DNA of 64,000 nt from Desulfosudis oleivorans Hxd3. GTDB lineage: Bacteria; Desulfobacterota; Desulfobacteria; Desulfobacterales; Desulfosudaceae. The DNA lies in NCBI RefSeq assembly GCF_000018405.1, contig NC_009943.1:871001-935000 (forward strand), read 5' to 3'. The translations under genes were made by a program, and so were the position numbers. This document shows, piece after piece, positions 1 to 64,000 of this stretch (the first letter of the stretch is position 1; every line of letters begins with the position of its first letter). Below the pieces are notes generated by a model. That model ran no database searches. It was not told the DNA's origin and saw only the letters and a program-made list of their open reading frames with translations.

Positions 1-563
1 GTGTCCTTGTAATACGCTTGTCCGTTTTTGGCCTTGAGGGCGATGGTTTTCGATTCCTTCGGGGGATAGAAGAATTCCCGGCTGCTTTCAAAGTCGGGGG
101 ACACCAGCACATGATAAAGCCTGTCCTGGGGCCGGCCGTAAAACTGGGCCGCCAGGGTGAGGCAGGCGCTCATGGTCTTGCGGCCCCCGGCAATGGAAAA
201 GAAAACCGCCGTGTCCGGGTCCTTTGTAAGCTCAAAGGCCATGCCCAGGCACAGGGCCAGAAGCCGTTCGTTGTCGGCTTCGGTGAGAATGTCCGGGCGC
301 TCCACGCCGTGGGTATCGGCGACGACGTGAACATGGGTATGGTCAAAGGCGATGGTTTCCGGATTGATGCCGTACTCGTTCAGGTAGCGATGATAGCGGC
401 CGTCTTCACCGGCCAGAAGATCGGAGAAAATTCTGTCTTTGCCCTCCCGGGTGGTGATGACATGAATGGCGTGGACCTCCCGTCCGCTCTGGTGAAGGAC
501 GTAGAGGGTCTCTGTGATCACCTGGGGGCTTAAGCCCGTTACCGCCAGAATAATGTTTTTCAT
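1..563 (-). CDS. CRISPR-associated CARF-type protein, NE0113 family (partial, C-terminus off window)
   Basis: The reading frame starts at an ATG at 563 and runs off the left edge, with 187 codons visible. The N-terminus reads MKNIILAVTGLSPQVITETL, and around residue 130 it has SIAGGRKTMS. Both are typical of the NE0113 family of Cas proteins, which carry a CARF-like Rossmann domain sensing or cleaving cyclic oligoadenylate made by type III CRISPR complexes. The missing C-terminal part would show whether an effector domain is attached. The next gene upstream on the same strand is cas6 (80 bp gap), which supports a cas operon continuing to the left. Family assignment is by motif; ring-nuclease versus effector role cannot be decided from this fragment. 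Confidence 0.82.
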   Translation of the reverse strand, partial: MKNIILAVTGLSPQVITETLYVLHQSGREVHAIHVITTREGKDRIFSDLLAGEDGRYHRYLNEYGINPETIAFDHTHVHVVADTHGVERPDILTEADNERLLALCLGMAFELTKDPDTAVFFSIAGGRKTMSACLTLAAQFYGRPQDRLYHVLVSPDFESSREFFYPPKESKTIALKAKNGQAYYKD

Positions 564-643
564 GGTTTTCTGTTTTCCGGAAGCCATTTTCGGTCGGCGG
601 CCTTTTCCGGTCAATTTTGGAAACGTTGCCATGTCTCTCTGTT

Positions 644-1561
644 CTATACCGTGGTTGCCTTTATTCTTCCCAGCCCGAAGGTGGTCTGCTTGCCCACATG
701 GGTTTTTTCACAGAACCGGACCAGGGGCAGAAATTCATCGAGTTCGCCTTCATAAACAACAGAACCGGTGATGCCGCCCATGAGCATTTCGTTGTCCTGG
801 CGGAAAGAGTATCGCCGCCAGTCAAACCATTGCAGGTTGTTTTCAACGATTTTTACGTCCATGGCCCGTTTTACCATGCCCTTGTAGTCCAGGGGCGGCT
901 CCCCTTGTCCGTAATGGGTCATGAGGGAAGATACCCGGCGCAGCATGACCCGGACCAGGGCATGAAAGGGCAGGTCGGCCGTCAGCCGGTTCTGCATTTT
1001 CGTACGGAGGGGGGTCTCCATGGTCAGGTGAAGGCGGCTGGTCCGGGAAGAGCCGGCTTCCGCAGACAGGGCAAGGGTTTCGACAGGGGCCGGGGTTTTG
1101 ACCCGTCCATCCTCGGCCCGGTAAACGGTTTTGCGGCCGGCTTTCACTTCGACAAGGGCAAACCGGCCTCTGCGGCCGTCTATTCTGGCGCCGATGCCGA
1201 TTGCGCCCATTTTGTCCACGGTATAAATGAAGTAAGGCAGGCTGTTGTTGACGGAACCAAATAGAAGCAGGGAAAAATTCAGGGTGTCGCCTGCCGCAAA
1301 GTCTGTTTCCTGGGCCGGGGGCGGCTCCAGCACAAAAGGATGGGGGGCTTCCGATGTTTTTGCCGAAGCCGGTGTTTCAAAAACAATGGCGTAAAGGCAG
1401 GTGGTGTTGAGCAGGCAGGTGTCGCACTGCTGTCGCCTGAGAGCGCAGACCGTTTTTTTGAGGGATCGGCCGAAAATGCCTCGAAGCGCGGAGCCCTTGT
1501 AAAAGGGCAGCCTGGCCGGAGTTTCAAACACACAGGAAAAAGAGTAGTCCCCATACAACAT
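644..1561 (-). CDS. cas6: Cas6 family pre-crRNA endoribonuclease (RAMP)
   Basis: A 305-residue protein. Cas6 cuts the repeat RNA of CRISPR transcripts to make crRNA. The N-terminus matches the Cas6 C-terminal-domain (PF10040-like) subfamily (LPFYKGSALRGIFGRSLKK), followed by a Cys cluster (C39, C46, C49, C55) common in that subgroup. The extreme C-terminus has the Gly-rich RAMP loop (KQTTFGLGRI). I place the start at the ATG at 1561 because an AGGAGG lies 9 bases upstream; an in-frame TTG 24 bases earlier would put that site inside the gene. The neighbour downstream is the NE0113-type CARF gene. A type III system is likely, but no Cas10 or repeat array is in the window. Confidence 0.85.
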   Translation of the reverse strand: MLYGDYSFSCVFETPARLPFYKGSALRGIFGRSLKKTVCALRRQQCDTCLLNTTCLYAIVFETPASAKTSEAPHPFVLEPPPAQETDFAAGDTLNFSLLLFGSVNNSLPYFIYTVDKMGAIGIGARIDGRRGRFALVEVKAGRKTVYRAEDGRVKTPAPVETLALSAEAGSSRTSRLHLTMETPLRTKMQNRLTADLPFHALVRVMLRRVSSLMTHYGQGEPPLDYKGMVKRAMDVKIVENNLQWFDWRRYSFRQDNEMLMGGITGSVVYEGELDEFLPLVRFCEKTHVGKQTTFGLGRIKATTV

Positions 1562-1720
1562 GTTTTGGCCCCTCCTCGACGCCAATTCATGTTCAGCAAA
1601 ACATCGGCAAATACCCGCGTTGGGTTTTGTCGAAAGTCCCGCAGTGTTTGTTTGAACCTATGGCAAAAGAAAAGGGGTGTCAAGGAGTTTAAAGGAAAGA
1701 CAAGTCAGTAAAAAGAACAG

Positions 1721-2512
1721 TTATGGCTGAGACAATCCGATATCTTTCGGACCCGTGTAGATGTCGGCAAACCGGGCGCCTTTTTTACTATTGGCCTTGT
1801 AAAAGGTGATGCAGCGGCGAATGATATCGATCACCTGGTCTTCGGAAAAGATGCCGTCCAGTGGCCGGGCCAGCTTCGGGTGGCGGCCCAGCTTGCCCCC
1901 CAGCAGGATGCGGTAGCCCTTCTGCCCTTCGGTGATGGTGCCGGTGGGACATGCCTTGGCACAGGCCCCGCAGGCAAGGCAGAGGCCGGGATCGATCACC
2001 GGGCGTGTGTTGGCCTCATCCAGGCAGACGGCGGGGTCCCTGCACGCGGCAACACAGGCGCCGCACAGGGTGCAGTCCGCGTCCGTGATTTCGGGCAGAC
2101 AGGCCCCGACAATGCCGATATCCTTGATCTGGGGCTGGGAGCAGGCATTGGGGCACTCGGCCAGAGTGACGCGGAACTCGTGATGAAACTTGATGTTTCC
2201 ACCAACGGTGCGGCGAAGAAATCCGGCCAGGTCTTCTTTTTTTAAAAGGGCTTCGATCCGTTCGGCCAGGCGCCCGGTGCTGTTGGCCATGTTGGGACAG
2301 CTACCCTGGCTGAAGCAGGAATCCAGTTGGTATCCCTTGACCTCGGCGGACATGTTTTCTAAAAACCGCTTGCGGGTGGTGTTGACTTCGTTGATGGTGA
2401 CCTTCTGCCGGCCCCGGGCCGCGGCCTCGCTTTCCACGCGGGCCCGCACCTTCTTTCTGACAAAAAAGGGCACTTTTTTGATGGCGGCCTCGGCCTCGTC
2501 GGTCCATTTCAT
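1721..2512 (-). CDS. PCP-reductase-domain / siroheme [4Fe-4S] / 2x[4Fe-4S] ferredoxin redox protein
   Basis: A 264-residue protein with three modules. Residues 1-50 match the small PCP-reductase domain found at the end of BchB-like proteins (PFFVRKKVR). Residues 60-140 have the siroheme-[4Fe-4S] signature of sulfite/nitrite reductases: C66-x5-C72 and C120-x3-C124 (CPNAC). Residues 147-188 hold two ferredoxin CxxCxxCxxxC/P motifs. The ferredoxin-like N-terminal half of full sulfite reductases is absent, so this is a compact siroheme protein, probably cytoplasmic. The ATG at 2512 is chosen since the PCP domain begins there and a GGAG lies upstream. The substrate (sulfite, nitrite, or none) cannot be told from sequence; it is not the dissimilatory DsrAB. 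Confidence 0.72.
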   Translation of the reverse strand: MKWTDEAEAAIKKVPFFVRKKVRARVESEAAARGRQKVTINEVNTTRKRFLENMSAEVKGYQLDSCFSQGSCPNMANSTGRLAERIEALLKKEDLAGFLRRTVGGNIKFHHEFRVTLAECPNACSQPQIKDIGIVGACLPEITDADCTLCGACVAACRDPAVCLDEANTRPVIDPGLCLACGACAKACPTGTITEGQKGYRILLGGKLGRHPKLARPLDGIFSEDQVIDIIRRCITFYKANSKKGARFADIYTGPKDIGLSQP

Positions 2513-2683
2513 TGTGTGGTTCGTCTCCCGATCAGGTACACCAGACAATTGCATCGTCGTCGGTTAAGCCGTTTTCCCCAGAGGGTTCAAGGGGTCGAGG
2601 GGCCAAGTGAACTGCAGGTACGCCGGCTAAGTCGGTTAGGAACTGGAATGTCGGTTCCGACATCTTTATCTGTCTGGACCGGT

Positions 2684-3508
2684 TTATGGCAAGACCTCTC
2701 TGATGCGCAGTTTTTCCTGTATGATTTTTTCCGGCAGGTTATAAAGGGTGTCAAGCAGGGCCGCCTGAAAGCTTCCCGGTCCGTTCGATATCCTGGCGGC
2801 CTCCTCACCGGCAAGGCCGTAGTATCCCAGGGCCGCGGCACTTGCCACCAGAAGGTCCGGTTCAACGGCGCAGAAGCAGGAGATCACGGTGGTGGCGGAA
2901 CAGCCGGTGCCGGTGACCCGGCCGAACATGGGGGTTCCGTTGTGAACCTCAAGGGTTCGGGTTCCGTCCGTGACGATGTCCACCGGGCCGGTGACGGCAA
3001 CGACTTTTTCTAATTCTCCTGCCAGCAGGCCCGCTTCGTGGCGGACCGCATCCACGGTTTCAAGCGAATCCACGCCGCGGATGTTGACGGTTTCTTTATC
3101 TGCAAACAGGGACATCACCTCAGACGCGTTTCCCCGAATAACATTTACCCCCACCTCGGCAAGGATTTTTTTTGCGGCCCCGGTCCGAAGGGGGGTTGCC
3201 CCTGATCCCACCGGGTCAAGCACAATGGGTATACCGCGCTGTTCCGCGACTTTTCCGGCCATGACCATGGCGTCTATCCAGTAGGGCGTAAGTGTGCCGA
3301 TGTTCAGGTTGAGAGCGCCGGCAAAGGCCGCCATCTCCTTTACTTCTTCATGGGCATGGGCCATGACAGGCGAGGCCCCGACGGCAAGGGTCACGTTGGC
3401 CGTTATGTTCATCACCACAAAGTTGGTGATGTGGTGAACCAGTGGCCGCTGTTCTCTGACCTTACGTCGTATGGCTATCGTTTTTTGGGCAAATTCATGT
3501 TCGTTCAT
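2684..3508 (-). CDS. thiM: Hydroxyethylthiazole kinase
   Basis: A 274-residue protein, the usual ThiM length. It phosphorylates 4-methyl-5-(2-hydroxyethyl)thiazole for thiamine salvage. Seen: N-terminal RPLVHHITNFVVMN and SPVMAHAHEEV (substrate pocket), VLDPVGSGAT near residue 100, GNASEV near 127, and the active-site GTGCS motif near residue 200. A GGAGA lies just before the ATG. It follows the MOSC gene by only 24 bases and is probably co-transcribed. No TPP riboswitch was recognised ahead of it, and no other thiamine gene is nearby, so a stand-alone salvage role is likely. Confidence 0.93.
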   Translation of the reverse strand: MNEHEFAQKTIAIRRKVREQRPLVHHITNFVVMNITANVTLAVGASPVMAHAHEEVKEMAAFAGALNLNIGTLTPYWIDAMVMAGKVAEQRGIPIVLDPVGSGATPLRTGAAKKILAEVGVNVIRGNASEVMSLFADKETVNIRGVDSLETVDAVRHEAGLLAGELEKVVAVTGPVDIVTDGTRTLEVHNGTPMFGRVTGTGCSATTVISCFCAVEPDLLVASAAALGYYGLAGEEAARISNGPGSFQAALLDTLYNLPEKIIQEKLRIREVLP

Positions 3509-3532
3509 GGTTGTCTCCGGATCACCCGCGTT

Positions 3533-3967
3533 TCAGCATTCCAGAATATGGATGGCATCCCCACAGGCGATGGGCCCGCCTTCCAGGACCCGGGCAAAGA
3601 TGCCCTCCCTGGGCATGATGCAGTCTCCGGCCAGGTGGTAGATGGCGCACTTGTTGTGGCAGGTCTTGCCGATCTGGGTGATCTCCACAACAGCGGCATC
3701 GCCCAGTTTGAGACGGGTGCCGATGGGAAGGGTCAGCCAGTCAATGCCCGAGGTGGCGATATTTTCGGCAAAATCGCCAAAGGTAACGTCAAGCCCCCGG
3801 GCCGCGGCCCCTTCAATGCTTTCGGACGCAAGGAAGCTCACCTGCCGATGCCAGGCGCCGGCATGGGCGTCGTTTTCAAGGCCGTGGTCTTTTATCAGTT
3901 GGGCCTTCTGCACCGTGGTCTTGCGGGTGCCCTTGTGTTTGCTGGCGGCAATGGAAACAATTTTCAT
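3533..3967 (-). CDS. Small MOSC-domain protein
   Basis: A 144-residue single-domain protein of the MOSC family (MoCo sulfurase C-terminal fold). Near residue 100 it has GKTCHNKCAIYHLAGDCIM and then PREGIFARVLEGG, the hallmark of the compact MOSC proteins often linked to molybdopterin cofactor handling. The invariant Cys of the family lies in GDC. The start at 3967 is preceded by AAGGAG, so an upstream extension is not needed. Its exact sulfur-carrier or cofactor substrate is unknown. It sits just upstream of thiM. Confidence 0.85.
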   Translation of the reverse strand: MKIVSIAASKHKGTRKTTVQKAQLIKDHGLENDAHAGAWHRQVSFLASESIEGAAARGLDVTFGDFAENIATSGIDWLTLPIGTRLKLGDAAVVEITQIGKTCHNKCAIYHLAGDCIMPREGIFARVLEGGPIACGDAIHILEC

Positions 3968-3990
3968 TTCGGCTTTCTCCTTTATATTGG

Positions 3991-4103
3991 GGCTTCGTAA
4001 AAAGCCCAATTTCTGCGTTGCGCTGCATCCCCCGTCACTGCGGCGTACGACAAGTATGCCTCATTCCTCAGGATTTGCGACGCCTTGAACTTGAACTTTT
4101 TAC
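3991..4103. repeat. Degenerate copy of ~120-bp TIR-bounded intergenic element
   Basis: The sequence from GGCTTCGTAAAAAGCCC to TTGAACTTTTTAC closely matches the element at 32142-32265, including the core GCGTTGCGCTGCA and CACTGCGGCGTAC. The terminal inverted repeats are decayed here compared with the second copy. It lies between the MOSC gene and metW. Confidence 0.75.
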
Positions 4104-4172
4104 TTTGCCGTCTTTTTGTTGACCTGTTTACGAGTTTCTCTTCATGGCGGCTGCTGGGAGAAACCGTTGCCG

Positions 4173-4808
4173 TCAGGACCTTTTCTTCTCAAGCTGAAAG
4201 ATGCCGTAGGTGGCCAGCAGGTTGGGCGCAAACCGGACAAGGGTTCCCGTGTGGGTGGTTCGGCCCGGCGACGTGGCCACTTCATTGACAATGCGGATGC
4301 CCATGGCCTGGGCAAATATGCGAAAGTCCCGAATGCTCAGCACCCGGATGTTGGGGGTGTCGTACCACTGGTAGGGAAGCTGCTCGGTAACCGGTGCCCG
4401 GCCGGAGAGAAGCATCTGCATTCGAATATTCCAGTGGCCGAAGTTGGGAAAGCTGACAATGGCTTTTTTGCCGATGCGCAGCATGGACCGGATCAGCCGG
4501 GCCGGGTCATACACCTGTTGCAGGGTCTGGCTTAAAATAACGTAGTCAAAGGCGTTGTCCGGGTAGTCCGCCACCTCCTGGTTGATGTCTCCCTGGAGCA
4601 CGCAGAGTCCTTTTTCAATGCAGCGGGCCACCCGCTCTTCCACGATTTCAATGCCGGTCTCCCGGACCTGTTTTTGGGTCTTGAGAAAATAAAGCAGCTC
4701 TCCTTCACCGCAGCCCAGGCCCATGACCCGCGACCCCGGGGCGATCCAGGAGGCGATGACGGCCAGGTCAAACCGCATTTTATGGGTGCTGTTGTCCGGT
4801 GGATACAC
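4173..4808 (-). CDS. metW: Methionine biosynthesis protein MetW (SAM-dependent methyltransferase fold)
   Basis: About 211 residues, the normal MetW length. MetW partners MetX in many bacteria and is needed for homoserine acylation activity in several lineages. Recognised by [20 protein letters not shown] and [18 protein letters not shown]. The glycine motif reads VMGLGCGEG where most members have VLDLGCGDG, so the usual first Asp is Gly. The GTG at 4808 has AAAGGA ahead of it and makes a 29-base overlap with metX; an ATG at 4778, right after the metX stop, is an alternative start. It is the last gene of the HTH-metY-metX-metW operon. Confidence 0.9.
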
Positions 4809-5955
4809 TTTCTAAAAATCCTTTAATCAGGGCGCTCAGGCGCGGGTTGGGAATCAGAAACGCGTCATGGCCGCAGTCGGCTTCGATTTCGCAGAAGCTG
4901 ACATCCAGGGCGTTTTTCTTCATGGCCGTGACCATGGCGCGGGACTGGTAGGTGGGGTAAAGCCAGTCCGATGTAAAGGAGACCACCAGGAACCGGGCAC
5001 GGGCCTTTGAAAAGGCCTCCACCGCTGATCCGTTCCCGTGCTGGGCCTCCAGGTCAAAGTAGTCGGCGGCCTTGGTGATGTAAAGAAAGGTGTTGGCGTC
5101 AAACCGCTCCACAAACTTGGCGCCCTGGTGGCGCAGGTAGCTCTCCACCTGGAAGTCGGCGCCGAAATCAAAAGAGACCGCTGCCTTGTCCTGCAGCCGG
5201 CGGCCGAACTTCTGGCGCATGGCCTCATCCGAAAGATAGGTGATGTGGCCGATCATGCGGGCCACGGCCAGGCCCATGGCCGGCTTGTTGCCACCGTAGT
5301 AATCACCGCTGCTCCAGTTGGGGTCGGTCATGATGGCCTGCCGGGCCACCTCGTTAAAGGCAATGGCCAGGGCCGAATGGCGGGTGGTGGTGGCCAGGGG
5401 AATGGCCGACGTTACCATCTCCGGGTAGCGGACGCACCACTCCATTACCTGCATGCCGCCCATGGAGCCGCCTACCACGGCCAGGAGCCGTTTGACGCCC
5501 AGGTGGTCTGTCAGGGCCTTCTGTGCCCGGACCATGTCACCGATGGTGATCACCGGAAAGCTTGCGCCGTAGGGTTTTTTTGTGGTCGGGTTCACCGATG
5601 ACGGCCCGGTGGAGCCCATACACCCGCCGAGAACGTTGGAGCAGATCACAAAGTATTTATTGGTGTCAATCCCCTTGCCCGGGCCGACCATGATGTCCCA
5701 CCAGCCGGGCTTGGGGTCGGTTTTGCTGTAGCAGCCGGCGGCGTGGGAATCGCCGGTAAGGGCGTGGGCCACCAGCACGGCGTTACTTGCGTCTTCGTTC
5801 AGTCGGCCATAGGTCTCATAGGCGATGGTCACCGGCCCCAGAACGGCGCCGCTGTCCAGTTTCATCGGGTTCGGGGGTTCGGCAAAGGTGAAAAACTGTT
5901 TTTCCACCAGCCCCACGGACACACCGCTTTTATCGTGTTCGATATATTCGCTCAT
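4780..5955 (-). CDS. metX: Homoserine O-acyltransferase (MetX)
   Basis: A 391-residue alpha/beta-hydrolase fold enzyme that acylates homoserine, normally with acetyl-CoA, as the first dedicated step to methionine. Seen: [18 protein letters not shown], the nucleophile elbow GGSMGGMQ (Ser near 145), the later acid in SFTSDWLYP and the His in CGHDAFL. The start ATG at 5955 overlaps the metY stop in an ATGA, indicating translational coupling. Acetyl versus succinyl donor cannot be fixed from sequence alone, but the adjacent MetY favours O-acetylhomoserine. Confidence 0.95.
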
Positions 5956-7211
5956 CGGCACTGCTCCAGGGCCTGGGCGATATCGGCGCAGATGTCATCC
6001 GGGTTTTCAATCCCCACGGAGAGGCGCACCATTTCCGGACCGATGGCCAGCTTTTTTCGTGTTGCGTCGTCAAAGGAGACATACTGGGTGGAAAAGGGGT
6101 GGATTGCCAGGGTCCGGCAGTCTCCCAGGTTGGCCAGGTGAAGGACCAGCTTCAGCCGGTTGATAAAGCCCGGGCAGGCGGCCGGGTCTTTTAATCCAAA
6201 GGTGAGCAGGCCCCCGAACCCCTTTGATTCAAACTGTCGGGCCGCCAGGCCATGGCAGGGGTGGTCCTCGAGTCCGGGGTAGTTGACCCAGGCCACCTCG
6301 GGCCGGGTTGCAAGAAACCGGGCCACAACCATGGCATTGGCCACGTGGCGTTCCATGCGCAGGGCCAGGGTGTCGATGCCGATCAGGGTGAGGTAGCTGT
6401 GAAACGGCGCCTGGGTGGTGCCGAAGTTTATATGGTGTTCCCGCCAGATCCTGTCCAGCAGGGCCAGGCGCCCTTTTCGGTCCACAAACGGGGCAAAGTC
6501 GGCAAACCTTTCTTGCGTCCAGTCAAAGGCGCCGCCGTCGATCACAACCCCGCCCATGGCGGCGCCGTGGCCGCACAGGTACTTGGTGGTGGAGTGGATC
6601 ACCGCGTCGGCCCCCAGTTCCAGGGGCCGGCACAGAAAAGGTGTTCCCAGGGTGTTGTCCACCACCAGGGGCAGGCCATGGCCGTGGGCCAGGTCGGCCA
6701 GTGCTCGAATGTCGGGCACATCCATGACCGGATTGCCGATGGTCTCGATATAGACAAACCGGGTTTTGTCGGTGACAGCGTTGTTTACGGCATCCAGGTC
6801 CAGGGGATTGACCGCCCTGACCGTGATGCCGTATTTTTTAAAAATGCCGGCAAACAGCTGGTAGGTAGACATGAAAAGGGATGTGCCGGCCACAAACTCG
6901 TCCCCGGCCCGCAGCAGGGCCATGCAGGTATTGGCAACCGCGGCCATACCCGAGGCCATGGCAATGGTGCCGGCCCCGCCCTCCAGGCCGGCCATCACTT
7001 TTTCCAGGGCCTGGTTGGTGGGGTTGGTCAGCCGTGAATAGATGGGGTCCGCGTTTTTACCGGCAAAGGCGTTACTCAGGTTTTCCGCGGTGTCATGGGC
7101 AAAGGCCGTGGTCTGAAAGATGGGCGGCAGCGTGGCTCCCTGCCATTCGGCAACAGGCCGGGTGTGGTGTACCACACGGGTGGAAAAGGCGTGTCCGTCC
7201 GGTTTTTTCAT
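5952..7211 (-). CDS. metY: O-acetylhomoserine aminocarboxypropyltransferase (O-acetylhomoserine sulfhydrylase)
   Basis: A 419-residue PLP enzyme of the Cys/Met metabolism family. It makes homocysteine directly from O-acetylhomoserine and sulfide, a sensible route in a sulfide-rich anaerobe. Seen: [21 protein letters not shown], the [14 protein letters not shown] strand, [16 protein letters not shown] and the PLP lysine in [11 protein letters not shown]. The ATG at 7211 follows the HTH gene stop by one base and has AAGGAG. An open frame extends far upstream but is only an out-of-frame shadow of the HTH gene. Confidence 0.95.
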
Positions 7212-7212
7212 T

Positions 7213-7674
7213 TTACGTCTGCTCCTTGGTTGAAAGGTTCCACTCGGGCATGCCGTCGAGCAGGGCCGCCAGTACCGGACAGGACCGGCAGATGCGGATT
7301 TTTTCCTTCCATGTCTTGTGGGCTGTGCCGTTGCAGATGGTACCGTTGACCAGCCAGCACAGGGTGCCCCGGTCGAATTCCCAGGCCGGGCACTGTTTGC
7401 GGATGGACGCCGGGCACCGGTTGATGGTCCAGCACTCTTTTTGCCGGGCCTGCCGGTTGTTGACGCTGACGGACAACAGCAGCAGCTGTTTTTCCACGTG
7501 GTCGGGAATCGATCGCCATCCCTGCTCGTAGCTGTGCACCGCCTTGATGGAAACCCCCAGCAGCTGGGACATCTGTTTCTGTGTTTTGTCAAACCGCTTG
7601 CGCAGGGCGGTAAATTCAGGGCCGGTCATGACGCGCTCCAGAAAATTCTTGTAGTTTTCCCTTGACAGTGTCAT
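7213..7674 (-). CDS. HTH protein with Cys-rich C-terminal domain, possible met operon regulator
   Basis: A 153-residue protein. The N-terminal 75 residues look like an XRE-type helix-turn-helix (FDKTQKQMSQLLGVSIKAVHSYEQGWRSIP). The C-terminal part has spaced cysteines (CWTINRCPASIRKQCPAWEF, CWLVNGTICNG, ICRSCPV), suggesting a metal or Fe-S site. It is the first gene of the metYXW operon, with metY one base after its stop, so it may sense iron-sulfur or sulfide status and control the operon. That role is inferred from position. A palindrome sits in its own promoter region (7698-7708). Confidence 0.7.
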   Translation of the reverse strand: MTLSRENYKNFLERVMTGPEFTALRKRFDKTQKQMSQLLGVSIKAVHSYEQGWRSIPDHVEKQLLLLSVSVNNRQARQKECWTINRCPASIRKQCPAWEFDRGTLCWLVNGTICNGTAHKTWKEKIRICRSCPVLAALLDGMPEWNLSTKEQT

Positions 7675-7691
7675 ATTTAGGGAGCAAGTTA

Positions 7692-7722
7692 TTCATACCA
7701 CAATGTGGCATGTTTCTGTCAA
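7692..7722 (-). promoter_or_regulatory. Candidate promoter with palindromic operator for HTH-metYXW
   Basis: On the minus strand TTGACA (7722-7717) and TATGAA (7697-7692) are separated by 19 bases. The spacer contains the palindrome CCACATTGTGG (7708-7698), a plausible binding site for the HTH protein encoded immediately downstream. The 19-base spacer is longer than ideal. The same divergent region also precedes the iscU-like gene. Confidence 0.4.
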
Positions 7723-7747
7723 TAGAAAAACAACCAGGGAGACAGCA

Positions 7748-8269
7748 ATGATATATTCAAAAACCGTAATGGACCATTTTCGAAACCCCCGGAACGTGGG
7801 GGTAATTGAGAATGCCGCCGGCGTGGGCGAGGTGGGCAACCCCATCTGCGGCGACATGATGACCATCTACCTGGACATCCAGGACGACCGCATCGCGGAT
7901 ATCAAGTTTCAGACCTTTGGCTGCGGTTCGGCCATTGCCGTATCCAGCATGCTCACCGAGCTGGCCAAGGGAAAGACCCTTGAGGAGGCCAAGAAGATCA
8001 CCAACAAGGATGTGGCTGAGGCACTGGAGGGTCTACCCAAAAACAAGCTCCACTGCTCCAACCTTGGGGCCGACGCGCTGCAGATGGCCATCAAGGACTA
8101 CGAGGATAGAAAAGCGGGCAAGGTCCGGCCTGAGCTCAAGCGCAAGGAATCCCACGATGAGCTGCACCGGGTGGGCGACAAGTGCTACTGCCCCTACTGC
8201 GATTCAGAGGTGTCGGATGGCGAGAAGATGTGCAGCGCGTGTTTGTCCGACCTGACCGAAGAACATTAA
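7748..8269 (+). CDS. iscU: NifU/IscU-type Fe-S scaffold with C-terminal zinc ribbon
   Basis: A 173-residue protein. Residues 1-125 are an IscU scaffold with the three cluster-binding cysteines C34 (NPICGD, with the usual Asp at 36), C59 (FGCGSAI) and C103 (LHCSNLG). After residue 140 there is an added zinc-ribbon-like tail (C146, C148, C151, C162, C165) not found in standard IscU. The ATG at 7748 is preceded by AGGGAGA. It is followed after 29 bases by the NifS homologue, so the two form a minimal Fe-S assembly operon, divergent from the met operon. Confidence 0.9.
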   Translation: MIYSKTVMDHFRNPRNVGVIENAAGVGEVGNPICGDMMTIYLDIQDDRIADIKFQTFGCGSAIAVSSMLTELAKGKTLEEAKKITNKDVAEALEGLPKNKLHCSNLGADALQMAIKDYEDRKAGKVRPELKRKESHDELHRVGDKCYCPYCDSEVSDGEKMCSACLSDLTEEH

Positions 8270-8298
8270 AAACATCATTGGTTGTCCGGGAGTGTCCC

Positions 8299-9462
8299 AT
8301 GAGCAACATCCATCTTGATCATATATCCGTCAGTCCCCTTCTGCCCGAGGTGCAGGAGGCCATGATAGAGGTTATTCGCGATTTTAAGGGAAACCCCTCC
8401 AGCCAGAACGTTGCCGGGGAACTGGCCGCGGAAAAGCTGGAAAAGGCCCGCCAGTCCGTGGCTGACCTGATCAACTGCGACCCCCGGGAGGTGGTGTTCG
8501 TGTCCGGCGGCACAGAGTCCATCAACATGGCCGTTAAAGGCGTGGCCCGCGCCAATGTGGAAAAGGGAAAGCATATTGTCACCTCCAACATTGAGCACAA
8601 CGCGGTCAACCGCAGCGTCAAGCGGCTCATGCACCTGGGATGGAAGGCCACATCCGTGGCCGTGAATGAAAAGGGCAGGGTGGCTCCCGATGAGGTGGCC
8701 AAGGCGATTCGGGAAGACACCATTCTGGTTTCCATCATGCACAGCAACAATGAAATCGGCACGCTTCAGCCCATAGACGAGATCGCAAAGATTACTAAAG
8801 AAAAAAAGGTGCTGCTGCACACCGATGCCGTGGATTCGGTGGGCGTGATTCCCTTTGACGTGCAGCAGGTGGGGGCCGATCTGGTGAGCTTTGCCTCCAA
8901 CCCCTATTACGGGCCCACCGGCGTGGGCGCCCTCTATATCCGTAAGGGGTCGAGAATCTGGCCCATCATCGACGGCGGGGTCCAGGAGCACAACCGGCGG
9001 GCCGGCACGGAAAATCTCATCGGCATCGTGGGCATGGGGGTGGCTGCGGAACTGGCGAAACGGGACATGGACAGGCGGGTGGCCCACTTAAAGAAACTCA
9101 AGGCCCTGCTGGTAAAAGAGCTGCCTAACTATATCGATGAATATTACGTGAACGGTGATATTGACACCAGCCTGCCCAACCTGGTCTCTGTCTCCGTAAA
9201 ATACGTGGAGGGCGAAAGCCTGATGCTGATGCTGGAGGATGCCGGTTACACGGTCTCCACCCGGTCGGCCTGCGCCACCGGTTCACTGCGGGCCTCCCAC
9301 GTGTTGATGTCCATCGGCCTGGACCATGCCGACGCCCAGGGTACCCTGGTCATCACGCCGGGCATTGACAACACCGAGGAGGATATTCTCGGCTTTTTAA
9401 AAGCCCTTCGGGATATCACCAAAGCCCTGCGCGATATCTCTCCGCTGTACAAGAACCGGTAG
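8299..9462 (+). CDS. NifS/IscS-family protein lacking the PLP lysine
   Basis: A 387-residue protein aligned end to end with NifS. It keeps the family framework: SGGTES near 70, SNIEHNAV (the stacking His), MHSNNEIGTLQP, HTDAV at 174-178, and the catalytic Cys at 325 in SACATGSL. The usual histidine-lysine pair that holds PLP (K202 in Azotobacter NifS) is Asn201-Pro202 here (FASNPYYGPTG), and the Gln after HTDAV is Asp179. A normal PLP cysteine desulfurase reaction is therefore unlikely. It may act as a cysteine-bearing cluster partner of the adjacent IscU or take sulfide directly. The start follows the iscU stop by 29 bases. Confidence 0.88.
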   Translation: MSNIHLDHISVSPLLPEVQEAMIEVIRDFKGNPSSQNVAGELAAEKLEKARQSVADLINCDPREVVFVSGGTESINMAVKGVARANVEKGKHIVTSNIEHNAVNRSVKRLMHLGWKATSVAVNEKGRVAPDEVAKAIREDTILVSIMHSNNEIGTLQPIDEIAKITKEKKVLLHTDAVDSVGVIPFDVQQVGADLVSFASNPYYGPTGVGALYIRKGSRIWPIIDGGVQEHNRRAGTENLIGIVGMGVAAELAKRDMDRRVAHLKKLKALLVKELPNYIDEYYVNGDIDTSLPNLVSVSVKYVEGESLMLMLEDAGYTVSTRSACATGSLRASHVLMSIGLDHADAQGTLVITPGIDNTEEDILGFLKALRDITKALRDISPLYKNR

Positions 9463-9486
9463 AACAGTATCGTAGGGTTTTTTTAC

Positions 9487-9515
9487 GGGCGAATCCGCCG
9501 CCGGCGGGTTCGCCC
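9487..9515. terminator. Hairpin between convergent genes
   Basis: GGGCGAATCCGCCG and CGGCGGGTTCGCCC form a long stem with one G-T pair. It lies between the convergent nifS-like and 168-residue genes. The T run is before, not after, the stem on the plus strand, so it is not a textbook terminator. Confidence 0.4.
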
Positions 9516-9541
9516 GCTGTTGTCTGGCCCAACCCCTCGGG

Positions 9542-10048
9542 TCAGAGTTTCCTGCTGTCATAGGCCCAGTGCATCAGGGCCTGGCGCTGCTTCGGCCGGC
9601 AACTCACATCACCCGCGGCGCAGTCTTTGCGAAGATGGCCGATGTGGCGGGTCATGGCCTTCCACCGCTTGATCTGCCGCTCGTCGTCCGGGCACCGCCG
9701 GCCCCGCCAGTAACGGCAGTACCACTGAAACCAGCCACGGGGATCTTCCTGGTAAATCCATCCCTTTTGTCGCCACACCGAAAGCGGCTGGGAGGCATTG
9801 ACACCGAAGCAGTTTGTGTCCGGGTCGTGGCGGTGGGCGCACAGCCGTGCCCCGTCAAACCACTCCTTTGGGAACTCTGCCGCGCAGTCGGTCATGTACT
9901 TTCCACCAAACACCCCCAGATGAAGCATCTCCATGGGCGTAAGATCCGGCGCAAAACCGGGGTAAAAATTTTTACCTTCAGGCGCGGTCAGAAAATAGAC
10001 ATAGCCCTGCTGCATGATGTCGTTGACGGTGATTTTTATTTTTTTCAT
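9542..10048 (-). CDS. Conserved hypothetical protein
   Basis: A 168-residue soluble protein without signal peptide or membrane segment. It is rich in Trp, Cys and His, with YVYFLTAPEGKNFYPGF near the start, HLGVFGGKYMTDC, a Cys-His stretch RLCAHRHDPDTNCFGVN and WFQWYCRYWRGRR later. I recognise it only as a conserved protein of unknown function. The start at MKKIKITVND is used because the longer frame upstream lies over the neighbouring gene. It follows the DUF3795 gene with a 28-base gap and is likely co-transcribed. Confidence 0.75.
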   Translation of the reverse strand: MKKIKITVNDIMQQGYVYFLTAPEGKNFYPGFAPDLTPMEMLHLGVFGGKYMTDCAAEFPKEWFDGARLCAHRHDPDTNCFGVNASQPLSVWRQKGWIYQEDPRGWFQWYCRYWRGRRCPDDERQIKRWKAMTRHIGHLRKDCAAGDVSCRPKQRQALMHWAYDSRKL

Positions 10049-10076
10049 GGAAGGCGCCTTGTGTGTGTCTGCTGTT

Positions 10077-10598
10077 TTACAGCGATCCGTCCAGGTCGTC
10101 GGCCACGGACCTGCCGCAGGCCCGGCATCGCTGGGCTCCTCGAAAAAGCGGGTTGCCGCAGTCCGGGCAGTGGTAGCGGCGGCATTCGGCCCGGGCCCAC
10201 TCAATGCTTCCCTTTTCATCGCCGTGCTCGGCCACCTTTTCTCGCCACAGGGGAATGGCATGCTGCATCACCCGGCGTCCGGTGGCAAGGCCGAAGGTCG
10301 TTATCTGGTCGCAGGGCCACTGGTCGCACTGGTGGCAGGAGTAGTAGCCTTTTTGGCTTACGCACTCCCGTATGGTGCATGCCCGGCAGAAGGCGTACAG
10401 CTTTTCCGGCGGGTCAGCCTGCATACAGCCCAGGCACTCGGTCTCTTCGGGCCGGGTGCCATAGAGGCCGCCCAGAACGGCCTTGAATTTTTTGTTGTTG
10501 TCCCGCGTGGCGATATAGACGCCGCAGGTGCCGCAGTAAAGGCCGCACGGGGCCATCAGTTTTTTGTCGGCGATCTCTTTTTCAGTCCATTCCGGCAC
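10077..10598 (-). CDS. DUF3795-like Cys-rich zinc protein
   Basis: A 173-residue protein starting at GTG 10598 (AGAGGTG just before). Residues 15-110 have the DUF3795 cysteine pattern: CGLYCGTCGVY, ECLGCM, FCRACTIRECV, YYSCHQCDQWPC. The last 35 residues form a separate zinc ribbon (CPDCGNPLFRGAQRCRACG). Seventeen or more cysteines imply bound metal. No enzymatic function is known for this family. It is in a minus-strand cluster with the thioesterase and hemerythrin genes. Confidence 0.8.
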   Translation of the reverse strand: MPEWTEKEIADKKLMAPCGLYCGTCGVYIATRDNNKKFKAVLGGLYGTRPEETECLGCMQADPPEKLYAFCRACTIRECVSQKGYYSCHQCDQWPCDQITTFGLATGRRVMQHAIPLWREKVAEHGDEKGSIEWARAECRRYHCPDCGNPLFRGAQRCRACGRSVADDLDGSL

Positions 10599-10632
10599 GG
10601 CGCACCTCTCTAAAATTTTATGACATATTGGG

Positions 10633-11037
10633 CTATGGGCGGTGGACCGGCAACATGCTCTTGGTTACCCGGGCCGACGCCACCAGCCGTCCCCCGGATG
10701 TCACCCTGACATCGATAAAACAGATTCGGGTGCCGAACTTGACCACCTCGGATGTGAATTCCACCACGTCGCCCAGTTTCAGCGCTCGCATCACCGATAC
10801 CTGCAGGTCGTGGGTCACTGCGTCCACGTCCACCTCCATCAGGCTGAGCAGGCCCCCGTAAGCGCACACATCGCAGAGGAGATAAATGACCCCGCCGTGA
10901 AAAATACCGGCCGGGTTGACCAGGTTTTCCGTTATGGTGAGTACGATTTCGCCGCGGCCCGCGTCCGATTGAATGCCGGTGACACCCAGAAACCGGTGCA
11001 GGGGATGGTCGATGACTTTTTGCAGCCGCTCGTTCAT
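10633..11037 (-). CDS. PaaI-like hotdog thioesterase
   Basis: A 134-residue single hotdog-fold protein. It has the PaaI-family signature NPAGIFHGGVIYLLCDVCAYGG near residues 41-62, with Asn, the HGG turn and the acidic residue on the long helix. Members hydrolyse acyl-CoA thioesters; the acyl group here is unknown. The start overlaps the hemerythrin gene stop by ATGA, showing translational coupling. Confidence 0.88.
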   Translation of the reverse strand: MNERLQKVIDHPLHRFLGVTGIQSDAGRGEIVLTITENLVNPAGIFHGGVIYLLCDVCAYGGLLSLMEVDVDAVTHDLQVSVMRALKLGDVVEFTSEVVKFGTRICFIDVRVTSGGRLVASARVTKSMLPVHRP

Positions 11038-11567
11038 GACGACAGCTCCCGGACAACGGCTTCATACTTTTCGTGAATCATGTTCCGGTCAAAGGCTTCG
11101 AATGCGGCCAGCAGGGTCCTGTCTTCCGCTTCGGTAAAATAGGCCCTGGATGCCGGGAAAAATACCTTGTCTTCCTTTTCAATGTGTTTCGGATAAAATT
11201 CGACCAGGGTGGCCAGACAGTCGGCAATGTCGGCCAGCGCTGTCTGGTCTCCGTTCCGGTATCGGGTGTTGGCCGCCACAAGAGACTTTACCGTGGTCCT
11301 GCCAAACACATGCTCTTCAATCAGTTCATCCATCATGCGCCGGTCTTCGGCGGACATCTTTTTCTCCTTCAGACCGTGAAAGAGAATGTCTTCCTCTTTG
11401 CCGTGGTGGGTGCGGTCGGCATAGGTGCGAACAAAGTCTACCGCTGCATCCACAAACAGGGGGTCGACCGCTCCTTCCATTTGAATGCGTGCCAGCGCAT
11501 CCTTGATAAGGGCGATCATTTTTTCAATCAGACGATGTTCTATCATGAGGGGGCCACGTGCCTGCAT
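11034..11567 (-). CDS. Hemerythrin-domain protein
   Basis: A 177-residue four-helix protein of the hemerythrin HHE family. Iron ligands are visible as H16 (MIEHRLIEKM), HHGKEEDILF near residue 57, EEHVFGR near 85, and FYPKHIEKEDKVFF near 127. Such proteins bind a di-iron centre and sense or store oxygen or act in nitrosative and oxidative stress. AAAGGA precedes the ATG at 11567, which I prefer to an earlier in-frame ATG. It is coupled to the thioesterase gene downstream. Confidence 0.88.
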   Translation of the reverse strand: MQARGPLMIEHRLIEKMIALIKDALARIQMEGAVDPLFVDAAVDFVRTYADRTHHGKEEDILFHGLKEKKMSAEDRRMMDELIEEHVFGRTTVKSLVAANTRYRNGDQTALADIADCLATLVEFYPKHIEKEDKVFFPASRAYFTEAEDRTLLAAFEAFDRNMIHEKYEAVVRELSS

Positions 11568-11642
11568 GAGGATTCCTTTCTTCTGCTGGTGATTGATGGT
11601 GCTGGTCATGCCGGTGAGCCGGTGGCCCTGCCGACGGCAGGA

Positions 11643-12290
11643 TCACTCACTCTCAAGGGACGCGATAAATGAGTCGGCCTGGGCAATGGCGCTTTCCATG
11701 TCGCGGACCAGTGTATCCACATTGGCCTGGATGGTGCTCACCTCCCCGCTCAGGCCGGCGATGGCCCTGGCATTCAGGTTGTGCTTCATGAACAGGACCT
11801 GGTCGCGCAGAGGGATTAAAGCAGGTTCGAGCGTGGCTTCGGCCCGTTTCATGGCCTCCATCAGCTCCGTGTATTTCTGCCGTGTCAGATCATATTTGCG
11901 CTGGCTTGCGTTTCGCAGGGAGTCGCTGTTGTACTGCCTGATTTCCGCGCGCCATTCGTCAAACAGCGCGTCTGAAACATCCTCCACCGCGCGAATGCGG
12001 TCCCGCACACTGGCGGCCCGGGCCTCGGTTTTTTGCAGGGTGTTATTGAACCGGTTGTACGCCTCTTCCAGATCCCCGCTCTGAAAATCGACCACGCTTT
12101 TGAACTGTTCCATGGCTGTCACAAACTGTTGTTTGGCATCGTTCTGGGTGTCGCGAGCCTCCTTGACCCGGTCGACCATGATGTCCCGTTTGTGAATGCC
12201 CACCTTTTCCATGGCCCCGTAATAGAGGGTGCTGCAACCGGCGACAAGCCCGATCATGACGAGTGGAAACACAAATCGTAAAGTTTTCAT
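11643..12290 (-). CDS. DUF2959-like coiled-coil lipoprotein
   Basis: A 215-residue protein with a lipoprotein signal (lipobox LVAGC, Cys19), so it is probably anchored in the outer or inner membrane facing the periplasm. The rest is almost wholly helical and heptad-like (VKEARDTQNDAKQQFVTAME, DFQSGDLEEAYNRFNNTLQK). It matches the DUF2959 family by its YYGAMEKVGIHKRDIMVDRV start. No function is established. Neighbours give no strong clue. Confidence 0.85.
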   Translation of the reverse strand: MKTLRFVFPLVMIGLVAGCSTLYYGAMEKVGIHKRDIMVDRVKEARDTQNDAKQQFVTAMEQFKSVVDFQSGDLEEAYNRFNNTLQKTEARAASVRDRIRAVEDVSDALFDEWRAEIRQYNSDSLRNASQRKYDLTRQKYTELMEAMKRAEATLEPALIPLRDQVLFMKHNLNARAIAGLSGEVSTIQANVDTLVRDMESAIAQADSFIASLESE

Positions 12291-12358
12291 GCAGATCTCC
12301 AGATATGCGGACAGTGTAGAGTGCCGGAACCCGTTTGCGGCCGGGCACCGGAAAAAGA

Positions 12359-13159
12359 TTACGCCGGGGGCTTGACCGCCTCAATGACGGCCGACGCCAC
12401 ATACTCCTCGGCCCGGCTTCCCGGCATCCAGTCGCGAATAAAGGCCCGGCTTTCGACCCTGGGCTGAATGCGGATGTTTTTAAACCCGGCTCGCTTCATC
12501 ATGGCTTCAAGGGACGAAACAGAAACGGCTCCGGCAATACACCCGGCCAACATGAGAGGGTCGTTTCTTATCGTATCTGGCATCTCCGCCGTGGCCACCA
12601 CATCGGAAATCGCCACCCTTCCGCCCGGCTTGAGCACCCGGACCACTTCCTTAAAGACCCGTTCCTTGTCAGGGGAAAGGTTGATCACGCAGTTTGAGAT
12701 CACCACATCCACCGTGCCGTCAGCCACCGGAAGGTTTTCCAGCTCTCCCAGCCGGAACTCCACGTTTTCGGCTCCGAGCTGTTCCGCGTTGCGCCGGGCT
12801 TTGGCAACCATTTCCGGCGTCATGTCCACGCCGATCACCTGTCCTGAATCTCCCACGGCCCGGCCGGCCAGAAAACAGTCGAACCCGCCGCCGCTGCCCA
12901 GGTCCAGTACGGTTTCTCCGGGTTTCAGCGATGCGATGGCCCCGGGGTTTCCGCATCCGAGCCCCATGTTGGCGCCTTCCGGCACAGCGGCGATATCCTC
13001 GGCGGAATATCCCAGGCCCATGGCCAGATCGGTGGCATTCACGGCCCCGTTGCAACAGGAGGGGGCAGCACATCCGCAGCCGGATGCGCCGGATGCCGCC
13101 ACCTTTCCGTAGGCCTGCCGAACCTTCTCCCGAATGTCGTCGTTTTTCATGGTGTTCAT
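12359..13159 (-). CDS. arsM: Arsenite S-adenosylmethionine methyltransferase
   Basis: A 266-residue ArsM-type enzyme which methylates trivalent arsenic. It has the SAM-binding motif ETVLDLGSGGGFDCFLAGR near residue 83 and the arsenic-binding cysteines: Cys in the N-terminal CGCAAPSCC region, ISNCVINLSPDK near 155, and LAGCIAGA near 205. An AGGAG sits very close to the ATG at 13159; the second ATG at 13150 is also possible. No arsR or arsenite pump is next to it, so it stands alone for detoxification. Confidence 0.92.
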   Translation of the reverse strand: MNTMKNDDIREKVRQAYGKVAASGASGCGCAAPSCCNGAVNATDLAMGLGYSAEDIAAVPEGANMGLGCGNPGAIASLKPGETVLDLGSGGGFDCFLAGRAVGDSGQVIGVDMTPEMVAKARRNAEQLGAENVEFRLGELENLPVADGTVDVVISNCVINLSPDKERVFKEVVRVLKPGGRVAISDVVATAEMPDTIRNDPLMLAGCIAGAVSVSSLEAMMKRAGFKNIRIQPRVESRAFIRDWMPGSRAEEYVASAVIEAVKPPA

Positions 13160-13465
13160 TTTCTCCTCTTTTTTCGCGGTATCCTCTGGCCGGATGGTAT
13201 TTTGCTGATGTCGGTCGGCTTCAGGGGTCTGTATGGTTGTCGCGCAAATCGGACGGCCTGTCCGGAAACAGCTACTCGTAAAGGATACTACTTTTTCGAG
13301 AGGTGATAAAGGGGCGGGCCGGATATTTTCAAAACCGGGCGGGACAGCGGGCGTTTCCGTCAGTCGCTTTCGGGATGTGTTCCGTCGGGCTTGTCTTCCA
13401 GTACTTCCCTGGTCTTGGCGGCCAAGCCATGATGTCGCACGCCGATAAAATTCGGCTTATGAATT
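13160..13465. other. Intergenic region, nothing recognised
   Basis: About 306 bases between arsM and the MFS gene. Short open frames exist but lack ribosome sites and similarity. It must contain the arsM promoter; I could not assign one with confidence. Confidence 0.5.
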
Positions 13466-14734
13466 TTATAGTAACGGTTCACGGCTTCTGTCCTGAATCC
13501 ACAATACCACCACAAAGGCGAGCAGGGCGGCCATGGCAAGCAAACCCCAGGGTGCGGTGATCAGGCCGGTTGCCTGGATGAGCCAGGTGGCAAACATGGG
13601 GGTGGCGCCGCCCACCACCCCCACGCCCAGATTATACGCCACCGAGTATCCGGATAGGCGGTCGGTGGCCGGGAATAACTCCACGAACATTGCCGGCGCT
13701 GTTCCCAGAGGCACTGCGATCAGAATCACCGGCACAAACTGTATGACAATCGCGCCAGGGACACCCTTGTCGGAAAGCCATATGTACAGAGGGATGGAGA
13801 GGACGGCCATGATCAGCATGGCGCCGGCAATGAAGTGGGTTCGGCGGAACAGGCGGTCACTCAACCGGCCCGATACCGGGATGAGCACCAGCAGCAGGGC
13901 CGTTGCCGCAGTGTTGATTCCCAGTGCCACGCCTCTGGCCATACCGGTGTGGTCGTGAAGCCACTCCGGCAGATATACCAGCGGCAGATAGAAGGTTACG
14001 CCATAGGCAGAGGCGAAAAGAATCGCCTGAATCATTTCCCGCCGGTTGGTGGTGAACGCCTGGAGCAGGGGTGACGTGGACGGACGTTCATTGTGATGGC
14101 GTACAAAATGTTCTGATCGCGGCAGCCGTCGGCGCAACATGATGGACAGTCCACCGATAATGCCGCCCATGAGGAATGGCAGACGCCATCCCCAGTGCTG
14201 TACCACTTCCGGGGCCATCAGGCTGGTAACGGTGGCCGCGATTCCCGAGCCCAGCAGCATCCCCACCATGCTGCCCGTATTGGCCCAACTGCCGGAGAAA
14301 CCGCGCCGGTTATCCGGTGCTGTTTCCACCAGGTAAGTGACCGAACTGCTGAACTCGCCGCCCACCGACAGGCCCTGGACCAGGCGGAGCAGGACCAGCA
14401 GTATCGGCGCCCAGATCCCCACGGTGTGGTAAGTGGGCAGGCACCCCAGCGCCACAGTGGGCAGGGCCATCATTATCACGGAGATGAACATGGTTTTACT
14501 GCGACCGATGGTGTCTCCCATCCATCCGAAGACGGCCGACCCCAGGGGCCGCATGAGAAAACCGGCGGCAAAAACGCCATAGGTGGCAATCAGGGCGGCC
14601 GTGGTGTTTTCCCCGGGAAAAAACAGCCCGGAAAGGATACCGGCCAGATAACCGTAGAGCGCAAAATCATACCATTCGACAACATTCCCGATAAATCCGG
14701 CGAGCAGTGCGGTATGCCGTTTACTGATCGTCAT
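13466..14734 (-). CDS. MFS transporter, metabolite:H+ symporter (ProP/ShiA-like) family
   Basis: A 422-residue protein with about 12 hydrophobic segments, in the inner membrane. The start (GNVVEWYDFALYGYLAGILS) and GFLMRPLGSAVFGWMGDTIGR with the loop 2-3 motif, plus VQGLSVGGEFSSSVTYLVE, place it in the MHS family that imports osmolytes, dicarboxylates or aromatic acids with protons. The substrate cannot be told. It is transcribed singly between arsM and a secreted unknown protein. Confidence 0.9.
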   Translation of the reverse strand: MTISKRHTALLAGFIGNVVEWYDFALYGYLAGILSGLFFPGENTTAALIATYGVFAAGFLMRPLGSAVFGWMGDTIGRSKTMFISVIMMALPTVALGCLPTYHTVGIWAPILLVLLRLVQGLSVGGEFSSSVTYLVETAPDNRRGFSGSWANTGSMVGMLLGSGIAATVTSLMAPEVVQHWGWRLPFLMGGIIGGLSIMLRRRLPRSEHFVRHHNERPSTSPLLQAFTTNRREMIQAILFASAYGVTFYLPLVYLPEWLHDHTGMARGVALGINTAATALLLVLIPVSGRLSDRLFRRTHFIAGAMLIMAVLSIPLYIWLSDKGVPGAIVIQFVPVILIAVPLGTAPAMFVELFPATDRLSGYSVAYNLGVGVVGGATPMFATWLIQATGLITAPWGLLAMAALLAFVVVLWIQDRSREPLL

Positions 14735-14911
14735 GAATACGACGCCTTTCTTTTTTTGAAAAACGATTTCGGTCAGAACCTTTTTAAAGCGGCGGTCCGG
14801 GGTGTCGGCCTACTGATTTTGACAGACCGGCCATGAGCGATTGTCTGTTCGCGGTGACGGGCACAATCCCACTATAAAGACCGGTGGCGAGGTGTGTCAA
14901 GGCAGGGGGGG

Positions 14912-15838
14912 TTACTTCCATTCATACGCGACCCACGGAACGGCATCGTATAGTTTATTGTCGATAGAAAGGTCCAGAGAACAGGAAGCGTACGCCCCGG
15001 CTCCTTTAAAGGTGATTGCGACAACGACTTGATCAAAGGTCAAAAACGCCACTTTATATTTTTTAATCCGCATGTGCATGATGTTGTTTTCGCGATCCGC
15101 GATTTCGGTTTGGAAGTCCATTTTTTTCCGTGTGGCAATGCTCTGGACAAAGCCGTTCAGGCAGTCGCTGTAGGGCTCCGTATATTCGATCAGCAGGGTC
15201 TGCCCGGGCGCAAGTCCTTCCGGCCCGAGGGGGGAAGAAGGATAAAGCCCGGCAACGGCAATCCGGGCGCTGGTGGTGGCATCGCGCACCTCCACCCGGT
15301 TGTTGAGGATCGTAAAATCCATATCCCGGGTACACAGGCTCAGCATATCCCCCACAAGCGGCCGCCAGATCCAGGACGGCATTGAAGGAGAAATCAGGTC
15401 AAGGCTTATGGCGTCTGAGTCTTCCATGGGACAGGTAAAACTGATCCTGAAATGATCAATGAATGTGGTTCCCGTGTTTTTCACGGCAACAAAACCGGTC
15501 CACGCTTCCTGAAAGGGACGAATCTCGAGCGCGTCTCTGTTCCTGTTCCCGTTTATTACAGCGCCACGGTCCGTAATGACGGCATTCACCACGCCCGGCG
15601 CCGCGGATGGCGCCTCCTTGACCTGTGCCCCCTGATAAGCCGATTGTATTTCGGCGTTATCGGTAATATCCTCGGTGGCATACAGGGCGCACGGATCAAA
15701 AACACCCGCGCCGAGTATCGCGCAGAGGGCCAGCAAAAGGAGTATGTGTGATCGTGTCCCGCATTCTCCGGTTCTCAGGAATCGAAATAAACCTTTTGAA
15801 AGCCGCGGCTTTTCGTCGCCCATGGATAAACCCCGCAT
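14912..15838 (-). CDS. Secreted hypothetical protein
   Basis: A 308-residue protein. A signal-type hydrophobic stretch (HILLLLALCAILGAGVF, near residues 31-47) follows a long basic N-terminus, so export is likely. The mature part is beta-rich with WTGFVAVKNTGTTFIDHFRI and LIEYTEPYSDCLNG, perhaps an immunoglobulin-like or jelly-roll fold, but I recognise no family. Start ATG 15838 has AAGGAG nine bases upstream. Neighbours are another orphan membrane protein and the MFS transporter; no role is suggested. Confidence 0.7.
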   Translation of the reverse strand: MRGLSMGDEKPRLSKGLFRFLRTGECGTRSHILLLLALCAILGAGVFDPCALYATEDITDNAEIQSAYQGAQVKEAPSAAPGVVNAVITDRGAVINGNRNRDALEIRPFQEAWTGFVAVKNTGTTFIDHFRISFTCPMEDSDAISLDLISPSMPSWIWRPLVGDMLSLCTRDMDFTILNNRVEVRDATTSARIAVAGLYPSSPLGPEGLAPGQTLLIEYTEPYSDCLNGFVQSIATRKKMDFQTEIADRENNIMHMRIKKYKVAFLTFDQVVVAITFKGAGAYASCSLDLSIDNKLYDAVPWVAYEWK

Positions 15839-15994
15839 TCTCTGTTTCTCCTTTCACTTCCGATTCAACACGTAGACCCGGCGCGGTCCTGCCAGACCGT
15901 CTACCCCGCAGGAAGGATCACGACAGCAAAGAACGATGATCAAAAGCAGTTAAAGCGCCGTTTTCAGGAACGGTTCTGCGCGCGGGGGCGACCG

Positions 15995-16660
15995 TCACAG
16001 GGTGTCCCATACGGGCTTTTGCAGGAATTCAGAAAGAGTTTTGGCATCCTCCCGGAGTTTGTCCCGGCTGCCGTGGTCAACCACATTGATGCGCCGGCCG
16101 TCCTTTAAGACAAGGTTTAATTCATAACTGTAGTAGGAACTTTTGTTGCCGGTGCAATGCTCGGAGATAAGCTGGAGCGCGTGAATCTCCTTTAACCCGG
16201 CAAAATGCTTAAGCGCTCTCCGGTTCATCACCTCATGGGGGGCGGTCCGCCCTTTCCAGAAGAAGCCGTTGCGCCTGTCAAAGACCACTGGCAGGGTGCC
16301 GAAATAGAGCAGCCCTCCGCCCACGGCGGCAAAGACGGCGCCCACCGCGATGGGCAGAATTGTATCCAGATCGAAAGCCAGACCGCCGGATGATATTTTT
16401 TGGGCCGAGAACCCGATCAGTATGCCCAGGCCGGCAAGAAGAAAAATAAGATAGAAGAGCATGGCGCCGCCGGCCGGCCGGAACTCCAGCCGGTCGGGAT
16501 TGACCGCGACCAGTTTGTGGGTGCGGAAGCTGGCCCCGCCGCTTCTGGCCGGGGTCCAGCCGGTCTGCAGGGCAACCGGGTCGCCAAGGGACGAAGGATC
16601 AAAAGTATGGAGCCGCTGCCCCGCCATGCTTTGCAGGGCTTGCGTCAGCTTCTTGAGCAT
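15995..16660 (-). CDS. Membrane hypothetical protein
   Basis: A 221-residue protein with two central transmembrane segments (about residues 66-84 and 99-121) in a hairpin. A polar N-terminal 60 residues and a cytoplasmic-looking C-terminal domain (LNLVLKDGRRINVVDHGSRD, then KTLSEFLQKPVW) surround them. The C-terminal part resembles the small PH-like domain of DUF-type bacterial membrane proteins, but I do not name a family. It is next to the PilZ gene. Confidence 0.7.
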   Translation of the reverse strand: MLKKLTQALQSMAGQRLHTFDPSSLGDPVALQTGWTPARSGGASFRTHKLVAVNPDRLEFRPAGGAMLFYLIFLLAGLGILIGFSAQKISSGGLAFDLDTILPIAVGAVFAAVGGGLLYFGTLPVVFDRRNGFFWKGRTAPHEVMNRRALKHFAGLKEIHALQLISEHCTGNKSSYYSYELNLVLKDGRRINVVDHGSRDKLREDAKTLSEFLQKPVWDTL

Positions 16661-16712
16661 GGGGTCTCCTGCGTTCGGCCGGCACGGGCCGCTAAAAACA
16701 GGGAGGTTTTAA

Positions 16713-16740
16713 GCCCGAATATTTCATGAAATGTCCGGGC
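16713..16740. repeat. 28-bp palindrome, copy 1
   Basis: GCCCGAATATTTCAT is followed by its near-perfect inverse, directly at the stop codon of the PilZ gene. The same palindrome recurs at 23898-23928 after another stop codon. It may act as a terminator or be a repeat family. Confidence 0.6.
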
Positions 16741-17369
16741 TACGCCTCGGAGCCGGTAGTGGTTTCCGCCCAGGCGGTTCCGATTTCATCCCCAAAATTG
16801 TCGATGAATCCCTCTATCTGGCTTTTCTGAATGGGAAGCAGCCGTCCGAAGGAGACGCAGAGGCTCCAGACCGCCTTGCCGTCTGGAAGGTCGGCCACCT
16901 TGAAGCGGTTGACCACCTTGAAGGGGATTCTGTCCACAATGGTTTCTTGCCCGGGAATCATGATCGACAGGTGTTCCACCTTTTTGAGGACTTCCCCGGT
17001 TTTTTCCCCGTAATGCACGGCAAGGCCCTTCATGCTGATATCCTTCAGCGGGCCGAGCTTTACAGGGGAGGGCCTCAGAACCGGCAGAAGGGAAGGCTTT
17101 GCAGCCACCACAATGGCGCCGTCAATGGCAAACCGCTTCCAGTTCCGCCGTTCTCTGGGTTGTCTGGGCAACACCCTGAACCGGTCCTCCCTGGTGGCCG
17201 CTACAGAGACTGCCGGCGCCATTGCAGGCGAATTTTGTTTCAGGTGTTTTTCGCTTTGTCCGTTTTTTTCCCTGACCTGCTCCCTGAGCATTTCCAGTGC
17301 CTCATCCAGTTCGAGGCCCATTTCCGAACAGTCGACGGTATCCTGCGGGGGTTTTGCCTGATAGGCCAT
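16740..17369 (-). CDS. PilZ-domain protein
   Basis: A 209-residue soluble protein. The PilZ-type c-di-GMP binding pattern begins around residue 70 with RQPRERRNWKRFAIDG (RxxxR-like), followed by a beta barrel with LGPLKDISMKGLAVHYG (the D/NxSxxG motif). The N-terminal 60 residues are helical and charged. Such proteins bind cyclic di-GMP and control motility, surface attachment or secretion; the partner here is unknown. The start at 17369 has AGGAG ten bases upstream. The protein is monocistronic. Confidence 0.85.
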   Translation of the reverse strand: MAYQAKPPQDTVDCSEMGLELDEALEMLREQVREKNGQSEKHLKQNSPAMAPAVSVAATREDRFRVLPRQPRERRNWKRFAIDGAIVVAAKPSLLPVLRPSPVKLGPLKDISMKGLAVHYGEKTGEVLKKVEHLSIMIPGQETIVDRIPFKVVNRFKVADLPDGKAVWSLCVSFGRLLPIQKSQIEGFIDNFGDEIGTAWAETTTGSEA

Positions 17370-17472
17370 GATGCTGCTTCTCCTGGTCTGACGGGTTGGC
17401 TGGCGCCGGATCAACGCAACAGGCAATTTGAAGAACCATATCCCAGGACGGGGAAAAAAGACAAGCAGAAAG

Positions 17473-19995
17473 TTACGGCGCGCAGGGCGTCTCCACGGTC
17501 AGAACGGTGCCGTCGGTTTTCATGATCACGGCGCCGTCAAGGTCGGTGCGATAGATGCGGGTATTTAAGGTTTTGTAGCGCTCAAGAACTTCCGGGTGAG
17601 GGTAGTTGTAGCGGTTGCCCCATCCGGCGGAGAAAACCGCCACTTCGGGCCGGACCCGGTCCAGGAAAACCGGTGTGCTGGAGGTTTTGCTGCCGTGGTG
17701 GGGAACGATCAGCACCGTGGATGCCAGCCGGTCCCCGGTTGTGGCAACCAGCTCGCTTTCCGCCTTTTTCAGAATGTCGCCGGGAAAAAGAAAGGAGACC
17801 TCTTTTAAGGATATTTTCGTGACCAGGCTGTTGTTGTTGGTGCCCTGCCATGATCCGGCCCGGCCGGGGTCGGAAAACCCGGCGGCCGGGTAGAGAAGAT
17901 CGACATCCACACCGTTAAGGGTGCGGCTCCCGTAAAGGGTTTCGTAGGCGGGCATAAGGATTTCTCGCCGTGCCACGGCATCCATCAGTGCCTGGTAATC
18001 TTCCGTATCCGCCGGCTGACCGCTGCTCCACAGCTGCTTGACGTGAAATTTGTCGGCAACATAGGCCAGGCCCCCGATATGGTCGGTGTCCGGATGGGTG
18101 GCAACCAGAATATCCACGGTGGCGATTTTGTTGCGCCAGAGAAAAGGGGCCACGATCCGCTCGCCCACGTCAAAGGTGGAAGAGCCGGCAAACCCGCCGC
18201 CGTCGATCAGCATCACCTTGCCCCGTGGAAGCTCAACCACCGCGGCATTGCCCTGGCCCACGTCCAGCACCGTGATCCGCAGGTCTTTGTGCAGCAGCCG
18301 GTGGCAAATCCAGTAGCCGGTGTCACATGCCAGCACCGCAAGCGCGAAAAAAAACAGAAGCGCCGGCCAGGTTTTCACGAACCGTTTGCCTTCAACAGGC
18401 TCCGTGTCCGGCGGCGCGTGGCCTGACCGGTTGCCGGCAAACGCCAGGCCCGATGCCAGCAGCATATAAAGGCAGGCCATCTCAAGAAGGTTCGGGGTGA
18501 TGGTATGGGCAGCGGCAAAGGGCAGGCCGGCAATGGCCTGGGCGACTGCAAGCGCCCCCTGGACCACGGTTCCGGCCATGCCGAACAGCAGGCTTCCCGC
18601 CGGGGGCCATGCCATGTGGCCGATGACCCCGACCAGGCCCAGGGGCACGGCCACAAACCCCACCATGGGCACCAGGATGCAGTTGGAAGCCAGGCCCACC
18701 AGTGAGGTCTGGTTGAAGTAGTGCAGGGTCAACGGCAGGGTGCCCACAATGGCAAGAAAAGAGACTAATAGAAAGTTTGCGGCAATTTTTACCGGTCGCC
18801 GGGAAATGCGGGCCACCCGGGCCTGCATCACGCCCATGCCGAAAACAATGAAAAACACGGCACTAAAAGAGAGCTGAAACGACACGGCAAACAGGGCGGG
18901 CGGATGGACCAAAAGAATTGTCAGAGCCGCCAGGGCCAGGGTGTTTAGCAGCCGATGGCTGCGTTGGACCACAAAGGAGAGCAGAAAGACCGTCACCATG
19001 ATCACGGCCCGCTGGGTGGAGGGCGACATGCCGGCAATCATGCCGTAGCCTGCCACGACACACAGTGTCACCAGGGCAGCGCTTTTTTTCACCCACCCGG
19101 TCCACAGCAGCAGCGGCACAAAGGAAAACAGCCGGCAACAGAGAACAAACACGCCGGTTGCCACAATACCCACGTGCAGGCCGGATATGGCCAGCAGGTG
19201 GGCCACCCCGGACCGGATAAAAGCATCCCGTGCCCAGGGCGTGATATCGGTTTTTTTACCCACCACCAGGGCTTTTAAAACACCGGCCTGGGGCCCGGGG
19301 GTTGCCCTGTCAATGGCCCGGCCGAGTTCGGCGCGTAGAATTTCAACGGCATAAAAAAAGGTGGGGGCCTGTTTTTCATTTACCATTGTCACCCGGCGGG
19401 CCGGGGCATAGGCCAGGCCGAAAACATGCTGCCAGGCCATGTAGCTTCTGTAGTCAAAGGCGCCGGGGTTGCCAAAGTTGCGAATGGGCCGGATAACCCC
19501 TGAAAATTTCAGCCCCGTGCCAAAGGCCGGCTTCTCAGGCGCGTCATAAAGGGTCACGCGAAGCCGTCCCCTGGGCTCAAACCGCTTTTTCCCGGCTTCA
19601 AGGGCATCCACCTTCAACAAAAACACCTGCCGGTTACCGAAAATTTCCGGGTCGCTGTCCACCGTGCCGGTGATTGTCCACCGGGTATTGCCGTCGGCAT
19701 GGGCCAGCAGGTGGTGTTCATTTATCACCGGGCTTGCAAACCGGGCCATGCTCACCCACCCGAAAAACAGAAAGCCCAGAGCAAAAAACCAGACAGCGGC
19801 TTTTTGCCGAACCATCGCCACAATCCCGGCCCCCGCGCACACCCAGAAGAAAATGGCCGGCCATGGCCGGGCCGCGGGCAAATACCGGCCGATAAGAACC
19901 CCGGCCACCAGGAACGCCAGCAGCAGAATTACGGGATACCGGCATGCCTGCTCCCAAACCACCGGCTTTCTGTCATGTGATACAGACAATGGCAT
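17473..19995 (-). CDS. comEC: DNA internalization channel ComEC/Rec2
   Basis: An 840-residue protein, close to the usual size. It carries the N-terminal DUF4131-like part, the multi-TM Competence domain (AISGLHVGIVATGVFVL and TQRAVIMVTVFLLSF), and a C-terminal metallo-beta-lactamase-like domain with VATHPDTDHIGGLAYV and PHHGSKTSSTPVFLDRV. It forms the inner-membrane channel that carries single-stranded DNA in natural transformation. No other com or pil genes are close. The ATG at 19995 is a reasonable start. Confidence 0.93.
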   Translation of the reverse strand: MPLSVSHDRKPVVWEQACRYPVILLLAFLVAGVLIGRYLPAARPWPAIFFWVCAGAGIVAMVRQKAAVWFFALGFLFFGWVSMARFASPVINEHHLLAHADGNTRWTITGTVDSDPEIFGNRQVFLLKVDALEAGKKRFEPRGRLRVTLYDAPEKPAFGTGLKFSGVIRPIRNFGNPGAFDYRSYMAWQHVFGLAYAPARRVTMVNEKQAPTFFYAVEILRAELGRAIDRATPGPQAGVLKALVVGKKTDITPWARDAFIRSGVAHLLAISGLHVGIVATGVFVLCCRLFSFVPLLLWTGWVKKSAALVTLCVVAGYGMIAGMSPSTQRAVIMVTVFLLSFVVQRSHRLLNTLALAALTILLVHPPALFAVSFQLSFSAVFFIVFGMGVMQARVARISRRPVKIAANFLLVSFLAIVGTLPLTLHYFNQTSLVGLASNCILVPMVGFVAVPLGLVGVIGHMAWPPAGSLLFGMAGTVVQGALAVAQAIAGLPFAAAHTITPNLLEMACLYMLLASGLAFAGNRSGHAPPDTEPVEGKRFVKTWPALLFFFALAVLACDTGYWICHRLLHKDLRITVLDVGQGNAAVVELPRGKVMLIDGGGFAGSSTFDVGERIVAPFLWRNKIATVDILVATHPDTDHIGGLAYVADKFHVKQLWSSGQPADTEDYQALMDAVARREILMPAYETLYGSRTLNGVDVDLLYPAAGFSDPGRAGSWQGTNNNSLVTKISLKEVSFLFPGDILKKAESELVATTGDRLASTVLIVPHHGSKTSSTPVFLDRVRPEVAVFSAGWGNRYNYPHPEVLERYKTLNTRIYRTDLDGAVIMKTDGTVLTVETPCAP

Positions 19996-20280
19996 GGCAA
20001 CTGTTTTACCCTGCTGTCCAGATGGGAATTGGTGTTGGCATCAAACCGGCATTACCGCCTTCACCAGAAGCCGCACTCCCTTGGATGTTGTTGATATGTT
20101 TTAAAAAACAATTGATGCCACCAACCCGATCAAGAAGAAACAGCCTCCCCAGGACCGCTTTTCCCCGCTGGTGGCCATCCGAAACAGCATCAAAAGGAAA
20201 ATCCGGACCGCCTGAAGGAATCGTTGAGAAAGGACTGTTGTTGGTATCCAGGCCCGTCAGCCGCCGGTGATGGCTTCAAT
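19996..20280. other. Intergenic region, no gene seen
   Basis: A 285-base gap between comEC and the next minus-strand gene. Small open frames here lack a ribosome site or family similarity. No RNA gene or repeat family was recognised. Confidence 0.4.
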
Positions 20281-21438
20281 TCAGGCCACCTGCTCCATCA
20301 CCAGTTCTGAAATCTCTTTGACCTGAAGCGTGTTCGCCAGGCCTTCGGTTTTGACGGCGTCTTCCAGCATCACGGCGCAGGCCGGGCAGGCCACAGCCAG
20401 GACCGAAACACCGGCAGCCGCGGCCTCCCGGCACCGGGACCGGGCCGCGGAATCATCACCGCCGGAGATCATGTCGGTAAACAGGTTGCCCCCACCCCCG
20501 CCGCAGCACAGGGCATTTTCGCGGTTGCGGTCCATCTCCGCAAGTTCGATGCCCGGCGTAAACGAAAGCACCGTGCGGGGCGACTGGTAATCGCCGTTGT
20601 GACGGCCCAGATAACAGGGGTCGTGAAAGGCGACGCGCGTCTTTTCAGACGGGCTTTTAAAAGGAAGCCGGCCCATGGCAAAGGCCAGCACCTGGGTGTA
20701 GTGGAACACCTGGAACTGCCCGCCCAGGGCCGGGTAGAGATTTTTAAAGGCATGAAACGAATGGGGCGACAGGGTGATAATCTTCTGAACGCCCCTGTCG
20801 GCAAAGGTGCCGATGTTTTTGCCGGCCAGATCCTCAAACAACGCCTTTTCGCCCGTCATGGCCACGTCATTGCCGTCCGAGCAATCACCGTCGGTAAGCA
20901 CGCCGAAATCCACGCCGGCCTTTTTGAGCAGGGCCGCCACGGACCGGGCGATCTCCTGTCCACGGGAATCATAGGAACCCACGTCTCCGGCAAAAAACAG
21001 GTACTCCTGGCCGGAAAATTCGGGCACGTCCGTTCCCTCGCGCCAGGCGGCCCGTTTTTTGGCTGACTTTCCATAGGGGTTTCCCGCGTTCTGCACACGG
21101 GTCAGGTAGTCCCGGACCGGGCCGGGCACCGTGCCGGTCTCCAGAATGGCATCCCGGCCCGCGGTAAAGGCCAGCAGGATTTCTTCCTTGAAGCCGGGCA
21201 TGGCGCAGTGGGCCACACAGTTGCCGCACCCGGTGCAGGAGAACATGATTCGGCCCAGCCGTTCGCTGACGTCGATTTTTCCGGAAAGCCACGCGGAAAG
21301 CAGCCACATGCGGCCGCCGGGCGCGAATGTTTCAAACCGGTAGGCAAGGTAGGCCGGGCAGTTGATGTCCGTGTAGTTGGACGGGAATTTGCAGTACCCG
21401 CAACGGAAGCAGCGGTGCAGAATTTCCTGATGTTCCAT
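20281..21438 (-). CDS. Fe-S oxidoreductase subunit, CCG-domain (GlcF/HdrD-like)
   Basis: A 385-residue protein. Its N-terminal Fe-S part has CFRCGYCKF and FSCTGCGNCVAHC (residues 10-80). The C-terminal half has the CCG-type cysteine-rich motif CCGGGGGN near 310 and the matching FHDPCYLGR near 270, typical of subunits binding noncubane or extra Fe-S clusters in heterodisulfide reductase and glycolate/lactate oxidoreductase systems. It is the third gene of a Fe-S, FAD, Fe-S operon, one base past the FAD subunit stop. It likely passes electrons from the flavin to a membrane or soluble acceptor; the substrate is not known. Confidence 0.85.
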   Translation of the reverse strand: MEHQEILHRCFRCGYCKFPSNYTDINCPAYLAYRFETFAPGGRMWLLSAWLSGKIDVSERLGRIMFSCTGCGNCVAHCAMPGFKEEILLAFTAGRDAILETGTVPGPVRDYLTRVQNAGNPYGKSAKKRAAWREGTDVPEFSGQEYLFFAGDVGSYDSRGQEIARSVAALLKKAGVDFGVLTDGDCSDGNDVAMTGEKALFEDLAGKNIGTFADRGVQKIITLSPHSFHAFKNLYPALGGQFQVFHYTQVLAFAMGRLPFKSPSEKTRVAFHDPCYLGRHNGDYQSPRTVLSFTPGIELAEMDRNRENALCCGGGGGNLFTDMISGGDDSAARSRCREAAAAGVSVLAVACPACAVMLEDAVKTEGLANTLQVKEISELVMEQVA

Positions 21439-21439
21439 G

Positions 21440-22837
21440 TTATATCTCCCAGTTGCCCGGATTCATGATTCGGTTGGGGTCCAGCGTGTTTCGCAGCCGG
21501 TCCATCAGTGCCGCGGTGCCGGGGTCCATTTGTTTTAAAATTTCCTTCTGGGCCGGGGCCTCGGCTTTCCAGGGAATGCCGCCCATCTCAAGACAGGCCC
21601 GGTTGGTCTCTTCCAGGGCGGCCGCGGCCCGGTCCACGTCATCGCTGTCGGCCCGGTTAAAGGCATAGGCAAAAAAGAACATCATGGCATGGCCGGCCCC
21701 GATGATCCGGGCTCCCAAAGAGTAGGTGGTGTGGTATTTTTCCGCGATTTTTGTTCCCTGGGCATAGGCCTCGGCAAACCGTTCAATGGCCATGATGGCG
21801 CCCACGTATTCAAACCCGCCCCCTTTTCGAGCGTCGGCAAACCGGGCCAGGTCCGGCGATGGAATCTCCAGGAACCGGGCCTTCTGCACCGGCGGAATGG
21901 GCAGAAATCCGGCGGCCTTGGTTTCAGTGATGGGCCGCACCGACTCCTGGAGCAGGTTGCGTTTGAAGATCAGCTCCTTTTTTGAGTGGGCGCCAAAAGC
22001 GATGTTAATATGAAAAAATCCCCTGGCCCATTCCGGCTTGGGGGTCATCCAGGGGGTCATGTCTTCGGCTACCTGGGCGCTGGTGAGCCGGTAGATGATC
22101 TCCGGCATTTTGTCCGCGGTTTCGCACACGTAGACCAGCACGTCATTGTGCCGGTAGTTGGGAAAAAGCCGGATGCCCAGTTTGGTAACGAAGCCGGTGG
22201 TGCCGGACCAGCCCAGAAACAGGCCGGACAGGTCGGGCAGGGGCGCTTTGGCAAACCATTTGTCCGACACGCTGCACGAGCCGGTGCGAACGATCTCGCC
22301 GGTGGGCAGCACCACCTCCAGGCCGGTGAGCATGTCTGAATGAAACCCGCCCAGCACCGAGAGGTGGCCGGAGCCGTGAATGCACACATTGCCGGCAATG
22401 GTGGCGGCCGGGGGCGCGTCGGGCATGGAGTGTTTTAAATCCGGGTGGTGTTTGGCAAGATAGGCCTTGAGTTTGCCCTGGGTTACACCGGCTTCCACCA
22501 CGACATAGCGGCTGGCCGGGTTGACCTCAATGATGGTGTCCATTCGTTTCATGTCCACAATCACCCCGCCCTTTAAGGCCCGGGTGAGGCCGGAGAGCAC
22601 CAGTCCTCCGCCCATGGGCACCAGGGGCACCTTCAACTCATTGGCCAGCCGGACGATTTGCACCACCTGGTCAGCGGTTTTGGGCATTACCACGGCGTCG
22701 GGTGCGGCCGGCGGCATGGTGCCCTGGTCCATGGAGTAGAGGTAGCGCTCTTCGGCCGCGTCAGAGACAAAGGCCTCGCCCACAATGGCTTGCAGTTTTT
22801 TGATCAGTTTATCCATGTCGTGTCCCGTATTTTTCAT
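21440..22837 (-). CDS. FAD-binding oxidoreductase subunit (GlcD-like)
   Basis: A 465-residue VAO-type flavoprotein. The PP-loop region VPLVPMGGGLVLSGLTRALKGG (residues 70-92) and the FAD motif AATIAGNVCIHGSGH... are visible, and the C-terminal half ends with the family motif LDPNRIMNPGNW. Such proteins oxidise 2-hydroxy acids (lactate, glycolate) or related substrates. The ATG at 22837 follows the upstream stop by four bases with a GGGGAG, which is preferred to a longer start. It sits between two Fe-S subunits, so a three-part complex is expected. The substrate is unknown. Confidence 0.88.
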   Translation of the reverse strand: MKNTGHDMDKLIKKLQAIVGEAFVSDAAEERYLYSMDQGTMPPAAPDAVVMPKTADQVVQIVRLANELKVPLVPMGGGLVLSGLTRALKGGVIVDMKRMDTIIEVNPASRYVVVEAGVTQGKLKAYLAKHHPDLKHSMPDAPPAATIAGNVCIHGSGHLSVLGGFHSDMLTGLEVVLPTGEIVRTGSCSVSDKWFAKAPLPDLSGLFLGWSGTTGFVTKLGIRLFPNYRHNDVLVYVCETADKMPEIIYRLTSAQVAEDMTPWMTPKPEWARGFFHINIAFGAHSKKELIFKRNLLQESVRPITETKAAGFLPIPPVQKARFLEIPSPDLARFADARKGGGFEYVGAIMAIERFAEAYAQGTKIAEKYHTTYSLGARIIGAGHAMMFFFAYAFNRADSDDVDRAAAALEETNRACLEMGGIPWKAEAPAQKEILKQMDPGTAALMDRLRNTLDPNRIMNPGNWEI

Positions 22838-22841
22838 GAAA

Positions 22842-23864
22842 TTACTCCCCCAGGGCGGCCTGGACAAGGTCGCTGACCAGAATCGGCATCAGGCCCCGCT
22901 CGGCCACCTCCTGGGCCAGGGTGGCCATGCAGAAGGGGCAGTTGAACACGCAATACACGGCCTTTACATCCAGCATGTCGGAAATGTTTCGTTCCACCAG
23001 GTCGTCGGCAAACTCGTCCCGCTGGTGGGCCCGGGGAACCCCGCCGCAGCACAGGGCGTTTTCCCGGTCATACTTGCGGGGCGCGCGGATGGCGCCGATT
23101 TTTTCAAAGATTTCGTCCAGCACCGCGTCGGTCTCCGGGCAGAGCCGGTTGGAACAGCCCCGCTGGTAGGCGACCACCTGGTTTAATGGCTTGATCCGGT
23201 CGGCCAGGTCATCCAGCCGGCCGTTGATATAGTCAAACAGGTGGATCGGCCGGAACGGCACGTCAATGCCGTAGGCCTTTGCCAGTGTGGTGTAGGTGCC
23301 GTAGCACTCATCATGAAAGCAGACCATATCGGTAAGGCCGGAATCCTTCATGAAAAAGGACATGATGTTGTCGATGGCTTTGGGCACCCGCTCCCGGATC
23401 ACCGAGTTTTTGGCAAAGTGAAGCCACATGACGTTGCAAAAGATGTCTGTTCCCGCAATCACCGACGCCCCTTCATACAGCCGGCCCCGAATGGAGCCGG
23501 TCAGCATGGGAAAGGCGCACATGTTGATCAGGGGCGAGGCCACCGGCGCCCTGGCCAGCCGGCCCTTGAACGCCATCATTTTTAACTGCTCGGCCACCAC
23601 GGGCCGGGGCGCGGGCAGCAGGCCCAGCTTTTCCTGAAGTTCCACCAGCACGAAAAACGGGTTGTTGTGGTTGGGGCAGTACTCCTGGCAGGCATAGCAG
23701 GTGAGGCATTCGTGGAGCACACGGCTCTCCTTGCCGGCATTGATCTTCTGCTTTTCTTTTTTCGCCTCAGCCACGTCGCCAAAGGAGATGTACTGGCAGT
23801 TCATCAGGCAGTCCACGGTTTTACAGGCCGCGCAGACGGTTGGATCAAAAACAATGGCGTTCAT
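22842..23864 (-). CDS. Fe-S oxidoreductase subunit with CCG domain (second)
   Basis: A 340-residue protein with an N-terminal 2Fe-S part (CAACKTVDCLMNC, ECLTCYACQEYCP) and a cysteine-rich CCG domain (CCGGVPRAH near 265, with FNCPFCMA near 315). It is the first gene of the three-gene operon; the start at 23864 has AAAGG upstream. Together with the FAD subunit it resembles energy-conserving lactate- or hydroxyacid-type dehydrogenases of sulfate reducers. Two separate CCG subunits flanking one flavoprotein is less common than a single one. Confidence 0.85.
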   Translation of the reverse strand: MNAIVFDPTVCAACKTVDCLMNCQYISFGDVAEAKKEKQKINAGKESRVLHECLTCYACQEYCPNHNNPFFVLVELQEKLGLLPAPRPVVAEQLKMMAFKGRLARAPVASPLINMCAFPMLTGSIRGRLYEGASVIAGTDIFCNVMWLHFAKNSVIRERVPKAIDNIMSFFMKDSGLTDMVCFHDECYGTYTTLAKAYGIDVPFRPIHLFDYINGRLDDLADRIKPLNQVVAYQRGCSNRLCPETDAVLDEIFEKIGAIRAPRKYDRENALCCGGVPRAHQRDEFADDLVERNISDMLDVKAVYCVFNCPFCMATLAQEVAERGLMPILVSDLVQAALGE

Positions 23865-23897
23865 GACAAACCTTTCTTGAGATAATAGTGCCAGCCA

Positions 23898-23928
23898 GCC
23901 CGAATATTTCATTTATGAAATATCCGGG
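23898..23928. repeat. Palindrome, copy 2
   Basis: GCCCGAATATTTCAT, a short loop, then ATGAAATATCCGGG. It matches 16713-16740 and also abuts the stop codon of a minus-strand gene (J-domain protein). Confidence 0.6.
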
Positions 23929-24666
23929 TTACCGGTGGCCGACACCCCGGTTGTGCTGTTTCGCGCGCATAACCATCATGTCGACCTGGGCAGGGGTGAA
24001 AAGTCCCTCGTTTATAAAATGCTCGCCGATCATGGGCTGAAGCTGCTTCTGCCGGCCCGATACAGCCATCTGCTGGTATTTGGAAAGCAGGCCGCGGCGC
24101 CGGGCGTACTCACCAAAGGGTTCATTCCAGGCTTTTCCGGACAGGACCCGGTAAACCTCTGCATCTGAAAGAAAGTTCCACTGCCGGGCGATTTCACCAA
24201 ACCGGGGCCGCTGATTTTTTTGCCACACAATGGCGTTAATCAGGGTTTTCCAGGAGATCAGGCCTGAATAATAAAGGTATTCACCCAGCCGCAATTCCCG
24301 GGTGGGAAGCCTGCCGGTGTAAAAATGATCCGTTGTTCTTTTGCGGGCCGGTCGCCTGGGGGCAGGCCGGGGTGAGGCGGGCTTTTCATTTTTTACTGTG
24401 GCGGTTCTGGTGGAACGGCCGGAGAAAAAGAGACTGAGGGTGTGGTAGGCCGAGGTCGTCTCCTCAAACAGGCGTTTGAGCTCTTCCTGGCTGCGACCCA
24501 GGGCCTTGGCCCGGTCCGGATGGGTTTTCAGCGCTTTTTTGCGAAAGGCGGTTTTCAGATCTTTTTTTGCCACGGTTTCCAGAAAGCAGGTATCAATAAC
24601 GGCTGCCGCGGGAAACAGCAGCCGGCAGGCGTGTACGACCTCCGCGCCCGGCACCTGGCTGATCAT
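23929..24666 (-). CDS. J-domain protein of unknown partner
   Basis: A 245-residue protein. The HPD motif of a DnaJ domain is seen near residue 47 (KTHPDRAKALGRS), in a divergent J domain preceded by a long N-terminal segment. A basic Pro-Arg linker follows (PRPAPRRPARKR) and then an uncharacterised helical region with repeated WKTLINAIVWQ-, FLSDAEVYRVLSG- and FINEGLFTPAQVDMMV-type segments, similar to the winged helices of type II secretion GspE_N domains. It may recruit an Hsp70 to a particular substrate; no dnaK is close. Domain calls are by motif only. Confidence 0.65.
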   Translation of the reverse strand: MISQVPGAEVVHACRLLFPAAAVIDTCFLETVAKKDLKTAFRKKALKTHPDRAKALGRSQEELKRLFEETTSAYHTLSLFFSGRSTRTATVKNEKPASPRPAPRRPARKRTTDHFYTGRLPTRELRLGEYLYYSGLISWKTLINAIVWQKNQRPRFGEIARQWNFLSDAEVYRVLSGKAWNEPFGEYARRRGLLSKYQQMAVSGRQKQLQPMIGEHFINEGLFTPAQVDMMVMRAKQHNRGVGHR

Positions 24667-24809
24667 AGGACCACCTCCGAAAAGCTGTAGTGTAAGAAAG
24701 AAGATTTTTACTGATGTTATGCAGGCGGCGGGCTCGTGTCAAGACAGAAACGCACTGCCGCAAAAGCCAGCGCCGGGAAATTCGGGAAAGCCGGTCCGGG
24801 GCGTTCAGG

Positions 24810-27518
24810 TTATTTCACCCGGCCGATGGGAAAGGGCTGGCCACTGATGGAGATGGTGGGATACTGGGGCCGCTGAAAGGTTTTTTCCGCGGCCAGGGGT
24901 ACCTCGGTGTCCACGTAATCAGCCAGGGCCGTGGTTTTGACAAAGCCGGTGTTGCCGATGTCCGCTTTTCCTTTTAACCCCTGCACCAGGATGTAGGTGA
25001 AGAGGCCGTGGTCGTTGTACCCCTCCAGGGCCTCCTGCATGGAGGTGGAGGCCGAAAGAATAGTGGAGCCCACGGCCCTGCTCAGGATCTTCATGGCCGT
25101 GTCTTCACTCATGCCCCGGGTCAGCAGGGCCGCCTGAAGGGCCTCGCCCAGCCGGCCGGCGTTGCAGGTATCGATGACCACCAGCTTCTTGGTGGAAGGA
25201 ATATTGGCGATCAGCCCTTTGAGCAGGTCCTGGGGCAGGGCATCATCGCGCAGTCGCTCCGTGCGCAGGGACCCCACGTTGGATGTGACCAGGAAATAGG
25301 TGCCCTCCTCCACCATGCCGTGGCTGGCCACGTAGAAGACAAAAACGTCGTCGGGCCGTACCTGCTGCCGCATTGCTTCCAGACGCCGCTGGATGGTTGT
25401 TTTCGTGGTGGCTTCCGGCGTTGTGAGCAGGTCCACGGAAACGGTTTCAAACAGCCCGGTTCCCACGGACTTCAAGGTGTCGGCAAAGAGCCGGGCGTCG
25501 GGCACCGCGTATTTCAAGGTGAGTTGAGGGTTTTTATAGGTGTTGATACCCACCACCACGGCGTGGAGGGCCGGCTTGCGGCCGGTTTCAAATCCGGCGG
25601 TCACTGTATGCAGGGCCGCGTTGCTCTGCATGGTGTTGTCGCTGTTGAATGCCGTGGCCCGCAGTATGTTGACACCTGGCACCAGGCGCAGGGTATAGGT
25701 TTTAATTACCGATTTTTCATCGGCCACGGGCGTCAGGGCGATGCCCCGGCTGCTGTCCGATACAACGGCGCTGTCGTTGAGAAAGATGCGGATATCGCCG
25801 ATACCACCGCCCTGGTCCGTGATTCGGACAGTTACGGCAATCTCCTCCCGGTCGGTTTTCACCGGGGCGTTGACAATGGTCACCGCCGGTGCCGGCGGCG
25901 TGTCGGCCACGGTGCGGAGGTGTTTCAGGGAACCGCCTTGAAGCGCCACTTTTACCAGGTCGGGCCGAAAAAAGGCCTCCCGGTAGTTTCCAATGTCGTA
26001 GATGGAGGTGCCGATGCGGACATTGAGATATTTTTCGCCGTTGGCCGAGGCATTGTAATAGCCTTGCGGGGTGATGACAATCCATCCGCCGTCCCGAAAG
26101 CTGATGAAACGGGCCACGTTTTCCCCGGTGGCGATGTCGGTAAGATAGATGGTGCCATCATCCTTTCCGGTGGACCATACCCGGTTTTTGTCCGGCGCCA
26201 GGACAACACAATAGGAGCCGTCTGCCGCGGTGGGCAGGGTGGCGGTTTTTGTGCCGCCGCCGGTCTCCCAGACGTGGACGACACCCACGGCGTCACCGGC
26301 CGCTATTCGTCGGCCGTCGTCAGACATGCAGATGTTGCTGACAATCGAGGCCCACCAGGGGGTTTTTTCGTTTTCCGTGGCAAAGGTTTGAACAACGGCC
26401 CCATCCGTGATGTTCACCCGGTAGATGGTGGTGGCGTCGGCAACCAGAAGGGCCTTGCCGGAAGGATCAAAGGCGAAGCTGTAAATGATGGTGGAAGGGG
26501 CAGGGACGGTAAAAGTGCGGACTTTTGCTCCGCTGTTTGTGTCATAAAGATGAAGCGTGTTTCTGTGCTTTCCGGTCTCTTTGTCGATTTCATTCGCCTT
26601 GAAGGCGATATGACGGCTGTCCGGCGAAAAGGCGAACCGGCCCATGTCCCACTCAATCTGGTTGTCGCTTTCCGCGTGAAAATCAAAAAGCGGTTGGGCC
26701 GTTGCCACGTCCAGCAACCGGTAGTGGCGGCTGTCGTCAAAGATGCCCATCAGCACGCGGGTCATGTCCGGCGAGAGGCCGAATATACGGCCGTGCGGCA
26801 TATCGTCCCAGGGAATTCTGGTCTCCCGGCCGGTGAGGGTGTCGGTGATGCGGAAAAAGGCGGTGGTTTTTTTAGAAAGAAAACAGAAGCCCTCGGTCTC
26901 TTTGGCCACTGCACAGAGAAAGCGGTTGTCGTCCAGCAGGTCAACATCCGGGTCTTTTTGTTTCAGCTCACCGGCCCGGGGGTCCCATACCGTCAGGTCA
27001 CTGAACCCGGAGTGAGTGTAAAAAACGGACCGGTCTTCGGAAAAGGCCATCTGGTGAAAGGTGTCCCGGAGAAAGCCCAGAGTGTGTAAAACCGCGCCGG
27101 TTTTTGCGTCCCGGAGAAGGATGGTGGAGCAGCTGTTGTTGGGGATTTCGGCCATCAGCCGCGTGTCATCGGAATGAGTGATTCGGCCGGTGTCGGTGCT
27201 CGTGGTCCGGGCGTCGGCAAGGCTGTAAACCTCCCCGAAGTTTTTGAAGCCCATAACGCCGGAAAGTTCCGGTGGAACATCGGCGTCTGTCGGAAACTCT
27301 CCGTAGGTGCGGCCCGATGCGGTTTCCCAGACCACGGCACTTCCGGGAAAGCAGAGGGAGACCAGATAGTCTCCGTTTGGAGAAAAAATAACCCTGTCAA
27401 CGCCCGAGCTGTTGCCGGCCTGGGCATAGATAACCGGCCTGTCGGAAGCGTCGGGGGTTGCCGTCTGGCAGAAAAACACAGCCAGGGCAATACAGACGAA
27501 GGACAAGGCTTTTTTCAT
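24810..27518 (-). CDS. Secreted WD40-like / caspase-like (C14) protein
   Basis: A 902-residue protein with a signal peptide (residues 1-20, SFVCIALAVFFCQT) placing it in the periplasm or outside. The first 500 residues look like WD40-type beta-propeller repeats (VIFSPNGDYLVSLC, FAFSPDSRHIAFKA, FAFDPSGKALLVAD). Around 640-880 lies a caspase/metacaspase-like domain with catalytic His in YVASHGM and Cys in VVIDTCNAG. Propeller-caspase fusions occur in bacteria but their roles are poorly known; both dyad residues are present, so it may be active. The start at 27518 has GGGGGTG. Confidence 0.85.
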   Translation of the reverse strand: MKKALSFVCIALAVFFCQTATPDASDRPVIYAQAGNSSGVDRVIFSPNGDYLVSLCFPGSAVVWETASGRTYGEFPTDADVPPELSGVMGFKNFGEVYSLADARTTSTDTGRITHSDDTRLMAEIPNNSCSTILLRDAKTGAVLHTLGFLRDTFHQMAFSEDRSVFYTHSGFSDLTVWDPRAGELKQKDPDVDLLDDNRFLCAVAKETEGFCFLSKKTTAFFRITDTLTGRETRIPWDDMPHGRIFGLSPDMTRVLMGIFDDSRHYRLLDVATAQPLFDFHAESDNQIEWDMGRFAFSPDSRHIAFKANEIDKETGKHRNTLHLYDTNSGAKVRTFTVPAPSTIIYSFAFDPSGKALLVADATTIYRVNITDGAVVQTFATENEKTPWWASIVSNICMSDDGRRIAAGDAVGVVHVWETGGGTKTATLPTAADGSYCVVLAPDKNRVWSTGKDDGTIYLTDIATGENVARFISFRDGGWIVITPQGYYNASANGEKYLNVRIGTSIYDIGNYREAFFRPDLVKVALQGGSLKHLRTVADTPPAPAVTIVNAPVKTDREEIAVTVRITDQGGGIGDIRIFLNDSAVVSDSSRGIALTPVADEKSVIKTYTLRLVPGVNILRATAFNSDNTMQSNAALHTVTAGFETGRKPALHAVVVGINTYKNPQLTLKYAVPDARLFADTLKSVGTGLFETVSVDLLTTPEATTKTTIQRRLEAMRQQVRPDDVFVFYVASHGMVEEGTYFLVTSNVGSLRTERLRDDALPQDLLKGLIANIPSTKKLVVIDTCNAGRLGEALQAALLTRGMSEDTAMKILSRAVGSTILSASTSMQEALEGYNDHGLFTYILVQGLKGKADIGNTGFVKTTALADYVDTEVPLAAEKTFQRPQYPTISISGQPFPIGRVK

Positions 27519-27554
27519 GGGCACCCCCTGTGTGGCAGGAAAGGTATCAAAAAG

Positions 27555-27585
27555 CGACAGGGACAAAAGGCTTTTGTCCCTGTCG
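27555..27585 (-). terminator. Rho-independent terminator after lysC
   Basis: CGACAGGGACAAAAG pairs perfectly with CTTTTGTCCCTGTCG, and on the minus strand it is followed by CTTTTTGA. It lies downstream of lysC and upstream of the caspase-like gene. Confidence 0.8.
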
Positions 27586-27640
27586 TGTCATTCCGGGGCT
27601 GCCGCACCTGTTCCCGGAAAAGGGGAAAACGGGTTGTGCG

Positions 27641-28861
27641 CTACTCTTTTTTATCCAGGCCAAAGGCGGTGTGCAGCACGCGCACGGCCAGTTCGGCGTA
27701 TTTTTCTTCCACCACGCAGGAGATGCGGATTTCCGAGGTGCTGATCATCTGAATGTTGATGCCCTCGGCGGCCAGGGTGGAGAACATGGTGGAAGCAACG
27801 CCGGAGTGGTTTTTCATGCCCACGCCGATGATCGACACCTTGGCCAGGTTTTCCGCGCCCATCACCTCTTCGGCGCCGATGGCCTTGCCGGTTTCCTGGG
27901 CAATGGCCAGGGCTTTTTTATAGTCCCCCCTGGGAACGGTGAATGTCAGGTCGGTCTGGCCCCCGGCCCGGGTGTTCTGAATGATCATGTCCACCAGGAT
28001 GCGGGCCTCGGCGATGGGGCCAAAAATTTCGGATGCCACGCCCGGCACATCCGCCACCTTTTTGAATGTGATCCGGGCCTCGCCCTTTGAGCAGGTTACC
28101 CCGGAGATGACCAGTTCTTCCATGCCGGTGTCTTCTTGCAGCACCATGGTTCCTTCCTCCTCGCCAAAAGATGTTCTTACGTGAACAGGCACGTTGTATT
28201 TTTTTGCAAACTCCACCGACCGGATCTGGAGCACCTTGGCGCCCAGGCTGGCCATCTCCAGCATTTCGTCGTAGGAAATCCGGGAAAGTTTTCTGGCCTT
28301 TTCACAGATGGAGGGATCGGTGGTGTAGACCCCGTCCACGTCGGTGTAGATTTCGCACACGTCGGCCTTGATGGCGGCGGCCAGGGCCACGGCCGAGGTG
28401 TCGGACCCGCCCCGGCCCAGGGTGGTGATGTTGCCGTCATCGTCGATGCCCTGGAACCCGGCCACCACCACGATATAGCCGCCGGCCAGCAGTGTGCGGA
28501 TTTTTTCCGCGTCGATGCTGATGATTCGGGCCTTGGTGGCCGCCGCATTGGTGCGGATTCCCGCCTGGAACCCCAGCAGGGACCGGGCCTTGTACCCCAT
28601 GTCGGTGAGCATCATGGCCAGAAGGGCCACCGTGGTCTGCTCGCCGGTGGAGAGAAGGGAATCCAGTTCCCTGCCGTCCGGATCTTCGGCGGCCTGGTTG
28701 GCCAGGTTGATCAGGCTGTCGGTGATACCGGCCATGGCCGACAGCACCACCACGACCCGGTTGCCCGCGGTGGCGGTGCGGATGACCCGGTTGGCCACGT
28801 TGCGGATTTTTTCGATGTCGGCGACCGATGTGCCGCCGAACTTTTGAACCACAAGGCCCAT
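27641..28861 (-). CDS. lysC: Aspartate kinase
   Basis: A 406-residue aspartokinase: phosphorylates aspartate to start the lysine, threonine and methionine pathways. The N-terminal [13 protein letters not shown] nucleotide motif, [15 protein letters not shown] near residue 150, and two ACT domains in the C-terminal half ([12 protein letters not shown] and [16 protein letters not shown]) are visible, so feedback control by an amino acid is expected. The ATG at 28861 has GGAGGGA upstream. It is last in the phoH-to-lysC operon and is followed by a strong terminator. Confidence 0.95.
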
Positions 28862-28876
28862 TTTTTCCCTCCGGAT

Positions 28877-28894
28877 GGCTTTGTAAAAAGCCCG
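28877..28894. repeat. Solo end of the 124-bp element (possible)
   Basis: GGCTTTGTAAAAAGCCCG in the lysC leader matches the left end of the elements at 3991 and 32142. Only the end is present. Confidence 0.35.
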
Positions 28895-28914
28895 TTGCCT
28901 TTCGAAATCGTTTT

Positions 28915-29409
28915 TTATGAGTTCATCTGAATCAGCTGTTCGACCAGCGCTTCCCCCTTTGCCGTGCGGGGGGCCACGCAAATATCGCGCACGGTATCTT
29001 CCACGATATCAAGGGTGATGTCAATATCTTCCTTCCATAAATCCGGTCCGAATTTGTGGGCCCACTCAATGGCCGTCACATGGTCCCCATCCATCAGTTC
29101 GTCCGTGCCCAGGTCCTCGATCTGGTCCGGGTGGACCAGGCGGTAAAGATCGATGTGGCAGAGGGTTTGGCCGCCGGTGCCGGAATACTGGTTGACCAGG
29201 GTATAGCTGGGGCTGGTGACCGGACAGGCAGCAGAAACCCCCATGCCCCTGGCCAGGCCCTGGACAAAGGCGGTCTTGCCGCTGCCCAGGTCACCGGTCA
29301 GGGCGATGACGGCGCCGGTCGCGCAGAGCCGGCCGATTCGTTCGGCCAGGGCCTGGGTCTCTTCAGGCGAGCTTGATCTGTGTCGGAAAACAGTCGACAA
29401 ACCGGTCAT
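28915..29409 (-). CDS. tsaE: tRNA threonylcarbamoyladenosine biosynthesis ATPase TsaE
   Basis: A 164-residue P-loop ATPase needed for t6A modification of tRNA. Walker [18 protein letters not shown] near residue 46, [17 protein letters not shown] and IEWAHKFG are all typical. The start at 29409 lies 47 bases inside the end of nnrDE; earlier starts would merely extend deeper into that gene. It partners TsaB, TsaC and TsaD, none of which is in this window. Confidence 0.93.
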
Positions 29410-30964
29410 GGTCCTTGCTTTCAAGGGTTTGAAGGGCCCGGGGCAGGGTGAACGACACATCGGAGGCCAGCAGTCCGGTTTTCCCGGTCTCTTCTCCCGC
29501 GATGTCTCCGGCCAGGCCGTGAAGAAAAACGCCCAGCCGGGCCGCAATCCCTGTCTCATATCCCTGGCAGAACAGGCCCGCAATGACGCCGGTCAGCACG
29601 TCTCCCATGCCGCCGGAGGCCATTCCCGGGTTGCCGGTGCGGTTGACAAACACCGTGCCGTCGGGATGGGCGATGACCGTACCCGCCCCCTTGAGAACCA
29701 GGTGGACGTGGTGGGTCCGGGCAAAGTCCTGGGCGCACCGGATCCTGTCGTTTTGCACCTGGGCGACGGTCATACCGCAGAGCCGGGCCATTTCGCCGGG
29801 GTGGGGGGTGAACACCGCCCGGTCCCGGCTAAAAGAGAGCAAGTCCGGATCGTCGGCCAGGCAGGTGAGACCGTCGGCGTCGATGACCATGGGCGCGTCG
29901 CTTTTTTCCATCAGACCGCGCAGCAGGTTTCTGGCAGCCTGCCCGGTTCCCATACCAGGACCTATGGCCAGAGCCTTTTTGCCGGTTGTTTGTTCGAGGA
30001 TCGAATCCATACATGTTTCGTCAAACTTTCGGCAATCCGTATCTCCTACCGGCAGGGTCATCACTTCTGTTGCCAGGGTCTCCACAATCGCGTTGATGCC
30101 GGCGGGCACGGCCAGGGTTACAAGGCCGGCGCCGGACCGCATGGCGGCAATGCCGACCATGGCCGCGGCCCCGGTTTTTCCGGCGGACCCGGCCACTGCC
30201 AGCAGATGGCCGGCGCTTCCCTTGTGGGCGTCCGGCTCGCGGGGCCGAAGGTAACCGGCGGCCATGGCCGGTGTAAGCAACCATCGCCGGGAGTCGGCCT
30301 CATCGGCCACGAATGGCGGAATGCCGATATCCACCACGCCCAGCTTTCCGGTGAATGCGGCGCCGGGAAACAGCACCTGCCCTGGCTTGGCAAAACCGAA
30401 AGTGGCTGTGGCCGCGGCTTTTACGCAGGTGCCTCTGGGCTGCCCGGTGTCTGAATCCAGGCCGGAGGGCATGTCCACGGCAAAGACGGGCCGCCCTGAC
30501 CGGTTCATAAAATCAATGGCCTTTGCAAACAGCCCCTTGACTTCAAATTTCAGGCCCGTTCCCAGAAGGGCGTCGATAAACAGGTGCTGGTGGGAGAGGG
30601 CCGTTTTTTTTCTGGCAAAGCTTTTTTCTTCTGGAATGCAGATTACCGGCACATTCAATGCGGAAAGCAGGTCCAGGTTGGCTTTGGCGTCGCCGGACAC
30701 CTTGCTCTCTTCGGCCAGCAGAAATACCGTGACCTCGGCCCCCCGCTGGGCCAGGTACCGGGCCATGACAAACCCGTCGCCGCCGTTGTTGCCACGGCCC
30801 GCGATCACGGCAATGCGTCTTTCAAGGGCGTCGGGAATGGTGTCAAGCAGCCAGCCGGTGGCACTCCGCCCCGCGTTTTCCATCAGCACCCGGCCGGGAA
30901 TGCCGAAGGCTTCGATGGTGGTGCGGTCCATCTGCCGCATCTCGTCGGCGCACACAAGGTACAT
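29363..30964 (-). CDS. nnrDE: Bifunctional NAD(P)H-hydrate epimerase / ADP-dependent dehydratase
   Basis: A 533-residue fusion that repairs damaged NAD(P)H. The N-terminal epimerase (YjeF_N) has GRGNNGGDGFVMARYL near residue 55 and FIDALLGTGL. The C-terminal kinase-fold dehydratase has HKGSAGHLLAVAGSAGKTGA, FTPHPGEMARL and GNPGMASGGMGDVLTGVIAG. It is upstream of tsaE and overlaps it, and follows pdxJ after a repeat-rich 453-base gap. Confidence 0.93.
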   Translation of the reverse strand: MYLVCADEMRQMDRTTIEAFGIPGRVLMENAGRSATGWLLDTIPDALERRIAVIAGRGNNGGDGFVMARYLAQRGAEVTVFLLAEESKVSGDAKANLDLLSALNVPVICIPEEKSFARKKTALSHQHLFIDALLGTGLKFEVKGLFAKAIDFMNRSGRPVFAVDMPSGLDSDTGQPRGTCVKAAATATFGFAKPGQVLFPGAAFTGKLGVVDIGIPPFVADEADSRRWLLTPAMAAGYLRPREPDAHKGSAGHLLAVAGSAGKTGAAAMVGIAAMRSGAGLVTLAVPAGINAIVETLATEVMTLPVGDTDCRKFDETCMDSILEQTTGKKALAIGPGMGTGQAARNLLRGLMEKSDAPMVIDADGLTCLADDPDLLSFSRDRAVFTPHPGEMARLCGMTVAQVQNDRIRCAQDFARTHHVHLVLKGAGTVIAHPDGTVFVNRTGNPGMASGGMGDVLTGVIAGLFCQGYETGIAARLGVFLHGLAGDIAGEETGKTGLLASDVSFTLPRALQTLESKDHDRFVDCFPTQIKLA

Positions 30965-31417
30965 TTCAGTCTCCCCTTTAAATCGAAATCGCTATCGGGA
31001 TCGGTATCGGTATCGATAGCGATACAACTCTACGGTTCACAGGCCACGAGGAACGAACGGTCCTTTGTAAAACGCATGTCAGCACTTGATGAGGTCATTT
31101 TATATTTTGCCGTCAGTATTGATCGATCCCGATCCCGATAGCGATCCCGATTTCGATGATATTGTACTCAATTGTTCTAGATATCTCACGAGTCGATTTG
31201 GCCGCAGATGCAAGGCGCGGCATGCGAAGCTGTAGCCGGCCTACCGCGAGTATGCCGCAACACAGCAGCTGCGGCCAAGGCGGCTCGCCCGAAGGGTGAA
31301 TTTTTTCGACATACAATTGGCACAAAATTCCTTAAGTCGCCTGTGACATTTTATGTCTTGGAAGTTTTATAGACGTTTCCCAATAAATTAACATCTATAT
31401 TCTTATGTCGAAAAATT
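30965..31417. repeat. Repeat-rich intergenic region with inverted ATCGNN hexamer arrays
   Basis: From 30981 to 31023, seven degenerate hexamers of the ATCGNN type run in a row (ATCGAA, ATCGCT, ATCGGG and others). From 31121 to 31158 a similar array lies in the opposite orientation, so the two could pair. Further on, 31190-31310 holds GGCCGCAGATGCAAGG... and CGCAACACAGCAGCTGCGGCC, which looks like another dispersed element. No gene was found in this gap, although acpS commonly sits between pdxJ and nnrDE in related genomes. Confidence 0.65.
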
Positions 31418-32128
31418 TCATGAGATAAGGGCCAGCATATCGCGGACGGCCCGGTCCATCCCCACCAGGGCGGCCCGGGAGACGATGCTGTGGCCGATGC
31501 TGAATTCGTCGATCTCCTTTAAGGTGACCATCCATTCAATGGTGGTGTAACAGAGCCCGTGCCCGGCATTGACAATCAGCCCAAGGTTGCGGGCCACTTC
31601 CACGGCCTTTCGAATCCGGTCAAACTCTTTTTGACGGATTTTTTCGGTGGCGGCCTCGCAAAAGGCGCCGGTGTGAATCTCCACGGCCATGGCCCCTGCA
31701 TCATGGGAACGGCGCACCTGGCCGGGGTCCGGGTCAATAAACAGGCTGACCGGAATTTCGTTGCGGTGCAGGGTTTCAATGGTTTTTGCCACCGGCCCGC
31801 CGTGTCTGGCAAGGTTGAGCCCCCCTTCGGTGGTGAGCTCTTTTCGCTTTTCCGGCACCAGGGTGACCAGGTCGGGCTTGACCGAAAGGGCGATTTTCTC
31901 CATCTCCGGGGTCACCGCCATCTCCAGGATAAAACGGCGGGCGGCGGCCCGGAGCCGCACCACGTCGGTGTCCTGAATGTGGCGCCGGTCCTCCCGCAGG
32001 TGGGCCACGATGCCGTGGGCACCGGCCAGCTGGGCCAGCACGGCCCCGGCCACGGGGTCGGGATAATCCACGCCCCGTGCCTGGCGCAGGGTGGCGATGT
32101 GATCTACGTTGACGGCCAGATGTGTCAT
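31418..32128 (-). CDS. pdxJ: Pyridoxine 5'-phosphate synthase
   Basis: A 236-residue TIM-barrel enzyme making PNP from DXP and 1-amino-3-hydroxyacetone phosphate. It starts with LAVNVDHIATLRQARG and has AHLREDRRHIQD, VTLVPEKRKELTTEGG, SLFIDPD, VEIHTGAFCE and VNAGHGLCYTT, covering the active-site loops. ATG 32128 has AGGTGA close upstream. It lies in the phoH-HD-ybeY-pdxJ-nnrDE-tsaE-lysC set. Confidence 0.95.
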   Translation of the reverse strand: MTHLAVNVDHIATLRQARGVDYPDPVAGAVLAQLAGAHGIVAHLREDRRHIQDTDVVRLRAAARRFILEMAVTPEMEKIALSVKPDLVTLVPEKRKELTTEGGLNLARHGGPVAKTIETLHRNEIPVSLFIDPDPGQVRRSHDAGAMAVEIHTGAFCEAATEKIRQKEFDRIRKAVEVARNLGLIVNAGHGLCYTTIEWMVTLKEIDEFSIGHSIVSRAALVGMDRAVRDMLALIS

Positions 32129-32141
32129 AATCACCTCTTAT

Positions 32142-32265
32142 GGCGGCTTTGTAAAAAGCCCAATTTCTGCGTTGCGCTGCACCCCTCGTCACTGCGGCGT
32201 ACAACAAGTACGCCTCATTCCTCGGGATTTGCGCGCCTTGAACTTGAACTTTTTACAAAGCCGCC
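32142..32265. mobile_element. 124-bp element with perfect 17-bp terminal inverted repeats (MITE-like)
   Basis: The ends are GGCGGCTTTGTAAAAAG (32142-32158) and its exact inverse CTTTTTACAAAGCCGCC (32249-32265). The internal part matches the copy at 3991-4103. It lies between pdxJ and ybeY. It encodes no protein, so it would need a transposase supplied from elsewhere, or it may be a structured RNA or repeat unit. Confidence 0.7.
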
Positions 32266-32308
32266 TGAATTTTGATTTTCTACGATGACGCTCAAAAAAT
32301 GCGGGGCA

Positions 32309-32755
32309 CTATAGGCTCGCCAGCATTTTCAGCAGTTCCCGCGTTTTTGCCTCCATTTTTTCCGCCTCGGTGTCGGACTGTTCGTGGTCGTATCCGGAAA
32401 GGTGCAAAATACCATGGATCAGCAGCTCTGTAAAGCGGGCCTCCAGGGAGACGCCCATGGACCGGGCCTCCCGAAGGGCCGTATCCGCGGATATTACCAC
32501 GTCGCCCAGCAGGCCGGGGGTAAGATCGGCAAACGCTCCTTCCTGCATGGGAAAGGCAATCACGTTGGTGGGGCCGGTGCGGCCCAGGTAGACCTGGTTC
32601 ATTTCGGCAATGGCGTCGTCGTCCGTGATCAGGATGGAGAGTTCGGTATTATCAGGACTGGCCAAGGCGTTTAAGACGGCCTGCGTCTTTTTCAGAATCC
32701 GGTGTTTCGGGGGCAGGCGGTGGGCTTTTTGGCGGTTGCTTATCTGGACTTCCAT
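32309..32755 (-). CDS. ybeY: Endoribonuclease YbeY (rRNA maturation)
   Basis: A 148-residue metal-dependent RNase for 16S rRNA processing and ribosome quality control. The zinc motif HGILHLSGYDHEQSD (three His) is near residue 114, and NVIAFPMQEG and LLGDVVIS are typical. The first 34 codons overlap the end of the upstream HD gene in another frame; the start at MEVQISNRQ fits the family well. Confidence 0.95.
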   Translation of the reverse strand: MEVQISNRQKAHRLPPKHRILKKTQAVLNALASPDNTELSILITDDDAIAEMNQVYLGRTGPTNVIAFPMQEGAFADLTPGLLGDVVISADTALREARSMGVSLEARFTELLIHGILHLSGYDHEQSDTEAEKMEAKTRELLKMLASL

Positions 32756-35027
32756 CTTTTTTCTTTCCGTTTTCCGCGCTCGGGTATTCGATACGGTGGT
32801 GGTAGATGCCGGAGAGAATGGTGTTGAAGCTCTTGGCGATGTTGTTTAAATCCTTGAGGGTCAGCTCGCACTCGTTGAGCTGGCCGTCGGAAAAGGTGCG
32901 GTTGATCAGGTCCTGCATCAGGCCCTGGAGACGGGAGGGGGTGGGGGACTCCAGGGTCCGGGCCGCTGCCTCGATCTCGTCGGCCAGCATGATCAGGCCG
33001 GCCTCCCGGGTCTGGGGCTTGGGGCCGGGATATCGAAAGTCATTGACATTGATCTCTTTTTCCTTGCCGCTCTCCTCTGCCTGCCGCTTGGCTTTTTCAT
33101 AGAAGTAAGCGATGATCCGGGTGCCGTGGTGCTGCTCGATGGCGTCTACCACGGCCTTGCCCAGCCGGTGCTGCCGGGCGATGTCCACCCCGTCCTTGAC
33201 GTGGGACATGAGGATCAGGCCGGACATGGAGGGGGCCAGCTTGTCGTGCTTGTTCTTGCCGTCCCGAATGTTTTCAACAAAATAGAGGGGTTTTCGAATT
33301 TTGCCGATGTCGTGGTAGTAGCCGCACACTCTTGCCAGCAGGGGGTTGGCCCCTACCTCTGAAGCGGCGGCCTCTGCCATGGCGCCCACGACCAGCGAAT
33401 GGTGATAGGTGCCCGGGGCCTCCAGCATGAGCCGCTTGAGCAGGGGCTGGTCCAGGTTGGAAAGCTCCAGCAGCTTGATGTCCGTGGTGTAGTCAAACAC
33501 CATTTCAATGATGGGTGCCAGGCCGGCGGTCAGCACGCCGGAGAGAAACCCGCCGAAAAAGGCCAGGCCGCAGTCGGTCAGCATGCCGGCACCGGACAGG
33601 TCGCCCTGGTAGAGGTTGATGGCCGTGATGGCCGCCACGTTAAAGAGGCCCAGCTTGGCCCCGGCCTTGATAAAGACCTTGCGTTCCCGGCAGTGCTGCA
33701 TCCAGAAGGCGGCCATGGTCAGGTTTAAAATGGAGTAGACAACCACCTCGAAGTTGTTGTTGAAAATGGCGCCGGTGCACAGGGCCAGGATCAGGGCAAA
33801 GGAGGCGGTGAGTTCAATGTTCATGAACAGGCAGACGATCATGGCGCTGGCGGCCAGGGGCACGGCCAGCAGGATCGACTGGGGCGTGATGGTGGGCGAT
33901 GACGCGCTGAAGGCCATTGCCTCGCCCAGGGAAAAGGCCAGCCGGGCCGCCATCAGGGAGAGGCAGAGCATGGTGGCGAAAAAGAGCAGATTCTTGTTGT
34001 CGGCCAGCACACCGCGCCGGCTGCTTTCCGAGTTTCGAAGATAGACCACGAAGAAAACCAGTGCCCCGATCAGGGCGGCCCCCAGGGAGGTGGCCAGGGA
34101 GTCCTGATTTTTGGCTTCCGCCCGAAGGGACTCCAGCTTCAGCAGGTCCAGCTCATTGATGCGCTGGCCCTCCCGCAGGATCATCTCCCCTTTTTTCACC
34201 TCGTAGGCCACCTGGCTGACGCTGGCCTGGGCATCCTGCCGGCGTTTTTCGGTTTTGTTTGTATTCAGTGTAATGTTGGGGGTAATCAGTCTCTGGGCAA
34301 AATCCACGATCAGGTTCTTTACCGTGTAGTCCACGTCGGCCAGCAGGGGCTCACCCACCACGCGGACCATGATCTGGGCCTGGTCCAGGCCGTAAAAGCG
34401 CCTCAGGTTGGTGACGATCTCCTCCTGTTGGTTGCTTATGGTGCTCAGGACAATGCCCCGTTCCCGTTCCCGCAGCAGGTTCTCCTTGTTGGCCACCACG
34501 CCGTTGGCAAGAATCTCGGTGACAATACGGCCGATCAGGATTTCAATTTTTTTTGAAAATTTTTCTTTTTCCAGAATGCCGTAGGCCCCATTGCTCACGC
34601 TGATGCCCAGGGTCTGTTCAAACTTGGGCTTGTATTCCCACAAAAGGTCATGGCCGGGCTTGGCGGAGGTGTCGGCAGAAGAGATTTTCCCCTGAAGGGC
34701 GTTTCTGGCAAGCTCAAAGCTCACGGCCAGCTGGCGGTTGATCTGTTCGGCCAGGGTGTCGTTGTGGTCATACACCGTCAGCACGCGGTCCCCGGCCTGT
34801 GCCCGTTTTTCTTCCGTGGCCCGGGCGTCCTTTATCAGCAGGTCCTTGGGGGCCTTGATATCTTCGCCGGCCACATCCCCCAGCTGGTAGGCATAGTCCC
34901 GGATTTTGAAAGAGGAGAGCGACAGGGTCATGGAAAAGACCAGGGCCGTGGCGATCAGCAGGCCCCACCGGAAAGAGCGGCTGTCAACAGGGGGAAGCAG
35001 GCTTTTTGTGAGAAAGGGAATGGCCAT
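32652..35027 (-). CDS. 7TM-HD phosphohydrolase, c-di-AMP phosphodiesterase-like (PgpH)
   Basis: A 791-residue membrane protein. A first TM segment (22-40) is followed by an extracytoplasmic 7TMR-HDED-like domain (to about 300), then seven TM segments (310-480), then a cytoplasmic HD domain with YHHSLVVGAMAEAA and CGYYHDIGKIRKP near 560-600. By family it likely cleaves c-di-AMP, linking cell-wall or osmotic state to the operon. The C-terminal tail is Pro-rich (PPKSPPPAPETPD) and overlaps ybeY by 104 bases. Confidence 0.9.
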   Translation of the reverse strand: MAIPFLTKSLLPPVDSRSFRWGLLIATALVFSMTLSLSSFKIRDYAYQLGDVAGEDIKAPKDLLIKDARATEEKRAQAGDRVLTVYDHNDTLAEQINRQLAVSFELARNALQGKISSADTSAKPGHDLLWEYKPKFEQTLGISVSNGAYGILEKEKFSKKIEILIGRIVTEILANGVVANKENLLRERERGIVLSTISNQQEEIVTNLRRFYGLDQAQIMVRVVGEPLLADVDYTVKNLIVDFAQRLITPNITLNTNKTEKRRQDAQASVSQVAYEVKKGEMILREGQRINELDLLKLESLRAEAKNQDSLATSLGAALIGALVFFVVYLRNSESSRRGVLADNKNLLFFATMLCLSLMAARLAFSLGEAMAFSASSPTITPQSILLAVPLAASAMIVCLFMNIELTASFALILALCTGAIFNNNFEVVVYSILNLTMAAFWMQHCRERKVFIKAGAKLGLFNVAAITAINLYQGDLSGAGMLTDCGLAFFGGFLSGVLTAGLAPIIEMVFDYTTDIKLLELSNLDQPLLKRLMLEAPGTYHHSLVVGAMAEAAASEVGANPLLARVCGYYHDIGKIRKPLYFVENIRDGKNKHDKLAPSMSGLILMSHVKDGVDIARQHRLGKAVVDAIEQHHGTRIIAYFYEKAKRQAEESGKEKEINVNDFRYPGPKPQTREAGLIMLADEIEAAARTLESPTPSRLQGLMQDLINRTFSDGQLNECELTLKDLNNIAKSFNTILSGIYHHRIEYPSAENGKKKDGSPDKQPPKSPPPAPETPDSEKDAGRLKRLGQS

Positions 35028-35221
35028 GGCGTCAGGCGAAACAGCAGTGACCGGAGGGGATGTCTGATCTCAGGCCGGTCAAACATCGTGTTGCTGAAAA
35101 GTTCACGGCTGCTTCATGCTCCTTCATACCCGTACGGGTTACATCTTGGGGTTTTTATAGAAAAGCGGCGCACTTTTCAAGCAAAAACCGCCGCCGGGGG
35201 AGAGAATAAGATAAAACGATT

Positions 35222-36217
35222 TTATTTCAGGCCGTTGGATATACCATCGGTTTTTTCTTCATAGGCGGCGATGATCTTTTCCACCAGCGAATGGCGCACC
35301 ACGTCCTTTTTTGAAAAAAAGACGAACTCGATACCGGTAATGTCGGTAAGGATATCCTTGGCCTCAATCAGGCCGGAGGACTTGCCCGTGGGCAGGTCGA
35401 TCTGGGTGATGTCGCCGGTGATCACCGCCTTGGAGTTGAACCCGATGCGGGTCAAAAACATCTTCATCTGCTGGGTGGTGGTGTTCTGTGCCTCGTCGAG
35501 AATGATAAAAGAGTCGTTTAGGGTGCGGCCCCGCATGAAGGCCAGGGGCGCCACTTCGATTACCTTTTTTTCCATCAGGCCGGCGATTTTTTCAAAACTC
35601 ATCATGTCGTAGAGCGCGTCGTACAGGGGCCGCAGGTAGGGGTCGATCTTTTCGGCCAGATCCCCGGGCAGAAACCCAAGGGCCTCGCCGGCTTCCACCG
35701 CCGGCCGGGTGAGAATGATCCGGTTGACCAGCCCTTTTTTGAACGCGGCCACGGCCATGGCCATGGCCAGGTAGGTTTTGCCGGTGCCGGCCGGGCCGAT
35801 GCCGAACACGATGTCAAACCGCCGGATGGCCTCAATATAGGTTTTCTGCCGGGGACTGCGGGGCGTGATGGGCCGTTTTTTGGCGGTCATGCATACGGTG
35901 TCGAGAAACAGGTCCTTGATGTCGGTGCGGTGGTCTTCCCGCAGGGCACGGACCGCGTGGTCCACATCCTCGACATAAACGGGGTAGCCGGCCTCCAGCA
36001 GGGTGTAAAGCTGGGTGAGAACGATCCGGGCCAGGTCAGCGGCAATGGTGTCGCCCTGGATAAAGACCGTGCTGCCCCGGGCGTCGATTTTTACCCCCAG
36101 GTCGGCGGCGATCTTTTTCAGGTGGCCGCCATGCTCGCCGAACAGCTGCATGGCCAGGCGAATGTCCGACAGTTCAAGCTGAACCGGCTGGTCTGTTTCC
36201 GTGTGCGCGTGTTTCAT
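35222..36217 (-). CDS. phoH: PhoH-family ATPase
   Basis: A 331-residue PhoH-like protein: an RNA-associated P-loop ATPase, cytoplasmic. Walker A GPAGTGKTYLAMAMAV near residue 139, Walker B region IILDEAQNTT near 235, and an N-terminal KH-like nucleic-acid-binding part are seen. It sits upstream of the HD and ybeY genes, the standard order for these three, and probably acts with YbeY in RNA metabolism. Divergent from cvpA across 178 bases. Confidence 0.93.
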   Translation of the reverse strand: MKHAHTETDQPVQLELSDIRLAMQLFGEHGGHLKKIAADLGVKIDARGSTVFIQGDTIAADLARIVLTQLYTLLEAGYPVYVEDVDHAVRALREDHRTDIKDLFLDTVCMTAKKRPITPRSPRQKTYIEAIRRFDIVFGIGPAGTGKTYLAMAMAVAAFKKGLVNRIILTRPAVEAGEALGFLPGDLAEKIDPYLRPLYDALYDMMSFEKIAGLMEKKVIEVAPLAFMRGRTLNDSFIILDEAQNTTTQQMKMFLTRIGFNSKAVITGDITQIDLPTGKSSGLIEAKDILTDITGIEFVFFSKKDVVRHSLVEKIIAAYEEKTDGISNGLK

Positions 36218-36395
36218 TGGTTCTGGTCCGTTCCATCCGTTTCGGTTTTAATTTTTACATCATACAGAATACCGGGCTTTGTTGCAAATTTTCCGTATTG
36301 TGGTAAAACCATGGGGACCTGCGGGCGATACAGGCCGGAAAGGCAAGTTTTTAAAATAATTTTAAGGCCTTAAATTCAAAAGAGCTGTTGTGCTG

Positions 36396-36917
36396 ATGAA
36401 CATAGTCGACATGGTGGTCATTGCCGTTGTGTGCGTGTGCCTGATCCGGGGAGTCTTCCGGGGCCTGAGCCGGGAGCTCTCCTCCATCATCGGCATTCTG
36501 GCCGGGTTTTACAGCGCCTATCTTTTTTATCCCCATGCGGCCGGAAAATTGCCGGCCTTTATTCCCGGGGGGGCCTTTGCCGACATGGCCGGGTTTGCCC
36601 TTGTGTTCTGCTGCGTGGTGATCGCCGTGGGGCTTTTGGGCCTGCTGGTCCGGTATGCCCTGGGCATCACCATGATGGGCTGGCTGGACCGGGTCCTGGG
36701 CGGCCTTTTCGGCGCGGTCAAGGGCGTCCTGATCGTGGTGGTGCTGCTCTTTTTTATTACCAGGGTGGGCGGCGCGGCCCTGCCGTACGCCAAAAATTCC
36801 CGGTTTCACGGCATGGCGGTGGACATGGCCGGCTCCATGACCGACGTGGTCTCCGGAAAGTTTTACAAAAACATCTATTCAAAGGCTCAGGAGATCAAAA
36901 AACGATGGATCAGGTAG
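36396..36917 (+). CDS. CvpA-family membrane protein
   Basis: A 173-residue protein with four hydrophobic segments (about 1-20, 26-44, 62-82, 97-118) of the CvpA/colicin V production family, which has been linked to envelope stress and bile tolerance. The ATG at 36396 gives the family-typical start MNIVDMVVIAVVC; a GTG six bases earlier is equally possible. Its stop overlaps the start of mazG by 13 bases, so translation may be coupled. Confidence 0.82.
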   Translation: MNIVDMVVIAVVCVCLIRGVFRGLSRELSSIIGILAGFYSAYLFYPHAAGKLPAFIPGGAFADMAGFALVFCCVVIAVGLLGLLVRYALGITMMGWLDRVLGGLFGAVKGVLIVVVLLFFITRVGGAALPYAKNSRFHGMAVDMAGSMTDVVSGKFYKNIYSKAQEIKKRWIR

Positions 36918-37714
36918 CACCGGAAAGCAACAGGGAGACGCAGATGGAACGGCTGGCCCGGATTGTCGATACATTGCGGGGCGACAAGGGGTGCCCCTGG
37001 GACCGGGAGCAGACCCCCCGCTCCATGACGGTCTACCTGGTTGAGGAGGTTCACGAGCTGGTTGACGCCATCATGGAGGCGGACCCGGCCAAGATTTGCG
37101 AAGAGCTGGGCGACCTTTTGTTTCATATTCTGTTTCTGGAAAGCATCTTCCGGGGCCGGGGCGATTTTGATCTCCAGGACGTGGCCCGCATATCCGCGGA
37201 GAAAATGATCCGGCGCCATCCCCACGTGTTCGGCGACAAGGAGGCCAAAACCGTGGAGGATGTGAAAAACCGCTGGCACCGGATCAAGCAGCGGGAAAAA
37301 GCCGGGGCCGGGGAAAAAAAGTCACTCATGGACTCGGTGCCCCGCAACCTGCCTACCCTGGTGCGGGCCTACCGGATCACCGAGCGGGCCTCCCGTGTGG
37401 GGTTTGACTGGCCTGATACCGCCGGGGTGATGGACAAGATAAAAGAGGAGTTTGCCGAGCTGGAGGCGGCCATGGCGGAAAACGACAAGGCCCATGTCAC
37501 CGAAGAGGTGGGGGACCTGCTGTTTTCCCTTGTCAACCTGGCCCGGTTTCTGCGGGTGCACCCGGAAACCGCCCTGGCCGATACCGTGAAAAAGTTTGAA
37601 AAACGGTTCATTTATATAGAAGCAGAGGCCTCCAAAAGCGGCAGAACACTGGAGGAGATGACCCTTCAGGAGATGGACGCGCTCTGGGACGAAGCAAAAT
37701 CGTTACAGGTGTAA
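36905..37714 (+). CDS. mazG: Nucleoside triphosphate pyrophosphohydrolase
   Basis: A 269-residue protein with two MazG domains. It hydrolyses non-canonical or excess NTPs. Each domain has the EExxE...ExxD metal motif: VEEVHELVDAIM with CEELGDLLFH near 52-85, and EEFAELEAAM with EEVGDLLFSL near 185-215. CPWDREQTPRSM near residue 32 is a family mark. AGGAG sits 11 bases before the ATG at 36905, inside cvpA. Confidence 0.95.
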   Translation: MDQVAPESNRETQMERLARIVDTLRGDKGCPWDREQTPRSMTVYLVEEVHELVDAIMEADPAKICEELGDLLFHILFLESIFRGRGDFDLQDVARISAEKMIRRHPHVFGDKEAKTVEDVKNRWHRIKQREKAGAGEKKSLMDSVPRNLPTLVRAYRITERASRVGFDWPDTAGVMDKIKEEFAELEAAMAENDKAHVTEEVGDLLFSLVNLARFLRVHPETALADTVKKFEKRFIYIEAEASKSGRTLEEMTLQEMDALWDEAKSLQV

Positions 37715-37723
37715 CTTTTTTTT

Positions 37724-37833
37724 CGTGCCCGTGCTCGTGCACGTACTCGTGCTCGAAAGTAAAAACGATCAAGAGCAAGATTAAGAGTAAGAGTAAGATT
37801 AAGATTAAGATGAAGAGCACGATAAGAAGAAAG
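37724..37833. repeat. Degenerate hexamer arrays (CGTGCT-type and AAGATT-type)
   Basis: The first run has units CGTGCC, CGTGCT, CGTGCA, CGTACT, CGTGCT. The second, after 37767, has AAGAGC, AAGATT, AAGAGT repeated about ten times. They lie between mazG and hisH. A short related run (GAGCACGAGCACGATAAA) recurs near 63581. Confidence 0.6.
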
Positions 37834-37862
37834 AATTCATTGTAACGAGAAGCGAAATCAAC

Positions 37863-38492
37863 ATGATAACGATTATTGACTACGAAGCCGGCAACCTGAC
37901 CAGCGTGGCCAGGGCCCTTGTGAAAACCGGCCATGAATGTGTGATCACCGGGGACCCGGAAAAGATCGCCGCTGCCGAACGGCTGATCTTTCCCGGCGTG
38001 GGCGCGGCCGGGGCCGCCATGGCAAGCCTGGAGCGGTCCGGCATTGACGCGGCTATCTCCGTGGCTGTGGGACGGGGTATTCCGGTGATGGGCATCTGCC
38101 TGGGCACCCAGGTGATCCTGGAAGAAAGCAGCGAAAACAACGCCCGATGCCTGGGCATTATAAAAGGAAAGGTCCTGCCCTTTGCGCTGGACATGGTAGA
38201 TGGCAGCGGCGACCGGCTCAAGATTCCCCACATGGGGTGGAACGCGGTTGCCATGCAAACACCCCATCCCGTGTTTGACGGTATTGATCCGGAGGACCGG
38301 TTCTATTTTGTGCACAGTTTCTACCCGGCCCCTGCCGATCCGTCCACGGTCATTGCCACCACCGACTACGGCGTGACCTTTGCGTCGGTCATCGGGTTTG
38401 CCAACCTGGTGGCCACCCAGTTCCACCCGGAAAAAAGCGGCCGGGCCGGACTTCGTATTCTGGAAAATTTTTGCAGGTGGAACCCATGTTAA
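37863..38492 (+). CDS. hisH: Imidazole glycerol phosphate synthase glutaminase subunit
   Basis: A 209-residue class I glutamine amidotransferase. Catalytic Cys is in [13 protein letters not shown] near residue 81, with His-Glu in [12 protein letters not shown] near 190. It supplies ammonia to HisF for imidazole ring closure in histidine synthesis. Overlaps hisF by seven bases. [15 protein letters not shown] at the start is the normal family beginning. Confidence 0.95.
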
Positions 38493-39265
38493 CACGAAGA
38501 ATCATACCCTGCCTGGATGTTCGGGACGGGCGGACCACCAAGGGCATCAAGTTTGAAAACAACGTGGATATCGGCGATCCCGTGGAGATGGCAAAGGTCT
38601 ATTACGAGGCCGGGGCCGATGAGATCGTTTTTTACGACATCACCGCCTCCCATGAAAAACGGGGACTGATGATCGACGTGGTGCGAAAGGTGGCGGAAAC
38701 CATCTTTATTCCCTTTTCCGTGGGCGGCGGCATTCGCACCGTTACCGACATGCGCGACACCCTGCTGGCCGGGGCCGAAAAGATCAGCGTCAACTCCTCG
38801 GCCGTGCAGAACCCGGCCATTATCTCCGAAGGGGCTGAAAAGTTCGGCAGCCAGTGCGTGGTGCTGGGCATGGATGTCAAGCGCGTGGAAAAGCGTAAAG
38901 AGATTCCTTCCGGCTTTGAGATCGTGATCAACGGGGGCCGTACCTATATGGGCATAGACGCCCTGTGGTGGGCAAGGGAGGCCCAGCGCCTGGGCGCCGG
39001 CGAGATCTGCCTGAACTCCATCGACGCCGACGGGGTGTGCCGGGGATACGACATTGAGCTGACCCGCCTGATTTCCGAAAACGTCACCATTCCGGTAATT
39101 GCCTCGGGCGGGGCCGGCGAGCCCGTCCACCTGCACGACGCCCTGACCGAAGGCAGGGCCGACGCGGCCCTGATCGCCTCCATGGTCCACTACGGCCACC
39201 ACACCATCGGCGGCATCAAAGAGTATCTGGATCAGCGCGGTGTGCCGGTCCGCATGAAGTGGTAA
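38486..39265 (+). CDS. hisF: Imidazole glycerol phosphate synthase cyclase subunit
   Basis: A 259-residue half-barrel repeat protein. [56 protein letters not shown] and [13 protein letters not shown] include the two catalytic Asp residues and phosphate-binding loops. The start ATG 38486 lies within the end of hisH. The rest of the histidine genes are not in the window. Confidence 0.95.
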
Positions 39266-39267
39266 TG

Positions 39268-39450
39268 TCATGCGTCATTGAGAGGAGCAACGCGACGAAG
39301 CAATCCTGAACGCGTCAATCCTCACTGTCATCGAAATCGCTATCGGGATCGGGATCGAAATCGAGCCAATGGGCGCCACGGGCCAGACGGCGATTTTGTA
39401 GGGGCAACCTGCGGTTGCCCATCAGTCGGGCGGCCGCAGGCCGCCCCTAC
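39268..39450. repeat. Composite intergenic repeats (GAAGCAATC unit, ATCGNN array, GTAGGGGCAACC palindrome)
   Basis: In order: a GACGAAGCAATCCTGAACGC unit; an ATCGNN hexamer run at 39329-39365; a CCACGGGCCAG unit; and a palindromic pair from GTAGGGGCAACC to GCCGCCCCTAC (39398-39450) with two inner hairpins. Similar mixtures occur near 43050, 44460 and 63400. Confidence 0.65.
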
Positions 39451-39472
39451 CGTCAGTCAAAATGGGGGGTGT

Positions 39473-40102
39473 TTATGACCCATCCGGGCCGGACAGCGGC
39501 ACCTGTGATTCCCGAATATGCGCAAACGCCGATTCAAGATCATCGCGGCTGATGAGTGAACGGGTGAGCTCTATTTTGAGCCTGCCGTCGGCCACCGCAC
39601 AGTTTTCCCTGGAAAGAAACGCTTTTAAAATCTTTCGCCGGGTGTCTGTCAGCCAGTCTGTCACGCTGTTTTCGGTTGCCACCACGTCAAAACGGGCATC
39701 AAAATCCCCGTCCCCGGTCTTTATCACGGAATAACCTGTTTGGGACAAAACCATCTCAACGGCACCCCCCTGGATGCCCCTGCCGCGCCTCCGGATCACC
39801 ATTTTTTCCGGCATACCTTTTACCGGCATGTACATGAGAACTGATTTTTCATCAGGATAATTCTCTGATGCAACCGGGCCGAATTTGTATTTTAGCGACA
39901 GGGCGCCCATGAAAAAATCCGCGCCGCCGGTGCTGCCCTGAATGGTGCCGATATCAAACAGGTTCCATCGGGATTTTGTATATGTCATGCCGTGCTGCCC
40001 GGCAAACTCCGCCATGGCCCGCCGGGTCCGGTAAAACTGCACCAGAACGCATGCCAGAATCACAATAACCAGCAGCAGGATCAGAACAAATCCATTTTTC
40101 AT
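39473..40102 (-). CDS. Membrane-anchored hypothetical protein
   Basis: A 209-residue protein with one N-terminal transmembrane segment (LILLLVIVILACVLVQF, residues 6-22) and a large soluble part rich in aromatic and charged residues. I recognise no family. CAGGAG precedes the ATG at 40102. It is isolated between repeats and a MITE-like element, in an accessory-type region. Confidence 0.65.
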   Translation of the reverse strand: MKNGFVLILLLVIVILACVLVQFYRTRRAMAEFAGQHGMTYTKSRWNLFDIGTIQGSTGGADFFMGALSLKYKFGPVASENYPDEKSVLMYMPVKGMPEKMVIRRRGRGIQGGAVEMVLSQTGYSVIKTGDGDFDARFDVVATENSVTDWLTDTRRKILKAFLSRENCAVADGRLKIELTRSLISRDDLESAFAHIRESQVPLSGPDGS

Positions 40103-40268
40103 TGGCCACTCCTGTTTCGTCAGCCCAAAAGAAAAGAACGCATGACCCGGCAAAAGAGCATATAACAGTCAGCACGGTTTTGGAATAATGAAAACAGCTT
40201 TCATACCGGGCCTTTCCCCTGATTGACAGGGCAGGGCATGCCGGTTACATTAAAAGTAATTTCCTTAG

Positions 40269-40455
40269 TTAGTGTCTATCCATTTAACATGGATGACACC
40301 GTGTGGTGTTTCCAAGCCAGTCCCGCCATGGCGGGATTTCGCAAGATCAAGGAAAACAAGGGCCGACGCGGAGGCGTACTGTTGTACGCCGCACAAGGAA
40401 GCCCGAGGTTTGACGCAGAGATTGCGGAAAAAGGCCATTTATGGATGGAAACTAA
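40269..40455 (+). mobile_element. 187-bp MITE-like element, copy A
   Basis: Ends TTAGTGTCTATCC and GGATGGAAACTAA are imperfect inverted repeats. The interior matches the inverted copy B at 53362-53547 across most of its length (GCCATGGCGGGATT and GAGATTGCGGAAAAAGGCC are shared). It carries no coding potential, and its end lies 15 bases before the next gene start. No clear target duplication here. Confidence 0.75.
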
Positions 40456-40470
40456 TGAAAAGGGGGACAC

Positions 40471-41847
40471 ATGAAAACGATCCGGTTTATCTTGTGGGGG
40501 ATTGCCTGCCTTTTTTTTCTGGTGCACGCCGTTGTTGTGACATTCCACACCGCGCTGGTATTTCAGCAGGGCGCTGTCCCCGGCATCGCTGTTGCCGGCT
40601 ACTGGCTGCTGGTCCTGCTGGCCGCCGTCATCCTTGCCGTTGGCCTTAAAAAAGGGCGCATCGCCGGCAACAACGGATATTTGCTGCTTGTCTCGGCCCT
40701 GGTCGTGATGGCGGGGGTCGGCACAACATGGCTGGCCGCGGATGCCCCGGCAGTTGTGAATGATTATTCGGAAAAAGACGTGGCCTGTCCTTCCAACGGC
40801 AGTTTTGAGCATCTTGCGGTTTTCAATACCGATGAGTCTCAGGGACCGGAAACCTCCGGCCCGGACGGCCGGCCGGATATTGCCGAGGCCTGGGACGATA
40901 TTCGAAAACGGCGCAACGCCATTGACGCCCTTGACCGGTTTGACCGGATCTGCGACCTGCCCGAAGCCGTGGCATTTACCGCGGAAATCCCGTTTCTCAG
41001 CTTCAGGCCGCTCAGGGATACGGCGAATATTTACGGACAATATTTTCTGGCCAATGTATCGGCCGGGCAGCCACGGGAGGCCACCGAGGCATTCTGCCGG
41101 CTGAACCGGGTGGCCCGCAAGGGGCTGGATAACGCGACCCTGCTGATTCACAAGATGATCTTTGCCGGCCTGGTTGAACAGGCCATTGAAACCACCTGGA
41201 CCGCCCTGCAGAACGAAAACCTGGACCGGCAGACCCTGATCTCCCTGCACGAGAATTTTTCCCCCATCGAATTCGAGGAGATATCCCTGGCCCGGCCCCT
41301 GATTTCGGAATACCTGATCATGAAGAACACCATGCGCGGCCTGGTGGCCGGCCGCCTCATGGATTCGGTACCGATGCCCGGAAACACAGACGACGCGCAG
41401 GCGCAGAATCCGCTGCTGTCACGTGCGGTCTATTTTCTGGGGTTTAAACCCAACCGGAGCCTGGCGGACATGAAAATTTACTATGACCGGTTGATCGAAG
41501 CCGGCAGGCGTCACCCGGTGGATCTGTCACAGGCTGATGCCTATATGAAGGCATACGCCCAAAAGCCCCCCATTCGGAATATGGTCGGCTGGGTTTTGAA
41601 CAGCATGGCCATGCCCGACCTTTCACGTTACATCGACCGGCTGGCCGCGACCAGGATAAAGAGCGACCTGCTGGCGCTTTCCATAAACCGGCGGCTCGGC
41701 CAAACCCTGGCACTGACGGATTACTATACCGGCCGGGAACTGCAATATCGGGAAGAGGGTGGTCTGCTGCGGCACCCCGGCCCGGACGGCGTGTTTGATA
41801 CGCCGGACGATGTGGTGCTGGGCAAAAAGGCGGATTCGGACCGGTGA
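40471..41847 (+). CDS. Membrane-anchored hypothetical protein
   Basis: A 458-residue protein. Three hydrophobic segments occupy residues 6-90, with the remaining 370 residues helical and soluble, presumably periplasmic (ENFSPIEFEEISLARPLISE, AGRRHPVDLSQADAYM). The C-terminus PGPDGVFDTPDDVVLG resembles the calcium-type loop found at the end of pseudopilins and many secreted proteins. No family recognised. A GGGGG ribosome site precedes the ATG. Confidence 0.68.
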   Translation: MKTIRFILWGIACLFFLVHAVVVTFHTALVFQQGAVPGIAVAGYWLLVLLAAVILAVGLKKGRIAGNNGYLLLVSALVVMAGVGTTWLAADAPAVVNDYSEKDVACPSNGSFEHLAVFNTDESQGPETSGPDGRPDIAEAWDDIRKRRNAIDALDRFDRICDLPEAVAFTAEIPFLSFRPLRDTANIYGQYFLANVSAGQPREATEAFCRLNRVARKGLDNATLLIHKMIFAGLVEQAIETTWTALQNENLDRQTLISLHENFSPIEFEEISLARPLISEYLIMKNTMRGLVAGRLMDSVPMPGNTDDAQAQNPLLSRAVYFLGFKPNRSLADMKIYYDRLIEAGRRHPVDLSQADAYMKAYAQKPPIRNMVGWVLNSMAMPDLSRYIDRLAATRIKSDLLALSINRRLGQTLALTDYYTGRELQYREEGGLLRHPGPDGVFDTPDDVVLGKKADSDR

Positions 41848-41868
41848 TGGCTGTCGGGCTATTCCGGA

Positions 41869-43005
41869 TCAGGGCGAGGCAAGCACAGGGGCGCTGACCA
41901 GCTGGTAGACCCCGTCCACCGTCCTGAGAAATTCGAAAACATCCTGATGGGAAATTTTGCCGTCGACCTTATCCCGGTATGAGACAACCAGGTCAAACAC
42001 CGGGTACTTCCAGTCCATGGGATTTCCGCAGGTGTCAAAATAAGCGGCATACCGGTCGCCCTGGAAGATGAAGGGGTTCAGCCCCGGCGTGTTGTGCACC
42101 TCATATTCAAGGGCGCCGCTCCGGATTTGCCCGATCACCTGAAGCATCCTGCCACCGGCTTTTTCCAGGAACCGGTCCTTTTCTTCCTGCCGCCATTGTC
42201 CGGCATCCTCTTCCCAATACGTGATTTCGTCAAACGCGCACCGCCCCAGTGCGTCCGGCGTGTCTGACACCAGGAACGCCGACGCGAGCCAGTGGGCAAA
42301 CTCTTTTTCAAAATTTACAAAAGAGATATACCGGCCGTCTGTTGCCTTGAAGGATTCCCGCAGCGGGTCAGGATCCGCTGCTTCTGAAAAGCGAAGTGAA
42401 AACCAGTCAAATCTGCCGGTCTGCGGAAAATCTTCAACCACCACGCGGTTTTCCGGATCGATCAGCAGCACCCGGCCCCTCTGCCACTGCCAGTGCTCGC
42501 ACGGGCCGCTGTCCGCCGACCAGGGGGTGCCGTCCGGGCAGACCCTTACAGCGTCCTTGAGTACCACGGCAAGATTGTTCCTGAACGGCCGGGCATCACT
42601 GTATTCCGCCGGAATCACCACCCGGCCGTTGGCGTCAAAAAAGCCGACCCTGTCCGTTTCCGGGTCACGAAACCGGATTTTTCCCTCACATTCGCAATCC
42701 GGTGTGTTGTCCCACAGGTACAGGCAGCCGGTTCCCACCTTTTCCCCGGTTTTCAGCAGGTAGTAATCCTGAAAGCCATCTTCGCCGATTTGTTCCACAA
42801 CGGCAGTGATATGGTTAAATTCCTGGCTGCCGGCCATGATGAATTTCGCCGGGATTTTAATCTCCCCTTTGGCGTCCCTGTACCCGTAAAGACCGGTCTG
42901 TTCATCAAGAAACAGGGTCCAGGGACCGGCGTCCCGGGACGGCCCGGGCGTCAGACACCCGGCCAGAAGCAAAATGGCCGCCATGGCGGCAGTGATTGAA
43001 CGCAT
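41869..43005 (-). CDS. WG-repeat-like lipoprotein
   Basis: A 378-residue protein with a lipoprotein signal (LLLAGC, Cys17). Residues 35-160 have WG-repeat style units (GLYGYRDAKGEIKIPAKF, RVGFFDANGRVVIPAEYSDA), a beta-repeat found in many secreted bacterial proteins. The rest is unassigned. Likely outer-membrane anchored. Convergent with the 458-residue gene; the intervening gap is 21 bases. Confidence 0.75.
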   Translation of the reverse strand: MRSITAAMAAILLLAGCLTPGPSRDAGPWTLFLDEQTGLYGYRDAKGEIKIPAKFIMAGSQEFNHITAVVEQIGEDGFQDYYLLKTGEKVGTGCLYLWDNTPDCECEGKIRFRDPETDRVGFFDANGRVVIPAEYSDARPFRNNLAVVLKDAVRVCPDGTPWSADSGPCEHWQWQRGRVLLIDPENRVVVEDFPQTGRFDWFSLRFSEAADPDPLRESFKATDGRYISFVNFEKEFAHWLASAFLVSDTPDALGRCAFDEITYWEEDAGQWRQEEKDRFLEKAGGRMLQVIGQIRSGALEYEVHNTPGLNPFIFQGDRYAAYFDTCGNPMDWKYPVFDLVVSYRDKVDGKISHQDVFEFLRTVDGVYQLVSAPVLASP

Positions 43006-43049
43006 TCATTCTCTCCTTTATTGGTTGCCGTGTCATGCCCGCAGCTGTT

Positions 43050-43172
43050 ATCGAAACCGCTATCGGGATCGAAATCGAAACCGAATCAACGGAGGCCACG
43101 GGCCAGGCGACAGCTTGCCCGTACTTGTCTCATAAGGTTATTGCGAGCGCAGCGAAGCAATCTTGAACGCGG
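43050..43172. repeat. Composite intergenic repeat, copy 2
   Basis: ATCGNN hexamer array (43050-43086), then GCCACGGGCCAGGCGACAGC, then TTGCGAGCGCAGCGAAGCAA followed by TCTTGAACG. The same order is found at 44488-44604. Confidence 0.7.
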
Positions 43173-43226
43173 CGCCCTGTAAAAAAGTTCCCCGCACAAA
43201 CCCGGGAGCGCCATACCCCGGGTGCG

Positions 43227-44375
43227 TCACATTCCTTCATCCGGTGACCCCAAATCCTGTTTGGAGGCCTCCGGAACCGGTTCTCTGACATAGCGGGTAA
43301 GCAGTGGGTCACTCCGGTCCAGCACGTGACCGGCGTCTTTTTTACCTGCGACGTGCTTCTCCAGGAAAGCAATTGAATATCGCCGGATAACTTCGAACTG
43401 TTTCTCAGTCCCGCTCAGTCGCCTTGCCCCGCGGTTGTCCGCAAAGCAATTGTTAAACGAAAAATGGCCAGCCCCCTTAACCTCAAGGAGGTATTTCGGT
43501 GACGATACGTGCTTATAAATTTTGGCCGAAAGCTCTGCCATCGTTTTGGAGCCACGCAACTGGTCTTTTTCTCTTTCCCCCATGAACAGCATGGATGGAA
43601 TCCGAACGGCGTCAAGCTCGTCCTCTTTGAACAGGTAACCGCCAGCTCCCGTCGAGAACAGCAACACAGCTTTGATGCGGGGATCATGACGCTGTTTGAT
43701 GGCCCCGCCAAGCCCCAGCGCCGTGAATCCTCCGAAAGAGTGCCCTCCGACGGCCACGCGGTCCCTGTCGATCAGTTTGTCGAACGGATCGGTACTCAAC
43801 ATGCTGTCCAGCACCAGTGTCATCTCGTCCAGTCGATAGAGGTATTTGTCGCGGTCCGCGGGACCGGATGCTGCTATCTCCCTGGCGTCGTGCAGAAAAC
43901 CGAGGCGGTCGAAGTCCGTCTTTTGGCCGGTTCGTATACGAACGGCTGAATGCTTGTCATGGTGGTCCGGGCATGCCACGATCCAGCCACGAGCGGCGAG
44001 GGCTTCGGTGAGGAACACCGCGCTGAGTCCGCTACCTCCATAACCGTTCGAGAAGACCAGGAAAGGGAAAGGGCCGCCTTTGGCCGTGGGTGGTGCGTCG
44101 ACAGCAACGCTCCCATTTGTTGGCCCCCCGTAGTTGTGCTGTTCCGGTTGCGCCGCCGTCGGATACCAGACGGCCACCGTGAGCGTTTGCGTCTGCCCGG
44201 CTTTTTGGTACTTGAGATCAAGGACCTGGTAGCCGACATTGAACGGGGCCTGGGGTGCCGCTCTTCTTGTGTCAAGGCCCACAGCCATGCAGCCCAGGAT
44301 GCCGAAGACCAGGACAACCCCGATCAACGGTGCTATCAGTAGATGAACAGCTTCTGGCCGACAGAATTTTACCAT
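43227..44375 (-). CDS. Alpha/beta hydrolase, PAF-acetylhydrolase/dienelactone-hydrolase-like
   Basis: A 382-residue exported protein; a signal-like TM lies at residues 12-28, with Cys in GILGC, possibly a lipoprotein. The nucleophile elbow is GGHSFGGFTA near residue 215, with acid and His expected in the C-terminal part (KGAGHFSFNN). The fold resembles bacterial PAF-acetylhydrolase-type esterases that cleave acyl esters. The substrate is unknown. It stands alone between repeat elements. Confidence 0.8.
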   Translation of the reverse strand: MVKFCRPEAVHLLIAPLIGVVLVFGILGCMAVGLDTRRAAPQAPFNVGYQVLDLKYQKAGQTQTLTVAVWYPTAAQPEQHNYGGPTNGSVAVDAPPTAKGGPFPFLVFSNGYGGSGLSAVFLTEALAARGWIVACPDHHDKHSAVRIRTGQKTDFDRLGFLHDAREIAASGPADRDKYLYRLDEMTLVLDSMLSTDPFDKLIDRDRVAVGGHSFGGFTALGLGGAIKQRHDPRIKAVLLFSTGAGGYLFKEDELDAVRIPSMLFMGEREKDQLRGSKTMAELSAKIYKHVSSPKYLLEVKGAGHFSFNNCFADNRGARRLSGTEKQFEVIRRYSIAFLEKHVAGKKDAGHVLDRSDPLLTRYVREPVPEASKQDLGSPDEGM

Positions 44376-44451
44376 ACCTGTTTTCTCGGTTTTTAAAGAG
44401 TGTGCGTCCTATCTCTCTGAAATGTCAATTTGAAAACTTTATCGAGCCTCA

Positions 44452-44604
44452 GGCAAAGCAATCTTGAACGTGTCGATTCCGTCTCTCATCGAAATCGCTA
44501 TCGCTATCGGGATCGAAATCGACGCTAACGGGTGCCACGGGCCAGGCGACAGCTTGCCCGTGTTTGTCTCATAAGGTCATTGCGAGCGCAGCGAAGCAAT
44601 CTTT
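44452..44604. repeat. Composite intergenic repeat, copy 3
   Basis: AAGCAATCTTGAACG, ATCGNN array at 44488-44522, CCACGGGCCAGGCGACAGC, and ATTGCGAGCGCAGCGAAGC in order, nearly matching 43050-43172. Confidence 0.7.
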
Positions 44605-44640
44605 ATCATTAAAACCAAATTTTCCTCCCCTGCTTTTCCG

Positions 44641-44855
44641 CGTACTTTTCTTGACGGCAAGAAAAGTACCAAAAGAACCGCGCCCCGCAGCTTGGCCTTC
44701 GGCTGCCCTCGCGCAAACGTTTTTTTCGGCGCGGGCAGGAACTCATCCCGCTTCGCGGGATTCAGACAGCCTGCCCGCTTCTCCCGAAAAAAGCCTTTGC
44801 GCTCGGCTACGCTGCAACGGGCGGGGGCTTTACCATCTGCCGAAAGTGTCCGGGA
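44641..44855. repeat. Long nested-palindrome intergenic element
   Basis: A hairpin GTACTTTTCTTG/CAAGAAAAGTAC at 44642-44669 is followed by a nested hairpin centred on CATCCCGCTTCGCGGGAT, whose arms include GCGGGCAGG/CCTGCCCGC and CAAACG...TTTG. The whole 215 bases fold on themselves. The unit closely resembles widely dispersed bacterial intergenic repeats. It contains no gene and accounts for most of the 499-base gap. Confidence 0.7.
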
Positions 44856-44874
44856 AGATTTTAATTTTTACAAA

Positions 44875-45669
44875 TCAAACCGCCCCGGCGGGAACTTGTC
44901 GCCAACTGTTTTTCACCTCGTGCCACGGGAAAAAATAGACAAAGTAGACTACGGCATAGACAGCAAAGGAATCGATCTTTAAAAAGAAACAGAGGGCAAA
45001 AAAGAAGATCAGGATGTGCATGCGCACGACATTGATGTAGGGCCGGCCCATGGCGTTGCCGAAAAATTTCTGGGCGCTGGTTTTGGGGTCTGTTCCGGAG
45101 CCGTTGGCGGTTTTCCGCCCGTTTACCATGTGGACGGCCTGGATAAACGGCGCAAACACATGCCTGCGTTCAACAATCAGGGCCGGGACAAGGAAGATGC
45201 CATAGGGCACGGCAAGGTGCTTGAAGGCCAGCGCCCACAAAAGCGGCGGGTTCATGAAGGCAGCGCCGAAACCCTCGGCCGGCATGCCCTCGACGGGAAA
45301 GAACTGCCTGAGAAAAACCGAGTGCCCGGCGTGAAACCCGCAGAAGTGGATGGAGAAAAAGCCCAGGAGAAACAGGCCCATGCCGATGCCTGCCACAAGG
45401 GCGGCCGTCCGGTTTTTCTGACTCAAATCTTCCTGCCCGGTTATATGAATCCAGGCCCAGGCTCCGCCGAAAATGGCGGACAGGATGGTCAGGTATCCCA
45501 GTACCAGGCTGCAGAGCCACAGGCTCCAGACCAGGTCCGTGGTTTCCCATTCAAGAAACCAGGCGACACCCAGCCCGATGCCAAAAGCGACAATGTTGGG
45601 AAACACCCGCCAGACCAGGGCTTTTTTATGCATTCGGCCATCGGCGGAAACGCTGTCGAAAGAGTTCAT
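44875..45669 (-). CDS. Multi-TM hypothetical protein (DUF6498-like?)
   Basis: A 264-residue inner-membrane protein with about six hydrophobic segments (residues 20-40, 45-70, 88-110, 140-160, 210-235, 237-250) and loops such as HFCGFHAGHSVFLRQFFP, RHVFAPFIQAV and PYINVVRMHILIFF. The layout resembles the DUF6498 membrane family, but I am not sure. No functional clue from neighbours. Confidence 0.68.
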   Translation of the reverse strand: MNSFDSVSADGRMHKKALVWRVFPNIVAFGIGLGVAWFLEWETTDLVWSLWLCSLVLGYLTILSAIFGGAWAWIHITGQEDLSQKNRTAALVAGIGMGLFLLGFFSIHFCGFHAGHSVFLRQFFPVEGMPAEGFGAAFMNPPLLWALAFKHLAVPYGIFLVPALIVERRHVFAPFIQAVHMVNGRKTANGSGTDPKTSAQKFFGNAMGRPYINVVRMHILIFFFALCFFLKIDSFAVYAVVYFVYFFPWHEVKNSWRQVPAGAV

Positions 45670-45724
45670 AAAGTTTTTTCAACCAAAGGGCCGGGATAAG
45701 GAGGTCCTGGTTTGGCTTGTAGGA

Positions 45725-46600
45725 CTATTCCCAATATATGATTTGTTGGGAATAGTTAATTCTGTATTTTACGTTTTTTAGAAAGTCCATTCCAAGCAGA
45801 CCTTTAAAATGATTGTTGTGTCCCGAATAATTTATTATTGAAACGGGGAAATTCTCAAATTTATTAGGCCCGACTCTGATATAATCTAGATATGCTTTTT
45901 CTGAACCAATTTTTCTTCCATCGGCAACGATTGAAGCACTCTTTGATCTTTTCCATAAATTAAGTCTTGCAGCCGCTTCACTGTGTATAACCGTAGTCGT
46001 AGCGCCAGTATCAAGAAGAAGCATGGTCTGAACTTCTTTGCCTCTGTAGCCGATCCTTACAGGAACAAATATTTGGTTCCACATTACTATTATTTTGCTG
46101 GTAGATGAACTGGATGGGTAAGGATCAATTTGCATGGCCGCTCTTTCGCTGGTACCAAGGTCGTCAGAAACATAAGCGTCCTTCTTTTGAATATTTTCAA
46201 AGTGTTCTTGTGGGTTTTGATCCGAGAAGTGTCTTACCCCTGAGCTGTCTACCCAAGAATATATTTTGGGTTTTGTTGAGTTAACAGGAATAGGTTTGGG
46301 TTTCTTGAGTAAGCCAGGAAGGTTTTTCTGAATGTTTCTTATATTATATTTTCTATGGTTAACTTGATCGTTTTGGGTCCCTCCAAAAGGTATTTTAGGC
46401 TCATCTTTCGATGCTGCCAAATTGCTATTCGGGTTATTGTAAAAATCAAACGCAAGAAATCCTGCAATATGTAAAAGAATAATTAAAACAATTAATAAAA
46501 ACAAGCTGAATGCATTTTCTCTCATTTTATAAATTATGTGGTTTTGTATATTTGAATGGGTTGATTTTTTAAAGGGTTTTGTGTGATAGAAAAAATCCAT
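45725..46600 (-). CDS. Membrane-anchored retropepsin-like aspartic protease with DUF4124
   Basis: A 291-residue protein. One TM segment (about 32-52) anchors it. Residues 108-127 match DUF4124 (KIYSWVDSSGVRHFSDQ), and the C-terminal 130 residues are a single-domain clan AA aspartic protease with the active site LLLDTGATTTVIH near 190-203; such proteins work as dimers. The gene is clearly more AT-rich than its surroundings and is likely acquired by transfer. GAGGGGG precedes the ATG. Confidence 0.85.
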   Translation of the reverse strand: MDFFYHTKPFKKSTHSNIQNHIIYKMRENAFSLFLLIVLIILLHIAGFLAFDFYNNPNSNLAASKDEPKIPFGGTQNDQVNHRKYNIRNIQKNLPGLLKKPKPIPVNSTKPKIYSWVDSSGVRHFSDQNPQEHFENIQKKDAYVSDDLGTSERAAMQIDPYPSSSSTSKIIVMWNQIFVPVRIGYRGKEVQTMLLLDTGATTTVIHSEAAARLNLWKRSKSASIVADGRKIGSEKAYLDYIRVGPNKFENFPVSIINYSGHNNHFKGLLGMDFLKNVKYRINYSQQIIYWE

Positions 46601-46680
46601 GCCCCCTCTTTTTAAGAATACTAAAAGCTACTTTGTTGGTTTGTCAACAGAAAGTTGGCAGATTGCAGTTTTAGAAAAGT

Positions 46681-46716
46681 ACAACAGGAGACGCGGCCTT
46701 CCGCGTCCCCTGTTGT
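46681..46716 (-). terminator. Terminator of the beta-propeller gene
   Basis: ACAACAGG and GACGCGG pair with CCGCGTC and CCTGTTGT in a long stem with a CCTT loop. On the minus strand the stem is followed by ACTTTTCT, just after the propeller gene stop at 46745. Confidence 0.75.
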
Positions 46717-46744
46717 TTTGTGGATATCTTGCCGGTTGCGCGTG

Positions 46745-48823
46745 CTACCGCATGAGCCCGGTGATAAAGCAGCCGATCGAGGTGTCCGGCACCAGGGGCG
46801 GGTCCGGTACGGGCTCCGGTTCAGGCTCGGGCTCCGGCTCCGGGGGAATGACATAACCGGTGACCCCGTTGCCCGTGGCAAACCAGAGGTCGCCGTCGGA
46901 TTCAAGGGCCATGGCCCGAATGCTGGGATCGCCCGGGCCGTCGCCCCTGTCGTAGTGACTCCAGGCAGCGCCGTCAAACCGGCTGACGCCGGCCGTGGTG
47001 CCCACCCAGATTTCGCCTTCGCTGTCCTCGATAATGGCCCGGACCGTGTTTGCGATCAGGCTGCCGCCTGCCACGTCAAGCGTGGTCCATGTGCCGCCGT
47101 CAAACATGCTCATTCCTGAATCGGTGCCGATTCCTATGAGGCCGGTGCTGCTTTCGACAATGGTGTTGATATCGTCGGCCACCAGGTCACTGTTGGCGGT
47201 GGTATAGGTGGTCCATGTGCCGCCATCAAACACACTGACACCGGCGTCGGTGCCGAACCACAGGCTGCCGTCACCGGCGGCGCAGACCGCCTGCACAGCG
47301 TCGGAAACCAGGTCGCTGTTGGTGATGGTATAGGTGGTCCATGTGGTGCCGTCAAACACGCTTGCCCCGGCGCTGGTGCCAAACCAGAGGCTGCCGGAGA
47401 TATCTTCGGCCAGACAGGAAACCCCGTCAGAGACAAGGCCGCTGTTGCCGGTGTTGTAGGTGGCCCAGTCGGTACCGTCAAACCAGCTTGCCCCGGCGTT
47501 GGTGGCAAACCAGATATTCCCGTCGCTGGATACGATAATGGCCCGAATGTTGTTTCCCGCAAGACCGCTGTTTTCGGTGGTGTAAGTGGTCCAGTCGGTA
47601 TCGTCAAACATTACGACGCCGTCGTGGGTGCCGAACCACTTGTTGCCGCCGGCATCCGCGGCCGCGGCCGTGTAATAGGAGTTAAAGATGCCGTCAAAGG
47701 AAAAGGTGGTCCAGGCCCCGGTGCTGTCCAGACGGTTGACCCCATTGCCCGTGCCCAGCCAGACATCGGGTTCAAATACCGGAACAACGACCCTGGCAAT
47801 CGGATCGGTTCCGGATGCCGCTTCAGTGGGCGGGGGCGTGTCGTGCAGGGCAATGGCGTGAATGTTGTTGTTGACAAGACCGCTGTTGTCCGTGTCGTAG
47901 GGGGTCCAGGCAAAACCGTCAAAGGAGCAGACACCGGCCATGGTGGTGCCGAACCACTTGGTGTCATTGGCGTCAACGGCCACGGCCTGAACGTTGCCGT
48001 TGGGCAGGTCGCTGTTGGCGGTGGTGTAGGATGTCCATGTGGCGCCGTCAAAATGGCTGATGCCGCCGAACAGGGTGGCGATCCAGAGGTCTCCGCTGCT
48101 GTCGGCGGCAATGTCAGAAACATTTTCCTCGACCAGGCCGTCGGATTTGTCATAGGTGGTCCAGTTCGTGCCATCAAACATGTTCAGGCCCCCGGGCTGG
48201 CCGACCAGAAAACCAAGGGGCGGCGGGCAGGTGCCCAGCCACACGTTTCCCGAACCGTCGACCAGCAGGGCCTCCACGTAATTTGCTGCCAGGTCGCTGT
48301 TGCCTGCGTTATAGACGGCCCAGTCGGCGCCGTTAAATACATGAAACCCGCCCAGGCCCGCAAGCTCTGTTAAAAAATCACCCCTGGCCAGCAGGGGAAA
48401 TCCCAGTCCGTTAAGGGCGATTTCATTGATGGGCGTGATATCCGGGCTGGGAAACAGGGTCCAGGTGGTGTCGTCAAAATGGTTCAGCCCGCCGTTCATG
48501 GTGCCGAACCACTTGTCGCCGGCACTGTCCACCAGAATGGATTTGACCGAGTTGTAAGACAGGCCGTCGGCATAGGTGTATCGCACATAGGTGTCGTCTA
48601 CCGCGTGAATACGAAACGCGCCGGTTTCCGTGCCGGCCCAGACATAGTAGTCCGTGTCCGTGACCGGCTCAATGGCCAGGTAATAGATGATGTCCGGCTG
48701 CCTGGGGTAGTTTACCCATTCGGCGGCCTGAGCGTCAGGGGCTGTTACGGGCGTCAGAAAAAGGGCCAGAAGCAGTGCGGCCACGGCGGCATGACAGGAA
48801 TGGGTGGGGGCAATTGTTTTCAT
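46745..48823 (-). CDS. Secreted beta-propeller protein (two-component-regulator propeller repeats)
   Basis: A 692-residue protein with signal peptide (residues 10-33, ending AQAAEW). About twelve repeats carry the WFGT motif with the W/FDGTxWTxY pattern (DKWFGTMNGG, NIWFATNAGA, EIWVGTTAGV), a Reg_prop-type propeller. A PEPEPEPEPEP linker ends in the short tail DTSIGCFITGLMR, which resembles the CFI-box C-termini of secreted Desulfobacterota proteins. No kinase domain is attached; it may be a cell-surface protein. The ATG at 48823 has AGGGAGG. Confidence 0.82.
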   Translation of the reverse strand: MKTIAPTHSCHAAVAALLLALFLTPVTAPDAQAAEWVNYPRQPDIIYYLAIEPVTDTDYYVWAGTETGAFRIHAVDDTYVRYTYADGLSYNSVKSILVDSAGDKWFGTMNGGLNHFDDTTWTLFPSPDITPINEIALNGLGFPLLARGDFLTELAGLGGFHVFNGADWAVYNAGNSDLAANYVEALLVDGSGNVWLGTCPPPLGFLVGQPGGLNMFDGTNWTTYDKSDGLVEENVSDIAADSSGDLWIATLFGGISHFDGATWTSYTTANSDLPNGNVQAVAVDANDTKWFGTTMAGVCSFDGFAWTPYDTDNSGLVNNNIHAIALHDTPPPTEAASGTDPIARVVVPVFEPDVWLGTGNGVNRLDSTGAWTTFSFDGIFNSYYTAAAADAGGNKWFGTHDGVVMFDDTDWTTYTTENSGLAGNNIRAIIVSSDGNIWFATNAGASWFDGTDWATYNTGNSGLVSDGVSCLAEDISGSLWFGTSAGASVFDGTTWTTYTITNSDLVSDAVQAVCAAGDGSLWFGTDAGVSVFDGGTWTTYTTANSDLVADDINTIVESSTGLIGIGTDSGMSMFDGGTWTTLDVAGGSLIANTVRAIIEDSEGEIWVGTTAGVSRFDGAAWSHYDRGDGPGDPSIRAMALESDGDLWFATGNGVTGYVIPPEPEPEPEPEPVPDPPLVPDTSIGCFITGLMR

Positions 48824-49126
48824 TATACCTCCCTTTGGCGGGGTGTTGGGAAGAGCAAATGCAGAGTTTTTAAGAAAAATACATGCAAGAATCAAACCCT
48901 GCATCTTGAACCATGATAAAAAGAAACCAATTGAAATACAAGATTTTTTCGATTTTGGAAAAGAGGGGCAAGGGGGAAGTTCCCCTTTTTGACGCAAAAT
49001 GTCGGTCAGGCTGGCAAAATCTGACCGATTTTACCGGCCGGGGGCGGGGTTTTCAGGAGAAGTCTTGCGTGTGAGGTTAAGTCGTGTCCATCCTTTGATT
49101 ATGAGGACACAAAAAAGGTTTCCAGT
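48824..49126. other. Intergenic region upstream of propeller gene
   Basis: Roughly 303 bases, AT-richer near 48850-48960 (promoter region). No gene or hairpin with a clear T-run was recognised; the propeller gene promoter should be here. Confidence 0.4.
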
Positions 49127-50119
49127 TTATATTTGAATCGGCGTCCCCACCTTCAGATCCAGGTACCGGTCGCCGAATGCGGCCTTGAACCGCTCAAGGC
49201 TCCAGTCTGAACTGTCGTGGGGCGAGAGGGAGACCAGGGCAGGGTTGACCGTTTTCATGGCGGTAATGGCATTGTCCACATCGGCCTCGCCGATGGCCTT
49301 CCACGGGGGCCGGTCCGTGCCCACCAGGCTCTGCAGGTTGACCGGGCCGGCCATGATGCGGCCGCCATGCACCGGAAAGTGCAGGCCTCCGATGATGGCG
49401 TAAACCGGGTCGTCAAACAGCATTTTAACCCGTTCAACAATCCGCTCCACCGTGGGATGGCCGCACCCGATGATGATCACGATGCCCTTGTCCTTTACCC
49501 GCACGGCCAGGCTCTGCTCCAGGGTGTATCCCATCAGGTAGAGATTCCGGGGAATGGCGCCGGTGGTGGCCACCCCTTCGGCCAGCTTTTGCGGTTTGTC
49601 GGTCACCGTGACTTGCGGTTTGGGGTTCCAGCGGGAGGGGGCCATGGCCGAGGTGGCGTAGACCGGTATTTCGCGAAGGTCCACCGGTCCCTGGGAGATG
49701 GAAAAGGTCTTTGTCCGCTGCTCGGTCATGCCGCCCACATGGTCCAGGTGAACATGGCTGATCACAACGGCGTCGATGGCATCGGGTTTTATGTCCAGGG
49801 CCTTCATGTTGTGCAGCAGGGGCGAGGGGTGGGCCTTTTTTTTATTGAACCCCACGTCCATCAGCAGAGTGGTCTCCCCGGCCTTTACCAGGTAGGCCAC
49901 GCCGGCCTCGGTTTTGAGGCGGGGGTTGTCGGTATAAAAATCCACCAGGGGCAGAATGGAAACCGAATCCACGGTCCCGACATCCTCCAGTGGCGTGTAC
50001 CGGGCTTGGGCCAGTTCTTTGGCTCCCCGGGCGTTGCCTGTTTTCAGCCGGATCAGGGTGCGGGCAAAAAACAGCAGCACCAGCGCGACAATTGCCAGCA
50101 GCACGTAAAAAACAACCAT
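49127..50119 (-). CDS. MBL-fold metallo-hydrolase, membrane-anchored
   Basis: A 330-residue protein with an N-terminal TM segment (VLLAIVALVLLFFARTL). The metal site is HVHLDHVGGM near residue 120, and the later ligands include GCGHPTVERIV near 215 and GGLHFPVHGG near 240. The fold resembles 7,8-dihydropterin-6-methyl-4-(beta-D-ribofuranosyl)aminobenzene-5'-phosphate synthase-like MBL proteins of archaea and anaerobes. Substrate not known. The CGGC protein gene precedes it by three bases, indicating an operon. Confidence 0.82.
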   Translation of the reverse strand: MVVFYVLLAIVALVLLFFARTLIRLKTGNARGAKELAQARYTPLEDVGTVDSVSILPLVDFYTDNPRLKTEAGVAYLVKAGETTLLMDVGFNKKKAHPSPLLHNMKALDIKPDAIDAVVISHVHLDHVGGMTEQRTKTFSISQGPVDLREIPVYATSAMAPSRWNPKPQVTVTDKPQKLAEGVATTGAIPRNLYLMGYTLEQSLAVRVKDKGIVIIIGCGHPTVERIVERVKMLFDDPVYAIIGGLHFPVHGGRIMAGPVNLQSLVGTDRPPWKAIGEADVDNAITAMKTVNPALVSLSPHDSSDWSLERFKAAFGDRYLDLKVGTPIQI

Positions 50120-50122
50120 GGC

Positions 50123-50503
50123 TTACCTCCAGATTTGGGGTGTGTAGCCTTCGGGCAGGTGGGCCGACCCCTTGACGCAGGCAAGGCCCGTGGCCTGGTG
50201 AACCTTTTCGATAAGATTGTCAATGTGGTCGCAGAAACCGCCCGGCGCCAGCTCCCAACCGGACCCCCCTTTTTTTGCAAAGGTGCAGGTGCAGAAGTGA
50301 ATCGCTTCAGCCCCCTTGGATTTGAGGATTTTTGCCAGGTCCACCACATTGTCCCCGGGGCACCGGCAGGTGAACACGCCGGCGGGCCGGGCCTGGTCAT
50401 ACATGGCAAACCCCTCTTTTGTGTCTGCCATGGCGGTAAAGCAGCCGGTCAGGGGGCAGCGGTCCTGATTTTTTTCGCAACGGATCAGGGCTGTTTTTGT
50501 CAT
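50123..50503 (-). CDS. CGGC-domain protein
   Basis: A 126-residue small protein of the CGGC family (PF08821-type), with IRCEKNQDRCPLTGCF near the start, VFTCRCPGDN and FCTCTFAKKG in the middle and GGFCDH. The cysteine pattern suggests metal binding. Function unknown; located upstream of the MBL gene. The start at 50503 has GAGGTC. Confidence 0.8.
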   Translation of the reverse strand: MTKTALIRCEKNQDRCPLTGCFTAMADTKEGFAMYDQARPAGVFTCRCPGDNVVDLAKILKSKGAEAIHFCTCTFAKKGGSGWELAPGGFCDHIDNLIEKVHQATGLACVKGSAHLPEGYTPQIWR

Positions 50504-50595
50504 TGGAAGACCTCGTACAGACAGCATTATGAGTATATGCTCAAAAACCCTAACCACTTAAAAAGGGGCTGTCAACAAATTTTAAATGTTTAAAT

Positions 50596-51693
50596 GGGGA
50601 CGTCCTTAAATAATTAAATAACTTGACGCGCTCCTACCGTCCTGCTATTTTTTGATTCATGCCAAGACAATCCAGATTAGACGCGCCTGGTGTATTACAC
50701 CATGTGATCATCCGTGGCATCGAGCGCAGGAAAATATTTTGGGATTCGGCGGATCAGCAGTCCTTTGTGGATCGACTGGCCGTTCTGATTCCTGAAACCC
50801 AAACCTGTTGCTATGCCTGGGTGCTGATGACAAATCACGCCCATTTTCTGTTTCGATCCGGCCCCCAGGGAATATCCACTTTGATGCGACGTCTATTGAC
50901 CGGGTATGCGGTATCATTTAATCGCCGTCATAACCGTTATGGCCAGTTATTTCAAAATCGCTACAAGTCCATCATCTGCCAGGAAGACGCATACTTAAAA
51001 GAGCTGATAAGATACATCCATTTGAACCCCATCCGGGCGAAGATGGTTGGTGATTTAAAGGCGCTTGGGCAATATCCTTTTTGCGGACACGGGGTGCTGG
51101 CGGGGTATTGGAAACAATCGTGGCAGGATGACGGGTATGCTCTGACTTTTTTTGCCGATTCTCTTTCTCTGGCACGCAAACGCTATTTGTCTTATGTCGA
51201 AGCAGGTCTTGATCAGGGGAGGCGCCCCGAGCTTGTGGGCGGTGGGCTGATCCGGAGTTTGGGCGGATGGGAGGAGGTCAAAAAAAACCGGCAGCAAAAA
51301 ATGGGACGTATCAAGGGGGATCAAAGAATTCTGGGGGATTCGGATTTTGTTGCGTCCATGTTAAACCAGGCAAGGCAAACATACGAACGTGGGTATCAAC
51401 TGAAGGCAAAAGGGGTTGATCTTGATTATATTGCCGCAAAAGCGGCGAAAATTTACGGGATTGAACGCGAAGATATTTTTGCCAAAGGGCGCATGAAAAC
51501 GCGGGCTGAGGCCAGGGGGCTGCTTTGTTATTGGGCGACCAGAGAATTGAATATACCACTCAGTGATCTTGCCGTAAAACTGGCCATGACACCGTCGGGT
51601 GTTTCTTATGCGGCCCGGCGGGGCGAGGCGATTGTCCGGGAGAACAATCTTCGGCTTACAGAATGAGTTATTGAATTATTTAAGGACGTCCCC
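50596..51693 (+). mobile_element. RAYT (REP-associated IS200-like transposase) element with 27-bp inverted repeats
   Basis: Inverted repeats flank the transposase gene: 50596-50622 beginning GGGGACGTCCTTAAATAATT and 51667-51693 the inverse with one mismatch. The right repeat begins directly after the stop codon. This is the typical arrangement of a single RAYT gene bounded by short palindromic-type ends. Confidence 0.8.
50659..51666 (+). CDS. IS200-like Y1 transposase, RAYT group
   Basis: A 335-residue protein. The N-terminal Y1 transposase domain has GVLHHVIIRGIERRKIF (the HHVIxRG motif), the HUH-type pair in MTNHAHFLFR near residue 70, and the tyrosine region QNRYKSIICQEDAYLKELIRYIHLNP near 110. 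A C-terminal region with a helix-turn-helix (LAVKLAMTPSGVSYAARRG) is longer than in classic IS200. RAYT proteins move or amplify REP palindromes. All catalytic motifs look intact, so it may be active. Confidence 0.9.
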   Translation: MPRQSRLDAPGVLHHVIIRGIERRKIFWDSADQQSFVDRLAVLIPETQTCCYAWVLMTNHAHFLFRSGPQGISTLMRRLLTGYAVSFNRRHNRYGQLFQNRYKSIICQEDAYLKELIRYIHLNPIRAKMVGDLKALGQYPFCGHGVLAGYWKQSWQDDGYALTFFADSLSLARKRYLSYVEAGLDQGRRPELVGGGLIRSLGGWEEVKKNRQQKMGRIKGDQRILGDSDFVASMLNQARQTYERGYQLKAKGVDLDYIAAKAAKIYGIEREDIFAKGRMKTRAEARGLLCYWATRELNIPLSDLAVKLAMTPSGVSYAARRGEAIVRENNLRLTE

Positions 51694-51717
51694 ACTTTTG
51701 GCACTTTTGGAAAACAG

Positions 51718-51752
51718 ACCGGCGGAAGCGAAATTGTTTCGCTCCCGCCGGT
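51718..51752. terminator. Bidirectional terminator
   Basis: ACCGGCGG-AGCGAAA pairs with TTTCGCT-CCGCCGGT and is followed by GGTTTTAAAG on the plus strand and CTGTTTTCC on the minus strand. It lies between the RAYT element and the transporter gene. Confidence 0.6.
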
Positions 51753-51790
51753 GGTTTTAAAGTGTGCCCGGTGTGGTGCTGGTTATGCGG

Positions 51791-53263
51791 TTACAACCGG
51801 ATCGGCATGCCCATCAGGGGCCACAGCACGTATACGGCAAACCCGGTGACAATCATCAGCAGGATGCTGGCCGGAATACCATAAAGAAAGAACTCGCCGG
51901 GTGTGAACTGCTTGGCGTCATAGGCAATGGCATTGGGGGCCGCACCCACCAGCAGCAGAAACGGCATACCCGCCACCACCAGGGACGAGAACAGGATCAC
52001 CTCGCCGGCCACCCCCAGGTAGGGAGCGATGACCAGGGCCACGGGCAGGGAGATGGCAATGGCGGCCACGTTCATGATGAAGTTGGTCATCATCATCACG
52101 AAAAAGGCGATGCTCATCACAAAAACAAACCAGTTGGCTTTCTGGAACATGGTGAGCCAGTTAATGGCCAGCCATTCGGCTGCCCCGGTCTCCCACAGGC
52201 AGAAGCCGATGCTCATGGCGCCGGCAAACAGCAGGATGATGTTCCAGGGAATGCCCTCCAGGTCGTCAATATCCAGGATGCCGACAATAAAAAACAGAAT
52301 GGTGGAGACCAGGATCAGTGCGGTTTTGTTCGGCGCGTTAAAATCGGGATAAGCGGCTGACAGCACGGCGGAAACGGCCAGGGCCAGGATGCACCCGCCC
52401 ACGATCAGGGACGCCAGGATTTCACGTCCCGTGATGGGCCCCAGCCCGATGTAAAGATCTTTTGCCTTCTGCTTGAGACCGGGGATGGCCTTTTTTTCGG
52501 GTTTGCACACGATCATGAAAAAGCCCCACAGAAGAAAAGTCATGAGCCAGCCGATGGGAAACATGTAGTAGGAGAGCTCGAAAAAACCAATGTCCTGTTT
52601 CATGATGTCTTTGAAAAATCCGAGGGCTACGGCGCCCCGGGCCGCGCCCAGCAGGGTGACGATGGAGCCGGCGCCGGCCACGTAGGCCATGCCCATGAAC
52701 AGGCCCTTGCCGAACTTGGTGGGTTTGTCCCCTTCGCCGTACAGGGAATAAATAGCCACCAGCAGGGGAAAGATGGTGGCCGCCACGGCAGTATGGGCCA
52801 TGATATGGGTCAGGGCCGCGGTCACCACAAAACAGCCCAGGTAGATCATGCTGGTTTTCTCCCCCACGATGGAGAGCATTTTATAGGCCAGCCGCTTGGT
52901 GAGGCCGACCTTTGTGAATACCAGGCCGATCACGATGGAGCCGAAGATAAAGAGAACGGACGGATCCATGAAATCTTTGAACGCCACCTTTGCCGGCCGC
53001 ACCATGAACAGCACCTGGAGCACACCGATGGCCAGGCTGGTCACGCCGATGGGCACCACCTCGAATACCCACCAGGTGCCGGCCAGCAGGAACACGGCCA
53101 AAGCCCCTTTGCCCGCAACGCTCAGGGCGAAATGTTTGCCGGTGGGGTCCACGGCGTCGGGCCAGGGCGGGGAGTAGTAAACCACCACAAACAGCAGAAT
53201 GCCGGTGAACAGGAAAATAATTTTTTTCCAGTTGACGGGGGTTTTTTCGGTCTGAGTGTCCAT
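51791..53263 (-). CDS. SLC13/DASS-family anion transporter
   Basis: A 490-residue protein with about eleven or twelve TM segments. FGSIVIGLVFTKVGLTKRLAY near 110, AHTAVAATIFPLLVAIY near 155, and TNFIMNVAAIAISLPVALV near 410 are typical of the DASS divalent anion:sodium symporters that take up dicarboxylates, sulfate or similar anions. Which anion is uncertain. CAAGGAG is upstream of the ATG at 53263. A MITE-like element lies about 100 bases ahead of the start. Confidence 0.88.
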   Translation of the reverse strand: MDTQTEKTPVNWKKIIFLFTGILLFVVVYYSPPWPDAVDPTGKHFALSVAGKGALAVFLLAGTWWVFEVVPIGVTSLAIGVLQVLFMVRPAKVAFKDFMDPSVLFIFGSIVIGLVFTKVGLTKRLAYKMLSIVGEKTSMIYLGCFVVTAALTHIMAHTAVAATIFPLLVAIYSLYGEGDKPTKFGKGLFMGMAYVAGAGSIVTLLGAARGAVALGFFKDIMKQDIGFFELSYYMFPIGWLMTFLLWGFFMIVCKPEKKAIPGLKQKAKDLYIGLGPITGREILASLIVGGCILALAVSAVLSAAYPDFNAPNKTALILVSTILFFIVGILDIDDLEGIPWNIILLFAGAMSIGFCLWETGAAEWLAINWLTMFQKANWFVFVMSIAFFVMMMTNFIMNVAAIAISLPVALVIAPYLGVAGEVILFSSLVVAGMPFLLLVGAAPNAIAYDAKQFTPGEFFLYGIPASILLMIVTGFAVYVLWPLMGMPIRL

Positions 53264-53361
53264 ACAAAAAACTCCTTGGTCTGTTCTATAAAATAGGTAC
53301 CTTGTTGAAACTTTGAAAGATCGAAGATAGGAGAAGAGGGGAAAGCTGTCAATAGAATTAT

Positions 53362-53547
53362 ATAGTTTCCATCCATAAATGGCCTTTTTCCGCAATCTCT
53401 GCGTCAAACTGCGGGCTTCCTTGTGCGGCGTACAGCAGTACGCCTTCAGTCAGCCCTTTTTTCCCCTGATCTTGCGAAATCCCGCCATGGCGGGACTGGA
53501 TTGGAAACACCACATGGTGTCTTCCATGTTAAATGGATGGACACTAT
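53362..53547 (-). mobile_element. 186-bp MITE-like element, copy B, with 10-bp target duplication
   Basis: Inverted copy of the element at 40269-40455. It is bounded by ATAGTTTCCATCC and GGATGGACACTAT ends. Direct repeats ATAGAATTAT at 53352-53361 and 53548-53557 look like a 10-bp target-site duplication. This makes a transposed element very likely. No coding potential. It explains most of the 380-base gap 53264-53643. Confidence 0.85.
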
Positions 53548-53643
53548 ATAGAATTATGCTGAGGCGGGAAAAAAAAGGGGGGGGGCCGGCCCATGACCCC
53601 GGCGTGGAAGAGCGGTGTCACGGGCCGGTAGAAGGCAGTGGTA

Positions 53644-54204
53644 TCAGCCGTGACGGTCCATGGCGTCCGTTATTTCGCGGAACATGTCCACCAGGCGCAG
53701 CACACCGACAATCTTTTTATCTTTCAACACAAGCAGGGATTGATGGCGGCCCACCACCAGCAGGTGGATGGCCTCCTCTATAGTGCCGTTTTCGGTGATG
53801 TATTCACCTTCTTTGGGCTTGTACATGAAGGTTTTTACCGGCCGGTTGGCCGCCTGTTGCACCAGTTGGGACATGGGTGTGGACCAGAGGTTGTACTGGG
53901 TACACATGTCGGTAAAAAATTTCTTGCTGAACCCGAACCGGGTCATGCCTGATTCGCTGTCCGGTTCGCACAGGTCCATGTACTTGGGCTCCAGGGCCTT
54001 AAGCACATCGATCTGACTTATTTTGCCCACCACCTGCTGCTCCCTGTCGATCACGATGATGGCCCGATGGGCATACTGGTCGTCGTCATGCTGTTTCTGG
54101 GCATTTTTCAAGGCGGCCAGGGCATCCTTTAAGGTCGCATCTTCGGAAACCGTTGCGTATTCGCCTATGGGCACCATCAGGTCTTTTACCTTTTTTTCTT
54201 CCAC
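53644..54204 (-). CDS. CBS-domain-pair protein
   Basis: A 186-residue protein of two CBS motifs (VKDLMVPIGEYATVSEDATL and the second near 125, GTIEEAIHLLVVGRHQSLLV). A pair of this type binds adenosine nucleotides and tunes partner proteins. Starts at GTG 54204, with GGAGG ten bases before. It is downstream of the TIGR03545 gene with a 60-base gap. Partner unknown. Confidence 0.88.
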   Translation of the reverse strand: MEEKKVKDLMVPIGEYATVSEDATLKDALAALKNAQKQHDDDQYAHRAIIVIDREQQVVGKISQIDVLKALEPKYMDLCEPDSESGMTRFGFSKKFFTDMCTQYNLWSTPMSQLVQQAANRPVKTFMYKPKEGEYITENGTIEEAIHLLVVGRHQSLLVLKDKKIVGVLRLVDMFREITDAMDRHG

Positions 54205-54264
54205 CGCAAACCTCCATGAGATTAAAGTGTTGTTATATATAGCCCGTTTTGTCGCCGCGGGTTA

Positions 54265-55998
54265 TCATTTCCCCAGATCTTTGAGAAGCGATTCACCCAG
54301 GTTCAGCCGGCCGGCCAGCTCTTTTTCAATGCCGTCCAGGGCAGCCGGGTACTGGCCCGGTGTCCCCACCGCCGCCTGGATTTTTTCTTGCATGGTTGTT
54401 TTCAGCGCGGTTTCAAACCGGGCGGTTTCCGCCTTCAGCTGGTTTGCCAGGGCGGTTTTAACGGCCTCGTCAATGCTGGACGACACCTTGATATCCATAT
54501 CCTCGATCGGGCCGATGGCCGAGGCCCGGACATCAAAGGCCCGAATATCGCCCAGGGCCGAGGCAATGGCCGTTTTCACGGGCCCGGCATCCTTTTCCAT
54601 GTCCAGGGACAGCGACGCTTTTTTCGTGTTCAGAACGCCCGAGGCGTTGATGCCGCTGTTATCCAGCCGTCCGCGGACCGAGAGGTCGGCCAGCCCGGAT
54701 TTTAAGGCCAGCGGGAACGACGGGTCGTCCACCAGCACGGCATTGCTGAAGGCATACCGGTCCACGGACAGGTCCACGGTGTGGACCGGTTTTTGAGGCG
54801 AAACAAAATTGACCGCGCCTTTGGCCGCCACCGAGGCGGCCTGTTTTAAATCCTTACCGCTGAAGGCAAACGTGGTGGGCGCGCCCAGAATATGCTGCTC
54901 AAGTGTCAGGTTTTCAATGGTGCCGCCAATATCTCCCATTTCGAGCACGGCCTGGGCGTGAATCTTCCGGATCAGAAAATCAGGCAGGGGGTTTGCCTCC
55001 CGAAAGCGAATGTCCACGCCTTTTCCCCGTTCCGGCGGCGCCGGTTTTTCTTTTTTGTCCCTGCCGGATGCCGTGGCCTTTACGACATAGGGCTGCACGC
55101 GCTGGTACCATTTTTGGGCCGTTGTCACCCAGGCGTAAATCTTTTCACCAAACAGCAGGCGGCTGATGTTGGCGACGCCGCCGGTGGAGAGGCCGTATTT
55201 TTCCACCAGGCGTTTCAGGTCCTTCGCCGGGGCCTGGGTCACCTGCTCTGCCCGTTTTTCAAAACGGGTCCGGTCGGTCTCAAGAGCGGCTTTTGCCGCC
55301 TTTACCCGGTCCAGGTCGGCCTTTATCTCTTTGGAAAGGACCGCAGCTTCACCGGCTGTGCCCAGAAGGCCGGAAAGCCCCCTGGCGCCGGTTTTGATTT
55401 TGTTGATCCGGCTTTTGTACTCCTCAAAAGCCTGGCGGTCGGGCAGCTCCTGAATCCTTGCTTCCCACCGGGCCCTGGCGGCGTCGATGTCGGCTTTGAG
55501 TTCATTGGCCAGCCGGATGGTTTCCAGGTCCTCTTTTTCCAGGATTTCTTTTGGATCCGGCATGTCAAAGGATGGCAGGTTAAATTTTTTTGCGGCTTTT
55601 TCGGCGTTTTTTGGCCGGTCTGCCGTCCGTTTTTTAACGGCGCCGGAAACGGACCGGGCTGTGCCGAACCGCATGCCTTCGATTCCCATTTCATCAATGA
55701 TCAGCTTTCTGCGAAGCAGCCGGCCCGAATCCACCGTCATCACCATTTCGCCGATCTCCACGGCATTGGTCATGGGGCTGTCCGGATCGGTCACGGCAAG
55801 ACCGCTGATTCTCATACCCGCCGGCACCAGGGTAAGGTCAAGGCCGGCGATTTCCACTTTTGCCCCCACCATGGCGGTGCCCCGTCGTTCGATTATGCCT
55901 TTGACGATGGCGTCCGCGAACAGCAGCCAGAAACCAGCCAGCCCCCCCACAAGCACCACGAAGGCGATCAGGCCCGGCCATCGAATCAGTTTTTTCAT
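54265..55998 (-). CDS. TIGR03545-like AsmA-type membrane protein
   Basis: A 577-residue protein. One N-terminal TM (LIAFVVLVGGLAGFWLLFA) precedes a large, probably periplasmic region; the start pattern AKVEIAGLDLTLVPAGMRISGLAVTDPDSP is similar to AsmA-like lipid-transfer proteins. The middle third has charged coiled coil. It pairs with the TIGR03546-type gene upstream (12-base gap); the two families occur together. The exact role is unknown; envelope maintenance is inferred from the fold. Confidence 0.82.
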   Translation of the reverse strand: MKKLIRWPGLIAFVVLVGGLAGFWLLFADAIVKGIIERRGTAMVGAKVEIAGLDLTLVPAGMRISGLAVTDPDSPMTNAVEIGEMVMTVDSGRLLRRKLIIDEMGIEGMRFGTARSVSGAVKKRTADRPKNAEKAAKKFNLPSFDMPDPKEILEKEDLETIRLANELKADIDAARARWEARIQELPDRQAFEEYKSRINKIKTGARGLSGLLGTAGEAAVLSKEIKADLDRVKAAKAALETDRTRFEKRAEQVTQAPAKDLKRLVEKYGLSTGGVANISRLLFGEKIYAWVTTAQKWYQRVQPYVVKATASGRDKKEKPAPPERGKGVDIRFREANPLPDFLIRKIHAQAVLEMGDIGGTIENLTLEQHILGAPTTFAFSGKDLKQAASVAAKGAVNFVSPQKPVHTVDLSVDRYAFSNAVLVDDPSFPLALKSGLADLSVRGRLDNSGINASGVLNTKKASLSLDMEKDAGPVKTAIASALGDIRAFDVRASAIGPIEDMDIKVSSSIDEAVKTALANQLKAETARFETALKTTMQEKIQAAVGTPGQYPAALDGIEKELAGRLNLGESLLKDLGK

Positions 55999-56010
55999 GT
56001 GATTCTCCCT

Positions 56011-56517
56011 TCAGTTCGAAAGTGCCTGGTAGGCCTGAAACAGGCGGCTGCCCTTGAGCAGTTCAACAACCCGGAGCCGGCGGACCCATGCCAGCACCGA
56101 ATCCCGGTAGGCCTGGATCAGCCGGTTGGCGATAAAATATACGGGCACGAACAGCACCAGGGAAACCAGCAGGCTGCCCATGACAATGGTGTTGTTAAAA
56201 TGGGCCAGCCGGAACAGGGTCATGTTGTAGAACACGATCCAGAGGGACTCCAGGGCCGAGGATTGAAGCACGGCCAGCCCCAGGGCGTGAAACAGCGGGT
56301 CCGCAAGGTAGGCAATGCCTGAAAACACTCCCCACCCCACGATGAACATGGAAAGGTTGACCCGTAGGATGAGGGCCAGCAGCACCACCAGGAGGTTGTG
56401 CAGGGAAAGAAGTGGTGTGAAACCGATGATCATGGCAAGGCAGATCCCCAGGCTGATCTGGCCCGGTTCGGTTTCCGAATTCAGTGCCTTCAAAAGCTTG
56501 GCAAGCAGTCTGATCAT
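56011..56517 (-). CDS. TIGR03546-like membrane protein
   Basis: A 168-residue membrane protein with three or four TM segments. The N-terminal part ALNSETEPGQISLGICLAMIIGFTPLLSLHN resembles the DUF2062 loop and membrane pattern. The start at 56517 has GGAGGATAG upstream. Twelve bases before the TIGR03545-like gene, so one operon. No function is established. Confidence 0.82.
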   Translation of the reverse strand: MIRLLAKLLKALNSETEPGQISLGICLAMIIGFTPLLSLHNLLVVLLALILRVNLSMFIVGWGVFSGIAYLADPLFHALGLAVLQSSALESLWIVFYNMTLFRLAHFNNTIVMGSLLVSLVLFVPVYFIANRLIQAYRDSVLAWVRRLRVVELLKGSRLFQAYQALSN

Positions 56518-56874
56518 TTCCGCTATCCTCCGGCGTTGGTTGTGGGGGATGAAAAACAGAGAAACCGGCGTTTGGGGCCGCAATATCTACCCCGTAAGCC
56601 TGATACCAGCCATAACAAAAACCGCTGAACCTGTCAATCGCTGACCGATAACCGGTTTATATGAAAAGGGATATCCAGACAGTTGCTGGCGCTGAATTTT
56701 ATAATAAATCCTGTTGACTATTGGCCGGTAATCCACTATAGCAGGGGGCAGATAAAAGGATGGCGGCAGGGTAAAAAGCCCTTAACCCGATAGATCGCCC
56801 GGCAACGGGTGAATGCGGGGTTGAGGGTTTTTTAGAATCTCTCCATCCAAACCCTGATAAACGGACGGTCTTTT
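56518..56874. other. Divergent intergenic region upstream of Fo operon
   Basis: About 357 bases between the TIGR03546-like gene and the ATP synthase membrane genes. The only assignable element is the promoter at 56714-56742. No further gene seen. Confidence 0.6.
56714..56742 (+). promoter_or_regulatory. Sigma70-type promoter of the Fo operon
   Basis: TTGACT (56714-56719) and TATAGC (56737-56742) with a 17-base spacer. It lies about 130 bases before the first Fo-operon gene, leaving a leader of roughly that length. Confidence 0.65.
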
Positions 56875-57159
56875 GTGGCACCGCGCCGGGTTTTCGACTA
56901 CAGGCAGAACAAGACATGGACGGAAAACCTCCATGTGGTGATGCAGATCGGTCTGACCATGGCGGGGAGCATCGTCTTCTGCCTGTTTGTGGGCCTTTAC
57001 CTGGACCGCTGGCTGGGCACAAAAGGGATCTTTACAACAATCTTTATTGTTCTGGGCATTATCGGCGGCGGCATCGTGGTCTATCGCCAGATCATGGAAC
57101 TTGCCGAGCCGATGAAACCGCCCGGCCGGTCGGACCATCATGGCAACGGCACAGATTAG
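56875..57159 (+). CDS. AtpZ/AtpI-like ATP synthase accessory protein (AtpZ)
   Basis: A 94-residue two-TM protein beginning at GTG. VMQIGLTMAGSIVFCLFVGLYLDRWLGTKGIFTTIFIVLGIIGGG matches the AtpZ/AtpI family, small proteins found at the head of F-type ATP synthase operons and thought to help c-ring assembly or Mg2+ transport. Overlaps the next gene by 20 bases. Confidence 0.82.
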   Translation: MAPRRVFDYRQNKTWTENLHVVMQIGLTMAGSIVFCLFVGLYLDRWLGTKGIFTTIFIVLGIIGGGIVVYRQIMELAEPMKPPGRSDHHGNGTD

Positions 57160-57538
57160 AAAAATTCAGAAAAAATACTGTTCCAGGGCATTGATGCTTG
57201 CCATTATCGCCTTTTTCGGCCTCTATCTTGCCGGCCAGGTGGCCATGGGAAAGGGCCTGCTGCTGGGCACGCTTTTCAGCGTGGTCAACTTCGTGCTGAT
57301 GGGCGAAACCCTGCCGTCCCGGCTGGCGCCGACAAAAAGGCGGCGCATTACCGCGGCCCTCGGATCCATGGGCATGCGGTTCGCGCTGATGGCCGTTCCC
57401 ATTGTGCTGGCCATCCGGCTGGACACCTATAATCTGGCAACCGTGATGATAGGCCTGTTTTCCGTGCAGGGGGTCCTGCTGGCCGACGGTGTGCTGGGTC
57501 GCCGGGCCTGGCGGGAACAGTTTTCAGAATCAGAATAG
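57140..57538 (+). CDS. atpI: AtpI-like ATP synthase subunit I
   Basis: A 132-residue protein with about four TM segments (LAIIAFFGLYLAGQVAMGKG, LLGTLFSVVNFVLMGE, ALMAVPIVLAIRL and TVMIGLFSVQGVLLADG), the ATP-synt_I layout. AtpI assists c-ring assembly. Coupled to the previous gene by a 20-base overlap; a 67-base gap then leads to the fused c subunit. Confidence 0.82.
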   Translation: MATAQIRKIQKKYCSRALMLAIIAFFGLYLAGQVAMGKGLLLGTLFSVVNFVLMGETLPSRLAPTKRRRITAALGSMGMRFALMAVPIVLAIRLDTYNLATVMIGLFSVQGVLLADGVLGRRAWREQFSESE

Positions 57539-57605
57539 GATTTGCGAAATAGCGAGCTTCGAGCGGCTGTCGCGCGAACAGGATGAATAAGCAAGGCGGG
57601 AATAT

Positions 57606-58571
57606 ATGGAATTAGAAACATGGATCAGAATGGCGGCCATCAGCGGAGCGGCGCTGTCCATGGGCCTGGGCGCCATCGGCGCGGCCGTGGGGGAAGGTTA
57701 CACCGCGGCCTGTGCCAACGAGGCGATAGGACGCAGCCCGGAACGGTCCGGTGAAATCTTTAAAAGCATGCTCATGGGCGAGGCCATTGCCGAGACATCG
57801 GCCATCTTTGCCCTGCTCATTGCCATGATGCTGCTGTTTACCGGCTCCGCCACCGATCCCATCACGCCCTACGTACTGCTTTCCGCCGGCCTCTGCATGG
57901 GGTTCGGCGCCATCGGCGCGGGTATCGGGTCGGGCCTGCCCGCCGGGGCCTGCTGCCTGGGCATCTCCCGGCAGCCCGAGGTGTCTGACCGGCTCACCAC
58001 CAACATGCTCATCGGCGCTTCGATTTCCCAGACCACCGCCATTTACGCCCTGGCCGTGGCCCTGATGATCATGTTTCTGAACCTGTCCGCCCAACCGGTC
58101 TGCCCCACCTGGGCCGCTGTTATCGGGGCCGGGCTTGCCGTGGGGCTGGCCGCCATCGGACCGGCCATCGGTGAAGGCCGGGCGGCCCAGACCGCCTGCG
58201 AGGGCATTGCCAGAAAGCCCCAGGCCGCGGTGCAGATCACCAGCCTGATGCTCCTGGGCATGGCAGTGACCGAGTCCACCGGCGTATACGGTCTGCTGAT
58301 CAGTATTATACTGGTGTTCAAGTCCTTTCCCGAGACCCTGGCCCTGGCGCCGGCCATGTCCCTGCTGGGGGCCGGTCTCTGCATGGGGCTGGGTGCCATC
58401 GGCCCGGGCATCGGCGAAGGGTTTGCCGCCGGCGAGGCCATCAAGTGGGTGGGCAGAAACGAGCAGCACGCCGGTGTGCTGACCCGCACCATGCTGGTGG
58501 GCCAGGCGGTGTCGGAATCCACGGGCATCTATGCCCTGGTGGTGGCGTTTGTGATGATTTTTGTGGTGTAA
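57606..58571 (+). CDS. Four-hairpin fused ATP synthase c subunit (ion site absent in hairpin 2)
   Basis: A 321-residue protein made of four c-subunit hairpins (eight TM segments): residues 1-80, 81-160, 161-240 and 241-321. Each repeats GAIGxxxGEG in helix 1 and an ion-site motif in helix 2. The carboxylates are E63 (IAETSAIF), E223 (VTESTGVY) and E304 (VSESTGIY); hairpin 2 has Q142 (ISQTTAIY). In helix 1 the Glu at the second-carboxylate position is E30, E190 and E271, with S109 in hairpin 2. Thus three of four hairpins can bind an ion. A single c gene is nearby, so the ring may be mixed. Quadruplication within an F-type c is unusual. Confidence 0.92.
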   Translation: MELETWIRMAAISGAALSMGLGAIGAAVGEGYTAACANEAIGRSPERSGEIFKSMLMGEAIAETSAIFALLIAMMLLFTGSATDPITPYVLLSAGLCMGFGAIGAGIGSGLPAGACCLGISRQPEVSDRLTTNMLIGASISQTTAIYALAVALMIMFLNLSAQPVCPTWAAVIGAGLAVGLAAIGPAIGEGRAAQTACEGIARKPQAAVQITSLMLLGMAVTESTGVYGLLISIILVFKSFPETLALAPAMSLLGAGLCMGLGAIGPGIGEGFAAGEAIKWVGRNEQHAGVLTRTMLVGQAVSESTGIYALVVAFVMIFVV

Positions 58572-58649
58572 GACAGTTTCCGCGCCCCGGGCCGCCATCG
58601 GCAGACGGCGGGGCAGGGTCGCGGCAGTGGAAGGAGACGGCGAACCGCC

Positions 58650-59324
58650 ATGGATGAACTCGGATACATACATCAGCTGATCGTGCCCTTTTTCGGTCAT
58701 GAATTGACGTTCAACATCAAGGTCATTGCCATGGTCTGGATCGTGATGGCCATTCTGATCGTTTTCGCCCTGTTTACCACCCGCAACCGGGGCCTGGTAC
58801 CGGGCAGAATGCAGATCGTCGGCGAATTGCTGGTGACCCAGCTTTATGCCCTGACCGAGGATGCCCTGGACGAGAAGCTGGGCAGAAAACTGGCGCCCAT
58901 GATCTGCGCCCTGTTCATGTTCCTGGTGATGAGCAACTACATGGGGGTGATCCCCTTTATGGAAGAGCCCACCAAGGACCTGAATGTGCCGCTGAGCCTG
59001 GGCATCATGGGGTTTGTGATCGCCCACTTTTTCGGCATAAAACAAAAGGGGCTTCGGGCATATGTCAAAGGATACATGGAACCCTTTTTTATTCTGCTGC
59101 CGTTGAATCTCATCGGCGAGCTGGCCAAGGTCATCTCCATCTCCTTTCGTCTGTTCGGCAATATCATGGGCGGATCGATCATTATCCTGGTGGTGAGCCA
59201 CCTGGTGTACAGCCTGATTCTTCCCCCGTTTCTCTGTTTCTTTTTCGGGCTGTTCGTGGGCACCATTCAGGCCTTTGTATTTACCATGCTGACCATTGTG
59301 TATGTGTCGGTACAGATTAAATAA
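58650..59324 (+). CDS. atpB: ATP synthase subunit a
   Basis: A 224-residue inner-membrane stator subunit carrying the ion half-channels. [13 protein letters not shown] at the N-terminus, [23 protein letters not shown] near 150-172 with the essential Arg, and the last helix [21 protein letters not shown] identify it. It lies between the fused c and single c genes, so the rotor genes flank it. Confidence 0.95.
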
Positions 59325-59367
59325 CTCATCAAAGTCCGGTTTTGAACCGGCAACAGGAGGAAGACAA

Positions 59368-59616
59368 ATGGCAATCGAAGGTACAGACATCATTCAGGCG
59401 GCGGCGTTTCTGGGTGCGGGGCTGGCCATGGGCCTGGGCGCCATCGGACCGGGCGTGGGTGAAGGCATGGCCGCGGCCAAGGCGTGTGAAGCCATCGGCA
59501 AAAACCCGGCCGAGGCCGGCCTGCTGACCCGGACCATGCTGGTGGGCCAGGCGGTTTCCGAATCAACGGGTATCTACTCGCTGGTGGTGGCCCTGCTGCT
59601 GCTGTTTGTCGTGTAG
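59368..59616 (+). CDS. atpE: ATP synthase subunit c (single hairpin, two-carboxylate sodium-type)
   Basis: An 82-residue c subunit with two TM helices. E32 ([10 protein letters not shown]) and E65 ([10 protein letters not shown]) form the two-carboxylate pattern first described in Fusobacterium nucleatum. V63, S66, T67 and Y70 match the residues that coordinate Na+ in Ilyobacter tartaricus c. Sodium coupling is therefore suggested, without proof. AGGAGG is upstream of the ATG. Together with the fused subunit it would make a mixed rotor. Confidence 0.95.
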
Positions 59617-59670
59617 TCAGGCCGTTTTTTTGAACACCGGCGCGGTTTGAAGGCGGGCCGTTTTATGCCG

Positions 59671-59697
59671 CCGTGGCAGAAAACCGTTATGCCACGG
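59671..59697 (+). terminator. Hairpin between c and b' genes (possible attenuator)
   Basis: CCGTGGCA pairs with TGCCACGG across an 11-base loop. It could attenuate or protect the transcript so that the c subunit genes are expressed more than the b genes downstream. No long T-run follows. Confidence 0.4.
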
Positions 59698-59765
59698 TGT
59701 TGAATAAAAGCGGCGGCAACAGCGGAATCTAAAAACACGAAATTTTTCGTGCAAGTGGGAACAAC

Positions 59766-60224
59766 ATGGAACTCATCTATATACCCGGCATGATCACCAT
59801 TAACGAAACCATGGTGGTGGTTCTGGTTTCGTTTCTGATCCTGGTGTTTGTGCTCAACCGGATCATGTTCCGTCCCCTGCTGGATACCATGCAGCAGCGG
59901 GATGACCGGATGGACCAGCTGGACAGGGAGATTGACGCCAGCCGGCAGGAGGCCGAGGCGTTGAACCGGGACCTGCGTGAGCGCGAGGATGCGGCCCGAA
60001 AGGACGGCTTTGACCGGAAAAAAGAGCTGGAGTCCCTGGCCGGCGGACAGGCGGCCGAGATGATGGAGGCCTCCCGCCAGGAAATCTCCCGAATGAAGGA
60101 GAAGGTCGAGCAGGAGGTGGCGCTTCAACTGGAGGAGGCGCAGAAGCGTGTTCAAAAAGAGGCGGAAGATCTGGCGGCCGGGATCATGGAGCATATCCTG
60201 GACAGGAGCGTGACGGCATCGTGA
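59766..60224 (+). CDS. ATP synthase subunit b' (peripheral stalk)
   Basis: A 152-residue protein with an N-terminal TM (ETMVVVLVSFLILVFVLNRIMFRPLL) and then continuous amphipathic helix rich in E, R, K and Q (RQEAEALNRDLREREDAARK), the usual b/b' stalk shape. A second, longer b subunit gene follows with a GTGA stop-start overlap. Confidence 0.88.
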   Translation: MELIYIPGMITINETMVVVLVSFLILVFVLNRIMFRPLLDTMQQRDDRMDQLDREIDASRQEAEALNRDLREREDAARKDGFDRKKELESLAGGQAAEMMEASRQEISRMKEKVEQEVALQLEEAQKRVQKEAEDLAAGIMEHILDRSVTAS

Positions 60225-60850
60225 GAAAAAATAACGGCATAAAATGGTGGGGATGGGTGACGCTGTCCGTTCTGGTGATGGTTGCCGGTGACGGCACATT
60301 GGCGTTTGCCCAGGAGACGGGCGGCTCGGCCGGGTGGCGGCCTGTATATGACAACGTGATGCTGGTGATCAACTTTCTGATCCTGGTGTTTCTGCTTGCC
60401 AAACTGCTGAAAAACCCTTTGAAAAATTTTCTCAAGACCCGGCATGACGAGGTGGCAAAGGAACTGGAGCGGCTGGAGACCGAAAGAGAGCGGGCCGCCA
60501 ACGACGTGGCGGACACGAAAAAACAGGTTGCCGCGGAAGGCACCCATATCCTTGAGATCAGGGAGCGCATCATCGCCGAGGGGGAACGGACCAAGCTGGC
60601 CATCATTGAAAACGCGAAAAAGGAGAGCGAGTTTTTGATCGAGGCGGCCCGGCGCCGGATTCAGGGTCGGTTCCAGGAGGCCCGGCAGGCCTTTCGTTCC
60701 GAGCTGATCGAATCGGCCATGTCTATTGTCTCCCGGCGGCTGCCCCAGGAGATCGGCCCCCAGGACCAGGCCCGGCAGGTGGACCTGTTTTTTACCAGCC
60801 TGGACCAGGCACAGAGCAAATTTTCATCAGCCCGCTCCGCTTCCCGTTAA
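60221..60850 (+). CDS. atpF: ATP synthase subunit b (peripheral stalk)
   Basis: A 209-residue protein with a signal-like first hydrophobic segment (VTLSVLVMVAGDGTLAFAQ), a second TM (NVMLVINFLILVFLLAKLL) and a long charged helix (EVAKELERLETERERAAND). The start is a GTG that overlaps the stop of b'. The F1 genes (atpHAGDC) do not follow, so the membrane sector is genetically separate here. Confidence 0.88.
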   Translation: MRKNNGIKWWGWVTLSVLVMVAGDGTLAFAQETGGSAGWRPVYDNVMLVINFLILVFLLAKLLKNPLKNFLKTRHDEVAKELERLETERERAANDVADTKKQVAAEGTHILEIRERIIAEGERTKLAIIENAKKESEFLIEAARRRIQGRFQEARQAFRSELIESAMSIVSRRLPQEIGPQDQARQVDLFFTSLDQAQSKFSSARSASR

Positions 60851-60947
60851 GCTTAGCCCGGCAGGCGTGCCGCCGGGACACACTCAGAATTTTACACCCC
60901 CCGTTCGGATCGGAATCAGACAAGATTCAGATCAGGATGGGGGGTGT
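60851..60947 (+). terminator. Terminator region of the Fo operon
   Basis: A first hairpin CCCGGC...GCCGGG (60857-60877) and then ACACCCCCC (60894-60902) paired with GGGGGGTGT (60939-60947), followed by TCTGTTTTC. It ends the Fo operon after atpF. Confidence 0.6.
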
Positions 60948-61060
60948 TCTGTTTTCAGCGTGCGGTAGCATGCCGCCTGCGCACACGGGCAAGCTTCGTT
61001 TCGCATCCGTCATCCCCCGGTTTGGCGCATTCTGCTCTGGCCGATCGTCCACGTAGTCGT

Positions 61061-61227
61061 CATTACCCAACTTGATTGGGTAATCCAGTGTAAAATTGAC
61101 CTGTTTCCTTATTAATGCGGTATGGGGCCAATTTGATCCTGGACCCTCGGGTCAAGCCCGAGGGTGACGGCATAAGGAATGGGGCCAATTCTGGTCTGGA
61201 TCGCCCAGTCAAGCTGGGCGATGACGG
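61061..61227. repeat. REP-like palindromic repeats (three units)
   Basis: Units at 61061-61088, 61138-61170 and 61195-61227 share the pattern CTGGA(T)C(G)CCC...GTCAAG...GGG..ATGACGG, with the first inverted. Each is a short hairpin with a GTCAAGC loop. They occupy the gap 60948-61274, where no gene was found. Confidence 0.7.
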
Positions 61228-61274
61228 AGAGTGGCACCCGTCAAAGGAAAAACAGTCTCACCGAAAAAAAGTGC

Positions 61275-61319
61275 TTGACAGAGGATTTTTTCAAATATAA
61301 ATTAACTAACCAGTTAATT
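61275..61319 (+). promoter_or_regulatory. TetR promoter with 20-bp palindromic operator
   Basis: TTGACA (61275-61280) is followed by a -10-like TAAATT (61298-61303) and the perfect palindrome AATTAACTAACCAGTTAATT (61300-61319). The operator overlaps the promoter, as expected for autorepression by the TetR protein encoded 48 bases downstream. Confidence 0.65.
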
Positions 61320-61366
61320 AAACCTTTTGGTCAACTCAAAACCAGCGCAGATTTTTCGGAGGCACC

Positions 61367-61981
61367 ATGGCACAGCAGGACACCCCGGCCAGGATTCTGG
61401 AGGCGGCAACAAGCGTCTTTTCAAAAGAAGGGTTCAAGGGGGCCCGCATGCAGCAGATTGCTGCCGAGGCAGGGGTCAACCAGGCCCTGCTGCACTATCA
61501 TTTTGGGTCCAAGGAAAAGCTGTATGAAGAGGTGCTGTTCCGTTTTTTTTCCGATGTTTTTTCCCGGCTGGCGACCGATTTCCAGGCCGAGACCGAACCG
61601 GAAGCCGCCTTTCGCGGCTTTATTCACGCCTATATGGATATTTTGTCCACCCGCCCGGAACTGCCGCGCCTGATGGTATCCGAGGTGCTTGAAGGGGGCC
61701 GGCACATCATGGCGGTGGTGGACCGGATATTTTCACAGACCGGTATCTCGCCGCCCCAGCTGATCCGCCCGTTTATTGAAAAGGCGGTGGCAAGTGACCT
61801 GATCCGGCCGGTGGACCCCATGCAGACCACCATCAGCGTGGTGGGCATGTGCATGTTTTATTTTGTGGCCCGGCCCCTGATGGAACATATCTGGGGAAAA
61901 CCGGCGGATGAAAAGGCGTTTATCGCGCAGCGCAAGGAGGCCATCGTCGACCTTGTGTTTTACGGCATTATAAAGAGGTAG
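61367..61981 (+). CDS. TetR/AcrR-family repressor
   Basis: A 204-residue protein. The N-terminal HTH (residues 7-54, RILEAATSVFSKEGFKGARM with IAAEAGVNQALLHYHFGSKEKL) is the standard TetR DNA-binding domain. The C-terminal part binds an unknown ligand. GGAGG precedes the ATG. It is seven bases ahead of a TolC-family gene and an HlyD gene follows, so it likely represses its own efflux operon through the palindrome upstream. Confidence 0.93.
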   Translation: MAQQDTPARILEAATSVFSKEGFKGARMQQIAAEAGVNQALLHYHFGSKEKLYEEVLFRFFSDVFSRLATDFQAETEPEAAFRGFIHAYMDILSTRPELPRLMVSEVLEGGRHIMAVVDRIFSQTGISPPQLIRPFIEKAVASDLIRPVDPMQTTISVVGMCMFYFVARPLMEHIWGKPADEKAFIAQRKEAIVDLVFYGIIKR

Positions 61982-61988
61982 ACCGAAA

Positions 61989-63377
61989 ATGAAAAAATCA
62001 TCAGACCCATGCAGACAGACAGTATGCCGGTTCCGGCATGCATGGCTTTCGGCCCTGCTGCTGGCCGCTTTTGTGTTTTTTCCGGCGGGCATTTGGGCTC
62101 AGCCCCTGACCCTGGACCAGTGCCTGGAAATCGCGCTTTCCGAAAACCCGGAGATCGCACGGGCCGGTTACGCCCGGGAGGAGGCCCGGCTTCTGACACA
62201 GGAGGCCCGGGCCGGATACTTTCCTGAACTGGCCCTGGGAACCAGTGCCGGGTATCGGTCCGAGGTCAACACCACCCGCCAGGACCCCATCACCATTCCC
62301 ACCGGACCGGCCACACCGCCGCTAACGATACCGGGCCGGGAAACCGAGATCGGCGATAACACCACTGCCGACCTGTCAGTCTCCCTTCGGCAGACCCTGT
62401 ATACCGGCGGCGCTGTTGCCGCCGGGGTGAAGGCGGCCCGGGCCGGCCTGGAGGGCGCGGAGATCCAGGTAAGACTGGAAGAGCGGGAGACCCGGCGTCG
62501 GGTGATTGCGGCTTTTTACGACCTGGCCGTGGCCGTGGAGATGGAAAAGATCGCACGGGCATCGGTGACCCGGATTACCGGCCACCTGGATGACGCGCAA
62601 AACATGCTGGAGCAGGGGCTGATTCTAAAGAGCGACCTTCTGCCCATTCGAATGCGAAAGCTTGACAGCGACCTTGCGGTGATAGAGGCGGGCAATGCCG
62701 TGGCAAAAGCCGGCGCGGCACTGGCCAGAAGCATGGGGCTTGACCCGGCAGCCGGTATCGATATCGCGGCGGACTGGAACAATCCGCCGCCCTGGCCGAT
62801 TCCTGCAACCCTTGCCGCCGCCGGCATGCGGGAGGAACAGCAGATTGTGGACCGGCAGATAGAGGCGGCCGGGGCCCGTGCCAGGGCCGCCCGCGGGGCA
62901 CGGCGGCCCCAGGTGGGCCTTACGGCATCGGCCCACTACGGCTGGCCCGGGTTTGTGGGCAATGATCCGGACTGGGATACCTGGTGGCAGGCCGGTGTCA
63001 ACGCGTCGTGGACCATTTTTGACATGGACCGCCGCCGCAGCCAGGAACAGTCGGCCCTGACCCGGCAGCGGCAGCTGGAGCAGACCGCCAAAAGCCTGGA
63101 CAACCGCATTGCCCAGGAACGGGTTGTGGCCCGCCTGGCGTATGAAGAGGCCTGCCGCCGTCAAGAGATCATGGTGGAAAAGGTGGCGACCGCCCGGGAA
63201 AACTACCAGACCAAAAAAGACCACTTCCAGGTGGGCATTGCCACCAGCACCGACTACCTGGATGCTCACACCGACCTGCTTGGCGCCGAGTTTGACCTGG
63301 CCGCTGCCCGGGCCAGGGTGCGCGTGGCCTGGAGCGACTACCTGACGGCAATGGGTTTAGATGAGGCCCGGAGATGA
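61989..63377 (+). CDS. TolC-family outer membrane efflux protein
   Basis: A 462-residue protein with a signal peptide (LSALLLAAFVFFPAGIWAQP). It has TolC-type features: TLDQCLEIALSENPEI near residue 40 and the long helical halves with ELALGTSAGYRSEV and VGLTASAHYGWPGF as the two beta-strand regions. It would form the outer-membrane duct of a three-part pump with the HlyD-type protein that follows. Confidence 0.92.
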   Translation: MKKSSDPCRQTVCRFRHAWLSALLLAAFVFFPAGIWAQPLTLDQCLEIALSENPEIARAGYAREEARLLTQEARAGYFPELALGTSAGYRSEVNTTRQDPITIPTGPATPPLTIPGRETEIGDNTTADLSVSLRQTLYTGGAVAAGVKAARAGLEGAEIQVRLEERETRRRVIAAFYDLAVAVEMEKIARASVTRITGHLDDAQNMLEQGLILKSDLLPIRMRKLDSDLAVIEAGNAVAKAGAALARSMGLDPAAGIDIAADWNNPPPWPIPATLAAAGMREEQQIVDRQIEAAGARARAARGARRPQVGLTASAHYGWPGFVGNDPDWDTWWQAGVNASWTIFDMDRRRSQEQSALTRQRQLEQTAKSLDNRIAQERVVARLAYEEACRRQEIMVEKVATARENYQTKKDHFQVGIATSTDYLDAHTDLLGAEFDLAAARARVRVAWSDYLTAMGLDEARR

Positions 63378-63398
63378 TTTTCTTCGTGAAAGACTCAT

Positions 63399-63600
63399 CC
63401 AAATCGAAATCGGTATCGGTATCGGTATCGGGATCGAAATCGATCAGCACATGGGGCATTGCCAGCGCAGCGAAGCAATCTTGGCCATACAAAGCGTCAT
63501 TGCGAGCGCAGCGAAGCAATCTTGAACGTACGCGGAGGAGACTGCCGCGTCGCTTCGCTCCTCGCAATGACGGATAGAGAAAGAGCACGAGCACGATAAA
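63399..63600. repeat. Composite repeats: ATCGNN array, two GAAGCAATC units, GAGCAC run
   Basis: The hexamer run is at 63399-63446. Two GCGAGCGCAGCGAAGCAATC-type units follow, near 63455 and 63500, and an inverted one (TCGCTTCGCTCCTCGCAATG) near 63551. A short GAGCACGAGCACGATAAA run lies near 63581. They separate the TolC and HlyD genes. Confidence 0.7.
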
Positions 63601-63651
63601 AATGTAAGGGAGCGGATGTTTATCCCGGATATTCGAATAAAGGAGAGTGTT

Positions 63652-64000
63652 ATGAGAATAAAACGCTGGGAAAAAATCGGGGTGTTGCTGCTGGCCCTGG
63701 TATGGGTTGCCGGGTGTGGCCAGTCCCATGAGCCTGGCTTTCTGGGGTCCGGCACCCTGGAGGCCACCGAAGTGGTGATCAGCGCCCAGACCGGCGGCAC
63801 GGTAACCGACCTTTCCCGTGAGGAGGGCCAGAAGGCGGCTGCCGGGGACCTGCTGGCCGTCATCGACGTGGAAAAACTGGAACTCCAGCGAAAACGCCTG
63901 GCTGCCGGGCTTGCCGAGGTGGCCGCCAACCGGACCGCCGCGGACGCGGCCGTGGCCCAGGCTGAAGATACCCTGGCCAACGTGGAGACCCAGTACCGCC
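63652..64000 (+). CDS. HlyD-family membrane fusion lipoprotein (partial)
   Basis: The frame is open to the right edge (116 codons). Lipoprotein signal LALVWVAGCGQS with Cys23, then GTLEATEVVISAQTGGTVTDLSREEGQKAAAGDLLAVID, the typical biotinyl-lipoyl-like half motif of periplasmic adaptors, then the coiled-coil start. It would link the inner-membrane transporter to TolC; the transporter itself lies beyond the window. AAAGGAG precedes the ATG. Confidence 0.88.
   Translation, partial: MRIKRWEKIGVLLLALVWVAGCGQSHEPGFLGSGTLEATEVVISAQTGGTVTDLSREEGQKAAAGDLLAVIDVEKLELQRKRLAAGLAEVAANRTAADAAVAQAEDTLANVETQYR

Follow-up and report, generated by a model that had tools for sequence, protein, structure and literature searches.

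The fused c-subunit gene studied here (c4) lies in the window, by which we mean the whole 64,000-nucleotide stretch of DNA analysed, within a cassette of seven genes that run on the same strand in the order AtpZ-like, AtpI-like, c4, a, single-hairpin c (c1), b and b (Table 1). Its a, b and AtpI genes are all of F-type, which identifies the cassette as an F-type Fo. An AtpZ-like gene also leads most related loci, and AtpZ-AtpI-a-c(multi)-c1-b-b is the order in most of the loci that we fetched, with c4 placed ahead of a in the window and in locus L022. By eye, the second b has a C-terminal stretch like that of the b encoded in the F1 cluster of the host genome. We searched the window and 20 kb of locus L021 for genes encoding delta, alpha, gamma, beta or epsilon, and found none beside the cassette. 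Promoter and terminator scans were no richer than those of shuffled sequence.

Table 1. Genes of the Fo cassette and hairpins of c4 (positions in the window)
Feature	Position	Strand	Description
AtpZ-like small membrane protein	56875..57159	+	PF09527 ATPase_gene1, E 1.1e-15; first gene of cassette
AtpI-like protein	57140..57538	+	PF03899 ATP-synt_I, E 4.7e-11; overlaps AtpZ-like gene
Fused c subunit (c4)	57606..58571	+	321 aa, four hairpins; Pfam ATP-synt_C matches and AlphaFold2 model
c4 hairpin 1	57630..57842	+	Glu30 and Glu63; GEG / AETSAIF; carboxylate present
c4 hairpin 2	57870..58082	+	Ser109 and Gln142; GSG / SQTTAIY; dead
c4 hairpin 3	58110..58322	+	Glu190 and Glu223; GEG / TESTGVY; carboxylate present
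c4 hairpin 4	58353..58568	+	Glu271 and Glu304; GEG / SESTGIY; carboxylate present, complete Na+-type set
Fo subunit a	58650..59324	+	PF00119, E 1.6e-50; second copy in genome
Single-hairpin c (c1)	59368..59616	+	82 aa; GEG / SESTGIY, complete site; listed ORF begins upstream at 59296
Fo subunit b	59766..60224	+	152 aa; PF00430, E 1.5e-12
Second Fo subunit b	60221..60850	+	209 aa; PF00430, E 1.4e-13

Several other features lie around the cassette. Upstream and in the opposite orientation are proteins of the TIGR03545 and TIGR03546 families (53644-56583, minus strand), adjoined by a protein that is CBS-domain-like by eye. Downstream, a TetR-family regulator is followed by a 462-aa protein, which by eye we take to be TolC-like; together they form a probable efflux operon (61367-63377, plus strand). 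Between 63374 and 63729, open reading frames on both strands carry ERSDAA / CFAALAM-like peptides, resembling those of dispersed intergenic repeats. Antisense to c4 and a runs a 593-aa open frame (57612-59393, minus strand), most likely an artefact of high-GC codon use.

The c4 frame has no internal stop, and re-translation reproduced exactly what an earlier note on this DNA had read from it, namely four c-type hairpins with Glu at the ion site of hairpins 1, 3 and 4, and Gln142 with Ser109 in hairpin 2. Pfam ATP-synt_C was matched four times (per-hairpin E 1.1e-17 to 7.3e-15), and the PF00137 cut-off was passed over four stretches (whole-protein E 3.2e-63), which places c4 in the F-type c subunit family. 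At the DNA level the repeats are spaced by 237-243 bases and are 61-75% alike over the stretches compared. AlphaFold2, run on a 20-row alignment, gives a confident model with a c-hairpin fold (mean pLDDT 94, pTM 0.90), and the glycine-rich first helices are conserved. A homologue with 80% identity is encoded in another genus of the same family (locus L022), and in most four-hairpin relatives the position equivalent to the ion site of c4 hairpin 3 is Gln.

We searched 291 genomes of the host's order with a profile of 20 four-hairpin proteins, counting as carriers those with a match at E < 1e-40. There were 144 carriers; in 127 other genomes the match was only as weak as that of an ordinary c, and the remaining 20 gave none. 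The earlier note knew of no quadruplicated F-type c of this kind. The gene is no rarity, being present in related form in half of this sample and, as four-hairpin genes, in 93 distinct versions (see below). A scan of genome contigs with the window protein alone as query found no relative, and the same scan with the 20-row alignment returned 554 loci, from which we took the best 80. Named carriers among these best 80 of 554 are Fusibacter ferrireducens and Desulfacinum infernum, Dethiosulfatarculus sandiegensis and Desulfoferrobacter suflitae, the last three of which we take to belong to other desulfobacterotal orders. The fused c of Desulfacinum infernum (L154) has the ion-site pattern E-Q-Q-E and that of Dethiosulfatarculus sandiegensis (L145) has five hairpins; carriers among the metagenome-assembled genomes in this set come from Cloacimonadota, Hydrogenedentota, Planctomycetota, Latescibacterota and others. 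Three genomes have two fused-c loci each (L056/L057 in G004, L096/L097 in G150 and L106/L107 in G187), G004 combining a four-hairpin with a five-hairpin gene and G150 carrying a pair of four-hairpin genes.

Our own locus, the regions from the order sample and the best 80 of 554 loci together yielded 133 distinct complete fused genes, with four (93 genes), three (20), five (10), two (7) or six (3) hairpins. Scoring each hairpin as 1 if the ion site has a carboxylate and as 0 if it has none, the four-hairpin genes show the patterns 1001 (39 genes), 1000 (36), 1011 (12; the c4 type), 1010 (4), 0000 (1) and 0010 (1), such that hairpin 1 alone is live in 36 of 93. Three-hairpin genes are 101 (12), 001 (4), 100 (2) or 000 (2), two-hairpin genes are 11 (4) or 10 (3), and the longest genes are 10000 (9), 10001 (1), 100000 (2) or 100001 (1). 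No carboxylate is found in hairpin 2 of any of the 126 genes that have at least three hairpins, and hairpin 1 retains one in 125 of 133 fused genes; with three live sites of four, c4 is one of the least degraded members of the family. Numbering the Na+ ligand set as what we take to be Gln/Glu32, Glu65, Ser66, Thr67 and Tyr70, and including single-hairpin c, the first-helix site has Glu or Asp in none of 293 hairpins with Gln65, as opposed to 318 of 353 with Glu65. Both carboxylates are lost together, in a concerted loss. Up to five dead hairpins occur in a row (L162), and in three loci (L168, L171 and L189) the carboxylate is absent from every hairpin of the fused c, so that the live sites there must come from c1. 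The same three loci contain F1 genes and a live c1.

We compared 25 pairs of four-hairpin genes, 19 to 23 of which were usable per hairpin owing to saturation of dS. dN/dS was 0.048, 0.057, 0.051 and 0.050 for hairpins 1 to 4, respectively. Dead hairpins evolve as slowly as live ones, and we conclude that they are kept by purifying selection. In mean similarity, the additional hairpins of Desulfobacterales genes with five or six hairpins come closest to dead hairpin 2. By the same measure, Desulfobacterales hairpin 1 is, among the four positions, the top match for the first hairpin of Desulfarculales, Syntrophobacterales, SV3, Methylomirabilis and Hydrogenedentota. It is not the top match for that of Planctomycetota and bin47, and Fusibacter and PFL40 show no clear preference, so the similarity table does not demonstrate one common origin of all fused c. 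Two-hairpin c subunits with both sites live are encoded in L166, L185 and L177, and in L166 and L185 the gene is placed after c1 rather than before it; a possible reading is that they represent an early stage of fusion.

A single-hairpin c gene accompanies the fused gene in 136 of 138 loci (58 loci from the window and the order, and the best 80 of 554). The exceptions are L116, where no further Fo gene occurs within about 6 kb upstream and the sequence ends 1.1 kb downstream, and L160, which is cut by a contig end. This arrangement recalls the F/V-hybrid rotor of Acetobacterium woodii (PDB 4BEM, c1 plus c2/c3), an F-type Na+ enzyme in which a fused c likewise occurs beside a single-hairpin c. 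The best match of c4 in both sequence (E 3.6e-25) and fold (Foldseek E 5.2e-7) is chain 4bem_J, which bears out the kinship with the duplicated A. woodii c, and the reading as a fused F-type c with one lost site, that the earlier note had proposed. The A. woodii chain has Glu in hairpin 1 (AETSGIF) and Gln in hairpin 2 (AQTTGIY), the same order and substitution as c4 hairpins 1 and 2, so that a live hairpin 1 and a Gln hairpin 2 beside a single-hairpin c, as in an A. woodii-type hybrid rotor, are all encoded here. The two systems differ in that the A. woodii subunit has two hairpins, one of them dead, whereas members of the present family mostly have four to six. The A. woodii rotor operon contains its own F1; in contrast, the window set has no adjoining F1, although 20 of the 22 loci from other phyla among the best 80 of 554 do have one. 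The ion/ATP ratio of the A. woodii enzyme is given as 3.3 in the portion of PMC5662883 that cites it. On sequence and fold, the A. woodii hybrid rotor is the closest relative that we can name for a family known here from its genes.

Two other classes of rotary ATPase share features with the cassette. The c subunits (K) of V- and A-type enzymes resemble c4 in hairpin fusion and lost sites, and the fold search matched both V-ATPase c and K; fused V-type and archaeal c with lost ligands are described in the relevant part of PMC2359735. The partners here are instead F-type (a, b, AtpI), and we rejected membership of V/A-type K, since the best three models scored 90 against a cut-off of 211 bits, 90 against 101 and 82 against 188. 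N-ATPases are extra rotary ATPases beside a main F-type enzyme, with their own F1, and some of their c subunits have two carboxylates. The cassette, too, is an additional rotary ATPase set besides the main F-type one. We rejected assignment to this class because the cassette scored well short of the cut-offs of the NCBIfam N-type a and b models (altF1_A, 129 against 302 bits; alt b, 41 against 225), c1 likewise missed that of the N-type c model (67.5 against 131) and the cassette has no F1 of its own; c4 (P0001) passed the N-type c model at 180 against 131 bits, which we take as the sum of four hairpins.

The host genome (one contig, 3.94 Mb, 99.99% complete) contains a single F1 cluster, b'-b-delta-alpha-gamma-beta-epsilon, and two a subunits. 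A canonical AtpI-a-c set, with a c of the type GQG / IESL as opposed to the GEG / SESTGIY of cassette c1, lies elsewhere. A third PF00006 match has a far lower score and probably represents a flagellar or Rho-type ATPase. The cell thus possesses two Fo sets and a single F1. In this genome even the canonical a and c genes lie at a distance from the F1 cluster, so that remoteness from F1 is no sign of independence.

We applied our own bit-score thresholds for alpha, beta and gamma to related loci, excluding as presumably not F1 beta some weaker beta-like matches on the opposite strand (50-167 bits; L080, L095, L131 and L145). No alpha, beta or gamma above threshold was found in 58 fused-c loci (the window, L022 and L055-L114; 36 with at least 4 kb on both sides), nor in the 58 loci titled Desulfobacterota, Deltaproteobacteria or Proteobacteria among the best 80 of 554 (31 with at least 4 kb on both sides). 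Combined, these are 116 Desulfobacterota loci (67 with at least 4 kb on both sides), encoding 106 distinct fused proteins, as the two sets have 10 identical ones in common. In L165, a delta gene stands beside the set and the contig then ends. Among the best 80 of 554, F1 genes were in the same locus in 20 of 22 fused-c loci from other phyla or untitled bacteria, and the remaining two sit on pieces of 3.5 and 5.7 kb. Gamma genes were counted in 75 of the 144 carrier genomes: four had none, 53 had one, 16 had two and two had three. The second or third matches (18 of 75 carriers) scored 28-206 bits, some being fragments, versus about 300-335 for most main ones, with the exception of G002 (318 and 307 bits); the weaker second gamma of some carriers may be N-type. 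In a midpoint-rooted tree of 44 a subunits, the F1-less sets group with F1-linked fused-c sets, apart from canonical a, at a grouping with long branches and a long-branch warning. The proposed sharing of a sole F1 by a cassette Fo that lacks its own (see below) would probably extend to other Desulfobacterota.

Which ion such an Fo would carry is suggested by the ligands and by the genomes. The full Na+ ligand set is present in c1 and in hairpins 3 and 4 of c4, and Glu/Gln-Glu-Ser-Thr-Tyr is found in 134 of 140 distinct single-hairpin c, canonical ones included. Hairpin 1 of c4 has Phe for Tyr, and in nearly all genes with at least three hairpins hairpin 1 is without the Tyr, and mostly without the Thr, of the set, which leaves the ion of hairpin 1 unsure. 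An Nqr/Rnf subunit (PF03116) is encoded in 143 of 144 carriers versus 120 of 147 other genomes (Fisher p 6.5e-8, uncorrected for kinship and genome completeness). The c1 motif and this near-constant subunit suggest Na+ as the coupling ion. Two-carboxylate c rings of Fusobacterium nucleatum carry Na+, according to the part of PMC3692424 that deals with them.

We consider it fairly probable that c4 is the fused subunit of a second, Na+-type Fo that forms a hybrid c-ring with c1 and docks on the cell's only F1. The fused chain and the neighbouring single-hairpin c would be built into one ring, in which dead hairpins would occupy places and carry no ion, so that the ions moved per turn would be fewer than the hairpins. 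We infer the hybrid ring from the retention of c-type helices, the complete c1 adjoining and the best match to the fused A. woodii chain. In the host, the Fo (AtpZ, AtpI, c4, a, c1, b, b) would dock, by its b subunits and rotor loops, on the F1 that otherwise sits on the canonical Fo, and the C-terminal likeness of the second b, judged by eye, is consistent with docking on the F1 of the main cluster. A rotor with fewer sites than hairpins, as the earlier note had supposed, is the natural reading of the genes; the change in ion/ATP ratio that it derived from this hinges on the number of c4 copies per ring. By arithmetic only, an 11-hairpin ring would have 10 sites (3.33 ions per ATP) with one c4, 8 sites (2.67) with one pattern-1000 copy and 6 sites (2.0) with one pattern-100000 copy, and three pattern-1000 copies alone would give 1.0 ion per ATP. 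Only one of the four c4 sites is lost, and the number of ions per turn would therefore change little. Moving fewer ions per ATP suits an enzyme to pumping up a steep gradient; ATP synthesis then calls for a larger gradient. A few-site ring would trade ion number for force, and we would expect its main role to be ATP-driven Na+ pumping, with synthesis as the alternative when the sodium-motive force is very high.

Rotation is the main difficulty for this model. In a fused ten-hairpin ring of Bacillus PS3, one E56Q substitution stops synthesis, pumping and DCCD-sensitive hydrolysis (as summarised in the passage of PMC8809890 crediting Mitome 2004); hence, a ring in which as many as five successive hairpins are dead might fail to rotate in the way proposed. 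Passage over the dead arc could perhaps be driven by elastic energy of F1 during hydrolysis. More tentatively, and with less confidence than in the hybrid ring itself, we suggest as a possibility that many Desulfobacterota have a gear-shifting synthase, in which one F1 would serve an exchangeable H+ Fo or a Na+ Fo with inert hairpins, and ions per turn would be tuned by copying dead hairpin 2 while live hairpin 1 and c1 stay fixed.

The same difficulty lends some weight to a different role, in which the fused c would not be a rotor part and would be a platform for assembly, a size template or an inhibitor by which a c1-only ring is held or blocked. The arrest of the PS3 ring by a single dead site, the three fused genes without any carboxylate and the presence of AtpI/AtpZ-type genes in the same cassette all fit such a role. 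It is nevertheless unlikely, given the conserved glycine-rich first helices and confident c-hairpin model, the fact that the related two-hairpin A. woodii subunit is a chain of the crystallised ring, and the carboxylate that 125 of 133 genes retain in hairpin 1, for which a template would have no use. It is distinctly improbable that the cassette Fo is independent of F1, serving either as a regulated Na+ channel or as a motor with some other coupling partner. The lack of alpha, beta and gamma by our own thresholds in the 116 Desulfobacterota loci, which come partly from the best 80 of 554, would suit it, as would the single gamma of 53 of 75 carriers; however, two b subunits are kept, one with the F1-like C-terminal stretch seen by eye, the same Fo type is linked to F1 in 20 of 22 loci of other phyla (best 80 of 554), and the canonical a and c of the host likewise lie far from F1. 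We give little credence to a ring of fused c only (three c4, 12 hairpins), with c1 used in another ring, even though archaeal enzymes with fused c exist (in the part of PMC2359735 on them) and 12 hairpins of c4 alone would include 9 sites, equal to 3.0 ions per ATP: single c is present in nearly all fused-c loci, some fused genes have no carboxylate, and one-site five- and six-hairpin genes would give 1 ion per ATP or less. An origin of the fusion in a sequencing or assembly error, which the earlier note had named as refuting its reading, or as a functionless decaying duplicate, has nothing beyond the loss of one Glu in its favour and can be dismissed, since the repeats are 61-75% alike, homologues occur in L022 at 80% identity and in 144 of 291 genomes, and dN/dS is about 0.05 in every hairpin.

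A second Fo and multi-hairpin c subunits have been noted separately before. In the deltaproteobacterium Desulfococcus oleovorans, according to PMC4154653, the whole Fo set is duplicated at a site remote from the main locus, with a and c that group with Thermotogae, and we infer that this ectopic set is probably the same cassette; the section concerned treats the duplication as that of a single species, and neither fused c nor dead sites come up in it. Desulfotignum phosphitoxidans has two F0F1 ATPases, one split into an F1 cluster and an F0 cluster, according to the corresponding section of PMC4046663, and the ProAD description (PMC11738941) states in general terms that there are c/K variants of two or more hairpins, some with sites and some without. 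The parts of PMC5709465, PMC7031245 and PMC4103992 covered contain nothing on a second Fo, and in the parts of the open-licence literature covered we recognised no description of F-type c with four to six hairpins, of conserved dead hairpins or of a shared F1.

Fused c with lost sites was already known from V/A-type enzymes and A. woodii, and we file the present family as a variant of the hybrid rotor. Among its naturally occurring F-type fused rotor genes, those of three to six hairpins keep no more than three sites, some of them none, yet are strongly conserved. If such rotors turn, the rule that demands a live residue at every rotor site is wrong; if they do not, the fused chain must have another function in Fo. 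If the rotor works, the ions moved per ATP would change, the view that one dead site stops the motor would be contradicted, and the family would be a natural case in which ring size and ion number are altered independently, and perhaps one in which a single F1 serves two Fo motors. These alternatives are directly testable, since Desulfacinum infernum, Dethiosulfatarculus sandiegensis and Desulfoferrobacter suflitae are cultured carriers.
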